From Fibrobacter intestinalis (lineage in GTDB: Bacteria; Fibrobacterota; Fibrobacteria; Fibrobacterales; Fibrobacteraceae), in the NCBI RefSeq assembly GCF_900167415.1, contig NZ_FUWU01000037.1:1-32785 (forward strand): 32,785 bases of DNA, written 5' to 3'. A program made the translations under genes and the position numbers. Positions 1-32,785 of this stretch are shown here, in pieces (the stretch's first letter is position 1; every line of letters begins with the position of its first letter). The notes below the pieces were generated by a model. That model did no database searches and was not told the DNA's origin. It saw only the letters and a program-made list of their open reading frames with translations.

Positions 1-443
1 TTATCGCTCCGGCGAATAGCCACAATAAGGTCGGCGACCACCACCAGAAACTGCTTTCCAATTTCTTTGCGCAGCCGGAAGCGCTGATGAACGGAAAGAC
101 TTTGGATGAAGCTGCGGAAGAACTTCGTGCGGCGGGAAAAACGGAAGAGGAAATCGCATTCCTCGCTCCGCATAAGGTTTTTGAAGGCAATAAGCCGACG
201 AATTCCATTATGATGGATTATGTTTCCCCGGAAACTCTCGGTGCTCTTATCGCCATGTATGAACATAAGATTTTTGTACAAGGCGTGATTTGGAACATCA
301 ACAGTTACGACCAGTGGGGCGTTGAACTCGGCAAGCAGCTGGCAAAGAAAATCCTCCCGGAACTTGCCAAGGACGATGTGGAATTGCATCACGACTCTTC
401 CACGAATGCTTTGATTCGCTGGTACAAAAAGCATCGCGCTTAA
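1..443 (+). CDS. pgi: Glucose-6-phosphate isomerase, C-terminal part (5' end outside window)
   Basis: Interconverts glucose 6-phosphate and fructose 6-phosphate in the cytoplasm. The reading frame is open from the window edge, so the start lies upstream and only about the last 147 residues are seen. The visible part begins with the family's conserved stretch [20 protein letters not shown], followed by [20 protein letters not shown] and the C-terminal PGI signature [18 protein letters not shown], which carries the conserved lysine. The stop is TAA at 441-443 and a hairpin terminator follows. No frameshift is seen. The identification is firm; only the truncation by the window limits it. Confidence 0.97.
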
Positions 444-463
444 TAATTAAAAGCGAAAATTTC

Positions 464-500
464 AAAAGGCTGTAATTGGATTGCGGCCTTTTTGTTTTTT
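464..500 (+). terminator. Probable intrinsic terminator after pgi
   Basis: AAAAGGC at 464-470 pairs with GCCTTTT at 486-492, and a T-rich tail (TTTTTGTTTTTT) follows. The stem is short and the loop is about 15 nt, so it is a modest terminator. Its position 20 nt after the pgi stop supports the role. Confidence 0.6.
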
Positions 501-591
501 AACGGCGGATTTTTGTTGTGGAAAAGTCGATGAGATTTTCAAAAATTTTTGAAGGAAAAAGTGAAAAGGAAACTCGGATAATCCTAAAATG

Positions 592-630
592 AAAAAGTCC
601 CGAAGGCGATGGGAGCTTTCGGAACTTTTG
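592..630 (-). terminator. Intrinsic terminator of the rubrerythrin gene
   Basis: AAAAGTCCCGAAGGC (593-607) pairs with GCTTTCGGAACTTTT (615-629) through about 15 positions with one mismatch and one G-T pair. Read on the minus strand it is followed by TTTTTCATTTT. It lies about 20 nt after the stop of the leftward rubrerythrin gene. Confidence 0.75.
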
Positions 631-648
631 AAAAAGTGAATTTTGGAA

Positions 649-1188
649 TTAGTAATTTTCGGCGTTCACTTCAAAGAAGGACTGCGGATGGTTGCAGGTG
701 GGGCAGACTTCGGGAGCCTTGGTGCCGATAACAATGTGCCCGCAGTTGCGGCATTCCCAAACCTTGACTTCGCTCTTTTCAAAAACAGCCGCGGTTTCCA
801 CGTTTTTAAGAAGTGCACGGTAGCGTTCCTCGTGGTGCTTTTCAATGGCTGCGACCAACCGGAATTTTTTGGCGAGGTCCTTGAATCCCTCCGCTTCGGC
901 GGTTTTGGCAAATTCGGCGTACATATCTGTCCACTCGTAATTTTCGCCTTCGGCTGCCGCTTTCAAGTTTTCTGCCGTGTCGCCAATGCCGTTCAATTCC
1001 TTGAACCACAACTTGGCGTGTTCCTTTTCGTTTTCGGCGGTCTTCAAAAAGAGAGCCGCGATTTGTTCAAAGCCGTCCTTTTTGGCGCGGCTGGCAAAGT
1101 AGGTGTACTTGTTGCGGGCTTGGGATTCGCCGGCGAATGCCGCCTGCAAATTCTTTTCGGTTTGTGTACCTGCGTATTTGTTGGCCAT
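649..1188 (-). CDS. Rubrerythrin
   Basis: A cytoplasmic non-haem di-iron peroxidase that protects anaerobes by reducing hydrogen peroxide. The 179-residue product has the classic two-part layout. An N-terminal ferritin-like four-helix domain carries the di-iron ligands, including ExxH pairs at E54/H57 and E116/H119. A C-terminal rubredoxin-like domain carries CxxCG (C146, C149) and CPTCNHPQ (C162, C165) for one iron. Length is near the usual 190. The start MANKYAG was chosen because a strong AAGGAG site lies just upstream (about 1196-1201 on the minus strand). The open frame extends a further 40 codons, but that extension has no family resemblance and would bypass this site. The gene is single, with its own terminator, and fits an obligate anaerobe. 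Confidence 0.95.
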
Positions 1189-1346
1189 TTTGAATCTCCT
1201 TAAAAGAGGTTGAGATAGCTTTAATATAAAAAGATGAAGGCTTTGGGGATTCTTTTCGCGAATAAATTTTGATGCAAAAATCGATTTGTGCAAGGAAGTC
1301 GTATTCAAAGAATTTCTTGGGAGAAGAGTTTTTTATATTGCTGGAA

Positions 1347-1766
1347 ATGGAAAAAGTTGAAGCGATTATTCGGGATTGTGCACCGGCTCTTGTGGATAAT
1401 TTGCCGGTCTTTCAGGAATTGATGACGTTTTTTGGGAAAGAGGCTTTAATCGCGCCTGACTTGCGGGACCTGCGGGATTTTTTGGAATCGGGACGGCGGT
1501 TTCAGGTGGTCAAAATTTCGGAAACATCGCTAATGAAATGCGCCTATGCGCTGGTGGACAATTTTCCGGAATGCTTGGCGGCTCGGGGAATGCTCCGCTA
1601 TTATCGAGTGCCTGGAGCGATGTTCTGGCAAGATGTGGAAAAAGCGGAAAATATCATAGCGAATTCACTGACGATGGATGTCTATGGTTGGAATCCCGAC
1701 GCTTTTACCGGTTTTGAAAAAAGTGGCAGTGATAAATTTGAACTGACGGCGATTCTTTCGGTGTAG
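1347..1766 (+). CDS. Hypothetical protein, about 139 aa
   Basis: I do not recognise this family. The product is soluble, with no signal peptide or membrane segment, and begins MEKVEAIIRDCAPALVDNL. Two segments resemble each other, CAPALVDNLPVF near residue 10 and CAYALVDNFPE near residue 68, which suggests an internal duplication of a helical unit, each with a Cys-Ala-x-Ala-Leu-Val-Asp-Asn core. The frame is open back to a TTG at 1269, but 1269-1346 is AT-rich intergenic-type sequence and the ATG at 1347 is the more natural start. No good ribosome-binding site is visible. Its stop lies two bases from the stop of the convergent dacB-like gene. Coding status is likely; function is unknown. Confidence 0.6.
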   Translation: MEKVEAIIRDCAPALVDNLPVFQELMTFFGKEALIAPDLRDLRDFLESGRRFQVVKISETSLMKCAYALVDNFPECLAARGMLRYYRVPGAMFWQDVEKAENIIANSLTMDVYGWNPDAFTGFEKSGSDKFELTAILSV

Positions 1767-1768
1767 GC

Positions 1769-3952
1769 TTATAGAAATTCAAACAAAATGATTCCCGGAC
1801 ATTTTCCGGTTCCCAACCAGGAGTTTAAGTATTCCAGAAGTTCGTGGTCGAGAACTTTTTTGAACTTGTAGGACGCATCCCGCAGGACAGGTTTTTTCCC
1901 TTTGTCCAGAATCAGAAATCCCGTGTGAAAGGTGTCAAGGGTGTTCCGGCTGCTAATGAAACCGATGCCGCGGACGGTACTTTCTCCCTGCCAAGGAGAA
2001 TCGGCAAATTCAATCGCCTTGTCCAGAGGAAGATAACGCAAATAGAGCTTGGGATCCAATTCCTGATAGTCGATTTTTTTGGATTTGAAAAAATCTTTTT
2101 TGGGAATGGTTCGGATGACCGAAGTGTCGTTCGGCAAAAAAATCTGTTTGGCAAATTTGCCTTCTCCCAGCCAGTCGGCCACAAAATAATGCTTGCGAAA
2201 TGAGTAAGCGGTTTGGCCGTTGATATAGCGGATTTTTTGCAGGGTGCTGAACAGGCTGTCTTCGCTGCTGCTTTTTGCCAGCGCAAGAACGTGCTCTAGA
2301 TAAGTGACGCAATCCAAGGAGTCCGTGTTGATCATGCGCTTGGGTTCTGTCGGATCCAAATAGCCTTCGCCGGTGGGACCTCCCATGCCATAAGGTTTGC
2401 CGAGGAACTTTTCGGAAAAGAACCGGATGCGATTGGAAAGTCCGGTGATGTGTCCGCCTTGCTGAAATAAGTCTTTCATGGTCAAGAGGGAGGAGTAGCC
2501 GTTATTGGCTGCCCTGTAAATGCAGGACCAGACGGAATCCAGAGCGTTGCGGCTGATGTTGTCGGGATTTTTTCCGGTATTGTTTAAAAAGGAGGCGATC
2601 AAGAGCGTATCGCCATCGATTGTCGGCATAAAACCGACAAGTCCATGCGTCTCGTTGATGAATCCGGTTTTAAAGCGGATGCGCCATGCAAATTCCAGAG
2701 TTTGCATACGCTTGCTGCCGCTTCCGACTCCAGGTCCGGCAAAGCTGTTTATATAGTATTTGCCTTTGGGATGCCTAGCCATTGTAGCGAGCAGCTTTGT
2801 TTCGGACGAAGGCTTGATCTTGTTTTTGGGAGAAAGCCCGCAGCCATCAAACAGCACAAAGTCTTCGGGATTTAATTTCCATTTCCTTAAAAATTCCTGA
2901 ACGCCTTTGATGCCGTTTTCCACATTGCCGACTTGGTATTTGGCGGCGGCGAAAATCCGGAACAGGGCTTCGGCGTGTAAGTTCTGACTGCGCTGATTGA
3001 TTTCATCTAAAAAACTGAGAAGCGGAGTTCCCTTAATGGAAATCGAATGCAGTTCCAGTCCGCTGCGGGCAAGAGTATCTAGGACTATGACTAGCCCGCG
3101 ATCTTGAAGGGCTTGCAAAAAGGCTCTTTCAAAGTAAAAGTTAGGATTGCGCACAGGAATGACGATGGCCGCATTTTGCACATTTTTTCCGATGCTTCCC
3201 GAAATTGTGATAACGGGATCATCTGGGTCTAACGCATACCGCCATTTGCGACGATTGCCTTTGTCTGTAATCAGGGAATTGTTTACTCGAACGTAACCGA
3301 CATCGGGTTCCACAACGACCTTTGCCGTATCGCCTTCTTTTTCGCCAGGATAGAGATGGATGAGTGCGCAATTATCGTTGAATATCAAAGGGGTGACTTC
3401 GGCGCCATACCAAGAGAGAAAATAATTGGAACGCCAGTGCTTCGGCTTTCTAGGGCCCGAAAAATACGAAGAATCCAATTCGGTCCGGATAATCAGAGTG
3501 TCGATGTTTTTGGAACGGATGGAATCCGCAAGGCTGTGCAAAATGAAAAAAGGTTCCGTGTAAAATCGCGCAGAGATATTGGGGTCGCCTTCTCCGCGTA
3601 ATCGGATGACTCCGCGGAAAGTCTTTCCCGAAATGCTTCCGGCAAGCTGCATCGACGTTTTGGCTTGATAGTGGAGCGGTAAAAAATCAAGTGCCGCTGC
3701 GGTAGTGACGGTTTTCAGAGTGCTGGCGGGCGTAAAAAAGGAATCGGCTCGGATGGCGGCGATTTGCTTTCCGCTGCGCAAGGAACGGATGGAAAGTCCG
3801 AATTGGGAGCCGGGAACCATAGAGTCGATAATAGTCTGGTAGTCGGCGGGAAAAAGATACGCCTTGGGAATAAACGGTGCGGAATTGGCTGTCGATTTGT
3901 CGGCAAAAACAAAGGCGGCAAATAGCAAAAAGAATAAAAGAATGCGGCTCAT
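1769..3952 (-). CDS. dacB: Secreted D-alanyl-D-alanine carboxypeptidase/endopeptidase (PBP4, family S13) fused to a DUF1460 domain
   Basis: Predicted periplasmic peptidoglycan hydrolase. The chosen start gives MSRILLFFLLFAAFVFA, a clean signal peptide; a GTG at 3979 would add nine residues and disturb it. In about 727 residues the first ~490 are PBP4/DacB-like: the SxxK motif S77-T-L-K80, the SxN motif S322-Q-N324, and K428-T-G, all in the expected order. The last ~230 residues look like DUF1460 (an NlpC/P60-like amidase relative): LDCVTYLEHVLALA with the putative nucleophile C548, then RKHYFVADWLG with a candidate catalytic histidine near residue 588. Ordinary PBP4 proteins end near 480 residues, so this is a fusion of two wall-cutting activities. 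It follows aroA on the same strand and overlaps or nearly abuts its stop. Family assignment of the first half is firm; the second half is from motif memory. Confidence 0.88.
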   Translation of the reverse strand: MSRILLFFLLFAAFVFADKSTANSAPFIPKAYLFPADYQTIIDSMVPGSQFGLSIRSLRSGKQIAAIRADSFFTPASTLKTVTTAAALDFLPLHYQAKTSMQLAGSISGKTFRGVIRLRGEGDPNISARFYTEPFFILHSLADSIRSKNIDTLIIRTELDSSYFSGPRKPKHWRSNYFLSWYGAEVTPLIFNDNCALIHLYPGEKEGDTAKVVVEPDVGYVRVNNSLITDKGNRRKWRYALDPDDPVITISGSIGKNVQNAAIVIPVRNPNFYFERAFLQALQDRGLVIVLDTLARSGLELHSISIKGTPLLSFLDEINQRSQNLHAEALFRIFAAAKYQVGNVENGIKGVQEFLRKWKLNPEDFVLFDGCGLSPKNKIKPSSETKLLATMARHPKGKYYINSFAGPGVGSGSKRMQTLEFAWRIRFKTGFINETHGLVGFMPTIDGDTLLIASFLNNTGKNPDNISRNALDSVWSCIYRAANNGYSSLLTMKDLFQQGGHITGLSNRIRFFSEKFLGKPYGMGGPTGEGYLDPTEPKRMINTDSLDCVTYLEHVLALAKSSSEDSLFSTLQKIRYINGQTAYSFRKHYFVADWLGEGKFAKQIFLPNDTSVIRTIPKKDFFKSKKIDYQELDPKLYLRYLPLDKAIEFADSPWQGESTVRGIGFISSRNTLDTFHTGFLILDKGKKPVLRDASYKFKKVLDHELLEYLNSWLGTGKCPGIILFEFL

Positions 3953-3959
3953 TATTTTA

Positions 3960-5288
3960 TTAGAACTGAATGTTTGCACCCGAAAGGGCTTGCAAATCCT
4001 TCCAGTATTCGGGATAGGTTTTTTGGACGCACTGCGGATTTAAAATGCGAATTTTCTGGTCGGCAGAGATGCCGAATGCGGTAAGGCTCATGCACATCGC
4101 CATACGGTGATCGTTGTAGGTTTCAAAGGTCGCTTCTGAAAATGCCTCTGGCGGTGAGATGGTCATTGAATTTTCTGTCGTGGAAACGGATGCGCCGACT
4201 TTCCGGAGTTCGTTTGCCATAGCGGTCAGACGATCGGTTTCTTTGACTTTCCAACTGCCAATCCCGCGAATGGTGCTTTGGCCTTTGGCGAAAAGGCAAA
4301 GGACGGCTACCGTCATGGCCGCATCGGGAATTGCCGAAAGATCCTTGTCGAGAGTCCGAAGTGGAAATTCTCCGCGACGGCATTCGATAAATCCATTTCC
4401 GTAATGTATTTCGGCTCCCATTTTTTTCAGGACTTCGGCAAAGTAAATGTCACCTTGAATGCTGTTTTTGTCGATGCCGAATAGACGGACGGGACCGTTG
4501 GAAATCGCTGCCGCGGCAAGGGGATAGCTCGCGCTGGAGGCATCGCCTTCAATGGTATAATCGCCCGGGGACACGTATCCCGAATTGGGGATGAAAAATT
4601 TTTGGAAGCCTTCATTTTTTACGTGGGCACCGAATTGCTTCATCATGCGCAGTGTCATTTCGACATAAGGCTTGGAAATGAGTTCGCCATCGACGCAAAT
4701 GGTCAGCGGCGACTTCATGCAGGGGGCGGCTAAAAGAACCGCCGTCAGATACTGGCTGGAAATGTTGCCCTTGATATGCAGAGTCCCGCCATTCAATCCG
4801 TTGGCGTGCAAAATAATCGGCGGAAAACCGTTCTTTTCGGCGTAATCGATGGAGGCTCCGATTTGCGACAAGGCATCGACAAGGTCTCGAATGGGGCGTT
4901 CTTTCATCCGTTCTATGCCGGTAAATAAAAATTTTCCTTTGCCGAGCGACGCCGCTGCGGTCAAAAAACGGATGGACGTCCCCGAATTGCCCACGAAAAT
5001 TTCGGCATGGTTCTGGGGGAAATGCCCGTTTTGCCCGACGACGGTCACTTCCCTAAAATCCGAAGAAAATTCCATTTTTTGCACGCCGAGCTTTTGCAAT
5101 GCCTCGGCCATATATCGGGTGTCGTCGCTCCACAGAAGGCTGTGCAGGCGGGTTTCGCCTTGGGCCATTGCCGCCAGCAGGAGGGCCCTGTTCGTAATGC
5201 TTTTGGAACCGGGCAGCCGGAGTTCCCCTTGGAAAGTTTTCAAACTGGGAATTCCTAAAAAATCCGAATTTAATTGATGTGGAACCAT
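3960..5288 (-). CDS. aroA: 3-phosphoshikimate 1-carboxyvinyltransferase (EPSP synthase)
   Basis: Joins shikimate 3-phosphate and phosphoenolpyruvate in the sixth step of the shikimate pathway (cytoplasm). The 442-residue product has full family length and all the main motifs: LPGSKSITNRALLLAA (catalytic K29, with S30 and R34 contacting substrate), GNSGTSIRFL for PEP binding, ERPIRDLVDAL, EGDASSASYPLAAA, KVKETDRL and YNDHRMAM. The ATG at 5288 is preceded by AT-rich sequence shared with the divergent gene at 5334, so the 45-bp gap probably carries both promoters. No clear ribosome-binding site is visible before this ATG. A second, degenerate member of the same superfamily lies at 27488-28810; this copy is clearly the catalytic one. 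Confidence 0.97.
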   Translation of the reverse strand: MVPHQLNSDFLGIPSLKTFQGELRLPGSKSITNRALLLAAMAQGETRLHSLLWSDDTRYMAEALQKLGVQKMEFSSDFREVTVVGQNGHFPQNHAEIFVGNSGTSIRFLTAAASLGKGKFLFTGIERMKERPIRDLVDALSQIGASIDYAEKNGFPPIILHANGLNGGTLHIKGNISSQYLTAVLLAAPCMKSPLTICVDGELISKPYVEMTLRMMKQFGAHVKNEGFQKFFIPNSGYVSPGDYTIEGDASSASYPLAAAAISNGPVRLFGIDKNSIQGDIYFAEVLKKMGAEIHYGNGFIECRRGEFPLRTLDKDLSAIPDAAMTVAVLCLFAKGQSTIRGIGSWKVKETDRLTAMANELRKVGASVSTTENSMTISPPEAFSEATFETYNDHRMAMCMSLTAFGISADQKIRILNPQCVQKTYPEYWKDLQALSGANIQF

Positions 5289-5333
5289 ATTTGCAAATTT
5301 AGATTATTTTAAAATAGCTAAAAGAGGTGATGA

Positions 5334-5813
5334 ATGAAACAGACAAAGGGTAGTTTGGAAATCCTTCAAAAGTTGTTAGAGTTTGATATGTTTCATCCGC
5401 TTCGGTTAGAGCAGCTGGCCGATATGGAAAAAATGGTTTCCCGCATCGAATTGAATGCGGGCGAGATTCTGCTGGAAGAAGGCATGGTCAGCGGTTGCTT
5501 CTATCTGGTGGAAAAGGGAAATGTGGAAGTCTATTTTTCTGTTCCCGGCCAAAAAGATTATTTGGAAGCGTGCCGTTTAAAAATCGGTTCTCCGGTCGGT
5601 GAAATGGCTTTGCTTGAAGACGATGTCCATTCCGCTCGGGTGGTGGCGAAAAAATCTTCGAGTCTGATTAAAATTGAAAATGAGGCGTTTTTGAATTTTT
5701 GCCGCTTGCATCCCGATGTGGGGTTTGAAGTTATGCGCTATCTGGCAAAGCTGCTCAGTAATCGGCTGCGCTATACCGATCAATTTGTGCGGCACGTTGT
5801 CTCCAAAGACTAG
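5334..5813 (+). CDS. Stand-alone cyclic-nucleotide-binding-fold (cNMP/CAP_ED) protein
   Basis: A 159-residue protein that is essentially one CAP-type sensor domain: beta-roll glycines (NAGEILLEEG near 41-50, LVEKGNVEVYF near 58-68) and a phosphate-binding-cassette-like segment GEMALLEDDVHSARVVAK near 89-106. There is no C-terminal helix-turn-helix, so it is not a CRP-type regulator; the ~25 residues after the fold are helical only. In the cassette the arginine that contacts the cyclic phosphate in CAP is a histidine here (H-S-A), so cAMP binding by the usual contact is doubtful. A good AGAGGTGAT ribosome-binding site precedes the ATG. It lies 28 bp before the thioesterase gene, so co-transcription is likely. 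It may be a signalling or protein-interaction module. Confidence 0.85.
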   Translation: MKQTKGSLEILQKLLEFDMFHPLRLEQLADMEKMVSRIELNAGEILLEEGMVSGCFYLVEKGNVEVYFSVPGQKDYLEACRLKIGSPVGEMALLEDDVHSARVVAKKSSSLIKIENEAFLNFCRLHPDVGFEVMRYLAKLLSNRLRYTDQFVRHVVSKD

Positions 5814-5841
5814 TTTTAATTCAGAATGAAAAAGGGTAAAG

Positions 5842-6591
5842 ATGGAAAAAGAAATTGACGATTATATTTTCCCGATTCGATTTTCGGATTGCGATTCTCG
5901 GAGCCGCTTGCGGGTTTCTGCGTTTTTTGATTTTATGGAAGAAACGGCGATTCTGGATGCCGAAAAAAACGGCTGCGGAATATGGAAGCTTTTGCAGAGC
6001 GGTTATACTTCGGTCATTTCACGGATGAAATTGCGGATCAATCATTTTCCGCACTGGGGTGAAAAACTGCACGTTTCTACGTGGTCTAAATCGGTTGTGG
6101 GAAACAAGGTCCTTCTGCGGGATTACTCCATTCTTGATGAGCGGGAAAATGTGATAGCCGAAGCGACATCGTCTTGGTTGATTGTCAATATCCAGACGGG
6201 ACTTTCCGAAGATTTGGAACGCTTGCCTTTTTTGCCGCAGTTTTATCCGGAAAAAAATGCGCTTTCCGAAAATCTGGAACTTTTGGAACCTCGTGAAAAT
6301 CCTCGGGTGGTTTTGCAGAAAACGGCGTATGATTCGGATATCGATATGAATCGCCACGTGAATAATTGTCGGTATGTGGACTGGGTTTTTGATGCGCTCG
6401 CTTTGGACCCGCTGCTGAAACATCGGGAAGTGCGCTCTGTCCAGTTTAATTATCTGGCGGGGATTTTGCCTGGGGAAACGATTGATTTGGTGCGTTTTGA
6501 AAATTCAAATCATCATGTCTATATTTTTGGCGTGAATGCGCAGGATGCGCAGAAGGTGTATTTTCAGGCTCGCATAGGAATTAGCGGATGA
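5842..6591 (+). CDS. Acyl-ACP thioesterase (FatA/FatB-like)
   Basis: Predicted to hydrolyse acyl-ACP and release free fatty acids in the cytoplasm. The 249-residue length fits the bacterial acyl-ACP thioesterase family (two hot-dog domains). The first half starts with FPIRFSDCDSRSRLRVSAFFDFMEE-like sequence and contains SRMKLRINHFPHWGE. The second half carries the catalytic-region motif DIDMNRHVNNCRYVDW (N170 and H172), which matches the plant and bacterial N-x-HVNN-x-x-Y-x-x-W signature, and then VQFNYLAGILPGE. No signal peptide is present. It follows the cNMP-fold gene closely. In anaerobes such enzymes are thought to adjust membrane fatty acid supply; the exact chain-length preference cannot be read from sequence. 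Confidence 0.9.
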   Translation: MEKEIDDYIFPIRFSDCDSRSRLRVSAFFDFMEETAILDAEKNGCGIWKLLQSGYTSVISRMKLRINHFPHWGEKLHVSTWSKSVVGNKVLLRDYSILDERENVIAEATSSWLIVNIQTGLSEDLERLPFLPQFYPEKNALSENLELLEPRENPRVVLQKTAYDSDIDMNRHVNNCRYVDWVFDALALDPLLKHREVRSVQFNYLAGILPGETIDLVRFENSNHHVYIFGVNAQDAQKVYFQARIGISG

Positions 6592-6691
6592 CGGCAAAAA
6601 TTTTTGGCACGAGATTGTTATTTTTGACGTATCCATTTTTTTGTCGCATCTATGAACTACTGTTTTTTGCACTGCGGCAGGGAGGAACAAA

Positions 6692-7579
6692 GTGAAAGGA
6701 ATCGTACTTGCTGGTGGTTCTGGAACGAGGCTTTATCCACTGACGATGGTAACGAGCAAGCAGCTTTTACCCGTTTATGACAAGCCGATGATTTTTTATC
6801 CGCTATCCATGTTAATGCTTGCAGGCATTCGCGATGTCCTCATCATTTCTACACCGATGGACTTGCCGAATTTTGAACGTCTTTTGGGCGATGGTTCCTC
6901 AATGGGGCTTCGCCTTTCTTACAAGGTGCAGCCGAGTCCCGATGGGCTTGCGCAGGCATTTATTTTGGGCGAGGATTTTATTGGCGACGACTGTTGCGCG
7001 ATGGTTTTAGGCGACAATATCTTTTATGGCAACGGCTTTGGCCCTCTGTTGAAATCCGCTGCGAAAAACGCCGAAGAAAATGGGCGTGCGAGCGTTTTCG
7101 GTTATTATGTGGAAGATCCGGAGCGTTTTGGCGTCGTGGAATTTAACGAAAATGGCAGGGTGATTTCGGTGGAGGAAAAACCGAAAAATCCGAAGAGCAA
7201 TTATGCGATTACGGGACTCTATTTTTATGACAACCGCGTTGTGCAATTTGCAAAAAAGCAAAAGCCGAGTGCTCGCGGGGAACTCGAAATTACCGATTTG
7301 AACCAGATGTATTTGGATAGGGGAGAATTGGATGTAAAATTGCTCGGGCGTGGATTCGCTTGGCTCGATACGGGGACAATGGATAGCCTGATTGATGCGG
7401 GCAATTTTGTAAAAATGATCGAAAACCGTCAGGGCATCCAGATTAGTGCTGTCGAGGAAATCGCTTTTATCAACGGTTGGATTTCTCGGGAAAAACTCTT
7501 GGAAAATGCGACAAAATATGGCAAGTCGCCGTATGGAATGCATTTGAAAAAAGTCGCTGAAGGAAAAATTCGGTATTGA
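6692..7579 (+). CDS. rmlA: Glucose-1-phosphate thymidylyltransferase
   Basis: Makes dTDP-glucose from glucose 1-phosphate and dTTP, the first step to dTDP-rhamnose (cytoplasm). The 295-residue product has full family length and the motifs [16 protein letters not shown] (nucleotide binding, residues 3-18), [45 protein letters not shown] and [10 protein letters not shown]. It starts with GTG at 6692; GGAGG at 6681-6685 with 6-nt spacing decides this start. It is the first gene of the polysaccharide cluster. A TTGACG at 6624-6629 and TATGAA at 6651-6656 might belong to its promoter, but the 21-nt spacing is poor. A 328-bp gap separates it from rmlB, unusual for this pair. Confidence 0.97.
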
Positions 7580-7907
7580 AAAGATCTGGCTTATAAAGGG
7601 AAGAATCTTGTTTGTTGGGAGCATCAAAAAGGTAGATGAAGTTTGTCGGGCAAATAGGCTAGACATAGCATTATATGATGTTGAAATAACAAGCATTTTG
7701 CCTTTCAAAGAAAACTTTTAATTTAGCGAAGAAATGGTTTTTGCTTGAACCCGTATTTGGAATACGGGGGTGAGCAATCTATGAAATGGAGGAAACGAAA
7801 AAAACTTTCTCCGGTCGAAATGAGGGGTGTTAAAATGCCTATTGCTTTGCGCGAATAAATTTTGCTCCTCTCCGGCATACGTTTTAAAATTATGTATCTT
7901 TCCACCT
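7580..7907 (+). other. Gap between rmlA and rmlB with a strong hairpin and a short codon-like relic
   Basis: No credible gene fills this 328-bp stretch. An open frame from a TTG at 7608 to TAA at 7719-7721 encodes only about 37 residues (LFVGSIKKVDEVCRANRLDI and onward), which could be a relic of a lost gene. A strong hairpin lies at 7741-7777: CCCGTATT (7750-7757), loop TGG, AATACGGG (7761-7768), with outer arms TTGCT and AGCAA. It lacks a T-run on the plus strand, so it is not a standard terminator. AT-rich sequence just before the rmlB start (TTTTAAAATTATGTAT) may hold a promoter. The region therefore probably splits the rml genes into two transcription units. Confidence 0.5.
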
Positions 7908-9044
7908 ATGAAGAAAACCATTGTCATTACCGGTGGCGCCGGTTTTATTGGAAGCCATGTTGTCCGTCTTTTTGTGAACAAATATCCCGAATATCGCATT
8001 ATCAATCTGGACAAGCTGACCTATGCGGGGAACCTTGCAAATTTGAAGGATGTCGAGGACAAGCCGAATTACCGGTTTGTGAAAATGGACATCTGCGATT
8101 TCGACGCTTTTTACAAATTGATGCAAGAAGAAAAGGTGGACGGGATTATCCATTTGGCGGCGGAAAGCCACGTGGACCGTTCTATTAAGGATCCGTTCAC
8201 GTTTGCGCGGACCAATGTGCTGGGGACGCTATCCATTTTGCAGGCGGCTAAATTGTATTGGGAATCGCTGCCGGAAAAGTTCGAAGGCAAACGCTTTTAC
8301 CATATTTCGACGGACGAAGTTTACGGTGCCCTTTCGATGACGCATCCGGAAGGCGTGAATCCTCCTTTCACGACAACGGCTTCGAGTTCGGAACATCATA
8401 AGGCTTATGGCGAGGATTTCTTTTACGAGACGACCAAATACAATCCGCACTCTCCTTATTCCGCTTCCAAGGCGGGTTCCGATCATTTTGTGCGGGCTTT
8501 CCACGATACCTACGGGCTTCCGACGATAGTCACGAATTGCAGCAACAACTACGGCCCCTACCAGTTTCCGGAAAAATTGATTCCGCTATTTATCAACAAT
8601 ATCCGTCATAAGAAGCCGCTCCCGGTTTACGGCAAAGGCGAGAATGTGCGCGACTGGCTTTTTGTCGAAGACCATGCCCGCGCCATCGATTTGATTTTCC
8701 ACAAGGGAAAGGTGGCGGAAACGTACAACATCGGTGGCTTCAACGAGTGGAAAAATATCGATATCGTGAAAGTCGTCATTAAAACGGTCGATAGGCTTCT
8801 CGGGCGTGCGGACGGCGAGGATTTGAATCTGATTACCTATGTGACGGATCGTTTGGGTCATGATGCCCGCTACGCGATTGACAGTACCAAGCTGCAAAGG
8901 GAACTGGGCTGGGAACCGTCGCTCCAGTTTGAAGAGGGAATCGAAAAAACGGTGCAGTGGTATTTGAATCATCAGGAATGGCTCGACAGCATTACGAGCG
9001 GCGATTACGAAAAGTATTACGAGAATATGTATTCGGGTCGTTGA
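7908..9044 (+). CDS. rmlB: dTDP-glucose 4,6-dehydratase
   Basis: Converts dTDP-glucose to dTDP-4-keto-6-deoxyglucose using bound NAD+ (cytoplasm, short-chain dehydrogenase fold). The 378-residue product has the nucleotide-binding GGAGFIGSHVVRLF near residues 9-22, the LDKLTYAGNL signature, HLAAESHVDRSI, the catalytic STDEVYG (T135, D136, E137), the YSASK pair (Y184, K188) and TNCSNNYGPYQFPEKLIPL. The start at the ATG of MKKTIVITGGAGF was chosen because Rossmann enzymes begin here; the frame runs upstream to 7827 but that extension (cysteine-rich and unrelated) has no family counterpart. No good ribosome-binding site is visible. The restriction-modification genes begin only 10 bp after the stop. 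Confidence 0.97.
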   Translation: MKKTIVITGGAGFIGSHVVRLFVNKYPEYRIINLDKLTYAGNLANLKDVEDKPNYRFVKMDICDFDAFYKLMQEEKVDGIIHLAAESHVDRSIKDPFTFARTNVLGTLSILQAAKLYWESLPEKFEGKRFYHISTDEVYGALSMTHPEGVNPPFTTTASSSEHHKAYGEDFFYETTKYNPHSPYSASKAGSDHFVRAFHDTYGLPTIVTNCSNNYGPYQFPEKLIPLFINNIRHKKPLPVYGKGENVRDWLFVEDHARAIDLIFHKGKVAETYNIGGFNEWKNIDIVKVVIKTVDRLLGRADGEDLNLITYVTDRLGHDARYAIDSTKLQRELGWEPSLQFEEGIEKTVQWYLNHQEWLDSITSGDYEKYYENMYSGR

Positions 9045-9054
9045 AATTTTTTGT

Positions 9055-9969
9055 ATGAAGCAGATTGCGTTTATAGACTTGTTCGCCGGAATAGGAGGTA
9101 TTCGTCTTCCGTTCGATGAGTTGGGCTATAAATGCGTTTTCAGTTCGGAATGGGATGCCGCAGCGGCGAAAACCTATGAAGAAAATTTTGGTGAAAAACC
9201 TTACGGAGACATCACTAAAATTTCTTCCAAGTCGATACCTCGCCATGATTTGCTTTTAGCCGGTTTCCCCTGTCAGGCTTTTTCCATTATGGGAAAAATG
9301 GAAGGATTTGCTGATACTCGAGGAACAATGTTTTTTGAAATTCAGCGGATTTTGGAATACCACAGGCCGCAAGCAATTCTTCTGGAAAATGTCAAACAGC
9401 TGGTTTCTCACAACGGTGGAAAAACGTTTTCGACAATTTTATCCATATTGGAGCATCTTGGTTATCACGTCAAGTATAAAGTACTGAACGCTCTGGATTT
9501 TGGCGTTCCGCAAAAAAGGGAGCGCATTATTATCGTTGGATTTAGAAACCTTAGCAAGGCAAAAAAATTCAGTTTTGATTTTACTCCGATTCCTTATAGT
9601 TTGTCGCAAATCCTGGAACGGGATGAGGATGTGGATAAAAGTTTGTTCGCTTCAGAAATCATCCGAAAAAAACGATTGGCTCGTGTGCAGGATAAAGAAA
9701 TTTTCTATCCATCAATATGGCACGAAAACAAATCCAAGAATATCTCGGTTTTGCCCTACAGTTGCGCTTTGCGTACAGGTGCTTCCTATAATTATCTTCT
9801 AGTCAATGGTGTTCGTCGTTTATCCAGTCGCGAACTGTTGAGACTACAGGGTTTTCCCGACAGTTTTAAAATTGTGGTTTCCCATAGCGAAGTCAGGCGA
9901 CAGACGGGAAATTCGGTTTGTGTGCCTATGATAAGAGTCATTGCCAAAAAAATCAAGGAATTGCTATGA
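9055..9969 (+). CDS. DNA (cytosine-5-)-methyltransferase of a type II restriction-modification system
   Basis: Predicted to methylate C5 of cytosine in a specific duplex site. The 304-residue protein has the family's conserved blocks in order: FAGIGG (motif I, residues 10-15, SAM binding), GFPCQAFS with catalytic C73 (motif IV), LLENVK (motif VI, residues 109-114), PQKRERIIIVGF (motif VIII), a short target-recognition region around 190-250, RRLSSRELLRLQGFP (motif IX) and RQTGNSV (motif X). The recognition sequence cannot be read from this. It overlaps the next gene in an ATGA junction. It sits inside the rml operon, and hand counts of sample lines give roughly 37-48% G+C, lower than its rml neighbours, pointing to acquisition by transfer. 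Confidence 0.95.
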   Translation: MKQIAFIDLFAGIGGIRLPFDELGYKCVFSSEWDAAAAKTYEENFGEKPYGDITKISSKSIPRHDLLLAGFPCQAFSIMGKMEGFADTRGTMFFEIQRILEYHRPQAILLENVKQLVSHNGGKTFSTILSILEHLGYHVKYKVLNALDFGVPQKRERIIIVGFRNLSKAKKFSFDFTPIPYSLSQILERDEDVDKSLFASEIIRKKRLARVQDKEIFYPSIWHENKSKNISVLPYSCALRTGASYNYLLVNGVRRLSSRELLRLQGFPDSFKIVVSHSEVRRQTGNSVCVPMIRVIAKKIKELL

Positions 9970-10709
9970 ATAATTTGCCCGAACCAAAATTACGAGATGA
10001 AAATAAACTGCACAAAAACGAAGTCTTTCGTGAAGGGGAATTCGGCGATGATGTCGTTAAAAAAATTGGAGCACGCATTGTTTATTTGATATACACAGGG
10101 CGAAATGATCTTAGTGGGGATGATTGGGCGGATATTTTTGCTGCCAGTGTCGGGGGGCAGTCGTTTAATTCTCCGATAGGAATCGCGGATGTTGCTTTAA
10201 ATAAATGCGCATGGTCTATGAAAACGGTCAAAAATTCCAGTCCGTTTAGTGCTACTGCGGTAAGGCTTATTTCTGGTCGTTGTTCTCCGGACTATAGTTA
10301 TGGAATTGAAAATCCCCATGATGATGTTCAAAAAACGGGAAATGCGGTTCTTGCCATTTATAATAGTCGAGTCCAGATTTCCTATGTGGATTACAATCCT
10401 GTTCGAACTTGTGTGCTGGTTCGGAACCCTTTGCTTTCAGAATTTGTGTTGTTTGAGCATCGGTTGGAAAGTTATGCGATAGCAGATTACCGATGGACAG
10501 AAAACGCCAAAGGAAATTTTGAAGGAATTCGAAAAGCGGATGACCAGCATTGTTTTACATGGCAGCCCCATGGAAGTCAGTTCACTATTGTGGAGCGAGT
10601 GCCTGATACAGCGGTTAAATTTCGCTTGCGAATTCCGGAACGATTGCCGCTAGAAGTCGCTTTGCAGAATATGAATTTTGATGATTCCTGGGTAAGCATA
10701 ATAAAATAA
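9966..10709 (+). CDS. Probable type II restriction endonuclease partner of the cytosine methyltransferase
   Basis: I do not recognise the family with certainty; the call rests mainly on context. The 247-residue soluble protein starts at an ATG that overlaps the methyltransferase stop (ATGA, 9966-9969), the usual arrangement of a restriction-modification pair. Its sequence shows a PD-(D/E)xK-like core: SPIGIADVALNKCAWSMKTVK around residues 69-89, with D75 and K86 in the right order. The second acid of the motif would be S84 here, so the active site is non-canonical. A preceding acidic helix (GEFGDDVVKKIGARIV) could supply another ligand. Later segments are rich in aromatic and basic residues. 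Codon and base use match the methyltransferase rather than rml genes. The alternative is an unrelated accessory nuclease. Confidence 0.7.
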   Translation: MNNLPEPKLRDENKLHKNEVFREGEFGDDVVKKIGARIVYLIYTGRNDLSGDDWADIFAASVGGQSFNSPIGIADVALNKCAWSMKTVKNSSPFSATAVRLISGRCSPDYSYGIENPHDDVQKTGNAVLAIYNSRVQISYVDYNPVRTCVLVRNPLLSEFVLFEHRLESYAIADYRWTENAKGNFEGIRKADDQHCFTWQPHGSQFTIVERVPDTAVKFRLRIPERLPLEVALQNMNFDDSWVSIIK

Positions 10710-10741
10710 TTCTAATTTTTTACCATTAATAGAGAGTGGTT

Positions 10742-11299
10742 ATGTCTAAATTCAATTTTATTTCTACAGATATTGAAGATGTGAAGATTATTGAACCGAC
10801 CGTTTTCGGCGACGCCCGTGGCTATTTTATGGAAACTTACAGCGAAAAAGAGTTTTCGGAAAACGGCATCGCGGTTCAGTTTGTGCAGGATAATGAATCC
10901 CGCTCCCGAAAGGGCGTCCTTCGCGGTTTGCATTTTCAAAAGCGGAATCCGCAGGGGAAACTTGTCCGCGTCATCGAGGGCGAAGTTTTTGACGTGGCTG
11001 TCGATTTGCGCAAAAGCAGCGCAACCTTTGGCAAGTGGGTCGGCGTCACGCTGTCGGCGGAAAACAAAAAGCAGTTCTACATTCCGGAAGGATTTGCTCA
11101 CGGTTTTGTGGTGTTGAGCGAAACGGCGGCTTTTGTGTATAAATGCACTCGGCTGTATGCCCCCGGGGACGAAGGCGGTCTGATGTGGAATGATCCTCAA
11201 ATTGGAATCGAATGGCCGGTTGGAAAAGATTTTGTTCCGATTTTGAGTGAAAAAGACATGAAGAATCCGTCGCTGGAACAGCTGGACTGGACTTTTTGA
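10742..11299 (+). CDS. rmlC: dTDP-4-dehydrorhamnose 3,5-epimerase
   Basis: Epimerises dTDP-4-keto-6-deoxyglucose at C3 and C5 (cytoplasmic cupin). The 185-residue product has the family motifs DARGYFMETY, KGVLRGLHFQ with catalytic H64, VIEGEVFDVAVDLR, FYIPEGFAHGFVVLSE, and the C-terminal YKCTRLYAPGDEGGLMWNDP. The ATG at 10742 is preferred over the in-frame GTG at 10736, as it leaves room for the GAGAG site upstream. It lies 32 bp after the restriction gene, separated from rmlB by the inserted pair. rmlD, which would complete dTDP-rhamnose, is not in the window. Confidence 0.96.
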   Translation: MSKFNFISTDIEDVKIIEPTVFGDARGYFMETYSEKEFSENGIAVQFVQDNESRSRKGVLRGLHFQKRNPQGKLVRVIEGEVFDVAVDLRKSSATFGKWVGVTLSAENKKQFYIPEGFAHGFVVLSETAAFVYKCTRLYAPGDEGGLMWNDPQIGIEWPVGKDFVPILSEKDMKNPSLEQLDWTF

Positions 11300-11325
11300 T
11301 TTTCAAAATTTTATTTTTCCGCGTA

Positions 11326-11784
11326 ATGAAGAATATCTTAGTCCTTTGTACCGGTAACGTCTGTCGCAGTCCGACTGCAGCTTTTTTGCTTCGGAGGGAA
11401 CTCGCTGGCGTTGACTGCTCGATTCGCAGCGCGGGCATCGCGGCTGTTTTGAACTCTTCTGCGGAAGAGTTGGCGCAAAAAGTCGCTCTGGAACATGGAC
11501 TCGATATATCTTCCCATCGCTCTTGCCAAGTAACGATGAATATGCTCCAGTGGGCGGATCTTGTTCTGGTCATGGAAAAAATGCAGAAGATGAGTCTGCT
11601 TTCCCGTTATCCGTGGCTTCAGGGAAAAATTTTCCGTTACGGGGAACCGCAGCAGGTCGATGTTCCGGATCCCCACGGGCATTCCGAACATTCATTTCGC
11701 ATGTCCTGGAATTTCATCGAAAAAATGACTCCGTATTGGGTGGAAAAAATTGCCCATCCCGAAGGAAATAATTTATGCCGGTAG
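11326..11784 (+). CDS. Low-molecular-weight protein-tyrosine phosphatase (Wzb/Etp type)
   Basis: Predicted to remove phosphate from tyrosines, typically of the Wzc-like co-polymerase beside it. The 152-residue product has the P-loop CTGNVCRS near its N-terminus (nucleophile C8, R14), and a later VPDPHG segment supplying the general-acid aspartate. This is normal length for the family. Start at MKNILVLC follows the family; the frame continues upstream to 11296 with an unrelated ten-residue extension. Its last ten bases overlap the start of the Wzc-like gene, so the two are translationally linked, as in many capsule clusters. That partner appears to lack kinase key residues, which makes its real substrate uncertain. 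Confidence 0.93.
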   Translation: MKNILVLCTGNVCRSPTAAFLLRRELAGVDCSIRSAGIAAVLNSSAEELAQKVALEHGLDISSHRSCQVTMNMLQWADLVLVMEKMQKMSLLSRYPWLQGKIFRYGEPQQVDVPDPHGHSEHSFRMSWNFIEKMTPYWVEKIAHPEGNNLCR

Positions 11785-13820
11785 AAAAGAAACGCGCCAA
11801 TCAGACTAATCCTTGGGATGATCTTTTTCGCGACATTTTAAACAATAAGCTGACGGTGATTCTGTTTGTCGTCGCTTCGGCGATTGCGGGTGTGCTTGTT
11901 GCGCAATATACGCGTCCGGTTTATGAAGCCAACGCGTTGATTCAAGTGAAAACCAGGTCGAATTCCGTTGCGGCAATGCTCGGGGATATCGGTTCGTTTT
12001 TGGGAATGGGCGGGGGTTCTGCGGAAACGGAAATCCAGTTGATGCAGAGTCGCCGTATTTTAGAAGAAGTGGTGGATTCGTTGGGGCTTCAGAATAATGC
12101 GGAACCTTTGGGAATCGTGGACCGCTTTTTGCACCGGGAAGGCCGTGTGGATATTCGCTATCTGTATTTTCCGGATACGTCGGTGATGCCCAGCGATCGT
12201 CGCGGAGAGCCATGGACTTTGGTGGTGGACGATTCTGCGAAATTTTCTTTTTATGACGACTTGGATCAGAAGGTGCTGACTTGCGAATTGGGAAGGCTTT
12301 GTGCTGTTCCTTATCAGGGGGATTCCGTTAAAATTCAAGTGTCATTGATGAACGTTCGCCCTGGACAGAAATTTGAAGTGACGCAGACTTTGCTGATTCG
12401 GGCGATAAATGCGGTTATTGGGAATTTGACAATTTCCGAGCAGGGCAAAAAAACGGGAATTCTTTCTGTCGCTTATCAAGATTATCACTTGGAGAGGGCG
12501 AAATGGGTGGTGGACACTCTGACGGCGATTTATTTGCGGGTGAACGAGGAATTTGCTTCGACGGATATGAAAAATTCATTGCAGCTGTTGGAAGACCAGC
12601 TGCCGGAAGCTCGGCGCGTTTTGGACAGTCTTATGGACGCTTTGAGTGCTTACCGGGAGTCGAAGGGTTCCGCGGACATTGAAACGGAAACGAAAATCGC
12701 TTTGGAGTCCCGCTTGCGTTTGCAGCAGAAGGTCATAGAATTGGAACAGCTGCGGGAAGAAAAAGCACGTCTTTTTGATCGCTCGCATCCTTTTATTGTG
12801 ACGACGGATAAGCAGATCTCGGCACTGAAAAAGGAGATTGCACGCAGCGATGATGAAACGAAAAAATTGCCGGAAGCCCAGCGGAAAATTTTAACGATGA
12901 CCGCTGAAGCGCAGTTTGCCCAGAATATTTATGCCGACTTGCTGAAGCGTATCGAACAGATGCGGCTTTTGGTCGCTGGCGTTTCGGAATCCGCTCAAAT
13001 CATTGACGCTCCCGATGGAAATCCGAAACCGGTAAAGCCGAAAAAGAAGATGATTGTTGCCGTATTCCTATTTATGGGATTGTGCGGTGCTCTTGCTTTT
13101 ATTTCCGTGCGAAAAAAGTGGCGAGGGGTTACAGATCCAGTGGCCCTTTCCAAGGAGACGGGAGCTCGGGTATATGCTTGGATTTTGAATGGGGAACAAA
13201 AAGCGCAGGACGGGTTGGACATGCTGCGGCTGTCTTTGGATTTGGACGCTGCTGGAACAAGCCGAGTCATCTGTTTTACCGGCTTGTTGCCTGGTGTCGG
13301 GTGTTCGTTTGTGGCACGGCACACGGCGGAACTCTTTGCCAAGGAAGGCAAAAAGGTTCTTTTGATCGACGCCGATTTGCAGCAGGGCGGACTCAGCAAA
13401 TTTTTCAAAACGGAACAGAATTCCGGGCTGGTCGATGTTTTGGCGGGGACCTCTTCGCTTCAGGCGGCTGTTTGCCATACGGCGATTTCGGGACAGGATT
13501 TGCTTCCGTCGGGGCGTTTGCTGCTGTGTGCCGAAAGCGTGTTTGATACCGAAAAGTTCAAGAATTTCCTGTTGCTGGCTAGGGATGGCTACGATGTGGT
13601 GATAGTCGATTCGCAGTCTTTGCAAAATTCGATGGATGCTTCCGTTCTTGGTCAGAATGCCGACGAGATAGTTTTGGTCTTGGAATACGGTCGTCATAAA
13701 ATCAACGACGTACAAGAGAGTTTGTCTTTACTTTCCAAGGCGACGCGCCCGCTTAAAGTGATGGCGTTTAACAAGTGTGAAAACCCAATCTATATAAATA
13801 AAACTGGGAGTAACAAATGA
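11775..13820 (+). CDS. Wzc-like polysaccharide co-polymerase with a degenerate BY-kinase domain
   Basis: Inner-membrane protein expected to control chain length and export of a surface polysaccharide. Of 681 residues, 15-60 hold the Wzz-type start with membrane helix 1 (about 27-45). A long periplasmic part with coiled-coil stretches (about 265-400) follows, then the PDGNPKPVKPKKK segment before membrane helix 2 (about 426-444), and a cytoplasmic ATPase-like domain. In that domain the Walker A is GLLPGVGCSF, with cysteine 510 in place of the invariant lysine. Walker A' is kept as VLLIDADLQQGG (527-539) and Walker B as VVIVDSQSL (608-616). The usual C-terminal tyrosine cluster is missing; the tail has a single Tyr (Y673). 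It may act as a scaffold without kinase activity. It overlaps the phosphatase upstream and manC downstream. Confidence 0.92.
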   Translation: MPVEKKRANQTNPWDDLFRDILNNKLTVILFVVASAIAGVLVAQYTRPVYEANALIQVKTRSNSVAAMLGDIGSFLGMGGGSAETEIQLMQSRRILEEVVDSLGLQNNAEPLGIVDRFLHREGRVDIRYLYFPDTSVMPSDRRGEPWTLVVDDSAKFSFYDDLDQKVLTCELGRLCAVPYQGDSVKIQVSLMNVRPGQKFEVTQTLLIRAINAVIGNLTISEQGKKTGILSVAYQDYHLERAKWVVDTLTAIYLRVNEEFASTDMKNSLQLLEDQLPEARRVLDSLMDALSAYRESKGSADIETETKIALESRLRLQQKVIELEQLREEKARLFDRSHPFIVTTDKQISALKKEIARSDDETKKLPEAQRKILTMTAEAQFAQNIYADLLKRIEQMRLLVAGVSESAQIIDAPDGNPKPVKPKKKMIVAVFLFMGLCGALAFISVRKKWRGVTDPVALSKETGARVYAWILNGEQKAQDGLDMLRLSLDLDAAGTSRVICFTGLLPGVGCSFVARHTAELFAKEGKKVLLIDADLQQGGLSKFFKTEQNSGLVDVLAGTSSLQAAVCHTAISGQDLLPSGRLLLCAESVFDTEKFKNFLLLARDGYDVVIVDSQSLQNSMDASVLGQNADEIVLVLEYGRHKINDVQESLSLLSKATRPLKVMAFNKCENPIYINKTGSNK

Positions 13821-15196
13821 TAAATTTGATTCTTTGCGGCGGCTGCGGAACGCGTCTTTGGCCTGTAAGTCGCACCCTGATGCCGAAACAGTTTGCCAAG
13901 TTGTTTGATGGATTCTCCCTTTTTCAGGGAACGGTGGTCTCCAATTCAATCGCATGCGAATCTCAGTATGTTATTAGCAATGCGGAACAGTATTTTTTGG
14001 CGAAGGATCAGCTTTCCGAACTTTCGGAGAGCGGGCACCATCCGCGTTTTATGCTGGAACCTGTCGGGCGGAATACGGCACCGGCGATAGCCCTTGCTTG
14101 CCTTTCTTTGGATCCGAATGCGATCGTTCTCGTTTCCCCGTCCGATCATGTCATTCGCAAAAAAGAGGAATACTTAAAAGTTCTGGCAAAGGCGAAAAAA
14201 TTGGCGGAAGCGGGGCATCTTGTCACTTTCGGCATTTCGCCGACGGGTCCCGAAACCGGTTATGGCTACATTGAAGCCGACGGTGAAAATGTCAAACGTT
14301 TTGTCGAAAAACCGAATCTGGAAAAAGCGAAGGAATGCCTGGCGAACGGGAATTTTTTCTGGAACAGCGGCATTTTTTGCTTCAAGGTTTCGACATTCCT
14401 CGGCGAATTGGAAAAGTACGCTCCCGATATGTTTGTCGCCTGCAAGTCGGCATTCGTCAAAGCGAAAAGGGAAAATGAACTTCTCCGGGTGCAATACGAA
14501 GACATGGTGGAAATTCCGGCGAATTCCATCGACTACGCGGTGATGGAAAAATCGAATAAGGTCAAAGTTGTTCCGTCGGATATCGGCTGGTCGGATCTCG
14601 GTTCCTTTAATGCGCTTTACGGTGAATTCCCGCATGATGAAGCGGGCAATAACGTGAACCCGAAACACTTGCCTTTGGGCACGACCAATTCTATGGTGAT
14701 AGGGCAGCAGCGTCTTGTTGCGACCATTGATTTGGATCAAATGCTGGTGGTGGATACGCCGGACGCTCTTCTGGTGGCTCCTCTTTCTTCCAGCCAGAAG
14801 GTGAAAGCGGTTGTCGAAAAACTGAAGCAGCGGCGTTCTCCTTTGACGGATGTTCCGCAAACGGTTTCGCGTCCGTGGGGAACGTATTCTGTTTTGGATG
14901 ACAACGAGCGTTATAAAATCAAACGTATCGTTGTTAAACCGGGCAAGCGCCTTTCTCTGCAAAAACATTTGCACCGCTCGGAACATTGGGTCGTCGTGAG
15001 CGGCACGGCAACGTGTACGGTGGGCGATAAGACTTTCTATGTGCGCTCCAACGAATCGACTTACATTCCGATGGGCGAATTGCACCGTTTGCAAAACGAA
15101 GGAAAATTGCCGCTGGTCATTGTCGAAGTCCAAGTCGGAGAATATACGGGAGAAGACGATATCATCCGTTTGCAGGACGATTTCAAGCGCTCTTAG
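13817..15196 (+). CDS. manC: Mannose-1-phosphate guanylyltransferase / mannose-6-phosphate isomerase
   Basis: Bifunctional cytoplasmic enzyme that makes GDP-mannose from mannose 1-phosphate and may also isomerise fructose 6-phosphate. The 459-residue product begins with LCGGCGTRLWPVSR (nucleotide-binding loop; the more common residue after GG is Ser or Ala), then MPKQFAKLF, VGRNTAPAIALAC, VSPSDHVI, RFVEKPN, FFWNSGIFCF and DIGWSDLGSF. The last ~115 residues form the type II isomerase cupin: RPWGTYSVLDDNERYKIKRI, SLQKHLHRSEHWVVVSG and YIPMGELHRLQN. The ATG overlaps the Wzc stop as ATGA. It is the last gene of the polysaccharide cluster, followed by two hairpins. Confidence 0.96.
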   Translation: MINLILCGGCGTRLWPVSRTLMPKQFAKLFDGFSLFQGTVVSNSIACESQYVISNAEQYFLAKDQLSELSESGHHPRFMLEPVGRNTAPAIALACLSLDPNAIVLVSPSDHVIRKKEEYLKVLAKAKKLAEAGHLVTFGISPTGPETGYGYIEADGENVKRFVEKPNLEKAKECLANGNFFWNSGIFCFKVSTFLGELEKYAPDMFVACKSAFVKAKRENELLRVQYEDMVEIPANSIDYAVMEKSNKVKVVPSDIGWSDLGSFNALYGEFPHDEAGNNVNPKHLPLGTTNSMVIGQQRLVATIDLDQMLVVDTPDALLVAPLSSSQKVKAVVEKLKQRRSPLTDVPQTVSRPWGTYSVLDDNERYKIKRIVVKPGKRLSLQKHLHRSEHWVVVSGTATCTVGDKTFYVRSNESTYIPMGELHRLQNEGKLPLVIVEVQVGEYTGEDDIIRLQDDFKRS

Positions 15197-15209
15197 TTTT
15201 TGAAAATGG

Positions 15210-15232
15210 GCGGCGTGTAGCTTGTACGCCGC
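15210..15232 (+). terminator. GC-rich hairpin after manC
   Basis: GCGGCGT (15210-15216) pairs with ACGCCGC (15226-15232) around a 9-nt loop, 14 nt after the manC stop. The downstream sequence has only a weak T-run (CTTTTTATG). It could be a first, leaky terminator ahead of the stronger one at 15301. Confidence 0.5.
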
Positions 15233-15300
15233 TCATGCTTTTTATGCAAGAGCGATTTTTTCCGAAGCTTCTATTAAAAAGAAAAATGTTCATTTAGGAG

Positions 15301-15323
15301 AAACGGCATCTTGCCGTTTTTTT
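15301..15323 (+). terminator. Strong intrinsic terminator of the polysaccharide cluster
   Basis: AAACGGCA (15301-15308), loop TCT, TGCCGTTT (15312-15319), then TTTT. The stem is perfect for 8 bp and the tail is all T. It lies about 105 nt beyond the manC stop and ends the rightward transcription unit; the stretch between holds no credible gene. Confidence 0.85.
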
Positions 15324-15389
15324 GTGAATTTTAACAACCTCATTTCCGGAAAAGGATTTTTGGGGAAAATGAATTTTAGTCGCCTCCTT

Positions 15390-15419
15390 AAAAACAAAAG
15401 GAATGCAACCGCATCCCTT
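15390..15419 (-). terminator. Probable terminator of the triple-FKBP gene
   Basis: AAGGAATGC (15398-15406), loop AACC, GCATCCCTT (15411-15419) pair with one mismatch. On the minus strand the hairpin is followed by TTTGTTTTT. It lies about 27 nt after the stop of the leftward gene. Confidence 0.65.
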
Positions 15420-15445
15420 GTTCGCGCTTTGGATTAAGCAGGAGA

Positions 15446-16603
15446 TCAGTTTTCTTCCGGTCCCATGTATTCGACGACGAAAATCAGCGTGGCATTACCG
15501 GGAATGGGTCCGCCTCCGCGGTTTCCGTAACCCAACGCTGGCGGAATGACGAGAACGCGCTTTTCTCCGGGGAGCATTCCTTCGACACCGAGATCCCATC
15601 CGCGGATGACGCTGCCCTTGCCGAGCGGGAAATTGAAAATCTGTCCGCGCTCGCGGGAACTGTCGAACTTTTTGCCGTCTGAAAGGAATCCGGTATAATG
15701 GACTCGGGCGTTTTCGCCGACTTTGGCGCCTTCACCGCTGCCTTCACGGATAATCGCGTATCGCAAACCTTCGGGTCCGTCCTGCAAATTCAACTGGGTC
15801 GTGTCCGGGAAAAAGTCCATCGTCTCGGCCAAGAGTTCGTCCTTTTCGACTTGGAGCATTTCCACGCGGAAAATCAGGGTGGAGTTCGGGGGAATCGCAC
15901 TGTAGGTTTTGGCACCGTATCCCATGGAAGGACTGATTTTCAGCCAGCGAATGGTCCCGGGAGAAACTCCGTCCAATCCGACTTCCCAGCCGTTGATCAG
16001 GCGTCCGCCCCCAAGAACGGTCGTCAGCGGTTTCCCGTAGTCTTTGGAACTCGAAAACTTGCGTCCCGAAGAAATCCAGCCGGTGTAATGGGTTTGAATT
16101 CGGGTCCCTTGAGCCGCAGCAACTCCTGAACCGACTTTTTCGTCCCAGAATTGTACGCCGTTGCCCAATTTTTGCCATTTCGCTTTTTTGCTGTCGGCGA
16201 AATTGTCCGGTTTCAGGGGCGGATCCGCAGAAACCAGCTCCACTTCAAAATACAAGTCGGAACGGGCGGGGATCGGACCGATTTCCCGGTCGCCATAGGC
16301 AAGCTGGTATGGAATGGACAGCTTTCGGATTTCGCCGATTTTCATCCCCAAGAGTCCGCGTTCCCATCCGGGAATGACTTGGCCTGTGCCCAGCGCAAAT
16401 TCCAAGGGTTCTCCGCGGTCGTAGGAATTGTCGAACATGGTCATTGCGGAATCGGCCAGATAGCTTTTGTAATGGACCCGAATAAGTTGTCCGTTTTGAA
16501 TGGGCTCGCCTTCGCCCTCTTTCACCGTGACGACTTCGTAGGGAATGGCCCAAAGATAAGCGGAAAAAAGAAGCAGGAGGCAAAAAAATCTGTTTATACG
16601 CAT
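15446..16603 (-). CDS. Secreted peptidyl-prolyl isomerase with three FKBP domains
   Basis: Predicted envelope folding helper that speeds proline cis-trans isomerisation. Of 385 residues, 1-19 form a signal peptide ending at LWA. Three FKBP domains follow, at about 25-127, 150-255 and 280-382. Each shows the family core: VHYKSYLADSAM, HYTGWISSGRKFSSS and VHYTGFLSDGKKFDSS near the start of the domain, and GLLGMKIGEIRKLSIP, GLDGVSPGTIRWLKISP and GVEGMLPGEKRVLVIPP in the middle. The third is closest to a canonical FKBP (LGYGNRGGGPIPGNATLIF); the first and second have weaker active-site loops. An AGGTGATC site before the ATG supports the start. Most secreted FKBPs carry a single domain. It is divergent from the neighbouring operon with a 63-bp gap. 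Confidence 0.93.
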   Translation of the reverse strand: MRINRFFCLLLLFSAYLWAIPYEVVTVKEGEGEPIQNGQLIRVHYKSYLADSAMTMFDNSYDRGEPLEFALGTGQVIPGWERGLLGMKIGEIRKLSIPYQLAYGDREIGPIPARSDLYFEVELVSADPPLKPDNFADSKKAKWQKLGNGVQFWDEKVGSGVAAAQGTRIQTHYTGWISSGRKFSSSKDYGKPLTTVLGGGRLINGWEVGLDGVSPGTIRWLKISPSMGYGAKTYSAIPPNSTLIFRVEMLQVEKDELLAETMDFFPDTTQLNLQDGPEGLRYAIIREGSGEGAKVGENARVHYTGFLSDGKKFDSSRERGQIFNFPLGKGSVIRGWDLGVEGMLPGEKRVLVIPPALGYGNRGGGPIPGNATLIFVVEYMGPEEN

Positions 16604-16666
16604 ATGATCACCTGCGCTCCAAAATAGAAAATGCTAGTTTTTTTGGACACAGGCAGGTTGAATAAC

Positions 16667-17239
16667 ATGGATTTGACAATCATTTTCATTCTGATAGCCA
16701 TCGTGCTGCTCTCTTTGGTGCTTGCCGGTTTGGGAGCTTATGTGGTCATTCACAATTCGGATGAAAAGGAAAAGGAATCGGCCTCTCCGGTCATCGATGT
16801 CTCTGGCCAGTATGCGGTGATTGTTCGCCCGGCTCGTGAATCGATCGAAAAGGTAAAACCTTCTTTGGAAGATCTGGCGAAATGGCTTTCTACCACGGGC
16901 ACTAGTCCAGAGGAGCAGGCTCGCTTGATCGAGTCTTGGAAAAAAAGTATCGACGATGTGGTCAAGGTGGTCGATGAGGGCGATAGGAATGGAACGGTGA
17001 CTTACCGCATTGTGATTGGTCCAAGGAGCCGTCCGTTTTGTAATTTCTTGAGCGACGACAACTATGTGACCCGGGAACAGATTCGGAACCACGCAGAAAT
17101 TTTGCCTCCGTATGTTCTGGGTTGCGATTGCCGTCTTGTACCCAAGCTCCCTTGGGAAAATCCGGGAAAGGCTGGCTGGAAAGCCCTTGTTCCGGAAAAT
17201 GGAGCTTACAGCGTTCCCGATTGGAGACACATTGCGTAA
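16667..17239 (+). CDS. Membrane-anchored hypothetical protein
   Basis: Unrecognised family. The 190-residue protein has one strong N-terminal membrane segment (about residues 3-26: DLTIIFILIAIVLLSLVLAG) without a clear cleavage site, followed by a charged stretch (NSDEKEKES) and a soluble domain of ~150 residues. The soluble domain has a helical charged middle and a C-terminal part with three cysteines in CNF...CDC arrangement, rich in Pro and Trp. The ATG at 16667 was chosen because the membrane segment begins there; an open frame to 16631 has little support. Its last 8 bases overlap the start of the next gene, so it is translationally coupled to the PorV-type protein and may work with it. 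It could be a periplasm-facing accessory protein. Confidence 0.7.
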   Translation: MDLTIIFILIAIVLLSLVLAGLGAYVVIHNSDEKEKESASPVIDVSGQYAVIVRPARESIEKVKPSLEDLAKWLSTTGTSPEEQARLIESWKKSIDDVVKVVDEGDRNGTVTYRIVIGPRSRPFCNFLSDDNYVTREQIRNHAEILPPYVLGCDCRLVPKLPWENPGKAGWKALVPENGAYSVPDWRHIA

Positions 17240-19406
17240 AATTCTTCTTTTGTCTTTCCTCTGTTCGGCGGTATCTTTTGCGGCGAACTCGGCGATTATT
17301 ACTTTGGAAATGCCCGTTGGTACGCGTCAGCTGGGTATGGGCGAAACCGGAGTCGCTATTGCGGACGACGCTTCGGCTTTGTATTACAACCCCGCAGGTC
17401 TCGCTTTTGGACCTTTGGCGAACGAGTGGGAAGTTTCTCTGGAGCAGAAATCGGATAAAGTCCCGGCGATAACCAAATTGGCTGCAAAAGGTCGCGCCGG
17501 CTTTTTTGAAAAAAGCGAAATTTGGGCGGGAACGAACAGCGGCATTCGCCATTATGACGGCGAGCACTGGTCCGATTATTTTGTGGTCACGCTGGAAGGA
17601 CAAGAGAAAATTCGCGATGCGGTTCGTGTCTTTGCGGGAACGGAATCGGGTTTGGACGAATACACCCGGAAAGTGAAAAAATTTAACGACGTGCAGAATG
17701 ACGTGGACGAATCCTACGTGCGCGATGTGAAAATTCCTTGGAATCTGGTGGTCGGCGATACCGTGACGGCTCTTTTATATGACGCGCGAACCGAAAAATT
17801 GTGGGTGGGCACGCCGAAAGGACTTTTCCGTTTTGACGGCAAGACCTGGAAAAATTACGAATCCGAATTGGGAACTCCGCGTGTGACCGCTCTCGCGAGC
17901 CAGGGGGCGACGCTTTGGATTGGAACGGACAACGGGCTTTTTTCTTATAGAAATGGCGTTGTGGAACAAAAGGGAAAAGTGCTTCCCAGTCAAAAAATCA
18001 ACGCGATTGCCTGGTCCGAATTCAAAGGGGAACTTTATGTGGCTGCGGATGGAGCGGGCATCGCTCGCCTTGTTCCCAAAAAAGGTTCCAATACCAAAGA
18101 CCGCTGGAGCCTGTTCAACGAAGAAGATGGCTTGATGGATTTGCATTCGACGGCTCTCGTGGTGGATTCTTCGGGGCACGTCTGGTCGGCGCACAACGGT
18201 GGACTTTCGCATTTTAATTTGCGCAAGTGGGAGCAGGTCCGTTTTGAAAGCAACGTGGTCAATGATCTGGCTGTTGCCAAAGACGGCGCGGTTTGGATTG
18301 CGACGAATAAGGGCGTGTGGCGTCATTTACCGGATTACGCGACCTCTTCTGGAAAAAAAGCCGAATTGGAACGCAAACCGGAGGAACGGGGAAATCAGCA
18401 GTCCGAAGACGAGTGGGAGCATTTTCATTCGGGCAACGGGCTTTCTTCGAATCATGTCTGGGCGGTTCTTCCGCAGGCGAATGACGTCTGGTTCAGCACG
18501 AGCACGGGCATAGAACGTTACAAAGACGCGGATTATCAGCTCACCTTTTTCTACGAAAAATTGTTGCCGGTTTTGAATATCCCGGATTTGTATCATCTGT
18601 TTGCGGGTTTGACCATTCCCCTTGCCGAATGGGGAACTCTGGGCGTCTCCGTGAATTTTGTGTCGTTTGGCGAAACGGTCGTTTCGACGGATGACGAAAG
18701 CTCCACGAATTCCAATAGCTCGGAAGTTGTCGGGGCCATCAGCTACGGAACGAAGCTTTCGCAAAAATCTTCTATCGGCTTGTCGATTAAATTTTTCTAT
18801 TCGGACTTGAGTTCCGGGGCATCGTCTAGCGGCGATGAAGCGACGACTTTCAGCTACGCCTTTGACGTGGGCTTTTTGCGCCGGGACTTTTTGATTCGGG
18901 ATTTGAGCGCGGCGATTGTGCTTGCCAATATCGGCCCGAGCGTTTATTACACCGACAAGTCGGATCAGGACCCGATTCCTTTGACTTGGCGTCTGGGGCT
19001 TTCCTACGAAATTTTGAATACTCTCGACCATCGTTTGCTGATAGCCGCCGATTATAACCGCACTGTCGTTTATGACGATGATAAAGGCGACCCGGAACCG
19101 TTCTATACGGCGATGTGGAAAAGCCTGATTCATCCGGAACTCGGCGGGCATGGCGCGACGCGTTTCAAAAATTCCTTGCTTCAGGGCATTTTCAATGTCG
19201 GCGCGGAATACACCTATTCCAATACGGTCGCTGTGCGAATCGGTTATCTTTACGACAAGACCGGCAAGCGCAACGAAGTGGATTTGGGCTTGGGCGTGAT
19301 GCTCTCGGACGTGCTGGAATTTGATATTGCGACCATCAAGGATGTGGGCGACAACGACGGCGTTCGCGATGGGCAAATGCGCTTTGGAATGATTTTCAAA
19401 TTCTAA
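17232..19406 (+). CDS. PorV/PorQ-like outer-membrane protein with an inserted beta-propeller
   Basis: Predicted outer-membrane protein of 724 residues. Start: a TTG at 17232 with GGAG at 17223-17226, five bases away, which gives a clean signal peptide MRKILLLSFLCSAVSFA; an ATG at 17199 would add an odd 11-residue leader. Residues 25-60 carry the PorV-type motif: MPVGTRQLGMGETGVAIADD, then ASALYYNPAGLA. Residues about 75-435 hold about eight WxGT-GL-type repeats of the two-component-regulator propeller kind, for example IWAGTNSGIRHYDG, LWVGTPKGLFRFDG and LWIGTDNGLFSYRNG. From about 437 the sequence returns to barrel-like amphipathic strands to the end, with a final aromatic-ended strand MRFGMIFKF. 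So a propeller seems inserted after the first barrel region. It is coupled to the genes on both sides. Confidence 0.75.
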   Translation: MRKILLLSFLCSAVSFAANSAIITLEMPVGTRQLGMGETGVAIADDASALYYNPAGLAFGPLANEWEVSLEQKSDKVPAITKLAAKGRAGFFEKSEIWAGTNSGIRHYDGEHWSDYFVVTLEGQEKIRDAVRVFAGTESGLDEYTRKVKKFNDVQNDVDESYVRDVKIPWNLVVGDTVTALLYDARTEKLWVGTPKGLFRFDGKTWKNYESELGTPRVTALASQGATLWIGTDNGLFSYRNGVVEQKGKVLPSQKINAIAWSEFKGELYVAADGAGIARLVPKKGSNTKDRWSLFNEEDGLMDLHSTALVVDSSGHVWSAHNGGLSHFNLRKWEQVRFESNVVNDLAVAKDGAVWIATNKGVWRHLPDYATSSGKKAELERKPEERGNQQSEDEWEHFHSGNGLSSNHVWAVLPQANDVWFSTSTGIERYKDADYQLTFFYEKLLPVLNIPDLYHLFAGLTIPLAEWGTLGVSVNFVSFGETVVSTDDESSTNSNSSEVVGAISYGTKLSQKSSIGLSIKFFYSDLSSGASSSGDEATTFSYAFDVGFLRRDFLIRDLSAAIVLANIGPSVYYTDKSDQDPIPLTWRLGLSYEILNTLDHRLLIAADYNRTVVYDDDKGDPEPFYTAMWKSLIHPELGGHGATRFKNSLLQGIFNVGAEYTYSNTVAVRIGYLYDKTGKRNEVDLGLGVMLSDVLEFDIATIKDVGDNDGVRDGQMRFGMIFKF

Positions 19407-20050
19407 TGCAACCTCCTATCAACTATCAGAAACTGCTCGACAATTTGCTGTGCCGCTTGGAGAAAAGCGGGGAAGTGCCGACCCTGCTGCTGCATTGTTG
19501 CTGCGCTCCGTGTTCAAGCTACGTTCTGGAATATCTTTCGAATTATTTTCGGATTACGACGTTTTATTACAACCCGAATATTTACCCTGCCGAAGAGTAT
19601 GCGCATCGCGTGTCGGAACTCAAGCGTTTCGTTTCGGAATTTCGGACGAAATTCCCTGTCCGGTTTTTGGAAGGAAATTACGATCCTGAACGTTATTATG
19701 CGGCGGTCAAGGGTTTGGAAAAGGAGCGCGAAGGCGGGGCGCGTTGCGTCAAGTGCTTTGAACTGCGCTTGGGCGAAGCGGCGCAACTGGCTAAAGAATT
19801 GGGCATGGATTATTTCACGACGACGCTTTCGATAAGCCCGATGAAGGATGCGACCCTGCTGAATGAAATCGGCGAAGCGATGGCGCAAAAATTTGGAGTG
19901 AAACATCTTCCGTCCAATTTTAAACGGGGGGGTGGCTACAAGCGTTCCATTGAACTCTCCCGCGAATATAATCTGTATCGCCAGAATTTTTGCGGTTGCG
20001 TGTATTCCAAACTCGAAAGGGAAAAGGCGGAAGCAGAGAAAAATTTGTGA
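19406..20050 (+). CDS. queH: Epoxyqueuosine reductase QueH
   Basis: Reduces epoxyqueuosine to queuosine in tRNA, the last step of that modification (QueH is the alternative to QueG). The 214-residue product has the family's cysteine pattern: LLHCCCAPCSSYV (C31, C32, C33, C36), GGARCVKCFELRL and NFCGCVYS near the C-terminus. It also has YNPNIYPAEEY, TTTLSISPMKD and YRQNFCGC. The cysteines bind an iron-sulfur cluster and a further metal site in the studied family members. The ATG overlaps the stop of the previous gene by one base (TAATG), so it is translated with the barrel protein; I see no functional link and think this is simply operon sharing. Confidence 0.95.
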   Translation: MQPPINYQKLLDNLLCRLEKSGEVPTLLLHCCCAPCSSYVLEYLSNYFRITTFYYNPNIYPAEEYAHRVSELKRFVSEFRTKFPVRFLEGNYDPERYYAAVKGLEKEREGGARCVKCFELRLGEAAQLAKELGMDYFTTTLSISPMKDATLLNEIGEAMAQKFGVKHLPSNFKRGGGYKRSIELSREYNLYRQNFCGCVYSKLEREKAEAEKNL

Positions 20051-20267
20051 TGAATTAGAAAATTCTCTGGCCTGGAATTTTTGATCAGTTCTTTCCCTCG
20101 TTTTCTTTGGAGCTGCCTTTTGTTGGCAACATATTCTATTTCATTAAAATTGATTTTGTACAAATGACGAATGCTTGTGAAATTTATTCTTCGTTTTTTT
20201 CGCTAGATTCTTTGTTAGAAAAATTTGACAGACACTTCTAAAAATATTTTGATAAAGAAAAAGAGTA

Positions 20268-20342
20268 AGATTGAGCAATGCCGGGAACGAGAAAAATCTC
20301 CGCGTTGTCGCCACCCCGAAATGCGAAATGAGGGAGCAATCT
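20268..20342. repeat. Palindrome-bounded repeat element
   Basis: AGATTG (20268-20273) and CAATCT (20337-20342) bound a 75-bp G+C-rich block standing out from AT-rich surroundings. The style resembles short dispersed palindromes found in many bacterial intergenic regions. Confidence 0.4.
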
Positions 20343-20372
20343 TCGGACAACAAACCTGACGCCCTGTTTAAA

Positions 20373-20421
20373 GATTGCTTCACTACGTTCGCAAAAACGT
20401 GGAGCGCAATGCGTCGCAATC
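20373..20421. repeat. Palindrome-bounded repeat related to the element at 32568
   Basis: GATTGC (20373-20378) and GCAATC (20416-20421) bound the block. The 11-mer GATTGCTTCAC (20373-20383) recurs at 32616-32626 inside the other repeat element, which suggests a common dispersed family. Confidence 0.5.
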
Positions 20422-20490
20422 CATTTTTGAAGATGAACTTTTAGAGGATGCCTAAGATGAATTATTCCGCATTGAGGTGACCGTTTTTAT

Positions 20491-20613
20491 TCTCCATACA
20501 AACTTTTTGATTTGAACGGGAAATTGCTTCGTTCTGGAGTTCTCCGCGGTAGAACTCTCTCCACGCCGCCTTCGCCTGCAGTTCTCGAAATTGGCGGGAA
20601 AAGGAAATTCTGA
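20491..20613 (+). pseudogene. 3' relic of a secreted-protein gene (C-terminal tail only)
   Basis: An open stretch encoding about 40 residues (SPYKLFDLNGKLLRSGVLRG and onward, ending at TGA 20611-20613) matches the C-terminus of the gene at 23266-24048. Positions 20491-20602 align without gaps to 23920-24031 with 11 differences in 112 bases. Seven of the ten differing codons are synonymous, which says the copy was under protein-level selection until recently. Sequence upstream of 20491 does not match, and a stop codon lies in frame at 20473, so the front of the gene is lost. The final residues differ (KRKF instead of KKFLLR). It is the left-hand member of a direct repeat flanking the two-gene cassette. 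Confidence 0.75.
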
Positions 20614-20634
20614 AATAAAAACAGAAAATATTTT

Positions 20635-20662
20635 TTTTTTGACTATATTTGTTCTGTATAGA
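20635..20662 (+). promoter_or_regulatory. Possible promoter of the cysteine-protease-like gene
   Basis: A T-run followed by TTGACT (20639-20644), TATATTTG (20644-20651) and TATAGA (20657-20662). Spacing from TTGACT to TATAGA is only 12, but T-rich sequence at 20635-20640 could serve as a weak -35 with a 16-nt spacer. It lies just upstream of the GGAG site at 20667-20670. Confidence 0.3.
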
Positions 20663-20677
20663 TGCGGGAGAATATAA

Positions 20678-23266
20678 ATGTTCTATCGTTTTCTCATCTT
20701 GTTGCTGTTTTTTATCTGTTCTGCATCGGCCGTCACGGTGGAAAGCCGTGACGAACAGCTTTCGAACGTCTCTCAAACATCCCTCCGTATTCGTCTTTTT
20801 AACGATTCTGGCGATTCGCTCAAAAACGTGGAATTGCGCTATTTTCTCTCGAAGAAGAAATTGCCGGTTCATGTAGAAAAGTATTATCCGGCAAATTTGC
20901 TTGCAGAAATGGTGTCCCCGGATTCTGGCTCGCCATTTTTGAAAATATCAATCCCCACAATTGCTCCCGGCGTTTTCCCAGACAGTGGGGGCATTTCGCT
21001 GGGGTTGCATTTTGCCGATTGGAGCGACTTCGAAAAGGAGAAAGATTTCAGTTATCCTTCGTCGGAAAATTTCATTGCCACGGGGAAAATTGCGGTTTAC
21101 ATGAATGGGGAATTTGTACAAGGCGTTCTTCCGGGAAGCCTTTCGGAGGCGAATCCGTTTTCGCTACAGTCGGGTTCTGGATTTTCTCTTTCTCCCGGAG
21201 AAAAGGTGCATTTCGCTTGGCGAGAAGTCGATGGGGCGAACAGCTACCGTTTGAACATTTTATCTGCGGCGGATTCCGCGGTTGTTTTGCGACAGGAAAC
21301 GGAAGCGACCAAGGTTGACGTGGCTTTGGATTCCGGGGAGTATTTGTGGAATGTGGAGGCTTCCGAATATGGTCTGGGGAGTGCCGCATGGAATTGGGAC
21401 GTGAAGCCCTTGGACGACTTGTTTTGGCAACGGATTTCGGTTTTTACCGATACTGCCTGGATTCTTGAAAATAAGCTGGATGTGACACCGCTTGCCGCTC
21501 GCAAGGACACTCGGCTTTTGGATGTCAAATGGGGCGAAATGGCAGTGGCGCGGGAATGGGACAAGCCGCATTTGGGACACGGGCATTACGACGAGGAGGA
21601 AAGTTACCGCTGTTGGGCTGTCGGGGCGCAGGTTTTGAATCATTATTACGGTGGAAATATCACTCAGGACGAGATAAAGTTGAAGTTTAAAGGTTATCCG
21701 GGTCTAGCCGTTTTTTCGGATTCTGTTAAGGCAAAAATTCTTGGGGCGTTTTTGCATTATTATCAAGGAGGACTTGATACTATATATTTTTCTTCTTTGT
21801 TGCTTTGGGTATTGAATGATTATGCTTCTCTAATTCGCAAAGATTCTCTTCCATCGGAAAATGATGTAAAAACTTGGATTGATGCTGGCGTTCCTCTTTA
21901 TGTTTGGACTGAACGCCATGTGATGATTCTGGATGCGTATCGGGTTTCGCTTTCGGGGCGCATGGATGTGCGCCTGTTGAATACGGACAACGACGGGACG
22001 GTGGAATGGCGGGTTTTGAAATCCTCCGCGCTGGAAGGCTTTATTGCGGCGACCGTGAACGGTCCCGTCCGGATGACCGACGCACGAATCCACACAGATG
22101 GCGACGATGACGGTATGATGGATTACGATGAAATCGAACGCTTTGGAACGAATCCGGGAAATTCGGATTCCGACGGCGATGGCATTGACGACAAAACGGA
22201 AGTGCTTTCTTATACGATACGAGATACTCTTTCTAATGATACAATGGGTCTAAGACGCGGTTTAAATCAATTGACTTTTGCGGATATAGATGAAGACGGA
22301 CTTCGTGCAGAATTGGACTTTGATTCGGACGGTGGCGGTAAAGCTGACGGGGAGGAAGATAAAAATAAAAATGGATTGAAAGACGGTGACGAATCCGATG
22401 TATATGATGCCGGCGATGATTTGAAATTGGTAGAAATTGATTTGGATGTTCCTGATTCGATAACTCTTTATGCGTTAGGACGTTTGTCTGTGAACGATGG
22501 AGTGAAATGTCGTCAGAACTCAAAAAATTGTGACATTGCTTCGGAATCAAAAGATTCGGCTTATGCGGTAAATATAGGACGCAGTGCTTATGTTCGTCGG
22601 ATTGATGCAAAAGGAGGCGTTTTGTTGAGAGATTATGCAACGGTTACTGGAAATATCCGAATTCATTCTTTGCCATTGCGCAATCTTTCTCTAACATTGC
22701 AAAATAATGCGAATTTTAGTAGGACCTCTTTTTCTCAACTAGAAGCTCTTTGGCCCTATCGTGTTGCCGAACTGCCTGAAATGCAAAATGTGGGGCTGGC
22801 GACAAAAGAAATTTTCTATAACGAAAGTTATACTTTAAAAGACGGAGATAGGTTTAAAACGTTGAAGGTGCATCCCGGCGGAACGCTTTTGATTGAATCC
22901 GGCGAAATGTACGTCGGCAATATTCAATTGGAATCTGGCAGTAAGGTGCTTTTTGTGAATCCGGGAAAGCGAACCATTTTGCATCTGGACGGCAGCGTGA
23001 TTTGGCGTTCTAGAGCTTTAAACGATGATTTGGAAAAAGTCGGTAAGGGTTTCAAAGTCATTCAGTATGGCACAGAAACAATGATCGTCGAAGGAATGTG
23101 GGCGGGGACGATTTTTGCGCCGAATGCAGATTTGATTTTAGGTCAATCCAATAAAAAACTTTACGGACGTTTTTTAGGCAAGAACGTAACCGTTCACCAA
23201 TACGCGCAAGTTTATAGTGTTCGTTTTAATCCAGAAACAAACTCTGTTATCGCCAGGAGGAAATGA
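20678..23266 (+). CDS. Secreted multidomain papain-like cysteine-protease-type protein
   Basis: Predicted secreted protein of 862 residues. Residues 1-18: signal peptide. Residues about 25-150: a CBM3-like fold (SLRIRLFNDSGDSLKNVELR, then the FADWSDFEKEKDFSY and IAVYMNGEFVQG motifs typical of cellulose-binding family 3). Residues about 165-240: a fibronectin-III-like unit. Residues about 300-460: a papain/C39-like peptidase, with YRCWAVGAQVLNHYYGG (C312), RHVMILDAYR (H414) and LNTDNDG (N435/D437) as the candidate triad; I do not see an obvious oxyanion glutamine. Residues about 472-575: acidic calcium-binding repeats such as DSDGDGIDD. Residues about 650-855: a beta-rich region ending GTIFAPNADLILGQ...GKNVTVHQYAQVYSVRF, resembling surface-anchor domains. 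GGAG at 20667-20670 supports the start. Composition is mosaic. The gene overlaps the next at ATGATGA. Protease activity is inferred. Confidence 0.75.
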   Translation: MFYRFLILLLFFICSASAVTVESRDEQLSNVSQTSLRIRLFNDSGDSLKNVELRYFLSKKKLPVHVEKYYPANLLAEMVSPDSGSPFLKISIPTIAPGVFPDSGGISLGLHFADWSDFEKEKDFSYPSSENFIATGKIAVYMNGEFVQGVLPGSLSEANPFSLQSGSGFSLSPGEKVHFAWREVDGANSYRLNILSAADSAVVLRQETEATKVDVALDSGEYLWNVEASEYGLGSAAWNWDVKPLDDLFWQRISVFTDTAWILENKLDVTPLAARKDTRLLDVKWGEMAVAREWDKPHLGHGHYDEEESYRCWAVGAQVLNHYYGGNITQDEIKLKFKGYPGLAVFSDSVKAKILGAFLHYYQGGLDTIYFSSLLLWVLNDYASLIRKDSLPSENDVKTWIDAGVPLYVWTERHVMILDAYRVSLSGRMDVRLLNTDNDGTVEWRVLKSSALEGFIAATVNGPVRMTDARIHTDGDDDGMMDYDEIERFGTNPGNSDSDGDGIDDKTEVLSYTIRDTLSNDTMGLRRGLNQLTFADIDEDGLRAELDFDSDGGGKADGEEDKNKNGLKDGDESDVYDAGDDLKLVEIDLDVPDSITLYALGRLSVNDGVKCRQNSKNCDIASESKDSAYAVNIGRSAYVRRIDAKGGVLLRDYATVTGNIRIHSLPLRNLSLTLQNNANFSRTSFSQLEALWPYRVAELPEMQNVGLATKEIFYNESYTLKDGDRFKTLKVHPGGTLLIESGEMYVGNIQLESGSKVLFVNPGKRTILHLDGSVIWRSRALNDDLEKVGKGFKVIQYGTETMIVEGMWAGTIFAPNADLILGQSNKKLYGRFLGKNVTVHQYAQVYSVRFNPETNSVIARRK

Positions 23267-24048
23267 TGAAAAGACTTGGGATGATTTTTTTAGTGCTTTA
23301 CATGTTTGATTTCACTCATGGATTCTCTCCTTTTTTCGGAGATTTTTGGTTGGACTTTATACAGATTGATACATTAAAAGTTCAGGAAAATATTTGTGAA
23401 GTTTATGCGGATGCTTTTGTTGATAGTACTAAAAAAGAAGATTTCCTTGGACGTGAAAATTGTTTTTATGGGGGAGGCACTTTGGGTATTTTATCTCAGT
23501 TAGATACTACTGTTGCATTCTATATTAACGATATTAAGCTCGGACCTTATTTTTATATAACAAGAAATCAACAAGCCTGTGAGGGCGAATCTTTGGCGTG
23601 GTTAGAAACAGTAGGAACTCCGGGGACTCATCAATTTAGTGAAGTTTTGATTTTTGAACTTTTGCGTTTTCAAGAACTGGGCGTAATCACAAATGAACGA
23701 GATAGTTTTGAAATTCAATTAAAAGATACTTTGGCCTCAATGATTGCAAGAAAAGATTACTGCCCAGATTTGGAATCCACAGATGGCATGATCGGACCGA
23801 ACTGCTGCTCTCTCGTGGAAAGCCCTTCGGCAATTCCTATGCGTTTTTTTGTGCAAAATACTTTTCGGGTGTCAAAAATTTCTCAAGGCAAATTCCATAT
23901 CGACGGCGTAGCTCTCGGCTCTCCGTACAAACTTTTTGACCTGAATGGGAAACTGCTCCGTTCTGGAGTTCTCCGCGGTAGAACTATCGCCACGCCACTC
24001 TCGCCTGCAGTTCTCGAAATTGGCGGGAAAAAGTTCTTATTGCGCTAA
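23266..24048 (+). CDS. Secreted hypothetical protein with a C-terminal sorting-like tail
   Basis: Unrecognised body. The 260-residue product starts MKRLGMIFLVLYMFDFTHGF, a signal peptide. The ATG at 23263 is also possible, but AGGAGG at 23255-23260 sits two bases from it and five from 23266. The middle is acidic, AT-rich and has several cysteines (a CC pair in GPNCCSLVE near residue 190). The final ~45 residues (YKLFDLNGKLLRSGVLRG, then PAVLEIGGKKFLLR) resemble the C-terminal tails of secreted Fibrobacter and Bacteroidota proteins (type IX-like sorting domains). Base composition jumps from about 30% G+C in the body to about 57% in the tail on hand-counted lines. It is coupled to the protease-like gene by overlapping ATG and TGA, so it may be a partner, inhibitor or substrate. 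Function unknown. Confidence 0.7.
   Translation: MKRLGMIFLVLYMFDFTHGFSPFFGDFWLDFIQIDTLKVQENICEVYADAFVDSTKKEDFLGRENCFYGGGTLGILSQLDTTVAFYINDIKLGPYFYITRNQQACEGESLAWLETVGTPGTHQFSEVLIFELLRFQELGVITNERDSFEIQLKDTLASMIARKDYCPDLESTDGMIGPNCCSLVESPSAIPMRFFVQNTFRVSKISQGKFHIDGVALGSPYKLFDLNGKLLRSGVLRGRTIATPLSPAVLEIGGKKFLLR
23920..24031 (+). repeat. Direct repeat, right-hand copy (matches 20491-20602)
   Basis: 112 bp with 101 identical positions and no gaps compared with 20491-20602, same orientation, 3,429 bp apart. It codes for the C-terminal tail of the gene it sits in. Recombination between the copies would delete the two-gene cassette or rebuild a complete tail on the lost gene. Confidence 0.85.
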
Positions 24049-24071
24049 AGGGGTTTTGCTCCCGAAAAATG

Positions 24072-24890
24072 TTATTCGTCAAAAGTCCCTTCAAAGACAA
24101 ATTCCGCAGGTCCGGTCATCATCACGTGCGAATTGTCTTCGCGCCACTCGATGTGGAGGGTTCCGCCCAAAAGTTCCAGATCGATTTCCCTTTCTGTTTT
24201 GCCGTTGAGAACGCAAGCGACGAGAGTTGCGCACGAACCCGTGCCACAGGCGAGGGTTTCTCCAGTTCCGCGTTCCCAGACCCGCATTTTGGCGTGAGTC
24301 GGGGAAAGCACTTCTACAAATTCGATATTCGCTTTTCTCGGAAACGCTTTGTCCATTTCGTAGGCGGGACCTTTGGTGAGGACGGGAGCTGTTTGGACGC
24401 TATCGACAAAAGTTACCGCGTGCGGGTTACCCATCGATACGCAAGTGAATTCCCGCCCGTCAATTCGGATGCGGTTTGTCGGTGCGGCAACAGGAATTTG
24501 TTCGGGTTCCAAAATGGGAGCACCCATGTCAATCGTTGCGGATTGAAAATTTTTGCCGTCATGGTGAATGACGATGTGCTTAATCCCCGCTCCGGTTTCC
24601 AAATCGAATTCGTCTTTTTCTTTTTGGAAAAAACGTTCCCATGCAAAACGCGCCACGCAGCGGCTCGCATTCCCGCACATTTCCGATTCGCTGCCGTCTG
24701 GATTGAACATTCTCATGCGGATGTCCGCTTTGTCGGATGAGCAAATGAGGACAAGCCCATCGGAGCCGACTCCGAAATGCCTATCGGAAATTTTTGGGGA
24801 AAGTTCTGCGGGATTTTTGACGACTTCGTTTCGGTTGTCGATGTAGATGTAGTCGTTTCCCGCACCTTGCATTTTGGTAAAAGCAATCAT
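24072..24890 (-). CDS. dapF: Diaminopimelate epimerase
   Basis: Interconverts LL- and meso-diaminopimelate, supplying lysine and the peptidoglycan cross-link residue (cytoplasm). The 272-residue protein has full family length. The two catalytic cysteines are in their motifs: SEMCGNASRC (C72) and LACGTGSC (C215). FTKMQGAGNDYIYIDN at the N-terminus, FGVGSDGLV, MFNPDGSESE and VSMGNPHAV are further family signatures. Its start overlaps the stop of mnmA by 4 bp (ATGA), so it is the second gene of that leftward operon. Confidence 0.97.
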   Translation of the reverse strand: MIAFTKMQGAGNDYIYIDNRNEVVKNPAELSPKISDRHFGVGSDGLVLICSSDKADIRMRMFNPDGSESEMCGNASRCVARFAWERFFQKEKDEFDLETGAGIKHIVIHHDGKNFQSATIDMGAPILEPEQIPVAAPTNRIRIDGREFTCVSMGNPHAVTFVDSVQTAPVLTKGPAYEMDKAFPRKANIEFVEVLSPTHAKMRVWERGTGETLACGTGSCATLVACVLNGKTEREIDLELLGGTLHIEWREDNSHVMMTGPAEFVFEGTFDE

Positions 24891-25969
24891 TGGAAATCCT
24901 CGGTAAAAGATTGGTCGATAATCGCGCTGGCAAGAACGGCGTCATTCCGATAAAGGGCGACGATTTGTCCGGGCGTTACGGCCATTTGCGGCTCGTCAAA
25001 GGTGACGTATAAATTGTCGTCTTGAATGTGGAATTTGGCCGGAACCAGATTTTTTCCGTGTCGGATTTTGGCAAGGGCAATGCCTTCGTTTTCCGTATCG
25101 CCTAAAAGAAGTCGGTTGATGCTGTGCGCCTTCAAGGATTTGGCGAAAAGCTCGTTTTTGGTGCCGAGCACGACTTGATTTTTATGCGGATCCAAGCGAA
25201 TGACGAAGAGCGGTTCTTTCAATCCGCCGATGCCAAGCCCCTTTCTCTGTCCGATGGTATAGTAAACGATGCCGTTGTGCTTGCCCAGGACGTTGCCGTT
25301 TATATCGACGAAATCCCCAGGCCGAATGTCTTTTTTGTCGAAGAGGACGGAATAATCGTCGCTTTCGATAAAGTCTTGGCTTTCGGGCTTTTGGGCGAGA
25401 TCTTCAAAGCCGGATTCTGACGCCAGTTTTTTCACTTCCTGTTTGGTGAGTTCGCCAAGGGGAAAAGTGACGCGAGAAAGCTGAGCGGGAGAAAGCCGGG
25501 ACAGAAAATAGGTCTGGTCTTTGGTCGGATCTAAAGCCCGTCGCAAAAGTCTGCCGCTTTCGGAAATTCGCGCGTAATGCCCGGTCGCAAACATATCGAA
25601 GTCGAACAGTTCGTTGGCTGCGTCAATCAAAAATCCGAATTTCATTTTTCGGTTGCATTCTACACAGGGATTCGGCGTGCGGCCCGCTTTGTATTCAGCG
25701 CGGAAATAGTCCAGGACGTTTTTTTTGTATTGCTCGGCGAGAGGGATTACTTCGTATGGAATTCCCAGGCGCTTTGCAATTTCTTCGGTTTCCTGTAATT
25801 CGTGAGTTTCTCCGGGACCAAAACATCCGCCTTGCCCGCGGTCGGGAATGGGGATGGAGCCGTCCCAAAGGCTCATGGTGACGCCGATAACTTCGTGTCC
25901 TTGTTTTTTGAGAAGATAGGCGGCCATCGTGGAATCGACACCGCCGGAAAGTCCGACTGCGATTTTCAT
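24887..25969 (-). CDS. mnmA: tRNA-uridine 2-sulfurtransferase
   Basis: Puts sulfur on U34 of Glu, Gln and Lys tRNAs, using ATP and sulfur relayed from a cysteine desulfurase. The 360-residue protein has the ATP-binding P-loop GLSGGVDSTMAA near its N-terminus, GRTPNPCVECNRKMKFG (C102, C105), DMFATGHYAR, DQTYFLSRL, and the later YYTIGQRKGLGIGG. The second catalytic cysteine, in the usual SQDICF motif, is replaced by isoleucine here (KPESQDFIESDDY, I201), and the residue three before the first catalytic cysteine is Cys rather than Asp. That leaves a CxxC arrangement and only C49 elsewhere. Length and all other motifs are normal, so the enzyme is probably active with a different sulfur-handling route. 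It lies upstream of dapF on the minus strand. Confidence 0.95.
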   Translation of the reverse strand: MKIAVGLSGGVDSTMAAYLLKKQGHEVIGVTMSLWDGSIPIPDRGQGGCFGPGETHELQETEEIAKRLGIPYEVIPLAEQYKKNVLDYFRAEYKAGRTPNPCVECNRKMKFGFLIDAANELFDFDMFATGHYARISESGRLLRRALDPTKDQTYFLSRLSPAQLSRVTFPLGELTKQEVKKLASESGFEDLAQKPESQDFIESDDYSVLFDKKDIRPGDFVDINGNVLGKHNGIVYYTIGQRKGLGIGGLKEPLFVIRLDPHKNQVVLGTKNELFAKSLKAHSINRLLLGDTENEGIALAKIRHGKNLVPAKFHIQDDNLYVTFDEPQMAVTPGQIVALYRNDAVLASAIIDQSFTEDFQ

Positions 25970-26110
25970 GCTGAAAAATATAGAAATCAGATGGCTTCCT
26001 TATGCGGGAAATCGCGCTTTATCGTTTCGAGGGAAATGGGAACAGCGGATATAAACGTTCGTTTGGATGCAGAGCGGTTTCTTTTGGACTTTATTTTCTA
26101 CTTTTTCCCT

Positions 26111-26374
26111 ATGGACATTGAGAACTGGCGAAAAAAAATTGATGAATTGGAAAATACGCTTATCGGGCTTTTGAATAGGCGCGCGGAATACGCGGTGGAA
26201 ATCGGGAAAATCAAAAAGTGTCAAGGGCTTCCCGTATTGGATGCTTCGCGGGAACAGGAAATTCTTTCCCGGGTAGCGCAGAAAGCGGAAGTGCAGAAGG
26301 GCCCGCTTTCGCCGGAATCCATGCGGCGTATTTTTCAGGTAATTATGGCGGAAACCCGTCAGGTGGAAAAATAG
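26111..26374 (+). CDS. Chorismate mutase, AroQ type
   Basis: Rearranges chorismate to prephenate, entering tyrosine and phenylalanine synthesis (cytoplasm, all-helical domain). The 87-residue product is a bare AroQ domain: helix 1 IDELENTLIGLLNRRAEYAV with the active-site Arg region, EIGKIKKCQGLPVLDASRE, QEILSRVAQKAE and MRRIFQVIMAETRQ. The ATG at 26111 was chosen as family proteins start here; the frame is open back to 25802 through the mnmA-antisense region. No ribosome-binding site is visible, so translation may be leaderless or weak, or the start may differ slightly. The stop abuts the ATG of tyrA directly, so the two are co-transcribed and function in sequence. Confidence 0.9.
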   Translation: MDIENWRKKIDELENTLIGLLNRRAEYAVEIGKIKKCQGLPVLDASREQEILSRVAQKAEVQKGPLSPESMRRIFQVIMAETRQVEK

Positions 26375-27484
26375 ATGTTTTCTTTTCAACGGATTACATT
26401 TGTCGGTTTTGGCCTTTTGGCGAGTTCCCTTGCCGCCGCGATAAAGCAGGCAAAGTCCAAGGTCATTATTCGTGCGGTCAGTTCGCCCAAAACGCTTGAG
26501 CGTGCAAAGGAATTGCAAATCGCCGACGAGACTTTTGGCTACGAGGAAATGGAAAGCTGGGTGGAAGGCTCCGATGTGATTCTGCTTTGCACGCCCATTT
26601 CGGTCATCCTTTCGTTCTTGAAAAAGCTTTCGCAGATGAAGCCTTCGCGTCCGATTCTCGTTTCGGATATCGGCAGCACCAAGGCCGAAATTTGCCGGGC
26701 CGGGGAATCTCTTCCCGCGCCTTTTCGTTTTGTGGGCAGCCATCCGATGGCCGGTTCAGAAAAACATTCGCTGGAATTTAACGACCCGTCGCTTTTTGAA
26801 AATGCCTACTGGTTTATTTGCCCGCCTTCGGGAATGGACGCGTCGGAGTATCGTTATCTTTCGGAAATCATCGCCTTTGTGGGATCCACTCCAGTGGTGT
26901 TTCCGCCGGAACATCACGATCAGACGGTCGCTTGGGTCAGTCACATGCCCCAGATGGCCAGCACAAGTCTGGCGGCGAATATCCCTGCTCGGCTTTTGGA
27001 CAATGGTTATCAGCATTTTGCGGGGCGCGCTTTTCGGGACATGACCCGTATTGCGGCGTCCAGTTGGGCGATGTGGAAAGATATCGCCGAAACCAACAAG
27101 CCGGAAATTCTGCATGCGTTGGACGAGTATATCGCGGGATTGAAAGCGACCCGGGATGCGATTTCGAATATCCCCGCCGAAGAAGAAACTTTGCATCGAA
27201 TCTTTTTGCAAGGCAACGAGGGGCGGGCTTCGCTTTTTGCGCCCGGAAAAAATTCCAGCAACAGCTTTTTCCAGTTGACGGTGCAGCTCAAAGACGAACC
27301 GGGATCGATTCTTTCCGTGCTGAAGCCATTGGCGGAAGCCAAGCTGAACATTCGGGATGTGGAATTGATGAAAGTCCGGGAAAATATCGCGGGCACGTTG
27401 CTCCTCGCTTTTAAGAAAGAAGAGCAGGCGAATGCCGCCCGGGTTATTTTGCAGTCTTTGGGTTTTGTGGTTACGGAACGTTAG
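26375..27484 (+). CDS. tyrA: Prephenate dehydrogenase with C-terminal ACT domain
   Basis: Oxidatively decarboxylates prephenate to 4-hydroxyphenylpyruvate for tyrosine. Of 369 residues, 7-22 form the NAD-binding loop (TFVGFGLLASSLAAAI). The conserved SDIGSTK at 97-103 and GSHPMAGSEKHS (H123) are catalytic-site motifs, and HDQTVAWVSHMPQM and FRDMTRIAASSWAMW are also family features. From about residue 290 an ACT domain (QLTVQLKDEPGSILSVLKPL, then ELMKVRENIAG) is likely to bind tyrosine for feedback control. The ATG follows the chorismate mutase stop without a gap. The next gene starts 3 bp after its stop, so four genes form one operon. Confidence 0.95.
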   Translation: MFSFQRITFVGFGLLASSLAAAIKQAKSKVIIRAVSSPKTLERAKELQIADETFGYEEMESWVEGSDVILLCTPISVILSFLKKLSQMKPSRPILVSDIGSTKAEICRAGESLPAPFRFVGSHPMAGSEKHSLEFNDPSLFENAYWFICPPSGMDASEYRYLSEIIAFVGSTPVVFPPEHHDQTVAWVSHMPQMASTSLAANIPARLLDNGYQHFAGRAFRDMTRIAASSWAMWKDIAETNKPEILHALDEYIAGLKATRDAISNIPAEEETLHRIFLQGNEGRASLFAPGKNSSNSFFQLTVQLKDEPGSILSVLKPLAEAKLNIRDVELMKVRENIAGTLLLAFKKEEQANAARVILQSLGFVVTER

Positions 27485-27487
27485 CGT

Positions 27488-28810
27488 ATGGAAGAGATTG
27501 TTGTAAATCCGGATCGGGAACTTTCGGAATACGCTTTGGTGCTCGGACTTCTGGTTTCGGGCCGCACCACTTTGGACGATTTTGTGTTCACCGAACGCAG
27601 CCGGGCTTTTGCGGAAATCCTTCAGGAATTCGGACTGGTCATCGAAGAAAAAGGGAATAGTACGATTTTGACGGGAACCGGATTTGCTTATAAAGTCCCC
27701 GTACTTTTGCGCTTGCCGGAAAGCGAAAACGCTATGGTTCTCCTTTTGGCGTTGGCATCCAAAGATTGCGAAACGCTGTTTACGGCGACGGGATCGGAAG
27801 CGACGCTTGCTTATGCGAAACGATTTTTGCAAAGCGTTTTTGGCGCTGTTTTAGAAAGCGAATCGGAAGAGAATTTTGTTTTTTGTTTTGTCCAGGATTT
27901 GCCGCTTCTTAAAGAAACCCGCGAAGGTTGCATTCCGTATTTATCCAAAAATGCCGTCCTTTTAAATGCGCTGGTCTGCGGGAAAAATTTGGAATTTGAA
28001 GAACGCAGTCAGGTGCGCTCCGGCTTTGTGGATATGCTTGGGTATTTCGGGGCGAACATTCAAGTGCAAACGACGGGCGGGCAAGAGATGACCGAAATGG
28101 AACGCCGGATTGCCAAGGCCCGCGGCATAAAAACGGAACGACGGATTAAAACTTCCATCCAGGAAACGAAGATCTTGACTAGCCGGGATTATTTTGTTCC
28201 GGGCGATCCGACGGAAGCTTGCGCATTTGTCTCGCTGGCGGTTCTTTCTCCGGTTTTCAAAGGGAAAAAAGTCACTGTCAAAAATGTTTTGATTTCTTTG
28301 GATCGGGCTGGTGTTTTTTCGGCTTTAAAACGGATGGGTGCAAAAATCGATATGGGCTCTCGGCACGAGCGTTATGGTTCAGCCTATGCCGATATTGTTG
28401 CCGTATATGAAAAAAGGCTTTCTTCACGGCGTCTAGGCGAAGACATCCTCTGCACTTGTCTGGAAGAGTATCCGTTCATCGCGCTCTCAGCGAGCACTGC
28501 CGATGGAGAAAGCATCTTGCGGATTCCCGACAGCCTTTCTAAGGAACTCCGCCCGCTGTGCGAAAATCTTTCCCGGAATTTAAAACAGACGGGAGCTTCT
28601 ATCGGTGTTTATGAAGAGGGTCTGGTTATTCGCGGTCGTGAAGAACTGGATGCGGGACGTTTTGATGCCGAAGGCAATCCGGTTTTGGGACTGATGTTCC
28701 ACGTTTTAAAACTGTTTTCACAGGGCGAAACGCATATTGAAAACGCCGAAAGCCTTGAGTCCGTGTTTCCCGGAATCGTAAACAAATTAACCCAACTCGC
28801 TCAATCATGA
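27488..28810 (+). CDS. EPSP-synthase-like protein lacking catalytic motifs (AroA paralogue)
   Basis: A 440-residue member of the EPSP synthase/RTPC-like superfamily by overall layout. GDPTEACAFVSLAVLSP near residue 237 corresponds to the GDxSSAxxxxAAA segment. EEYPFIALSASTADGESILR, RIPDSLSKELRPL and the final ETHIENAESLESVFPGIV correspond to the DExPxLAxxA, KExDR and last-strand segments. The N-terminal PGSKSxTNR motif is absent (NPDRELSEYALVLGLL instead), as are a clear GNSGTSIR and the DHR motif. A functional aroA is at 3960-5288. So this is probably a non-catalytic or altered relative kept with tyrA and chorismate mutase, perhaps a regulator or an enzyme with another substrate. The stop overlaps the nadK start as ATGA. 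Confidence 0.75.
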   Translation: MEEIVVNPDRELSEYALVLGLLVSGRTTLDDFVFTERSRAFAEILQEFGLVIEEKGNSTILTGTGFAYKVPVLLRLPESENAMVLLLALASKDCETLFTATGSEATLAYAKRFLQSVFGAVLESESEENFVFCFVQDLPLLKETREGCIPYLSKNAVLLNALVCGKNLEFEERSQVRSGFVDMLGYFGANIQVQTTGGQEMTEMERRIAKARGIKTERRIKTSIQETKILTSRDYFVPGDPTEACAFVSLAVLSPVFKGKKVTVKNVLISLDRAGVFSALKRMGAKIDMGSRHERYGSAYADIVAVYEKRLSSRRLGEDILCTCLEEYPFIALSASTADGESILRIPDSLSKELRPLCENLSRNLKQTGASIGVYEEGLVIRGREELDAGRFDAEGNPVLGLMFHVLKLFSQGETHIENAESLESVFPGIVNKLTQLAQS

Positions 28811-29688
28811 AGTTCTCTAAAATTGGAATTGTCGGATATAAAGAACAATCTCCGGAGCTGCTCAAGGCGATGGAAAAAATTTCCGCCTTTGCGGTGCTGC
28901 ATCCAGCGATTTCTTTTTATGCGGTTGAATCTTTAAAAGGAATGGCGCTTTCAAAAATCCGGATGGTTTCGGAACGTTTTCTGCGGCAATGCGATTTGTT
29001 GATTGCCATTGGCGGCGATGGGACTTTTTTGAGTACGGCGCGTATTGCGCTTGGCGTTCGCATTCCCATTTTAGGGGTGAATGCGGGGCGGATTGGATTT
29101 TTGACGGAAACGCCTGTGGAAAACTTGTCCGAGGTTTTAGAATCCGTTTTGGCTGGCGATTTTACAACTCGCAACCGCATTATGATCGATTCTAAAATTT
29201 ATCAGGGGAAAAAAATGGTCGCCTCGGAAACCGTATTGAATGAAGTCCATATCCGGGCGCACGCTCCAGAGCGCATGGTGAACATCAAGGTGGAATACAA
29301 AAATCGTCCGCTGACGGAATATTGGGCGGATTCATTATTGGTATCAACGCCGACGGGAAGCACGGCATACAATCTTTCGGCTGGCGGTCCCATTATCTAT
29401 CCTTCGACGGATGCTTTTGTGCTGACTCCGGTGGCTCCGAGCAGCCTTTCTGTGCGTCCGTTGATTATTCCAACGGATGCGACTTGTCGCGTGACTTCTG
29501 TATTGAACGCCCCTTTAGATCTTGTTTTTGATGGACGCATTACTCGGGTTTTGGAACCGGGAAATTCGCTGGTTTTGACCAAGAGCAAAGACGTGACGAC
29601 TTTTATCCGCATGAAGAATACGGGCTTTGTCAATGCGCTTCAAGGCAAATTGGGCTGGACGGGAAAACCGAAATTGGCCCAGAAATAA
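28807..29688 (+). CDS. nadK: NAD kinase
   Basis: Phosphorylates NAD+ to NADP+ (cytoplasm). The 293-residue product has GGDGTFLSTAR (residues 69-79, the nucleotide phosphate loop with a key Asp), ILGVNAGRIGFLTE, NEVHIRAHAPERM, and STPTGSTAYNLSAGGPI, all family hallmarks. Length is normal. The ATG overlaps the stop of the previous gene by 4 bp. Linkage to tyrA-type genes fits NADP supply for biosynthesis, but the link is loose. No terminator is evident after it. Confidence 0.97.
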   Translation: MKFSKIGIVGYKEQSPELLKAMEKISAFAVLHPAISFYAVESLKGMALSKIRMVSERFLRQCDLLIAIGGDGTFLSTARIALGVRIPILGVNAGRIGFLTETPVENLSEVLESVLAGDFTTRNRIMIDSKIYQGKKMVASETVLNEVHIRAHAPERMVNIKVEYKNRPLTEYWADSLLVSTPTGSTAYNLSAGGPIIYPSTDAFVLTPVAPSSLSVRPLIIPTDATCRVTSVLNAPLDLVFDGRITRVLEPGNSLVLTKSKDVTTFIRMKNTGFVNALQGKLGWTGKPKLAQK

Positions 29689-29708
29689 TCGGCTCGGTTA
29701 AAATATTT

Positions 29709-29736
29709 TTGAGAAGAGTGTCACGGGGAATATGAT
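29709..29736 (+). promoter_or_regulatory. Probable promoter of the GH5 cellulase gene
   Basis: TTGAGA at 29709-29714 and TATGAT at 29731-29736 with a 16-nt spacer, close to a sigma-70-type promoter. It lies 114 bp before the start codon, leaving a ~105-nt leader. It starts only 20 bp after the nadK stop. Confidence 0.5.
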
Positions 29737-29849
29737 TTTTCTCACATAGAGAACAAGGTGGGAACAAAAAGAACCATTTGTAAATGCCATTTTACGGTGC
29801 TTGCTGTGGGGAAAGATATTTTAAAGGGGATTTTTCTTTGTGAGGTCTT

Positions 29850-32264
29850 ATGAAATTTTGCGCTCTTTTGGCAGGAATTGCTGTCGCGGCAACTTTTAGC
29901 TTTGGACGAGTCGGTCCTGTGAGCCAATATGGGCAACTTCAGGCGGGTAAAAATACGAATGGCGCGGGAAGAATTTACGGTTCCTGTCCCGCTTATTCCA
30001 CTTCGGGAAACGAAGTTCAAGTTCAGGGCATGAGCCTTTTTTGGAGCATAGCTGCCGATGTGGGCACTCCGTTTTGGACGGCGGATATTGTATCTGGGCT
30101 TGTCGAAAAACAGAACATCCAGTTGATTCGCGCGCCGATGGGTGTCGATGAAGACTGGGGCTCCGGAAATTACTTTACAAATTCATCTTATTATCAGGGG
30201 CTAATGAATACGGTGGTGCAGGCGGCCATCAGTAACGATATTTATGTGATTATCGACTACCATTCTCACAAGGCGAATGAAAATGTGGAAAATGCCAAGA
30301 CGTTTTTCAAATACATGGCGGAAAAATGGGGAAAATACGACAATGTGATTTTTGAAGTTTTTAATGAACCCACAGAACAAAGCTGGGGAACGATCAAGAG
30401 TTATGCCGACCAGGTGATTTCCGTTATCCGCCAGTATTCCGACAACTTGATTATCGTGGGAAGCCGTAATTGGGACCAGTATCCCAATGAAGCGATTTCT
30501 AATCCGATTTCGGATAAAAACGTCGCCTATACGTTCCACTATTATGCGGGAAGTCATTATACAAATAAGGAAGGTGCGAATGCGGTTACGGCGATGAACG
30601 CAGGCCTTTCCGTTTTTGTCTCGGAGTGGGGAACGGTTGACGCTTCGGGCAATGGCGGTTTTAATAGCGGCAATAGCGCCACTTGGCTGAACTGGATGAA
30701 CAATAATAAACTCTCTGGCGCAAACTGGTCCGTTTCCAATAAAGATGAAAGTGCTTCGTATTTTAATGGTTCGGCGTGGAATTATTCGGAAAGTGGAAAT
30801 TGGGTGAATACGAATGTTTTCAGCAAATTGCCGACTTCCTACAAAGCGTGTTCGGGCGTTTCGGTGAGCTCTAGTTCAACGGCTTCCAGCTCTTCGTCGA
30901 TCCCGGCGGGCTATACGGATTATATTGACGATTTTGAAGATGGGGACTCTTTGGCGTTTACCGGAGGTGTCTGGTATGCTTATACAGATAAGGGCGATGC
31001 AGGGCAGTCTTCGATTTCGAACACCCCGAACACGGATAAAAACGGCGTTGCGGGTTATGATGTTGTTTTTTCTGCTGACAACGGCACTCAAAATATGGCG
31101 GGGCTAAAAAAAATCGTTCTTTCGCAAGGCGGGAATAAATACGAACCTTATGTCGCGTTGGGAGTCAAGCTGAATCCGGATGAATCGGCTTATGATTTGT
31201 CGAGCTGCAATACGATTTCCTACAAATACAAAGGTGCTGCGCACAACTTTAAAGCGGAAGATATGAATGTTTCCGATTATGGCTTCCATCAGGTAGCTAA
31301 ATTGGCAACGAATTCCTGGACTTCGGTCAATTTGTCTTGGTCGCAGTTGAACCAGCCTTCGTGGGCCGATGCAGTAACCCTTTCCCAAAAGCGCATCAAT
31401 AAGTTCACTTGGGAAATCAAGGGCGATTTGAAAGGAACGCAGCCGACCTACAATTACTTGTACATCGATGATGTGCGCTGCAATGGAATGGCCATTAAGC
31501 CGGTCGTTCCGGCTTCCAGCAGTTCGGGAAAATCCAGTTCTTCTGCGGCATCTTCATCGAGTGTCAAGCCTTCTAGCTCTTCAGCGATTTCCTCGTCGAG
31601 CGTCAAACCATCCAGTTCTTCAGCGATTTCCTCGTCGAGCGTCAAACCATCCAGCTCTTCGGCGATTTCCTCGTCGAGTGTGCAATCCTCTAGCTCCAGC
31701 ATTTCAACCTCTTATATTGTAGCAGGAAATCTGTCGCAGACTGTCGCCAAGGGAAGTTCAATAGAAACCGTTACGATTTCGAATGTGACTTCTTTTATCC
31801 GGCTTTCTTGGAATTTGGGCAGCTTCGGCAGCCTGAATGTGGAGCCTTCAGGAACAACGGTGACAATTTCCGGAAAAGTTGAAACTTGGGCTTCCGTCGG
31901 CAAAGTCACTGAAACTTTGGTGATTAATGGAGACACGGTGTATTTCAACATGAGCATTGTGGAAGAAGGAACGGAAATTTCGAGTTCCTCGGCGGAAAAC
32001 GGCTCCAGCAGCTCGGACGGTTCAACGGAGATTGTCATGCTTCCTTCCATGTCCTCTCTTTCTGTTGCGCTTGTCGGGCGCTCTTTGGAAATAGCGAGTG
32101 CGAATCCCGTAAACGTGGAAATCTTCGATATGCAGGGACGTCTTTTGAAGAGAATCCCGCAGGTGAATGGCTTGGTTTCGTTGGCATCCTTGCGGCAGGG
32201 TTCCTATATCGTTCGGGTACGTTCGCTTTCGTCGAATTGGACAAGACGAATTTCGATTCGTTGA
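29850..32264 (+). CDS. Secreted GH5 endoglucanase with carbohydrate-binding domain and Ser-rich linkers
   Basis: Predicted extracellular cellulase that cuts beta-1,4-glucan. Of 804 residues, 1-19 form a signal peptide. Residues about 20-335 are a GH5 catalytic domain, with acid/base E173 in IFEVFNEP and nucleophile E259 in VFVSEWGT; HYYAG and IIDYHSH are also family features. Residues about 351-547 form a CBM11/30-like beta-sandwich starting DYIDDFEDGD. About 548-620 is a Ser/Ala/Pro linker with three tandem VKPSSSSAISSSS units. About 621-708 is a beta domain I do not recognise. After a second Ser-rich linker the last ~75 residues end in a sorting-like tail (VEIFDMQGRLLKRIPQ, then GSYIVRVRS). 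A GAGGT site lies 5 bp before the ATG. The gene has its own promoter and terminator. Confidence 0.93.
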   Translation: MKFCALLAGIAVAATFSFGRVGPVSQYGQLQAGKNTNGAGRIYGSCPAYSTSGNEVQVQGMSLFWSIAADVGTPFWTADIVSGLVEKQNIQLIRAPMGVDEDWGSGNYFTNSSYYQGLMNTVVQAAISNDIYVIIDYHSHKANENVENAKTFFKYMAEKWGKYDNVIFEVFNEPTEQSWGTIKSYADQVISVIRQYSDNLIIVGSRNWDQYPNEAISNPISDKNVAYTFHYYAGSHYTNKEGANAVTAMNAGLSVFVSEWGTVDASGNGGFNSGNSATWLNWMNNNKLSGANWSVSNKDESASYFNGSAWNYSESGNWVNTNVFSKLPTSYKACSGVSVSSSSTASSSSSIPAGYTDYIDDFEDGDSLAFTGGVWYAYTDKGDAGQSSISNTPNTDKNGVAGYDVVFSADNGTQNMAGLKKIVLSQGGNKYEPYVALGVKLNPDESAYDLSSCNTISYKYKGAAHNFKAEDMNVSDYGFHQVAKLATNSWTSVNLSWSQLNQPSWADAVTLSQKRINKFTWEIKGDLKGTQPTYNYLYIDDVRCNGMAIKPVVPASSSSGKSSSSAASSSSVKPSSSSAISSSSVKPSSSSAISSSSVKPSSSSAISSSSVQSSSSSISTSYIVAGNLSQTVAKGSSIETVTISNVTSFIRLSWNLGSFGSLNVEPSGTTVTISGKVETWASVGKVTETLVINGDTVYFNMSIVEEGTEISSSSAENGSSSSDGSTEIVMLPSMSSLSVALVGRSLEIASANPVNVEIFDMQGRLLKRIPQVNGLVSLASLRQGSYIVRVRSLSSNWTRRISIR
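31563..31679 (+). repeat. Three tandem 39-bp repeats coding the Ser-rich linker
   Basis: Starts at 31563, 31602 and 31641 encode VKPSSSSAISSSS three times in frame, with a near-match partial unit on each side. Differences are few and mostly synonymous. Copy number can change by slippage, changing linker length without breaking the frame. Confidence 0.85.
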
Positions 32265-32286
32265 TTTTCTCCACAAAGAGAGAAAG

Positions 32287-32312
32287 GTCTCCGCTTCGGC
32301 GGAGGCTTTTTT
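32287..32312 (+). terminator. Strong intrinsic terminator of the GH5 gene
   Basis: GTCTCCGC (32287-32294), loop TTCG, GCGGAGGC (32299-32306), then TTTTTT. The UUCG-type tetraloop and G+C-rich stem make this a textbook terminator 22 bp after the stop. Confidence 0.93.
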
Positions 32313-32479
32313 GTATAAATCGAAAAGCTGGCGGCAAGTGATGCGAAACCCGAAAATTGTACACAACAATCGAGATTTTTATGGGAAATTATATACAATC
32401 TTCCTCCAAATTCCTTCAAATAATTTTTTTTCAAAGCGTGGATTTCTTTTTCACAAGGGGAATTTCTTCTCGCAGACTG

Positions 32480-32569
32480 CGAGGTGCTCGCCTACGCCCA
32501 TGAGCCTTGGAAGCTCTGCTTCCTTTAGGCGAATTGTGCAAAGCCGAAGCAATCTGTGCTGGCACCTCG
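32480..32569. repeat. Nested inverted repeats
   Basis: CGAGGTGC (32480-32487) pairs with GCACCTCG (32562-32569), and inside it TCGCCTA (32488-32494) pairs with TAGGCGA (32526-32532). The two inner and outer arms abut on the left side, so a two-step stem is possible. Confidence 0.6.
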
Positions 32570-32648
32570 TCATTGCGAGGAGCGTAGCGACGTGGCAATC
32601 TTGTCAGCGGGAAAGGATTGCTTCACCCCTCCGGGTTTCGCAATGACG
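32568..32648. repeat. Dispersed palindromic repeat element
   Basis: An 81-bp element with ends CGTCATTGCGA (32568-32578) and TCGCAATGACG (32638-32648) as a perfect 11-bp inverted repeat. The inside has GGCAATC (32594-32600) and GATTGCTTCAC (32616-32626). The end sequence resembles short intergenic repeats seen in many bacteria. No coding capacity. Confidence 0.7.
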
Positions 32649-32785
32649 GTCGCTTTCAAATATGACTGATTTTCTCCTTGGTGGGTACGCAATGACGAAT
32701 ACTACTAGTCTCCTCGAAGATAATGCCTGCAAGCAAGCTTGCTGCGCAACATTCGCCTTGCACGCTTTTGCAAAGGCTCCCTTCC

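Follow-up and report, generated by a model that had tools for sequence, protein, structure and literature searches.

A probable family of recombining secreted-protein cassettes with a T9SS-type sorting tail, seen at a decayed locus of Fibrobacter intestinalis

Introduction

The closest described relatives of the locus reported here are T9SS cargo genes of Porphyromonas gingivalis, in which Kgp, RgpA and HagA undergo allelic exchange and domain rearrangement (PMC5266723). The CTDs of T9SS cargo have been shown in other species to be both necessary and interchangeable; they can be swapped among cargo within one species, but not always across species (PMC11285876). Gene conversion of tandem variable coding segments with conserved flanks is known from the vls locus of Borrelia and the pil genes of Neisseria (PMC11499132, PMC4023411). 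Polymorphic toxin arrays combine a conserved trafficking part with a variable module, contain stubs of large genes, and are spread as cassettes by recombination (PMC3482391). Additionally, in Bacteroides fragilis the genes for C10 proteases share transcripts with inhibitor-like genes (PMC2873492). In the literature we searched, which covered few subscription papers, there is no description of such variation in Fibrobacteraceae.

Here we analyze a stretch of 32,785 nucleotides from F. intestinalis (GCF_900167415.1, NZ_FUWU01000037.1:1-32785), called the window below. A preliminary description of its sequence had pointed to a secreted two-gene cassette between direct repeats made of a protein's tail, and had proposed that proteins with a common sorting tail are exchanged, deleted or re-tailed there. 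We followed up these claims with profile searches, structure models and comparison to related genomes. The locus is very probably a decayed A-B cassette of a Fibrobacteraceae-specific family of secreted-protein genes that are recombined between the 3' end of gene A and the tail of gene B.

Results

The window contains two 112-bp direct repeats, as had been described (Table 1). They have the same sense and are identical at 101 of 112 positions (90%) without gaps, with an E-value of 3e-38 against the whole 3.29-Mb genome. The right copy indeed lies inside gene B, the last gene of the cassette. Both cassette genes start with a signal-peptide-like N-terminus, read from the sequence, which agrees with a secreted pair. 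At the codon level, 8 synonymous and 3 nonsynonymous changes separate the two copies (pS 0.25, pN 0.04), bearing out the claim that the codon differences are mostly synonymous and that the copies diverged mostly while coding. A search for further tails, suggested at the outset, revealed no spread over many genes: the next-best copy is 73% identical and lies on contig C77, where it neighbors a paralogous A-B cassette, and is followed only by matches of 20-25 nt. The similarity of the window repeats thus exceeds that of generic paralogues. A scan of the genome's contigs found only three loci. In the C77 cassette, an assembly gap of Ns (L016:3296-5069) falls inside the B region, where an array of repeated tails would be likely to break an assembly.

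Table 1. Coordinates of the cassette and its surroundings in the window
Feature	Position	Strand	Basis or remark
queH	19406..20050	+	left border of variable site; Pfam QueH; synteny in five relatives
B0 pseudogene	20050..20612	+	B-family gene directly 3' of queH; codon 3 is a stop; middle lost
N-terminal body relic of B0	20092..20232	+	body type of G003_B1/G004_B2, not that of window B
REP-like dispersed repeat	20370..20453		inside the lost B0 middle; partial matches at ~13 other places in the genome
Left 112-bp copy	20491..20602	+	tail (T9SS-type CTD) of B0; 90% identical to right copy
Gene A, 862 aa	20678..23266	+	AF2 model, Foldseek, Pfam/NCBIfam, PDB profile search
Papain-like (C10/C39-like) peptidase domain of A	21464..22057	+	C312, H414 and N438 invariant in family alignment
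Gene B, 261 aa	23263..24048	+	signal peptide, Cys-rich body, T9SS-type CTD tail; AF2 mean pLDDT 81.7
Tail domain of B, aa 202-261	23866..24045	+	seven-strand CTD; strands E202-E260 in model
Right 112-bp copy	23920..24031	+	tail of gene B
dapF	24072..24890	-	right border of variable site; tblastn synteny

The left copy had been taken for the sole remnant of its gene, and here the preliminary description was wrong. Three-frame translation and tblastn, together with matches of a B HMM at 20095-20229 and 20494-20604, identified a pseudogene, B0, whose ATG overlaps the queH stop. Its middle (20233-20490) is lost, and the filler there contains a REP-like repeat. The surviving N-terminal relic shares 52-53% amino acid identity with B bodies of two relatives, G003 and G004 (tblastn E 2e-7 to 4e-7), and in a DNA alignment it scores 15.5 against G4_B2 and -21 against the window's B, with -18 for the best shuffle. 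This relic and the left tail share one reading frame; a complete B gene was thus formerly present at this place. It and the intact B are of different body types, and the window therefore carries two such types joined to almost the same tail.

We next consider the protein that carries this tail. The body of B is alpha/beta in the AF2 model; it matches no family in Pfam, NCBIfam, PADLOC or PHROGs, and Foldseek returned no convincing PDB fold beyond the tail. We conclude that gene B encodes a Cys-rich protein of a previously undescribed kind. A defense or phage origin was rejected for lack of any PADLOC or PHROGs match, and no RNA family was found in the cassette region. The modeled tail has the form of a type A CTD, an immunoglobulin-like 3+4 beta-sandwich that takes up about 60-100 residues at the very end of the protein. 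Its top Foldseek match is RemZ in the T9SS translocon, and RgpB-type (gingipain) and PorZ CTDs are among the best; probabilities are 0.96-1.0, with weak E-values of 0.016-0.12. Aligned by hhalign with 17 CTDs of the same genome, the B-tail profile reaches a probability of 86.6 (E 4.5e-6, 34 columns). Standard T9SS models, including TIGR04183, give no score for the window's B tail, whereas fold and profile do match, so we regard the tail as a divergent member of the CTDs. The common sorting tail that had been postulated is therefore a T9SS-type sorting domain by fold and profile. The genome also encodes a T9SS translocon, with SprA far above its cut-off and a PorV family protein within the window. 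Given the fold, the profile match and SprA, B is likely exported by the T9SS. The tails are conserved as protein across the whole B family. Purifying selection also acts on B bodies (pN/pS about 0.15-0.5); since B is moreover kept in genomes that lack an intact A, we take it to be the product under selection.

Gene A encodes a signal peptide, a CBM3-like module (target-based TM of 0.7-0.78 in Foldseek, PDB profile 2e-9), an Fn3-like domain, a papain-like peptidase, TSP3 repeats and an adhesin-like choice-of-anchor-A/ice-binding-like solenoid. We saw no T9SS tail on A itself. The peptidase region, modeled by AF2 with moderate confidence, has a papain-like fold with Cys followed by His, as in C10/C39-like peptidases, and Peptidase_C10 and C39_2 match two of the 12 family members. 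Because A has a cellulose-binding module, our best guess is that B is a variable surface or secreted protein for the plant-fiber surface.

The stop codon of A and the start codon of B overlap as ATGA, and an A 3' end terminates at most 35 nt upstream of B in 29 of the 36 B genes examined. These A sequences are often stubs of 11-120 aa with ragged 5' ends, some without a signal peptide; in two, an internal deletion has joined the A signal peptide to the A C-terminus. The stub sequence is conserved (pN/pS about 0.1-0.3). We considered a functional mini-A peptide and rejected it, as the ragged lengths and missing signal peptides indicate remnants and no set peptide. We read the stubs as deletion remnants that retain the ribosome-binding site of B. 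This site lies in the last A codons, so a B gene copied with its translation signals brings the A 3' end along. Intact A is absent from G003, a complete genome with six open B genes, and from G001, and both keep B. The example of G003 implies that a resident A is dispensable for B.

Comparison among relatives, which the preliminary description had recommended, showed that the locus is not invariant. The set comprised one genome per species, some of them incomplete MAGs, with loci chosen for containing the family, and it includes Fibrobacter sp. UBA4373, Fibrobacter sp. UBA1765 and a Fibrobacteraceae MAG from yak cecum. ManC-FKBP-PorV-QueH on one side of the site and DapF-MnmA-TyrA on the other are conserved. 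QueH and DapF are direct neighbors in G001, are separated by a GH5-like gene in G003 and G005, and enclose B0-A-B in the window; G002 and G004 have a similar gene 3' of QueH, in compared stretches that end before DapF. The A-B family of G003 and G004 is located elsewhere. The empty site of G001 bears no tail scar.

Several other features of these regions deserve mention. The PorV-family protein at 17112-19406 has two-component-regulator-type propeller repeats inserted within its PorV match, along with a weak PorZ match; it is a possible PorV/PorZ-like fusion and is conserved in six of six genomes of the genus. At 9055-10709, between rmlB-like and rmlC genes of a dTDP-sugar operon, a C5 cytosine methylase gene is followed by an overlapping gene of 263 aa that has no Pfam match and may encode its restriction partner. 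The GH5 cellulase at 29850-32264 ends in a recognized T9SS type A sorting domain, and its serine-rich linker is encoded by 39-bp tandem units (31532-31687). In the relatives, transposase-like genes adjoin the B array of G003 (L013:14117-14572) and the single B of G001 (L015:26-808), a possible route for moving cassettes.

B genes are mosaics of body and tail. In G003, a sister species, six B genes stand in tandem with tails 92-99% identical in nucleotides and bodies mostly 48-61% identical; all six are complete open frames, each with its own Shine-Dalgarno-like sequence. The divergent block starts just 3' of the start codon and ends at about column 550, which none of 100 shuffles reached. Identity is 93-95% outside the block and 44-47% inside, giving the conserved flanks and sharp breakpoints of a gene-conversion cassette array. 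Another divergent block, upstream of B in some pairs, was set aside as partly a register artifact of ungapped A ends of unequal length. A pair on contig C60 of the window's own genome repeats the pattern (bodies 49%, tails 94%), and the front half of G004_B2 matches G003_B3 and then departs from it. Between species, G113 and G56 have tails with 0 differences and a body pS of 0.33, and conversely G51_B3 and G62 have a body pS of 0.04 and a tail pS of 0.66.

Phylogenies agree with this picture. Monophyly of the G003 array (with G4_B1) is rejected by the body data (p 1e-69), and the tail tree groups the array (support 99/97). Similarly, the window's B and G3_B2 are sisters by body (100/100), a grouping that the tail data reject (p 9e-7). 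Housekeeping genes of G003 and G004 are 83-85% alike and their B units up to 97-100%, which points to transfer of B units between these species. The bodies of B have had a history apart from that of the tails across Fibrobacteraceae. Of the earlier proposal, exchange and re-tailing therefore stand, with unlike bodies on near-identical tails and the converse in arrays, within a genome and between species; at the family level this reading of the alignments is well supported. We saw no deletion or excision of A and B by recombination between the tail copies of the window.

Could the same pattern arise from ordinary tandem duplication and divergence, with tails kept alike by protein conservation and bodies diverging faster? 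The B genes are tandem paralogues, and their tails are protein-conserved family-wide. However, duplication predicts agreeing trees and equal synonymous divergence in body and tail, and we found the opposite. Tails are near-identical at synonymous sites too (in G003, in the C60 pair and between G113 and G56), which protein-level constraint cannot explain, whereas pS in the adjoining bodies rises to as much as 0.3, or their identity is close to random, and like bodies carry unlike tails. We consider duplication by itself a very unlikely account.

Two further explanations were considered. B might inhibit the papain-like peptidase of A or protect against it, and vary by co-evolution with A; the Cys/His/Asn signatures of A, the overlap of B with the A stop codon and the B. 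fragilis precedent (PMC2873492) all suit such an operon. Yet B is retained without intact A in G003 and G001, has an export tail, resembles no inhibitor family and is far more variable than the C-terminal region of A, so that we judge inhibition unlikely. Alternatively, the genes could be polymorphic toxin or immunity cassettes of inverted layout, with a variable front and a conserved C-terminal sorting domain. Arrays of variable modules beside stubs of a large secreted protein do resemble orphan cassette arrays (PMC3482391), but domain searches detected neither a toxin nor an immunity domain, the individual B genes come without immunity genes of their own, and the A end adjoining B is conserved rather than variable. 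This explanation seems highly improbable to us.

Discussion

Exchange of B bodies and tails between flanking homologous sequences is the reading that we favor. We infer that ordinary homologous recombination or gene conversion copies and exchanges B genes, with diversification as the benefit. The A 3' end, carrying the ribosome-binding site of B, and the tail would serve as homology arms on either side of the body, and each exchange would give a resident tail a new body or a resident body a new tail. In the window, the upstream B0 formerly combined another body with the same tail before it became a pseudogene. By extension, recombination may vary surface proteins in living populations. A point against this explanation is that the tails are locus-specific and not genome-specific, which offers no advantage for fitting one T9SS.

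It is tempting to go further and propose a dedicated diversification system of Fibrobacteraceae, which would shuffle T9SS cargo bodies, both inside a species and from one species to another, between two fixed arms (the A 3' end and the sorting tail) and would let any incoming body be expressed and exported immediately. We hold this to be doubtful. The breakpoints of exchange vary and we found no recombinase.

Some A genes of the family contain poly-G tracts, which could allow on/off switching. In the 483 kb of loci examined, five of six poly-G/C tracts of at least 8 lie in or beside A-B family genes (L017:2500, L017:7313, L018:5134, L013:7486 and L051:6486), a pattern noticed post hoc and open to sequencing error. 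At L017:2500, a G8 tract coincides exactly with a break of the reading frame in the contig C60 A gene, resembling slipped-strand phase variation.

These cassettes of fiber-degrading gut bacteria offer a clear natural example of an export signal, that of likely T9SS cargo, recombining independently of the cargo body. A shared address tag with a swapped front part would be a natural route to diversify proteins destined for the cell surface. With the matched sets of bodies and tails in the arrays of the sister species, one can ask directly whether the T9SS tails of Fibrobacteraceae can replace one another, and which pressure maintains the diversity of B bodies.

How does this compare with known systems? 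As in the C10 protease/inhibitor pairs (PMC2873492), the gene for a secreted papain-like protease is followed immediately by a gene for a small exported protein; unlike them, B is kept without A in other genomes, has a T9SS-type tail and resembles no inhibitor. Like polymorphic toxin arrays, the B genes join a conserved trafficking part to a variable module, are accompanied by stubs of a large gene and spread as cassettes through recombination, but the variable part is N-terminal and the trafficking part C-terminal, and we do not class them as a toxin system. Tandem variable coding segments, conserved flanks and gene conversion are likewise common ground with vls and pil. There the segments are silent, whereas each B copy is a complete open gene that has a start and a ribosome-binding site of its own, and the G003 array does not consist of one expression site with silent donors. 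The likeness is closest to the P. gingivalis cargo, where T9SS surface proteins with shared C-terminal modules have domains changed between loci and strains by recombination and gene conversion. In that species the variation affects large adhesin modules in a small number of gingipain/HagA genes, whereas in the tandem arrays of Fibrobacteraceae the whole body of a small protein, including its signal peptide, is replaced between the A 3' end and the tail. We conclude that the B cassettes are a variant of the P. gingivalis type of exchange that occurs in a different phylum and in which a different unit is exchanged.

Follow-up and report, generated by a model that had tools for sequence, protein, structure and literature searches.

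Several secreted papain-like proteases of bacteria are encoded beside their own inhibitors. In Bacteroides, the genes for the C10 proteases Bfp and Btp are co-transcribed with those for the exported, staphostatin-like inhibitors Bfi and Bti, some of which are lipoproteins, and a genome may carry several paralogous pairs (as given in the portion of the account cited here, PMC3462683). The same portion of that account (PMC3462683) places staphopain next to staphostatin (peptidase family C47) and SpeB next to Spi (C10). The locus described here, from Fibrobacter intestinalis, has the same general plan: a papain-like protease gene runs directly into a gene for a protein predicted to be exported, and the genome holds several paralogous pairs. 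Staphopain is its closest solved fold and SpeB its closest sequence profile. For the staphostatins and Spi the presumed site of action is the cytoplasm, unlike the exported partner predicted here. Partly because of these precedents, we rate at slightly better than even the chance that the two genes are a protease–inhibitor operon of the Fibrobacteraceae, serving self-protection or immunity, resembling staphopain and staphostatin and accompanied by orphan arrays.

The window, meaning the whole stretch of DNA analysed, comprises 32,785 nucleotides of a contig from a 3.29 Mb genome that is 99.95% complete. This genome has six peptidase domains of the family, and among the five congeners searched only G002 has one. 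Across 167 genomes of the phylum, a peptidase-domain profile of eight rows found matches in 39, every one of which belongs to the window's own family, the Fibrobacteraceae. The single protein found nothing in the genome contigs and a narrower alignment was needed, which gave 19 loci, every one in Fibrobacter or Fibrobacteraceae (MAGs). Where the records name a source, it is the digestive tract of yak, sheep or goat, or horse faeces. Fibrobacter is a main degrader of fibre in the rumen, and the Fibrobacteraceae are a family of fibre degraders. The viral contigs searched hold no relative of the protease, so no phage origin is seen, and the PADLOC defence models gave no family at E 0.1 for either protein. 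Elsewhere in the window, an open reading frame at 15449-16603 (-) carries three FKBP_C stretches on one chain.

The protease gene occupies 20678..23266 (+), exactly the reading frame that an earlier, sequence-only reading had proposed, and its product of 862 aa is identified by reading frame, model and fold search as a multidomain secreted papain-like peptidase. Residues 1-17 (20678..20728, +), a hydrophobic N-terminus ending CSASA, form the expected signal peptide. The front domain had been called CBM3-like and is so by fold: residues 16-153 (20723..21136, +) align in the model (VIA-align 2) with the CBM3 chains 6d5b_B (Z 17.8, rmsd 2.3, 135 aligned) and 2ylk_A (Z 17.6, 26% identity), and phmmer against PDB sequences matched residues 45-153 to CBM3b 3zqx_A at E 7e-7. 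Pfam CBM_3 (PF00942) did not match the window protease at E 1; a relative, L064, passes its cut-off (23.7 against 22.4 bits). The Trp of the DWS motif, a candidate position of the aromatic strip through which CBM3 domains bind cellulose, is kept in the window protein and varies across the family; the domain may bind cellulose. CBM3-like front domains also match elsewhere in the phylum, in very long reading frames of as many as 5710 aa (L034, L038, L045, L046 and others), some of them outside the window's family.

A beta-rich, FnIII-like domain follows (~166-230; 21173..21367, +), recognised from predicted strands only: six are predicted within ~168-229, at lower model confidence, and the search with the AlphaFold2 model gave it no fold match of its own. 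In many relatives the CBM3 fold is followed by additional residues, which in 4 of 16 match lamin-tail domains; these are absent from the window protein. Beyond the peptidase domain lie Asp-rich, TSP3-like repeats of calcium type (~474-580; 22097..22417, +), as anticipated: D474, D476 and D478 are kept in all 19 relatives, and Pfam TSP3_bac matches 7 of 16. The last domain, residues 586-849 (22433..23224, +), had been described as beta-rich and surface-anchor-like. It is indeed beta-rich, a solenoid like that of ice-binding proteins (pAdhesive_15 / choice-of-anchor A / DUF7305-like) that aligns with 4nu2 (Z 17.4, rmsd 3.0, 196 aligned, 8% identity), but anchoring by this end is not supported, the window protease having no tail of its own for the Type IX secretion system (T9SS). 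The AlphaFold2 model of the protease, from an 18-row alignment, has a mean pLDDT of 79.9 and a pTM of 0.45, so the orientations of the domains in it are not to be trusted.

The peptidase domain itself (residues 260-460; 21455..22057, +) is recognised by a fold match to staphopain and a profile match to streptopain. Its best solved match, over residues 260-459, is staphopain C, 8oig_A (Z 13.6, rmsd 2.6, 150 aligned, 11% identity), with 1cv8 at Z 13.4; the profile of 19 relatives reached streptopain at E 0.011 and aligned the family His on a streptopain histidine. Conservation was assessed in 68 of 71 peptidase domains (L180 and both L183 pieces excluded). The predicted nucleophile, Cys312 (21611..21613, +), is present in 67, with Asn in L089; the predicted catalytic His414 (21917..21919, +) is present in all 68, as are D277 and D331; and Asn438 (21989..21991, +), the predicted third catalytic residue, is present in 67, with Ser in L177. 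The sequence-only reading had chosen the same Cys and His, and the fold match together with this conservation supports their predicted proximity; its third candidates, N435 (kept in 57 of 68) and D437 (50 of 68), were off by three residues and by one. In papain-like peptidases the Gln of the oxyanion hole usually precedes the Cys by six residues; no conserved Gln occurs there in this family, position 306 being Glu in 20 of 68 and otherwise mixed. The papain-like part of the earlier assignment is supported. Pfam C10, C39_2 and C70 gave no match to the window protein at E 1, and matched only 2 to 4 of 16 relatives (best E 0.0007-0.0013, the scores shown lying below cut-off). Because none of the Pfam peptidase families scores above its cut-off in the rows listed, we class the domain as a separate papain-like family of clan CA, outside C10, C39 and C47. 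The gene product is very likely a secreted cysteine protease, with proteolysis its predicted activity, and the near-invariance of its catalytic residues in a staphopain-like fold is one reason for preferring an inhibitor operon.

The partner gene (23263..24048, +) starts within the stop of the protease gene, in an ATGA overlap at 23263..23266 (+), and encodes a secreted protein of 261 aa with a signal peptide, for which a role as cognate inhibitor or immunity protein has a chance of about even or slightly better. It consists of a variable domain (~residues 20-195; 23320..23847, +) and a T9SS-type C-terminal domain (residues 200-261; 23860..24045, +), the latter found by model and structure search. 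In the model this tail is a compact seven-stranded sandwich at the extreme C-terminus (strands 202-260, pLDDT mostly >90), and T9SS C-terminal domains make up six of the nine top VIA rows for the partner. The highest Z is the 7.7 of RemZ (8gl8_D), modest in being below 8, with rmsd 2.0 over 60 residues; other T9SS cargo matched are NucA (8glk_D), FspA (8glj), RemA (8gl6) and RgpB, with Foldseek E values weak, 0.029 at best. Pfam Por_Secre_tail does not match the window partner. The host genome encodes the T9SS translocon (SprA_N, E 8e-27, and PorV) and has 16 Por_Secre_tail matches. For F. succinogenes, an envelope proteomics study proposes that the enzymes of that species are exported by the T9SS (the portion cited, PMC6851124). 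Two further genes of the window touch on this system. That at 17112-19403 (+) encodes a PorV-like T9SS protein (PorVQ2 start at 65-98, PorV family at 473-764) seemingly split by an inserted stretch of beta-propeller type (propeller repeat ~379-399, weak PorZ), as though a single chain combined the functions of PorV and PorZ; that at 29850-32261 (+) encodes a GH5 cellulase whose linkers are Ser-rich and which matches Por_Secre_tail weakly, so that it is likely to be exported by the T9SS.

Against an inhibitor, the partner matches no known inhibitor or immunity family in Pfam (staphostatin and Spi included) or PADLOC, its variable domain is modelled at low confidence, and no inhibitor fold appears for that domain among the structure matches listed, which are filled by the tail. 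The idea that the partner is generally hypervariable was rejected: partner and protease diverge alike in five ortholog pairs (83/90, 85/86, 74/72, 97/98 and 62/58% identity, respectively), and the partner diverges faster only in the window's own group (47 against 77%).

The linkage of the two genes was surveyed, by script and then by eye, around 71 distinct peptidase domains, of which 62 were complete and judged; nine were dropped, L071, L086 and L161 lying at contig edges, L093 containing a run of N, and L053, L166, L180 and two L183 pieces being broken or cut. Partners missed by the signal-peptide filter (L064, L066, L151, L169, L173, L174) were added by eye, and the neighbours it had assigned to L061, L063 and L140 were removed as unrelated. 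A secreted partner, T9SS-tailed or a lipoprotein, lies directly downstream in 50 of the 55 complete relatives without a C-terminal tail of their own, and this linkage speaks for an inhibitor operon; its absence from the other five speaks against one. In 48 of the 50 the called start of the partner falls within a range of about -45 to +31 bp relative to the protease stop (the exceptions are L089 at +165 and L151 at +383). By our assignment, 30 of the 50 partners belong to the window superfamily, which profile comparison unites partly via intermediates, 10 are lipoproteins, five combine PDZ with a FlgD-type tail, four are of ~450 aa and one is of another kind, these other classes being unrelated to the superfamily. 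That there are at least four unrelated partner families, some adhesin-like (PA14/fibro-slime-like) or PDZ proteins, also weighs against inhibition. In L069 (3778-6928), four lipoprotein genes stand in a row behind one protease gene. L093, which had looked like a natural fusion of protease and partner, was rejected on account of its run of N. A simple polymorphic toxin with a swapped C-terminal toxin was likewise rejected, because here the C-terminus is the conserved part and the variation lies in another gene; papain-like domains, including a C39-like class, are listed among polymorphic toxins (in the portion cited of PMC3482391).

The main rival to the inhibitor reading, which we consider doubtful, arises from the same survey: the partner may be an adaptor acting in trans, so that the tail-less protease leaves the cell and is held on its surface by way of a T9SS-tailed or lipidated partner. 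Almost all types of partner carry either a tail or a lipobox, the window partner's tail folds like T9SS cargo domains, and none of the seven proteases with a tail of their own has a partner. In L160 the partner bears a FlgD-type tail that in the nearest relatives, L060 and L062, is found on the protease itself. By simple count the exclusivity of own tail and partner has a probability of C(12,7)/C(62,7) = 1.6e-6 (hand arithmetic, with kinship ignored), but on the tree of the 62 domains the own-tail state changed only twice (sign test median p 0.5); it therefore carries no weight, and was dropped as proof of anchoring in trans.

Co-divergence also speaks against an adaptor. In 28 protease–partner pairs, compared by Spearman correlation with bootstrap and Mantel tests, the divergence of the partner's variable domain follows that of the peptidase domain most closely (Spearman 0.54, Mantel p 0.001), ahead of the FnIII-like domain (0.45), the solenoid halves (0.23 and 0.29), the TSP3 repeats (0.27) and CBM3 (0.15), and another distance measure gave the same picture. 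The bootstrap share in which the peptidase lead vanished was 0.005 against CBM3, 0.021 against TSP3 and, against the two halves of the solenoid, 0.019 and 0.003; over FnIII the lead is not significant with 28 pairs (0.167), a point that counts against the inhibitor operon. The tail of the partner tracks CBM3 instead (0.60). That the variable domain follows the peptidase domain and not the solenoid favours contact between the variable domain and the peptidase domain, although shared lineage can give the same signal.

Partners also persist where the protease does not, which is a further argument for an inhibitor operon and against an adaptor. Four genomes have partners of the window type and no match to the peptidase profile: G001 (99% complete), G003 (100%), G004 (83%) and G017 (94%). 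In G003, a one-contig genome with no intact protease gene, six intact partner reading frames of 250-264 aa stand ~1 kb apart in an array with an IS transposase upstream; the first has a 198-aa protease end in front of it, and between the partners lie short remnants in which the start of a protease gene is fused to its last ~48 codons. Among themselves the G003 copies are 93-97% identical in their tails, in the pairs measured, and 41-99% in their middles. Compared with other genomes the pattern is reversed, the copy closest to the window partner sharing 69% of the middle and 38% of the tail. Another copy shows 85% identity to the partner that goes with the C77 paralog in the window's genome, over as much of that partner as is visible, so that the orphans resemble the partners of both of that genome's close proteases (variable part 69% and 85%). 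Where it could be computed, dN/dS of the variable part was 0.10-0.40; the constraint may predate orphaning, and the pairs that clearly postdate it differ too little to prove that selection acts now.

Other loci show proteases in decay beside partners: a partner stands by a 104-aa protease remnant in L054, the protease is frameshifted and the partner intact in L180, and L068, L072, L074 and L075 are further orphan or broken-protease cases. In L070 (6742-8271) a CBM3-type front is joined to the solenoid end, the peptidase domain is lost and a lipoprotein partner still follows; this, with the partner kept by L089 (4687-7815) despite Asn in place of the catalytic Cys, also favours an inhibitor. 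Between L089 and L087, dN/dS is 0.39 for the protease, higher than the 0.16 of the partner. The window has relics of its own, which add to the case, both just upstream of the protease gene. One (20092..20229, +; tblastn) is a decayed N-terminal stretch left by an older partner gene whose sequence type differs from that of the intact partner; it has 53% identity and 49.7 bits to the orphan partner L073_6561 of another genome (best of 200 shuffles of the region, 23.5 bits). The other (20476..20604, +) is left over from the C-terminal tail of a partner and shares 81-89% identity with the tail of the intact partner. Proteins whose N-terminal type is unlike the window partner's and whose tail is of the same class also occur at L054 5772-6977, which follows a remnant of a protease gene, L187 3808-5724 and L188 4020-4754.

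The same arrays could be silent cassettes for a variable surface antigen or adhesin, recombining in behind a protease gene whose product processes the partner. The near-identical ends and differing middles of the G003 copies, the window relic, which has the same tail but a different middle, and the adhesin-like nature of some partners would suit this. G003, however, offers no intact protease gene as an expression site, partner and protease diverge at similar rates in most ortholog pairs, and arrays of EsaG immunity genes likewise acquire conserved ends by recombination (in the portion cited of PMC9484751); we regard this explanation as highly improbable.

In the protease–inhibitor operon, the first gene would supply a secreted clan-CA cysteine protease mounted on a front module of CBM3 fold and a beta-solenoid like that of ice-binding proteins, and the second, translated from the ATGA overlap, its cognate exported inhibitor. 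The variable domain of the inhibitor would contact the protease domain, and its T9SS-type C-terminal domain would carry it through the outer membrane and hold it at the cell surface, a lipid anchor doing so in other lineages. The producer and its kin would be shielded from the protease, and in strains that lose the protease the inhibitor genes, in some cases arrayed, would be retained for orphan immunity. The operon might further serve T9SS-linked antagonism on fibre, specific to the Fibrobacteraceae, in which the CBM3-borne protease attacks surface proteins of rival colonisers, exported and fast-swapping inhibitors give self or kin immunity, and the orphan arrays of non-producers are acquired resistance; we hold this wider proposal conceivable if somewhat doubtful, and the use of the protease as a weapon on fibre is possible, though unproven.

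The sequence-only reading had imagined a protease carried to fibre, processing cellulosome-like, adhesion or plant cell-wall proteins, which would leave the neighbour an unrelated or accessory surface protein. The predicted CBM3 fold and confinement to a family of fibre degraders agree with this, and a cellulosome-linked papain-like peptidase is known from Ruminococcus flavefaciens (PMC5301203, in the portion cited), similarly tied to the fibre-degrading apparatus. That enzyme is attached by a dockerin, not by CBM3, and the cited portion of its description (PMC5301203) mentions no partner. This reading does not explain why an overlapping partner is conserved and diverges along with the peptidase domain, nor why there are orphan arrays, and we think such an enzyme alone improbable. 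The overlapping partner, its T9SS-type tail and the orphan copies and arrays point instead to a protease–inhibitor or protease–immunity pair.

If that reading is right, Fibrobacter would have a T9SS-exported protease-immunity system of its own, perhaps tied to fibre, and with it a route of competition for the fibre surface that is not described in the literature searched; it would also be a test case for T9SS-tailed inhibitors as orphan immunity. More modestly, there is still a new family of papain-like proteases with a partner superfamily that lacks annotation. The literature, searched by title and start of abstract with thin coverage of subscription journals, gave no description of this pair. 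The solenoid shares its fold with the ice-binding (DUF3494-type) proteins, at 8% identity, and a gut-type bacterium would not be expected to bind ice. The Vibrio Type VI system is known to have orphan immunity arrays that include partial effector genes (PMC5361080); arrays with conserved blocks and recombination are described for S. aureus EsaG and for TipC (PMC9484751), and rAID arrays for the Bacteroidales (PMC12247911), in the portions cited of each. Like the putative immunity genes here, those in such arrays outlast the effector, with partial effector genes between them, conserved ends and a variable middle; the putative effector here differs in being a multidomain secreted protease, and no link to a Type VI or Type VII system is seen. 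Compared with Bfp and Btp, the Fibrobacter pair is set apart by its CBM3 and beta-solenoid modules, the T9SS-type tail of the partner, the unrelated partner sequences, the orphan arrays and the lack of a recognised pro-domain.
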